This document shows positions 1-15,109 of a stretch of DNA of 15,109 nt, piece after piece. Every line of letters starts with the position of its first letter. Position 1 is the stretch's first letter. Position numbers and translations under genes: made by a program. The notes below the pieces were generated by a model that was not told where the DNA came from, made no database searches, and worked only from the letters and a program-made list of their open reading frames with translations. The DNA is from Lentisphaeria bacterium (lineage in GTDB: Bacteria; Verrucomicrobiota; Lentisphaeria; Victivallales; UBA1829), in contig JAFTIQ010000045.1 of the NCBI GenBank assembly GCA_017456805.1, positions 1 to 15,109 of the forward strand, given 5' to 3'.

Positions 1-395
1 AATGTTAACGCGGAAAACAACAATAAAAGAAAAATCCTGCCGCGAAACATTTTTGATATCAAAAATTGAGTCATAAATGGCAAAAAATTGCCAAAAAAAG
101 AAAATGTGAAGTCTTCAGGAAAAAAGCTTCACGGAATTAGGCAAAAGATAAATATACTCTGTTTTCAGCAAAAATCAACTTTTTTTGTCCGTATTCTGCA
201 TATTATTGGGCATTTTCTTCAGAGATTTTTTTATCGGAAACCTGAGACAAAAATAAGACTCCCTTGACAGACCTGGCGGTCAGAGCGGTCCTGTCTGTTT
301 TTTTTCTGAAGCAGACCTTGCTGTACAGGGATATTTCCCGCCGTTGAGAAAAATCGGAAAACTTCTGAGTGGACGGGATATTCAGGATGCGTTTG
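1..395. other. gene-free A/T-rich stretch left of the deoR-family gene
   Basis: I see no credible coding region here. The stretch is A/T-rich and holds several small symmetric elements. There is an 18-bp perfect palindrome at 49-66, an inverted repeat TGGCAA-A4-TTGCCA at 78-93, a GTGAAG/CTTCAC pair at 106-132, and a terminator-like hairpin at 267-305. A TATACT hexamer at 153-158 has no good -35 partner. An open frame that begins at 369 and runs into the regulator gene on the opposite strand is a shadow of that gene. Confidence 0.6.
267..305 (+). terminator. terminator-like hairpin followed by T-tract
   Basis: ACAGAC (267-272) pairs with GTCTGT (293-298) and is followed directly by seven T. 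The 20-nt loop holds further short pairings (GACC/GGTC). The T-tract lies on the plus strand, so it would stop plus-strand transcription coming from 1-266 or beyond the left edge, yet no plus-strand gene is visible there. In the minus direction, downstream of the regulator, no T-run follows the stem. Confidence 0.45.
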
Positions 396-1178
396 TCAGA
401 AGGGCGGCTCGCTGAAAACCTTTACTCCGGCAGAACGGATCTCTTCCAGGATTGCCTGGTTTTCTTCCGTTTCCACGGTAAAAAGAGCTTCAATTTTTTC
501 GATGGGACAGACCCGGTTCATGGCAGTAACCCCGATTTTACTGTGATCGGCAATCAGGATCACCCGGTCGGAATGTTCGATCATCCGGTGGTTGATCCCG
601 GCGATCAGTTCATTATGATTGTAAATTCCGGATGAAGTGATCCCCCTTGCGGAAAGAACGGTCACATCTGCATGGTAGGATGCTGCCGCGGCTTCTGCAT
701 GAGGTCCCAGAAAAAGTCCGCTTTCGGGATGAAAACAGCCGCCTGTCATGCGGATTTCGGGTCCGCCGCCAGAGGGAAAGAGTTCAGAGATGATGTTGCA
801 GAGCGAGAGGGAATTTGTGATGATCACCTGTTCGGGGTTCCGGAGAAAAATCCCAAGATGTGCCGTGGTAGTTCCCCCGTCGATAAAAATAGAGCGCACC
901 CCTTTCAGATATTCATAAACGCGCCAGGCGAGGTAACGTTTTTCGTTGGAATACCATTTTTCGCGCAGGGTGAAAGGGATCAGTTCGTCTGATCTGTTAC
1001 TGTTCCGGCAGATTCCGCCGCGAGTCCGCTGAACGCCTCCATTTGCTGAAATTTCTGCAAAATCCCGGCGGATCGTTGCAGGGCTTGCCTGAAAAAGTTC
1101 AACAGCTTCTTCCACAGATAAATATTCATGTTCCGAAAGATATTCCTGAATCCGGCGTCGTCTGGCTGAAATGCTCAT
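396..1178 (-). CDS. DeoR-family transcriptional regulator of sugar metabolism
   Basis: Predicted 260-residue repressor of the DeoR/GlpR family, whose members bind a phosphorylated sugar and control a neighbouring catabolic operon. An N-terminal winged helix-turn-helix covers about residues 5-57 and ends in the family signature SPATIRRD (32-39). The C-terminal sugar-phosphate sensor domain contains a phosphate-binding DGGTTT (100-105), the typical GI..G...E segment, and ADHSKIG near residue 200. The length is normal for the family. I place the start at the ATG at 1178: AAAGGA lies 5 nt upstream, and the product begins as family members do (MSISARRRRIQEYL). An upstream ATG at 1244 adds 22 residues but lies inside the promoter/operator region. 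The gene is divergent from the dehydrogenase-aldolase operon, which it probably represses, and it may autoregulate. The family is sure. The effector is unknown, though ketose or polyol phosphates are suggested by context. Confidence 0.93.
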   Translation of the reverse strand: MSISARRRRIQEYLSEHEYLSVEEAVELFQASPATIRRDFAEISANGGVQRTRGGICRNSNRSDELIPFTLREKWYSNEKRYLAWRVYEYLKGVRSIFIDGGTTTAHLGIFLRNPEQVIITNSLSLCNIISELFPSGGGPEIRMTGGCFHPESGLFLGPHAEAAAASYHADVTVLSARGITSSGIYNHNELIAGINHRMIEHSDRVILIADHSKIGVTAMNRVCPIEKIEALFTVETEENQAILEEIRSAGVKVFSEPPF

Positions 1179-1200
1179 GATTTTCCTTTCATTTTTGCGC

Positions 1201-1228
1201 AATATATCATGAAAACAGCGAGTTTCAA
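1201..1228 (-). promoter_or_regulatory. promoter of the DeoR-family gene
   Basis: Read on the minus strand this is TTGAAA (1223-1228), a 16-nt spacer, and TATATT (1201-1206). Initiation would fall near 1194 and give a very short leader containing the AAAGGA ribosome site. This supports the downstream start at 1178. Confidence 0.6.
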
Positions 1229-1236
1229 TCAAAAAA

Positions 1237-1265
1237 ATGATCAAAAGAACGAATAATGATCAAAA
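1237..1265. promoter_or_regulatory. candidate DeoR operator: direct repeat of ATGATCAAAA
   Basis: ATGATCAAAA occurs exactly at 1237-1246 and again at 1256-1265, 19 bp apart start to start, close to two helical turns. Each copy contains the palindromic core TGATCA. The pair sits between the two divergent -35 elements, and the second copy ends 3 bp before the plus-strand -35. This is a natural place for one repressor to control both directions. The repeats are seen directly. The link to the adjacent regulator is inferred from position. Confidence 0.55.
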
Positions 1266-1268
1266 TAA

Positions 1269-1297
1269 TTGATTTTTTTGCGCTGGATGATTATATT
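1269..1297 (+). promoter_or_regulatory. promoter of the dehydrogenase-aldolase operon
   Basis: TTGATT (1269-1274), a 17-nt spacer, and TATATT (1292-1297). Initiation would be near 1304, leaving a leader of about 45 nt before the ATG at 1349. It is preceded immediately by the candidate operator repeats. Confidence 0.65.
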
Positions 1298-1348
1298 ATG
1301 ATTACGATAAACTTTTGAAAGAGAGAATAACACAAGGAGAGATTGCAA

Positions 1349-2608
1349 ATGAAAACCAATGCAGTCAGATTGTATGGGAAACGGGATCTGCGGCTGGAAT
1401 CCTTTGAATTGCCGGAAATCGGGGAAGATTCCATTTTGGCTCAGATCATTTCAGACAGCGTGTGCATGTCCACCTACAAAACTGTTGAACAGGGTGCGGA
1501 GCACAAACGGGTTCCTGATAATGTGGCAGAAAATCCGGCGATCATCGGGCATGAATTGTGCGGAATCATTCTGGAAGTCGGGAAAAAATGGGAAAATCAG
1601 TATCGTCCCGGAGAAAAATTTGCTGTTCAGCCTGTGATCGATGCAAAGGAAAGTTATGATACGATCGGTTATTCCTTCGGGACGGTCGGCGGCGATTCCG
1701 AATATGTGCTGATTCCCAACAGAATCATTGAAAAGGGCTGTATCCTTCCCTACACCGGAGATGCCTGTTTCAAGGGAAGTCTGGCGGAACCCATGAGCTG
1801 TATCATCGGCGGCTACCGTGCGTTTTATCACAGTGGAAAAGAAGAGTACACTCATGAAATGGGGATCATTGAAAACGGAAATATGGCGATCATCGGCGGT
1901 ACTGGTCCCATGGGGCTTGGCGCAATCGATTATGCTCTCAACGGCCCCCGAAAACCGGGATTGCTGATTGTGACGGATATCAACCCCGATCGTCTGGCTC
2001 GGGCTGAAAAAATCTTTGCTCCGGAAGATGCCGCAAAGAAGGGCATTACATTGAAATTTGTCAATACCGCTTCCGGCGACGCGGAAAAAATCCTGATGGA
2101 TCTCACCAATGGAAAAGGGTTCGATGATGTTCTCTGTATGGCACCGGTCAGTGCCGCAGTTGAAATTTCTGATCGGATCCTCGCGAAAGACGGCTGTTTG
2201 AATTTCTTCGCAGGACCTATGAATAAAGATTTCTCAGCATCGTTCAACTTCTATAATGTTCACTATGCATCCACTCATGTTACGGGAACTTCCGGCGGAA
2301 CCGTCAGAGATTTGGAAATCGCATTGGAGCTGATGGCTCAGAACCGGATCCATCCGGAAGTCATGATTACACATATCGGCGGACTGGATGCCGCTATTGA
2401 AACTACCATGAATCTGCCCTCCATCCCCGGAGGAAAAAAGATCATCTATCCCGGAATCCGTCTCCCTCTGACGGCTGTGGATGATTTCAGCAAAAAAACA
2501 GAAGATCCTCTGTTTGCAAAATTGGCGGTTTGCTGTGAGAAAAACGGCGGGCTCTGGAATAAAGAGGCGGAAGATATTCTGCTGAAACATTTTAATTTAC
2601 TTTCTTAA
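1349..2608 (+). CDS. SorE/YggP-like zinc-dependent sugar-phosphate dehydrogenase (MDR superfamily)
   Basis: Predicted 419-residue cytoplasmic, NAD(P)-dependent zinc oxidoreductase. Its length and sequence style recall L-sorbose-1-phosphate reductase (SorE) and E. coli YggP, a branch of medium-chain dehydrogenases acting on sugar phosphates. Likely catalytic zinc ligands are Cys39 (SVCMSTYK), His68-Glu69 (GHELCG) and Glu147 (LAEPMS, as in sorbitol dehydrogenase). The four-cysteine structural zinc lobe of classical alcohol dehydrogenases is absent. The Rossmann fold shows GGTGPMG (183-189), with Asp210 at the end of the second strand, which suggests NAD preference. The ATG at 1349 is chosen because AAGGAG (1334-1339) is 9 nt upstream; a TTG at 1343 would be only 3 nt from it. 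The gene is first in an operon with the class II aldolase, under the DeoR-controlled promoter. The superfamily is certain. The exact substrate is not. Confidence 0.88.
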   Translation: MKTNAVRLYGKRDLRLESFELPEIGEDSILAQIISDSVCMSTYKTVEQGAEHKRVPDNVAENPAIIGHELCGIILEVGKKWENQYRPGEKFAVQPVIDAKESYDTIGYSFGTVGGDSEYVLIPNRIIEKGCILPYTGDACFKGSLAEPMSCIIGGYRAFYHSGKEEYTHEMGIIENGNMAIIGGTGPMGLGAIDYALNGPRKPGLLIVTDINPDRLARAEKIFAPEDAAKKGITLKFVNTASGDAEKILMDLTNGKGFDDVLCMAPVSAAVEISDRILAKDGCLNFFAGPMNKDFSASFNFYNVHYASTHVTGTSGGTVRDLEIALELMAQNRIHPEVMITHIGGLDAAIETTMNLPSIPGGKKIIYPGIRLPLTAVDDFSKKTEDPLFAKLAVCCEKNGGLWNKEAEDILLKHFNLLS

Positions 2609-2624
2609 CATACGGGAGAAAAAA

Positions 2625-3488
2625 ATGGCACTTGTCAATTTGAAAGAAATGCTCAAAGATGCATCCTGCAGAAAATATGCTGTTGGAATGTTCGATGTCT
2701 CTGATCTGGAAATGATCCGTGCGGTTGCCGAAGAAGCAGAGGCACTCCGTTCTCCGGTGATCCTCGGTGCGCTTGGACCGGATCTGGAAGGCGAACGGCT
2801 GGAATATTGGTTTGCCCTTGCAAAGCTTGCGGCAGAACGTTCTTCTGTTCCGGTTTGTATCCATTTGGATCATGCCAATACTCTGGAACAGGTGAAGCGG
2901 GCAGCGGATATCGGATTTTCTTCCGTTATGCTGGATGCTTCCGCCTCTCCTTTTGAGGAAAATATCAGCCGGTCCAAAGAGGTCGTGGATGCTGTTCAGA
3001 AACTGGGGATCACAGTGGAAGCGGAACTTGGGCATGTTGGCAACGGCTGGGTTGGTTCCGGCGAAGGCAGCGAATCCGGGCCTGATATGCTGACAGAACC
3101 GGAAAAAGTTGCAGAGTTTGTGGAACGCACCGGAGTGGATGCGCTTGCTGTCTCTATCGGAACGGCTCACGGAGTGTACATCAAAGCTCCGGAATTGGAT
3201 ATTGAACGGCTGGATAAGATCACTGCCTGTTCCGATATCCCGCTGGTTCTTCATGGCGGTTCCGGGACTCCGGAAGATCAGATGTCACGCGCGATTGCTC
3301 ACGGTATCAGCAAAGTCAATATCTATTCTGAGATGCTGACTGCCTGGAACAGTGCAATGCTGGAAGAGTTGAAAGCGCTTCCTCACATGGCTGCCTGGCC
3401 CGCAGTTCTCCGGAAAAAACCGGATGCCGCAATGAGAGAAGTGATCCGTCAGAAGATCCGTTTCTTCGGCAGCGAAGGAAAAGCCTGA
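2625..3488 (+). CDS. class II (zinc) fructose/tagatose-bisphosphate aldolase family protein
   Basis: Predicted 287-residue metal-dependent aldolase of the FbaA/GatY/KbaY family, which splits ketose-1,6-bisphosphates into dihydroxyacetone phosphate and an aldehyde. The TIM-barrel motifs are intact: catalytic Asp82 and zinc ligand His83 in HLDHA, Glu134 in EAELGHVG, zinc His182 in GTAHG, and zinc His210 in the phosphate-binding LHGGSG. A KVNIYSE segment corresponds to the usual KVN(I/V)xTE. The length matches the short GatY/KbaY-type members. GGGAG lies 6 nt upstream of the ATG, and the gene follows the dehydrogenase after a 16-nt gap, so the two are cotranscribed. It probably takes the product of the sugar-phosphate route into lower glycolysis. 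Fructose, tagatose or another ketose bisphosphate cannot be distinguished from sequence. A housekeeping glycolytic role is less likely given the regulator-linked operon. Confidence 0.9.
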   Translation: MALVNLKEMLKDASCRKYAVGMFDVSDLEMIRAVAEEAEALRSPVILGALGPDLEGERLEYWFALAKLAAERSSVPVCIHLDHANTLEQVKRAADIGFSSVMLDASASPFEENISRSKEVVDAVQKLGITVEAELGHVGNGWVGSGEGSESGPDMLTEPEKVAEFVERTGVDALAVSIGTAHGVYIKAPELDIERLDKITACSDIPLVLHGGSGTPEDQMSRAIAHGISKVNIYSEMLTAWNSAMLEELKALPHMAAWPAVLRKKPDAAMREVIRQKIRFFGSEGKA

Positions 3489-3511
3489 TTTTTTGATTCG
3501 ATAATTGAAAC

Positions 3512-3548
3512 AAAACGCGGGGAACCCAATAGGAATTCCCCGCGTTTT
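3512..3548. terminator. bidirectional rho-independent terminator
   Basis: A perfect 13-bp stem AAAACGCGGGGAA (3512-3524) / TTCCCCGCGTTTT (3536-3548) with an 11-nt loop. It has a T-run on the plus strand, and an equivalent T-run on the minus strand from the flanking A. It lies between the converging aldolase (ends 3488) and class II aldolase/adducin gene (ends 3577), so it can serve both. Confidence 0.9.
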
Positions 3549-3576
3549 ATTTATTTTGAAGCAGTTTTTCTGCGTC

Positions 3577-4857
3577 TTATTTCGGCAGATGGAATGCTTC
3601 GATGATTTCGTCAACCTGATCCTGATTGATCGGTTTCAAGGAGCCGATACGGTTGGCGAGAAGAATACATTTTGCAGTGAATTCTCCAACTTCCAGACGG
3701 TCAAAGGCTTCCAGAATATTCTTACCGGTGGTGAGAAGTCCGCAGTTTTCAATCAGAAGAACCGGGGTCTGCGGAGAAATTTTTTCCACAACAGACTCCA
3801 GGTCATTGAAGTACTGTTTTGCAGGAATCAGGGGGATATCCCGGAGGTTGATGTAACTTTCAGGAATGGTCCGGCTGTTCATTTCATGTCCGGTTGCGGC
3901 GAACGCCATGATGTTCGGGGGACGGGTCATGAAGATCGCATTGACATGTTTCTGTTTTTTGAAGATTTCGCGGCAAACGCGAGCACCGGTGGAGGGAACT
4001 GCGCCAGCCTGGCATTTTCCATTGCAGACACGGACGATCTCATTTGCATCAAGGTACATGGGGTCGAATCCGTTGGGGGTGATCACAAAATCATCCTCGC
4101 CGAGCCGGAGTGCAATAAATGCGCTGCCGGTGAAAAGCAGTTTCTGACGATAGCAGCGGGCACGGAAATTCACGATTTCATCCCGGAGTTCACATTCTTC
4201 TGCCGTGACACTTTCCGGTTCAAAGGTTTCCCATTCGGTGGGATGGAAATCTGCGTTGAGATCATGAAGTTCTCCCAGACCGCTTCCGCTTGCGCTGAGT
4301 TCGATCCGTGCCATGTAGTCCAACGCTTCAAAACGGGTGAATGCCTGGAAGATGGTTTCTCCGCACATGACAGCACCGTGGTTTTCCATCACGACGGAAT
4401 CTGCACCTTTTGCGAATTCAGCAGCAATGATCTGACCGAGTTTTTCGCTGCCGGGAATTTCATATTTTGCAAAGGCGATCTTACCGCAAGTCTTGGCAAC
4501 TGCAGGTGCAAGATTGGAAGAGGGGCAGCGTCCGACAAGACTGAATGCCACCAGAGCAGGGGAGTGTGCATGAAGAACAGCTTTCACATCTTTCCGCAGA
4601 GAATAAACAGATTTATGGAAAGGAAGTTCGCAGCTGGGCTTATGAGGTCCGATAATTTCACCATTGGGGGTGACTTTGATAATATCTTCCGGGCGAAGGG
4701 ATCCCTTATCGATTCCGCTGGGGGTGATCCAGATGTTGCCTTCGTCATCGCGGATGGAAAGATTTCCGCCGGAAGTGGTGGTCATTCCATAATCATAAAG
4801 ACGTTTGAGGGTTGCCACCAGAATGTTTTTCGGATGGGTGTAATTGTAGAGATGCAT
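3577..4857 (-). CDS. tandem-domain class II aldolase/adducin family protein
   Basis: Predicted 426-residue protein made of two class II aldolase/adducin domains. Single-domain relatives (L-fuculose-1-phosphate aldolase, rhamnulose-1-phosphate aldolase, ribulose-5-phosphate 4-epimerase) are about 210-270 residues. Domain 1 (about 8-195) keeps the active-site motifs: SGGN (29-32), TPSG (45-48), SCE with catalytic-type Glu77, and zinc ligands His96/His98 (HAHS) and His160 (ENHG). Domain 2 (about 225-415) keeps the fold, with TPNG (260-263), but has MTR (310-312) where HxH is expected and Cys372 in ENCG in place of the last histidine. It is therefore probably structural or regulatory. The start has GGAGG about 8 nt upstream and a fitting promoter. 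The gene converges on the dehydrogenase-aldolase operon and likely works in related sugar-phosphate metabolism, cleaving or epimerising a phosphorylated ketose. The substrate is unknown. Confidence 0.88.
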   Translation of the reverse strand: MHLYNYTHPKNILVATLKRLYDYGMTTTSGGNLSIRDDEGNIWITPSGIDKGSLRPEDIIKVTPNGEIIGPHKPSCELPFHKSVYSLRKDVKAVLHAHSPALVAFSLVGRCPSSNLAPAVAKTCGKIAFAKYEIPGSEKLGQIIAAEFAKGADSVVMENHGAVMCGETIFQAFTRFEALDYMARIELSASGSGLGELHDLNADFHPTEWETFEPESVTAEECELRDEIVNFRARCYRQKLLFTGSAFIALRLGEDDFVITPNGFDPMYLDANEIVRVCNGKCQAGAVPSTGARVCREIFKKQKHVNAIFMTRPPNIMAFAATGHEMNSRTIPESYINLRDIPLIPAKQYFNDLESVVEKISPQTPVLLIENCGLLTTGKNILEAFDRLEVGEFTAKCILLANRIGSLKPINQDQVDEIIEAFHLPK

Positions 4858-4904
4858 AGTAAACGCCTCCGTTAATGCAGATTTCTTTTTTTTGGGGTTG
4901 TCCT

Positions 4905-4934
4905 ATAATATACTCCACTTTATAAATTTTTCAA
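4905..4934 (-). promoter_or_regulatory. promoter of the tandem-domain aldolase gene
   Basis: Minus-strand TTGAAA (4929-4934) and TATTAT (4905-4910) with an 18-nt spacer; an overlapping TATATT gives a 16-nt spacer. Initiation would be near 4898, about 40 nt before the ATG at 4857. No copy of the ATGATCAAAA operator is seen here, so control by the neighbouring DeoR-type protein is not indicated. Confidence 0.5.
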
Positions 4935-5270
4935 GTGATGAAAGAAAAAAAAGTCAGTTTGAACATAAAAATTGATTAACAACATGGTAAAAAAAGAATA
5001 AGCTGCTGAGCTGCGATGCTAAAAAAGGTTGTAGTTCCGGTATAAAAATATCAGGAATGGTAAAGAACGGTAAAAAAACTGTGAAAAACGGGGAATGATT
5101 ACTGCAACAGCGTTGAGACAAAAAATATTCCGCAGGAGAAAAAGCCTTCCCGTTGGTCTCCGTTAAACACCGTTTATTCCTGTTTTAAAAGGCTGTGTGT
5201 ATTATCAATCTGATAACTCTTTCCAAATGCATTGTTTTGAAAATTTTATAGGATATCTGTGAAAAAAAAC
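4935..5270. other. gene-free gap, no clear feature
   Basis: No coding region or convincing RNA is seen in this A/T-rich stretch. It contains loosely similar purine-rich stretches of the form GGTAAAgAA / GGTAAAAAAA around 4984-5080, and a weak AGCCTT/AAGGCT pair around 5143-5195, neither strong enough to call. With the RNA unit that follows, it makes up the gap between the aldolase gene and the zinc-ribbon gene. Confidence 0.5.
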
Positions 5271-5299
5271 TTGATTTTTCTTTTATGCAGAATTATATT
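5271..5299 (+). promoter_or_regulatory. promoter of the putative structured RNA
   Basis: TTGATT (5271-5276), a 17-nt spacer, and TATATT (5294-5299): exactly the same hexamers and spacing as the operon promoter at 1269-1297. Initiation is expected around 5305-5307, at the foot of the CCGTTGCC/GGCAACGG hairpin. No open reading frame follows closely. Confidence 0.65.
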
Positions 5300-5305
5300 A
5301 TCACC

Positions 5306-5549
5306 GTTGCCAATAACGGCAACGGCTAATTGAAAACTGTTCACATTTTACGGCAAATTCGTCCGAAACCGACCAAGTATAAAACGTCTTTTGCCAACAC
5401 CATAGGTGAATTGTGTCCAGTGAGATTGTGCCTTTTTCACGCATGATCTTGCCGGATGCTCCTACTTGCATTGGTGTTGGTGGGCTCTTGGTCGGGCCTC
5501 GGACGAAGTGTAACCCTGGAGTATTCGGCTTTTTTGTCCCGAATTTTTT
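5306..5549 (+). ncRNA. putative structured small RNA, rod-shaped and 6S-like (or 5' leader)
   Basis: A promoter and an intrinsic terminator bracket about 245 non-coding nt with strong complementarity. First comes a hairpin with an 8-bp stem (5304-5311/5318-5325). A rod follows. Helix 1 is 5358-5366/5499-5507 (TTCGTCCGA/TCGGACGAA, 9 bp). Helix 2 is 5369-5377/5487-5495 (CCGACCAAG/CTTGGTCGG, 9 bp). Next is an asymmetric bubble of 15 nt (5378-5392) against 6 nt (5481-5486). Helix 3 is 5394-5402/5472-5480 (CCAACACCA/TGGTGTTGG, 9 bp), followed by TAGG/CCTA (5403-5406/5461-5464). The apical helix is 5413-5431/5441-5459, with one A-C mismatch and several G-U pairs, closed by a 9-nt loop. A closing stem, open central bubble and long apical stem over about 180 nt is the layout of 6S RNA, which binds the sigma70 RNA polymerase. 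I do not recognise a conserved 6S sequence, so that identity is tentative. A regulatory leader of the next operon is the main alternative. Confidence 0.55.
5523..5549 (+). terminator. intrinsic terminator of the structured RNA (or attenuator)
   Basis: ATTCGG (5523-5528) pairs with CCGAAT (5539-5544) and runs into a T-tract to 5549. The loop (5529-5538) is itself T-rich. It lies 88 nt before the GTG start of the zinc-ribbon gene, so it either ends a free small RNA or limits read-through into that operon. Confidence 0.6.
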
Positions 5550-5637
5550 CCGATTACACGCTATTCTCTGAATCCCCCATTGGACGTTGAATTTCTTTGC
5601 TGCAATTGCACAGTTTTTGTAACGAAGGAGGTCAATT

Positions 5638-5970
5638 GTGGCTTACATCTGCAAGTTGTGTCAATCAAAATTTCCCGAAAAACAGGAGCTGTGCCCAAAA
5701 TGCGGCGGAGCAGTACAAGAGTCATGTAATTCTTCAGGGATAAGTTTTTGTGGCTTTTTTGCTATGCTTTCTGTTTTTGTTACTTGTCCCCTTTGGTGGC
5801 GTTGGTTCTCTTTACCTTCAGAGTTGTTCGTTCCTTCCCTTTGGATATTGGTGCCGGGGTACCTATTGGGCGCAATAAGTGCATATCAATCCAAAAATAA
5901 ATCTCTTGTCGCTGTATTTCTTATTTTGACAATTGATATTATTACTGCACTATCTGAGTTAGCACAGTAA
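5638..5970 (+). CDS. small zinc-ribbon membrane protein, function unknown
   Basis: Predicted 110-residue protein with an N-terminal zinc ribbon, Cys5-x2-Cys8 and Cys19-x2-Cys22 (CPKCGG). About three hydrophobic, probably membrane-spanning segments follow, at roughly 35-51, 63-82 and 89-106. The GTG start is firm: a near-perfect AAGGAGGT (5625-5632) sits 5 nt upstream and the ribbon begins at residue 5. No clear promoter is seen between the RNA terminator at 5549 and this start. The gene may therefore depend on read-through from the promoter at 5271 or on a weak one I cannot call. It precedes the SPFH gene by 62 nt with no terminator between, so an operon is likely. Zinc ribbons of this type often mediate protein or nucleic-acid contacts. 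Here it could recruit the SPFH partner to the membrane, which is inference from context only. Confidence 0.75.
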   Translation: MAYICKLCQSKFPEKQELCPKCGGAVQESCNSSGISFCGFFAMLSVFVTCPLWWRWFSLPSELFVPSLWILVPGYLLGAISAYQSKNKSLVAVFLILTIDIITALSELAQ

Positions 5971-6032
5971 AATTTCCTGATTGAGTTTCCAGATCATCAC
6001 ATTTTTGACAACAAACAACAAGGAGAAAGAAA

Positions 6033-6977
6033 ATGTCATTAATTTATACAGTTCCTCAGGCTCATTGCGTCATTCTTGAACGGCTTGGAAAATTTTCAAA
6101 AATCGTTTCCCCCGGTCTTCAATTCCGTTTACCGTTTATTGAAAAGCAAAAGAATGTGATCCGGGATTGCGGATGGAGTATCAACGGTGCTCCTGTTGCC
6201 TGCAAGATTGTTGGCAATTTCACTGTTATTGAATTGTCGGATCAGCGGCTGGATACAAAGCCCCGTGATTATCACACAGCGGATAATGTACCGGTAAGAA
6301 TTGATGCTGTTATTTTCTGGCGCATTGTTGATCCGGAAAAAGCCGTATATGCTGTTGACCGTTTGATTGACTCAATGATAGATCAGGCATTAAATTCCAT
6401 GCGCAGCTGCATTGGAGCAAGTAAACTGGATGATTTGCTGACAAATAGAGAGTTTCTGAATTCACAAATAACAGAAAAAGTCGCAGCAGTTGCCCAAAGA
6501 TGGGGAATTGTAATTCAGCGAGTTGAAATTCAGGAACTTGTAACAGATGATGCAACAACCAATGCGATGCGTGCTGAAATGGCGGCCGAAAGAGAAAAAC
6601 GGGCTGCTGTTATAGCTGCTGAGGCAAAGAGTAAAGCAACAATTGCCGCCGCCGAAGCTGAACGAGAATCAATGATCATTAAGGCAGAAGCGGAAAAACG
6701 TGCTATGATCATCAAGGCAGAAGCGGAAAAAGAATCTGCGATTATGGTCGCGGAAGGTGCTTTCCGTGCAAAAGAACTTGGTGCAGAAGCTGATGCCCTT
6801 TATGTGGAAAAAATCTGTGCTGCCGGAAAAATCTCTCCGGAAAAGATTGTTTCCATTCTGATTGCCAATAAGTATGTGGATGGTTTCAATGCCATTTCCA
6901 AGAATCCGGCTGATAAAGTTTTTCTGCCCAATTCTTTTGGCAACATGAATTTATTTGTTGACAGCAATAAGGAATAA
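6033..6977 (+). CDS. SPFH/Band 7 domain protein, stomatin-like
   Basis: Predicted 314-residue member of the stomatin/prohibitin/flotillin/HflK-C superfamily, which builds oligomeric membrane-microdomain scaffolds often tied to protein quality control. The SPFH domain spans about residues 3-175, with the typical opening (VPQAHCVILERLGKF, then SPGLQF.LPF) and the VRIDAVIFWRIVDPEKAVY segment. An Ala/Glu-rich coiled-coil helix covers about 175-255, followed by a C-terminal segment. Unlike most stomatins there is no N-terminal hydrophobic anchor: the SPFH motif starts at residue 5. Membrane attachment would have to come from partners, and both neighbours are predicted membrane proteins. The coiled coil contains a tandem 11-residue repeat (MIIKAEAEKRA then MIIKAEAEKES). 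AAGGAGA lies just upstream of the ATG. The stop is 4 nt before the NfeD-like start, the classic SPFH-NfeD pairing. Confidence 0.9.
   Translation: MSLIYTVPQAHCVILERLGKFSKIVSPGLQFRLPFIEKQKNVIRDCGWSINGAPVACKIVGNFTVIELSDQRLDTKPRDYHTADNVPVRIDAVIFWRIVDPEKAVYAVDRLIDSMIDQALNSMRSCIGASKLDDLLTNREFLNSQITEKVAAVAQRWGIVIQRVEIQELVTDDATTNAMRAEMAAEREKRAAVIAAEAKSKATIAAAEAERESMIIKAEAEKRAMIIKAEAEKESAIMVAEGAFRAKELGAEADALYVEKICAAGKISPEKIVSILIANKYVDGFNAISKNPADKVFLPNSFGNMNLFVDSNKE
6672..6731 (+). repeat. 33-nt-period tandem duplication inside the SPFH gene
   Basis: The 27-nt segments at 6672-6698 and 6705-6731 differ at a single position (T/C, silent) and lie 33 nt, or 11 codons, apart. They encode the repeated MIIKAEAEK of the coiled coil. 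The near-identity at DNA level suggests a recent in-frame duplication, or an easily slipping site that changes helix length. Confidence 0.8.
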
Positions 6978-6981
6978 TCAG

Positions 6982-7467
6982 ATGTCTGCTCTGTCTGAAT
7001 TCCTGGGGATGCATTGGACTTTAGCGGTGACGATTCTCTGTATTATTATGTTGGTCATTGATCTCTTTATTTTTAACGGAGGCGGATTAACATTTGCTGC
7101 AGATGTATTGTTCTCTTTTGTTATTCTGCATTTTATCCCGACGGACAATTTGATTTGGCTGGCACTGTGGTTCCTTGTCATTTTCGGTATAGTTCTGGCA
7201 TTTCATTTGCTGTGTTATCAGAAATTTATTGTTGTTTTTCTAATGGATAAGCTTGCTCCGCAAAAGCGGAAAAATAATAATGAAATTCTGATTGGAAAGA
7301 TCGGAAAAATCTGCTGGATAGAAGAGCGGGCATATATTTATCTTGAAGACGAACACATTCCGTGCACATTCGGAAAAGAGTTCTCTCAGACAGAAATCAT
7401 AGGCAAAAAAGCCAAGGTGATTTCCTGGAAAGATTCAAGCGAAGTTTTGGTTGAAATCGCCGAATAA
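6982..7467 (+). CDS. NfeD-like membrane protein (short form)
   Basis: Predicted 161-residue protein with three hydrophobic segments (about 12-31, 36-52 and 58-78). A soluble C-terminal domain of about 65 residues (95-161) begins ILIGKIGKICWIEERAYIYL and fits the OB-fold domain of NfeD proteins. Short NfeD proteins lack the ClpP-like protease domain of the long form and are the usual partners of SPFH/stomatin proteins. I take the ATG at 6982, with AAGGA at 6969-6973 about 8 nt upstream, rather than a codon at 6955 that overlaps the end of the SPFH gene. The 4-nt gap to the SPFH stop indicates translational coupling. It probably anchors the SPFH oligomer at the membrane. It is the last gene of the operon and is followed by a terminator. 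Confidence 0.82.
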   Translation: MSALSEFLGMHWTLAVTILCIIMLVIDLFIFNGGGLTFAADVLFSFVILHFIPTDNLIWLALWFLVIFGIVLAFHLLCYQKFIVVFLMDKLAPQKRKNNNEILIGKIGKICWIEERAYIYLEDEHIPCTFGKEFSQTEIIGKKAKVISWKDSSEVLVEIAE

Positions 7468-7485
7468 TAAACATTAACTTTCAGC

Positions 7486-7523
7486 AAACAGGGCGTTGTA
7501 AAAAAACTTGCAACGCTCTGTTT
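7486..7523 (+). terminator. rho-independent terminator after the SPFH-NfeD operon
   Basis: AAACAGGGCGTTG (7486-7498) pairs with CAACGCTCTGTTT (7511-7523), 13 positions with one G-U, a 12-nt A-rich loop, then TATTTT. The xerD gene converges from the right and ends at 7536. The same stem may stop that operon too, although its minus-strand T-tract is short. Confidence 0.8.
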
Positions 7524-7535
7524 TATTTTCCATCT

Positions 7536-8453
7536 TCAAGCCCGGGGGTGGAATTTTTTGTGGATGGATAACAGTTTCCGGCTGTCGACATGGGTATAGA
7601 TCTGTGTGGTGGAAATATCTGCATGCCCCAGCATTTCCTGAATCATTCTCAGGTCTGCACCGTTTTCCAGAAGATGAGTGGCAAAAGAATGACGGAATGT
7701 GTGGGGATGGATCTCTTTGGTGATTCCTGCTTTCCGGGCGGTATCCTGAACGATCATCCAGATCCGTTCCCGATCCAGCGGTTTGCCGCGGTAGGATAAA
7801 AACATCGCGGCAGTTTCGGAGGATTTTTTATGCAAAGGACGGACTTTTGTCAGATACCGGTTGACCGCCAGAAGGGCATGGTGTCCAATGGGGACGACCC
7901 GCTCTTTGGATCCTTTCCCCTGAATTCTGACGACACAATCGTCCTGATTGATGGAAGCGACGGTCAGGGCGACTGCTTCAGAAACCCGCAGTCCGCAGGC
8001 GTACATGATTTCAAGGATCGCTCTGTTTCTGATGCTGAGCTGATCCAGTGCGTTGACCGGATAGACAGCCAGCATCCGCTCGATTTCTTCCTGATTGAGT
8101 GCTTCCGGAAGGGTTCTCCAGATCTTTGGAGCGTCCATGACTTCCATAATATTCTGTTTGACGATATTGCTTTCTGCAAGGTAGGAGAAATAAACCTTGA
8201 GGCAAACCAGTCTGCGCGCCATGGTGGAAACTTCAAAGCCGCACTCTTTGCAGTGATAGAGATAATCTTCAATATCCTCCCGCTCGATATCATTGTAATC
8301 AGTGATGCTGGAATCGGTCAGAAACTGGGCAAAATCTTCCAGATCACTCTGATATGCATCGGAGGTGTTGACACTCAATCCGCGTTCAATTGCAATATAT
8401 CCTTTGAACTGACGGATGGGTGTATAGATCGCTTTATTGGCAGTAAAGTCCAT
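7536..8453 (-). CDS. xerD: site-specific tyrosine recombinase XerD
   Basis: Predicted 305-residue tyrosine recombinase. XerD works with XerC at the chromosomal dif site to resolve chromosome dimers, with FtsK control at the division septum. The N-terminal SAM-like core-binding domain covers about residues 10-95, and the catalytic domain about 118-300. All catalytic residues are visible: Arg156 (ACGLRVSEA), Lys180 (QGKGSKER), His251 and Arg254 (HPHTFRHSFATHL), His277 (MLGHADISTT) and nucleophile Tyr286 (IYTHV). The C-terminal tail HKKFHPRA is typical of XerD, which makes XerC or an integron or phage integrase less likely. It starts 12 nt after the permease stop, with GGGAGG upstream, so it looks like the last gene of the long leuC operon. 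No att or dif site is seen beside it. Confidence 0.93.
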   Translation of the reverse strand: MDFTANKAIYTPIRQFKGYIAIERGLSVNTSDAYQSDLEDFAQFLTDSSITDYNDIEREDIEDYLYHCKECGFEVSTMARRLVCLKVYFSYLAESNIVKQNIMEVMDAPKIWRTLPEALNQEEIERMLAVYPVNALDQLSIRNRAILEIMYACGLRVSEAVALTVASINQDDCVVRIQGKGSKERVVPIGHHALLAVNRYLTKVRPLHKKSSETAAMFLSYRGKPLDRERIWMIVQDTARKAGITKEIHPHTFRHSFATHLLENGADLRMIQEMLGHADISTTQIYTHVDSRKLLSIHKKFHPRA

Positions 8454-8465
8454 CTGATCCTCCCG

Positions 8466-10133
8466 TCAGAGCCTGAAAATCGATCCCAGTTTTTTTCCGA
8501 GGATCACTCCGGAAGCACCGATCGCTGCACAAAGGAACAGCATAGTCCAAACTCCGAACGCACATGCTGTATAAGGTCCGGATGCCAGGATCTGTGAGAG
8601 CTCAAAAATCGCTCTCGTAATGGGAAAATGCTGAGATTTCTGAGCGAGGATCAGGGAGTCGGAAACTTCCAGCATGGAGAAGCTGAAGGCGAACAGAGCC
8701 CCCACAAGCAAGTTGGCTCCAATCATGGGAAACACGATCTTCCGGACTGTCTGGAAGGGCGTCGCTCCAAATGTCCGGGCAGCTTCTTCATATTCCAGCG
8801 GAGTCTGTTCCAAACCGGCTGCAACAGAGCGCAGAACGTAAGGAAGCCGCCGGACTGCGTACGCCACAGAAAGCAGCCAGACAGGATTTTCCATCGGATT
8901 GAACAGCCCTCTTGCCCAAGTGAATTCCACAGCCATTCCGAGATAACCGAATGCGACAACGATCCCCGGAACTGCCACCGGAAGCATTGCAAGCGCATCC
9001 AGAATCCAGCCACCGGTGATCTTCCAGCGTTTGGTGATGAACGCAACAAGCGTTCCGATCGTCAGTGCAAAAATCATTGCCAGTCCGGAATACTGCAAAC
9101 TGTTCAGAATCCCCGGCACAACAAGCGGATGGGACAGCGCATTGTCATAATTCAGCAATGTCCAGTTCTCCGGCAGGATCGTGGATTGCCATTTCAGAGA
9201 GAAGGAGGTGAAGATCAATGCGATGTGCGGCAGCGCAGCAAGGAACGTGATGACAGCAAAGAACAAAGTCGGCAGATACTTTTTCCATCCATTCAGACGT
9301 TCTGCGGAGGTTCCTGCGGTTCCTTTGGAGGAGCCGGCTCCTTCGCTGCGGAGAAGCAGCTTTGCCAGCAGATACATAATGGTGGAGATCACCAGCATGA
9401 CAAGCACAAGCGCAAAGGGTTCCGGATTGGATTTCAGTTCTGTCAAACCGTTAAAGATCTGCACTGCGGTGACTCTTGTATAGCCGAACATCAGCGGGGT
9501 TCCGAGCTCTGTAAAACTCCAGATCAGCACAAGGCTTCCGCCCGCCAGAATTCCGGGACGGATCATCGGAATGGTGATGCAGAACAATCTCCGGAAAAAC
9601 CCTGCGCCCATGTTCCGCGCGGCATCCCTCATAGCAGGATCGATATTGCCCAGAGAAGAAACCAGATTCAAATAGAGGATCGGATAAAGATGCAGGGCTT
9701 CAATCAGACAGATTGACCAGAATCTGCCGTCGCCAGTCAAAAAATCCACTCTGCTGAACCCGCAATTCACCAGAATCGTATTGATCACTCCGAAATGTCC
9801 CAGGATCTGCTGGAAGCCCAATGCTCCCACAAAAGGCGGCAGAATCATGGGGATCATCGCTGCAATATGTGCCAATCCTTTTCCCGGAAAATCAAAGGAA
9901 TCATAAACCAGCGCCATGGGCAGGGCAATCAGAAATACAAAAAAGGTGGTAACAACAGCAATCTTAAAAGAGTTGACCAGCCCTTGAACGTAGACAGCGT
10001 TTGCAAAGACTTCCTGAATCAGCTGAAGATCCGACATTCCACCGAGGATCACGGTACCGACGGGCAGAATCAGAAAGACCACCAGAAAGGCAGCGGTCAG
10101 AAGCGTAACAGCATATTTCGTCAATTTCAACAT
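8466..10133 (-). CDS. ABC transporter permease, ferric-iron type, two fused membrane domains
   Basis: Predicted 555-residue inner-membrane protein of the FbpB/SfuB/AfuB type. Both transmembrane domains of the importer are joined in one chain, each with about six helices. Two EAA loops, which contact the ATPase, are visible: RDAARNMGAG near residues 167-180 and YEEAARTFGATP near 446-457, both followed by the characteristic I.(I/F)PM. A hydrophilic linker rich in Ser, Gly and Thr near residues 265-285 joins the halves. The ATG at 10133 starts 2 nt after the stop of the substrate-binding protein gene, so expression is coupled. Relatives carry ferric iron, thiamine or phosphonates. Sequence alone cannot choose between them, but iron is the commonest for this fused layout. 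Confidence 0.9.
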   Translation of the reverse strand: MLKLTKYAVTLLTAAFLVVFLILPVGTVILGGMSDLQLIQEVFANAVYVQGLVNSFKIAVVTTFFVFLIALPMALVYDSFDFPGKGLAHIAAMIPMILPPFVGALGFQQILGHFGVINTILVNCGFSRVDFLTGDGRFWSICLIEALHLYPILYLNLVSSLGNIDPAMRDAARNMGAGFFRRLFCITIPMIRPGILAGGSLVLIWSFTELGTPLMFGYTRVTAVQIFNGLTELKSNPEPFALVLVMLVISTIMYLLAKLLLRSEGAGSSKGTAGTSAERLNGWKKYLPTLFFAVITFLAALPHIALIFTSFSLKWQSTILPENWTLLNYDNALSHPLVVPGILNSLQYSGLAMIFALTIGTLVAFITKRWKITGGWILDALAMLPVAVPGIVVAFGYLGMAVEFTWARGLFNPMENPVWLLSVAYAVRRLPYVLRSVAAGLEQTPLEYEEAARTFGATPFQTVRKIVFPMIGANLLVGALFAFSFSMLEVSDSLILAQKSQHFPITRAIFELSQILASGPYTACAFGVWTMLFLCAAIGASGVILGKKLGSIFRL

Positions 10134-10135
10134 GA

Positions 10136-11701
10136 TCAGCGTCCTTCTGCGGCAAGTTCCGCCGCTCTCAAATAATGTTTCCGCATGTTATCGCGCCACT
10201 CCCGTTTTTTCCGGACGATATCCCGGGGATTTTCTGCATTCATCGCTTTGGATGCCGCAGAGGCTTCTGCATAAGTAAAAGGCAGGGCATTAAATTCTTT
10301 CATTGCTTCGGGAACTTTGTCCGGTCCGCCCGCTTTGATGATCGCGCCCCATGCCAGTTGAAGTTCATCCTGACAATCCAGCATGAGCACACGGATGACG
10401 ATCCGCAGCAGATTGTAGTATTTGCCTGTCCATTTCGGACGGTAGATGAAGTCTGCCCCGGATGCGTAGGGGTTGTAATCCGGATCTGACCGGAACTGCC
10501 GGTATTCGGGTTTGTAGAGTTCTTTCAGCACGGGTGGACGGCGCAGGGCATACTCTTTCGGTCCGCCGGGAACACCGGCTTTATAACAGAGCACTTTCTG
10601 TCCGTCGGAGAGCATGAATTCAATAAACGCCCGTGCTGCCTGAGGATTTGGGGCCCCCCTGAGCATCTGGATCGGGTCGGGGGAAACTGCGGTTCCGCCT
10701 TTGGGCGGAATATAACGGAAATGGGGTGTGCCGAACTGAAGCGTGTTCCACTCCTGCTCTGTCAAACCGTAAGTATCGATAGCCATTCCGGCAGCGGCAT
10801 TTCCGCTTGCCACATCTCTGGAAACCTTTCCGGCGGAATCGGTTACGATTGCCGCATTGGCAATGATTCGCTTGATCAGATTCAGTCCGGTGATCCACCC
10901 CTTGTCGGGCGAATTTTCCGCAGCCATACATTCCTGAAGAATGATTTCAAAGCATTTGTTGGCAGAACCGGATTTTGAGGGGTCGGCAACAACGATTTTC
11001 TGGAAAAAGCGCGGGGCTCCCAAGTCCGCCCAGCGTTCCGGAAACGTGGGATCTTCCATTTCTGCGATCCGGTCCGTATTGACACACAACCCGAAGGTGG
11101 AGAGACACAATCCGTAGTACAACCCGTTGGGATCATAAATCTTTTCCCCGCCGAATTCTGCGGGCATTTTATCCGGGGCAATGTAAGAGGGATCGATCTT
11201 GCCGTCAACAGCAAATCCCCGGGCTGCCTGACGTGACATGTCAAAGACCCCTCCGCCGTACATCAGGTCAATGCCGATTCCCACATTGGATTTCAGGAAC
11301 AGTGCCCGGGCGCGTTTTGCATCCGGATCCGCGTTCGGATTTCTATCTGTTGCGGGATCAGAAAAACCGGCTGCAACTGCAGCTGTCCAGGGAATCCCGT
11401 TCTTTTCACACTCTTCCCGGAATTCAATTTTGTATCTGTCGGCAATAAAACGGACGATGTCGGAAGTTCCGCCTGGTGCACGGAAATCCAGAACAATATC
11501 CCTGCCGTATTTCTTTTTGTAATATTCCCGGAATGCGTTTCCGGTTTCTGTTTTGATGGAATCGGAGTTCGGGGTGATGATCACCAGACGTTCCATATCA
11601 GGGGAGGGAATCACCGGAGCAGCACCTTTATCCCTCAGCAGAATAGGAGGGAGCAGGATCACTGCAAAGATGATCAGAACAGCAATGATCTTTTTCTTCA
11701 T
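10136..11701 (-). CDS. large ABC-transporter substrate-binding protein
   Basis: Predicted 521-residue extracytoplasmic solute-binding protein. A short basic N-terminus and a hydrophobic stretch (about 5-22) form a signal peptide or membrane anchor. No lipobox cysteine follows, so it is not a lipoprotein. The periplasmic domain opens with ERLVIITPNSDSI and GGTSDIVRFI, the pattern of ferric-iron/FutA-like binding proteins, and continues with LYYGLCLSTFGLCVNTDRI and FPERWADLGAPRF. At over 500 residues it exceeds the usual 320-350, and the extra length includes a C-terminal basic region (about 440-521). Its ATG overlaps the ATPase stop by 4 nt, with GGGGAG upstream, and it precedes the permease by 2 nt. 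It would capture the substrate for that importer. The role is fairly sure; the ligand is not. Confidence 0.85.
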   Translation of the reverse strand: MKKKIIAVLIIFAVILLPPILLRDKGAAPVIPSPDMERLVIITPNSDSIKTETGNAFREYYKKKYGRDIVLDFRAPGGTSDIVRFIADRYKIEFREECEKNGIPWTAAVAAGFSDPATDRNPNADPDAKRARALFLKSNVGIGIDLMYGGGVFDMSRQAARGFAVDGKIDPSYIAPDKMPAEFGGEKIYDPNGLYYGLCLSTFGLCVNTDRIAEMEDPTFPERWADLGAPRFFQKIVVADPSKSGSANKCFEIILQECMAAENSPDKGWITGLNLIKRIIANAAIVTDSAGKVSRDVASGNAAAGMAIDTYGLTEQEWNTLQFGTPHFRYIPPKGGTAVSPDPIQMLRGAPNPQAARAFIEFMLSDGQKVLCYKAGVPGGPKEYALRRPPVLKELYKPEYRQFRSDPDYNPYASGADFIYRPKWTGKYYNLLRIVIRVLMLDCQDELQLAWGAIIKAGGPDKVPEAMKEFNALPFTYAEASAASKAMNAENPRDIVRKKREWRDNMRKHYLRAAELAAEGR

Positions 11702-12759
11702 TTGCAGCTCCCCGGAAGAAGGATGATATTTTCAGGAGAAACGAAGAGTTCATATTCCTGATTGAGTTCACGGATCGGGGGGAAGGTTTCACTGACGATC
11801 ACATCGCCGCAGGCAGAGTCAAGCTGCCATTCGGTGCGTTCGCCAAGATAGGTTCCATCTTTCAGCATTGCTTTGATCCGGAGATCGGATTCCTTTTCTT
11901 TGCTGAAATGCAAAGCGGAAGGACGGATCATGATTTCTGCCCGGGTTCCGGCTTTGACAGATTCTTTTGTCTGGAAGGGGAGGGTGCCGAGGGCTGTTTC
12001 GATCCGGTTGCCTTCGAGGACTTTTCCGGAGAAGATGTTCGCATCCCCCAGAAAACGGGCGACAAAGCTGTCGGTTGGAGTACAGTAGAGTTCCCGCGGG
12101 GACCCGGTTTGATGAAGGATCCCGTTATTGAGCACGGCGATCCGGTCTGCCATACTGAGCGCTTCCCGGCGGTCATGAGTCACATAAATGGAGGTAAGAG
12201 CGCGTTCTTTGCAGATTCTGCGGATTTCCAGCCGCATTTCATCCCGGAGCCGGGCATCCAGATTGGAAAGGGGTTCATCCAGAAGAAGCACCGCCGGATC
12301 AACTGCCAGAGCCCGCGCCAGAGCCACGCGCTGCTGCTGTCCGCCGGAAAGAGATTGGATTTTCCGTTCGGCATAATCGCCGAGCCGGACATGATCCAGG
12401 GCTTCCATTGCGCGTTTTCTGATTTCTTTGGAGCTCAGTTTCCCCATTGCTTTCAACCCGAATTCCACATTTTCCCGGACATTCATGATCGGCCAGAGGG
12501 CGTAATTCTGGAACACCATGGCTGCACGGCGTTTTTCCGGGGCGAGATCTGTAATATCTTTTCCGTCGAAATAAATTTTTCCGCTGTCGGGAGTCAGCAA
12601 TCCGGCGATGGTTCGGAGAAGTGTTGATTTTCCGCATCCGGAAGATCCGAGAAGAAAGAAGATTTCTCCGGGATTGACCGTAAGGTCGATGGGTTCCAGA
12701 ACTTTTTTCCCTTTGATATAGGATTTGGATATACCGCGAATCTCAACACATGATCCCAT
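11698..12759 (-). CDS. ABC transporter ATP-binding protein (FbpC/PotA type)
   Basis: Predicted 353-residue ATPase subunit that powers import through the adjacent permease. Motifs are intact: Walker A GSSGCGKST (38-46), Q-loop Gln84 in VFQNYALWP, signature LSGGQQQR (137-144), Walker B LLLDEP (158-163) followed by the D-loop SNLD, and H-loop His195 (VTHDRREA). The region after about residue 240 fits the regulatory TOBE domain of the sugar/iron/polyamine importer class. AAGGAG lies about 9 nt before the ATG. The gene starts 18 nt after the HNH gene and overlaps the binding-protein gene by 4 nt (ATGA). Confidence 0.94.
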   Translation of the reverse strand: MGSCVEIRGISKSYIKGKKVLEPIDLTVNPGEIFFLLGSSGCGKSTLLRTIAGLLTPDSGKIYFDGKDITDLAPEKRRAAMVFQNYALWPIMNVRENVEFGLKAMGKLSSKEIRKRAMEALDHVRLGDYAERKIQSLSGGQQQRVALARALAVDPAVLLLDEPLSNLDARLRDEMRLEIRRICKERALTSIYVTHDRREALSMADRIAVLNNGILHQTGSPRELYCTPTDSFVARFLGDANIFSGKVLEGNRIETALGTLPFQTKESVKAGTRAEIMIRPSALHFSKEKESDLRIKAMLKDGTYLGERTEWQLDSACGDVIVSETFPPIRELNQEYELFVSPENIILLPGSCK

Positions 12760-12777
12760 CTTGATCAGCTCCTTGAT

Positions 12778-13071
12778 TTACAGCCCCAGTTCTTTCATGA
12801 TAAGCTCAGCAGGGGTCAAATATTTCTTTTCTGAATTGCACTCTTTACAGCAGGGAACTACATTCCCCCGGGTGGATTTTCCGCCGCGCACAACCGGAAC
12901 AATGTGATCCATGGTCAGTTCTTCCGGTTTGAATTTTTTCTTGCAATAATAACAAATCCCGGTGGAGAGCTGCTGCTTCCACCAGGACGAGTTCCGCAAC
13001 TCCCGGGCTTTTGTGCGTTCCCGGGCAACGTGCGCATCATCTTTTTGTATGTCGATCCAATCGTCAGACAT
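12778..13071 (-). CDS. small HNH endonuclease-like protein
   Basis: Predicted 97-residue protein with a complete HNH/zinc-finger nuclease motif: Cys40-x2-Cys43, Asp55-His56 (MDHIVPV), Asn70 (GNVVPCC), Cys75-x2-Cys78, then Asn79 and Lys82 (CNSEKK). The two CxxC pairs hold a structural zinc, and the DH...N...N set would form the metal-dependent DNA-cutting site. It is a stand-alone domain with no intron, intein, phage or restriction partner nearby. The ATG lies 3 nt after the leuD stop, with only a weak ribosome site inside the end of leuD, so translation is probably coupled. Related small HNH proteins occur as orphans in many genomes, with roles in DNA repair or as remnants of mobile elements. 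The role here is unknown. Confidence 0.87.
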   Translation of the reverse strand: MSDDWIDIQKDDAHVARERTKARELRNSSWWKQQLSTGICYYCKKKFKPEELTMDHIVPVVRGGKSTRGNVVPCCKECNSEKKYLTPAELIMKELGL

Positions 13072-13074
13072 GTA

Positions 13075-13599
13075 TCAATACTTCTTGTCAGCGTAATCGA
13101 CCCAGCCGCCGGCTTTTACCAGCTCAAAGTCAAATTTGCCGACCTCAAACTTGTATTCTTTGGTCACTCCGCTGCCGGAGATGGTGAATACAAGTTTTTC
13201 CAGATCGGTTGAACATTCTGCTTCAGCACCGGCAAAGGTCTTGAAAATATCATCAATGACTTCGGGTGCAAGCTGAATTGCCATCAAACCGCAGTTGAAC
13301 ATGTTCTGACGGAAGATTCTGGCAAAGTTTTCAGCGATTACAAGGTTGATACCGTTGCATTCCAGAACCCAGGGAGCGTGTTCACGGGAGGAACCGCAGC
13401 CGAAGTTTGCGCGGGTCACAATGACACTTTTTCCGGCAACATCGGTTTTGGGGTTGAACGGAGGAAGGTTCAAATCTTCCAGACAATAGGGCTTGAGCGC
13501 TTCTTTGGTCAGCTCTGTCAGATATTTGGCGGGAATGATCTCGTCTGTATTGATATCAGAGCGATCCAGAAACAGGATTTTACCACTGAAATTTTTCAT
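13075..13599 (-). CDS. leuD: 3-isopropylmalate dehydratase small subunit
   Basis: Predicted 174-residue small subunit of the aconitase-like hydro-lyase that isomerises 2-isopropylmalate to 3-isopropylmalate in leucine synthesis. Visible are DINTDEIIPAKYL (15-27), which includes the substrate-recognition loop, and the swivelling-domain signature FGCGSSREHAPW (66-77). It is the short LeuD class shared with homoaconitase-type small subunits. I start at the ATG at 13599, which is preceded by AAGGGTGA and gives the normal N-terminus MKNFSGKILFLD. An upstream ATG at 13650 would overlap the end of leuC and add 17 unlikely residues. It lies 10 nt after leuC. Since leuA and leuB are not in the window, action on a related acid (homoaconitate or citraconate type) cannot be excluded. 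Confidence 0.92.
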   Translation of the reverse strand: MKNFSGKILFLDRSDINTDEIIPAKYLTELTKEALKPYCLEDLNLPPFNPKTDVAGKSVIVTRANFGCGSSREHAPWVLECNGINLVIAENFARIFRQNMFNCGLMAIQLAPEVIDDIFKTFAGAEAECSTDLEKLVFTISGSGVTKEYKFEVGKFDFELVKAGGWVDYADKKY

Positions 13600-13609
13600 A
13601 TATTCACCC

Positions 13610-14896
13610 TTATCCTTTATAAAGAGGAGAGTTCTTGATGGATCCCGCAAGGGCAGTCGCAGCGGCAGAAGCAGGGCTCATCAGGTGAACCATCCCGCCT
13701 TTCCCCATACGTCCGTTGAAGTTGCGGTTTGTTGTACTTGCGCAGACTTCGCCGTTGGCAAGAACACCGTTGCTCATTCCGAGACATGCCCCGCAAGTCG
13801 GGTTGGTAACGCAGAATCCGGCATCCATGAAGATCTGAATGATCCCTTCTGCCAAAGCCTGACGGAACACCAGCGGTGTTGCAGGAGAAACAATGGCGCG
13901 GACATTGGGAGCGATCCGTTTGCCTTTCAGAACAGAAGCTGCGATTCGCAAGTCTTCCAATCTTCCGTTTGTGCAGGAGCCGATATAAACCTGATCGACT
14001 TTTGTGCCTTCCATTTCGCGGATGGTGCGAACCTGATCCGGCTTATAGTTGACTGTCATGACAGGTTCCAGGTTTGTAACGTCAAAATCAATGACTTTGA
14101 AATATTCTGCATCCTCATCCGGACGCCACTTGGAATATTCTTTCAGAGCTTCTTCTCTGCTGCTGAACTCTTTGGAGATGAAGCTCCAGAGATAATCGAC
14201 TGTCACCATGTCAGGATAGCAGCAGCCGCAGGTTCCGCCAGCTTCGATCGCCATGTTGCAAAGGGTCATACGGGATTCCATGGAGAAGGAATCGATCACA
14301 GGTCCGGCAAATTCGATCACCTTGTCCGTTGCCCCGTTCACGGTCAGCATCTTGATGATGGAAAGGATAACATCTTTAGCATAAACGCCTTCCGGAAGCG
14401 TTCCGGTAACGTTCACTTTGATGGTATCGGGTGCACGCATGGTGCAGACACCCTTGAGGATACCGACTTCCAGGTCAGTGGTCCCGACTCCGGCGGCGAA
14501 GGCACCGAATGCACCATGAGTACAGGTGTGGGAGTCTCCCATGATCACTGTAAAACCGGGACGGACAAAGCCCTTTTCCGGGAAAATAGCGTGGCAGACA
14601 CCGTTGTGACCGATATCAAAAAAGTCCTTGATATTGTGGCGGCGTGCCCAATCGCGCAAAGTTTTGCCCTGTTCAGCAGTTTTGGAGTCCTTTGCGGGGG
14701 TAACATGGTCGATCACCGCCTTGATCTTGGTGGGGTCAAAGACCCGGTCACGGCCGATGGCAACCAAATCATTAATAGCAATAGGGGTGGTGATCTCGTG
14801 ACAGAAAACACGATCAAGACTCAACACTGCCACGCCGGGGGCAGGGGAGTCAATGCGGTGCGCATCAAAGATCTTTTGAGCAGCAGTTTTACCCAT
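13610..14896 (-). CDS. leuC: 3-isopropylmalate dehydratase large subunit
   Basis: Predicted 428-residue [4Fe-4S] hydro-lyase subunit, partner of the adjacent small subunit in leucine biosynthesis. Iron-sulfur ligands are Cys308 (YIGSCTNGR), Cys368 and Cys371 (NPTCGACLG). Other family signatures are GDSHTCTHGAFGAFA (120-134) and the GRMGKGG segment near the C-terminus that precedes HLMSPASAAATA. The length of about 420-430 matches the LeuC/HacA branch rather than the longer enterobacterial LeuC (about 466). AAGGAGAA lies before the ATG. A consensus-like promoter precedes this gene, making it first in a seven-gene operon. The fold and reaction class are sure. The precise substrate (isopropylmalate versus homoaconitate or methylmalate) is the main open point. 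Confidence 0.92.
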   Translation of the reverse strand: MGKTAAQKIFDAHRIDSPAPGVAVLSLDRVFCHEITTPIAINDLVAIGRDRVFDPTKIKAVIDHVTPAKDSKTAEQGKTLRDWARRHNIKDFFDIGHNGVCHAIFPEKGFVRPGFTVIMGDSHTCTHGAFGAFAAGVGTTDLEVGILKGVCTMRAPDTIKVNVTGTLPEGVYAKDVILSIIKMLTVNGATDKVIEFAGPVIDSFSMESRMTLCNMAIEAGGTCGCCYPDMVTVDYLWSFISKEFSSREEALKEYSKWRPDEDAEYFKVIDFDVTNLEPVMTVNYKPDQVRTIREMEGTKVDQVYIGSCTNGRLEDLRIAASVLKGKRIAPNVRAIVSPATPLVFRQALAEGIIQIFMDAGFCVTNPTCGACLGMSNGVLANGEVCASTTNRNFNGRMGKGGMVHLMSPASAAATALAGSIKNSPLYKG

Positions 14897-14951
14897 GATT
14901 TATTCTCCTTGGATTGGATAATGATTGTTTTCAGCGATATATACATTATAT

Positions 14952-14980
14952 AAGATAATGCCGCAAACGCACTTTGTCAA
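14952..14980 (-). promoter_or_regulatory. promoter of the leuC operon
   Basis: Minus-strand TTGACA (14975-14980), a 17-nt spacer, and TATCTT (14952-14957). A second A/T-rich TATAAT overlaps at 14945-14950. Initiation would be near 14945, leaving a leader of about 50 nt. I see no leader peptide rich in leucine codons and no T-box. Confidence 0.7.
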
Positions 14981-15005
14981 TCCTCAAATACTATTAATTC
15001 TGTAC

Positions 15006-15109
15006 TTATTGAGCATTTTTAAAGCTGATTTTTCCGGCAAACAACATTTCCGTCACATCAGCATCAGAAAAAATATCGCCATTAAACAGGGCAGGGGCAG
15101 AAAAAGTAA
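15006..15109 (-). CDS. 3' end of a minus-strand gene cut by the window edge (tentative)
   Basis: One minus-strand frame stays open from the right edge to a TAA at 15006-15008, giving about 33 residues that read like ordinary protein (FNGDIFSDADVTEMLFAG). The other two minus frames stop within the same stretch. It lies upstream of the leuC promoter in the same direction. The fragment is too short to identify, and an open frame of this length could be chance. No terminator is seen between it and the leuC promoter. Confidence 0.4.
   Translation of the reverse strand, partial: TFSAPALFNGDIFSDADVTEMLFAGKISFKNAQ

Follow-up and report, generated by a model that had tools for sequence, protein, structure and literature searches.

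A structured leader-like RNA of a new family precedes variable, co-oriented genes in Lentisphaeria and is a candidate switch for their expression

What kind of RNA is encoded by the non-coding DNA that lies upstream of an SPFH gene in a Lentisphaeria bacterium, and does it act by itself or on the genes behind it? The window analyzed here is a 15,109-nt stretch (contig JAFTIQ010000045.1) for which a sequence-only reading had proposed a promoter-to-terminator RNA with a 6S-like rod, either a divergent 6S RNA or a new RNA family. A folded, conserved RNA is present at this locus, and it probably switches downstream genes on or off rather than acting as a 6S RNA. The interpretation that we favor, and regard as reasonably likely, is that it forms the 5′ leader of a message, as a member of a new family of cis-acting RNA regulators that gate the genes behind them and work, in subtype B, as a terminator/antiterminator switch.

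The predicted fold of positions 5310 to 5550 had a free energy of −82.8 kcal/mol, which was below that of all 200 dinucleotide shuffles (z = −4.5). The rod itself spans 5358 to 5507 on the forward strand. All three perfect 9-bp helices of the sequence-only reading (5358-5366/5499-5507, 5369-5377/5487-5495, and 5394-5402/5472-5480) were recovered in sequence and folding, the last being drawn in our rod as 5393-5402/5472-5481, and the apical part (5403-5468) contained the expected helix with wobble pairs and one mismatch. The central bubble, given earlier as 15 against 6 nt, measured 16 against 6 nt when counted between the perfect helices. A scan also bore out the TTGATT-N17-TATATT promoter, which is a sigma70-type element at 5271-5299 on the forward strand (TTGATT at 5271-5276, 17 nt, and TATATT at 5294-5299). 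Across the family, −35/−10 pairs scoring at least 8 of 12 were present upstream of 86% of copies (n = 102), versus 17% of shuffles.

The distribution of the RNA was broad within a single class. The SPFH protein encoded at 6033-6977 had one relative, 79% identical, in a Lentisphaeria genome from sheep colon (L001), where the RNA also stands upstream of the SPFH gene and where one pair of the first rod helix has changed from G-C to A-U in a compensatory way; additional RNA copies were found in that genome. A nucleotide search detected the RNA in 37 of 148 relatives. The covariance model R1, built on 29 copies, matched the window once, at 5350-5512 (151.3 bits), and detected the RNA in 79 of 197 genomes of the class, taken as Lentisphaeria. 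These carried at least 189 matches, with 1 to 7 per positive genome, counts that are lower bounds because at most 15 candidates were scored per genome. In a sample of the phylum, 57 of 387 genomes matched R1, and the only matches outside the 197 were both weak (G332 and G410; E values of 5e-8 and 5e-5). So far as searched, the family is confined to one class, the Lentisphaeria. No Rfam 15 family reached threshold in the window, and 20 further loci yielded no gathering-level match; with E values up to 10, positions 5200-5650 returned two sub-threshold matches only (SNORA69 and U4). The earlier alternative of a new RNA family is thus supported, in that a conserved family exists that has no Rfam 15 match. 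Searches of the open PMC literature, which leaves most subscription papers outside its coverage, for 6S RNA, structured RNA, riboswitches, or ncRNA in Lentisphaerae, Victivallis, and Victivallales returned no description of this RNA. Two subtypes, A (that of the window) and B, were assigned by sequence pattern or by hand, and the type-A count came to 17, 18, or 21 depending on assignment.

Homologues provided the covariation check that the sequence-only reading had suggested, and the helices were backed by compensatory change in 29 and then in 101 copies. Among the first 29, 90.7% of cells paired, compared with 83.7% for shuffled and 33 to 43% for slid alignments, and both-sided changes occurred in 22 of 59 pairs. 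In the alignment of 101 copies, which was made to the model and is hence biased toward structure, 90.3% of cells paired, 44 of 57 pairs showed both-sided change, and the covariation score was 0.503 (versus 0.192 ± 0.004 shuffled and 0.051 to 0.117 slid). All four Watson-Crick pair types were present in the outer rod helix and in the variable helix. We therefore judged the compensatory change across 101 copies to be decisive for RNA structure. A transposon-derived inverted repeat found in many copies had been named as an outcome that would undo the proposal; this was borne out in part only, in that the sequence is indeed multicopy but covaries strongly. The 5′ hairpin GUUGCC-AAUAAC-GGCAAC (5306-5323), near the expected transcript start, was variable yet paired in relatives, with 95.4% of cells paired and double changes in three of its six pairs across 18 type-A copies. 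The middle rod helix (window 5393-5402/5472-5481) was hypervariable, yet 93.9% of its cells paired across relatives, and it adjoins a nearly invariant helix, CCGACCAAG/CUUGGUCGG. RNAalifold also drew a GCA/UGC extension at the base of the rod, which was rejected, as its changes were one-sided only and it competes with the closing helix described below. The combinations CCG+TCGGT (36), CTG+TCGGC (16), and ATCGG+CCGGC (13; 100 tallied) followed lineage and are no proof alone.

Where the RNA ends proved different from the earlier proposal, which had placed an intrinsic terminator near 5549. A standard scan of 5150-5700 recognized none on the forward strand, and the inverted repeat ATTCGG/CCGAAT surrounds the T-run at 5530-5535, which lies in its loop, rather than standing before it. 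When the sequence was folded to 5607, a second hairpin (5508-5559) formed with the T-run in its loop, of which only the base, GUGUAA/UUACAC, is well supported, and the whole was closed by the helix CGGCAAA/UUUGCUG (5351-5357/5596-5602), for a predicted domain of 5351-5602. The conserved unit also extends past 5549. In four comparisons of related loci, L140 with each of L082, L104, L110, and L114, it covered −97 to +257 nt of the rod start, corresponding to 5253-5607 of the window, at 86 to 92% identity, and the region upstream of it, with gcvH, was 75 to 78% identical; the window itself aligned from −81 to +222 at 85% identity. The promoter-to-terminator description accordingly fails at its 3′ end, where no terminator was recognized at 5549, the structure goes on toward a ribosome-binding site, and copies precede co-oriented genes.

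Support for the outer elements differed by element and subtype. Over 18 type-A copies, 93.7% of closing-helix cells paired and two pairs were double-changed, in one copy each (L148 and L142), with the helix partly broken, or misaligned, in L136, L149, and the second L138 copy. The second hairpin of type A was paired in 86.1% of cells at its base and in 59.5 to 65.6% in its two upper helices; across 99 copies, its arms paired at a mean of −20.1 kcal/mol within their own locus versus −17.1 kcal/mol when swapped, and 15 copies passed this swap test at P < 0.05 and 48 at P < 0.2. TTTT stood at the end of the rod region in 93 of 99 copies examined. The A-rich bubble was also considered as a kissing partner of the T-run, but this was discarded, since own pairs gained nothing over swapped ones (−3.40 versus −3.45; 95 copies). 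In type B, a UUCAGC/GCUGGA helix replaces the type-A closing helix, and it lacked covariation support among 38 sequence-anchored copies, 43 others being impossible to anchor: 90.6% paired versus 90.7% shuffled, with zero double changes. It does no better than shuffles because its 5′ strand is invariant. The divergent copies L106, L116, L146, L156, and L157 showed locus-specific complements, which are not independent evidence because they were picked by complementarity. The 5′ strand of the closing helix was more complementary than shuffles to the sequence after the T-run (mean z of −0.95 in A and −0.74 in B), and comparison leader segments gave z values of −0.53 to 0.83, with the exception of the type-A 5′ box (−0.95).

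The genes behind the RNA showed the orientation expected of genes behind a leader. A downstream gene was called, by mechanical gene calling, for 93 of 102 copies and was co-oriented in 78 of these, at a median distance of 172.5 nt, and the nearest upstream gene was co-oriented in 58 of 98 copies. Eight of the 15 opposite calls (L070, L097, L099, L101, L122, L135, L138, and L159) were by eye also near a co-oriented start. An ORF with a ribosome site began within 350 nt downstream of 51 of 99 copies, compared with 10 of 97 in the divergent direction and 50 of 392 random points. In the window, three genes on the forward strand follow the RNA, and the first has the ribosome-binding site AAGGAGG (5625-5631), read from the sequence. 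This first gene (5638-5970) encodes 110 amino acids with an N-terminal zinc ribbon and a membrane segment (a sub-threshold Pfam match to ThrE_2 only), the second (6033-6977) a 314-aa SPFH/Band 7 protein (PF01145), and the third (6955-7467) a 170-aa membrane protein that had no Pfam match and also follows the SPFH gene in L001. The zinc-ribbon gene is absent from L001 (1748-1774), where the SPFH homologue directly follows the leader, and the two loci thus differ by a gene gain or loss exactly behind it.

Downstream proteins were diverse and differed between genomes. Among the Pfam families listed for 77 of them (25 of 107), AIDA (5), Zn_ribbon_4 (5), TM2 (4), glycosyltransferases group 1 (3), and WYL (2) occurred together with many families seen once or twice. 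PADLOC matched 37 models in the downstream proteins, nearly all of them once among the 25 matches listed. N-terminal zinc ribbons were enriched in adjacent proteins (14 of 89, versus 8 of 535 others of the same loci; P = 7e-8), as were membrane segments (43 of 89 versus 127 of 535; P = 5e-6), and lipoprotein signals were not (4 of 89 versus 15 of 535; P = 0.33). The genes behind the RNA shared no metabolic theme from which a ligand could be read.

Terminators were seen before some genes of one of the two subtypes. In a blind scan, 18 of 74 type-B genes had a strong terminator no more than 140 nt from their start, versus 8 of 188 control genes and none of the 15 type-A genes. Many type-B terminators have GCGAAAUCC..GGAUUUCGC in common. 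The type-B closing helix has a 3′ strand that, read on into the next bases, gives CUGGAUUUCGC, a sequence able to pair with the terminator's 5′ arm. This sequence (with up to two changes) occurred within 110 nt after the rod in 34 of 80 type-B copies and within 450 nt in 35 of 80, versus 9.9% of 1,062 random segments; its complement with a T-run behind was present in 17 of 80. In a set of 21 terminators selected in part by motif, pairing between the closing strand and the terminator 5′ arm beat its own shuffles (P < 0.05) in 17 (mean z of −3.5). Among the blindly found terminators, 9 of 18 passed the same test (9 of 12 plus 0 of 6), and the other nine had no special pairing. A subset of copies therefore has, on paper, two mutually exclusive pairings for one strand.

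These pairings suggest a working model on the plan of an attenuator, in which the closing helix would choose between terminator and antiterminator. Transcription would start at the RNA's own sigma70-type promoter and yield a domain of about 250 nt, in which a closing helix encloses a long rod and a hairpin whose loop is rich in U, and downstream genes would be expressed only when transcription (or translation) proceeds past it. With the domain closed, a type-B terminator would be free to form (OFF); with the domain open, the CUGGAUUUCGC strand would pair with the terminator arm and block termination (ON). The trigger that opens or closes the domain may be a small molecule, an ion, or a protein. 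Whereas the fold, the family, the promoter, and the co-oriented neighbors are observed, we infer both the switching and its OFF/ON sense, as well as the working of the window's type-A copy, whose output step would be a matter of analogy because no terminator was found before its gene.

A bolder version, which we put forward tentatively, is that of a riboswitch class private to Lentisphaeria, in which a rod-and-junction RNA senses a signal and its closing helix switches exchangeable surface, membrane, and zinc-ribbon operons. Such a class would give gut bacteria a portable unit with which to control their variable cell envelope. It is unusual for an RNA family so large and so strongly covarying, detected in up to seven copies per genome, to have no Rfam match. 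If it is a switch, it defines a regulon in gut bacteria that are mostly uncultured, made up of envelope, adhesin, zinc-ribbon, and polysaccharide genes, and the signal that it senses turns into a direct laboratory question. Since the RNA stays constant while the genes behind it vary, the handover of control to newly acquired genes is itself testable.

That variability also fits a mobile or recombining unit, a gene-capture platform or a repeat, whose fold serves the unit and whose downstream genes are cargo. L082, L104, L110, L114, and L140 share upstream neighbors and differ in downstream genes, the window and L001 differ upstream and share the SPFH genes downstream, and a contig end is no more than 650 nt away from at least 16 of 100 copies. 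A tRNA gene on the same strand was found 0.46 to 0.87 kb upstream at 10 of 101 loci scanned, and such genes could mark island insertion sites. We nevertheless consider this explanation unlikely, as the promoter, the covariation, and the terminator logic fit an expressed regulator, no viral copy was confirmed and no phage matched, and the copies formed no arrays, with the exception of two on one L138 contig. These two copies (593-756 and 3207-3369) have the same orientation and are 2.45 kb apart, the second being diverged. The contig ends look as if assemblies often break next to the RNA. The loci with upstream tRNA genes were L065, L082, L093, L101, L104, L108, L110, L114, L118, and L140, with tRNA-His in five, and L065, L085, L105, L108, L109, L111, and L147 had in common a longer repeat (CTGGATTTCGCAGCAGAAAGTTGTGGAATC...) after the RNA. 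Phage origin was pursued separately and rejected: blastn of the RNA against phage records, with plasmid and E. coli collections outside the search, gave no match, and an exact pattern occurred in four viral contigs, in none of which the RNA model confirmed the stretch. Relatives of the SPFH protein in viral contigs were likewise sought, and none was confirmed.

A free-standing, trans-acting small RNA of a non-6S kind, which ends at the T-run and stands before other genes by chance, would also have its own promoter and occur in multiple copies, and the T-run found at the end of the rod region in nearly all copies would mark its 3′ terminus. Co-orientation with downstream genes, the conserved structure beyond the T-run, and a window without a recognizable terminator argue against such an RNA, and we think it quite improbable.

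The 6S layout consists of a closing stem, a central bubble, and a terminal loop, as set out in part of PMC3847290; here, the rod has a 16/6-nt bubble, and the predicted domain adds a hairpin and a closing helix outside it. A divergent 6S RNA, free-standing, 180 to 245 nt long, and binding sigma70 RNA polymerase via the bubble, is suggested by the rod, the bubble, the promoter, and the lack of any other 6S RNA among the 148 relatives, but is very improbable given the very short 3′ side of the bubble, the domain that continues past the T-run, the many genomes with several copies, the strong co-oriented gene bias, and the lack of a 6S match at any threshold tried. The earlier label "6S-like" found no backing in Rfam, as 5200-5650 had no 6S match even at an E value of 10 and RF00013 detected none of the 148 relatives, in a search with stricter filters whose control was detected in 4 of 14 known genomes. 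6S RNAs (RF00013 and 6S-Flavo, RF01685) thus resemble the window RNA in their rod, its asymmetric bubble, and the sigma70 promoter, whereas the latter matches no such model, is multicopy, and continues into the leader of co-oriented genes.

Other known systems were compared in the same way. Leader RNAs of processive antitermination include put, EAR, and LoaP-dependent hairpins; these are alike in that an RNA lies beside a promoter before surface or polysaccharide genes, with terminators downstream. LoaP/RfaH-type antitermination differs in that the RNA-bearing genomes have no regular extra NusG paralogue, as seen from the NusG-domain matches in the 79 carriers (one in 56, at least two in 10, and none in 13). 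For Y RNA, the TROVE domain of the Ro60 partner was detected once among 197 genomes, in G183, which does not belong to the 79 carriers. The lack of 6S matches in the 148 relatives, of TROVE in the 79 carriers, and of a regular extra NusG domain speaks against kinship with 6S RNA, Y RNA, or LoaP-type systems. Among riboswitches, the SAM-I and purine types have a terminator/antiterminator platform, and the rod described here is far larger and more variable than theirs. The Acido-Lenti-1 RNA (RF01687), reported from Acidobacteria and Lentisphaerae in a section of PMC2864571, is also a structured RNA of this bacterial group; it has an Rfam number, whereas neither the window nor 20 related loci had a gathering-level match in Rfam 15. 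PMC11109978 treats as a class those riboswitches and attenuators that use a terminator/antiterminator platform. The window RNA differs from them in having no Rfam match, in the terminator not found in subtype A, and in the genes it precedes, which serve the envelope and accessory functions instead of a single pathway. It resembles them in a conserved, aptamer-like leader domain with its own promoter and, in subtype B, in a closing-helix 3′ strand that also pairs with a terminator arm.
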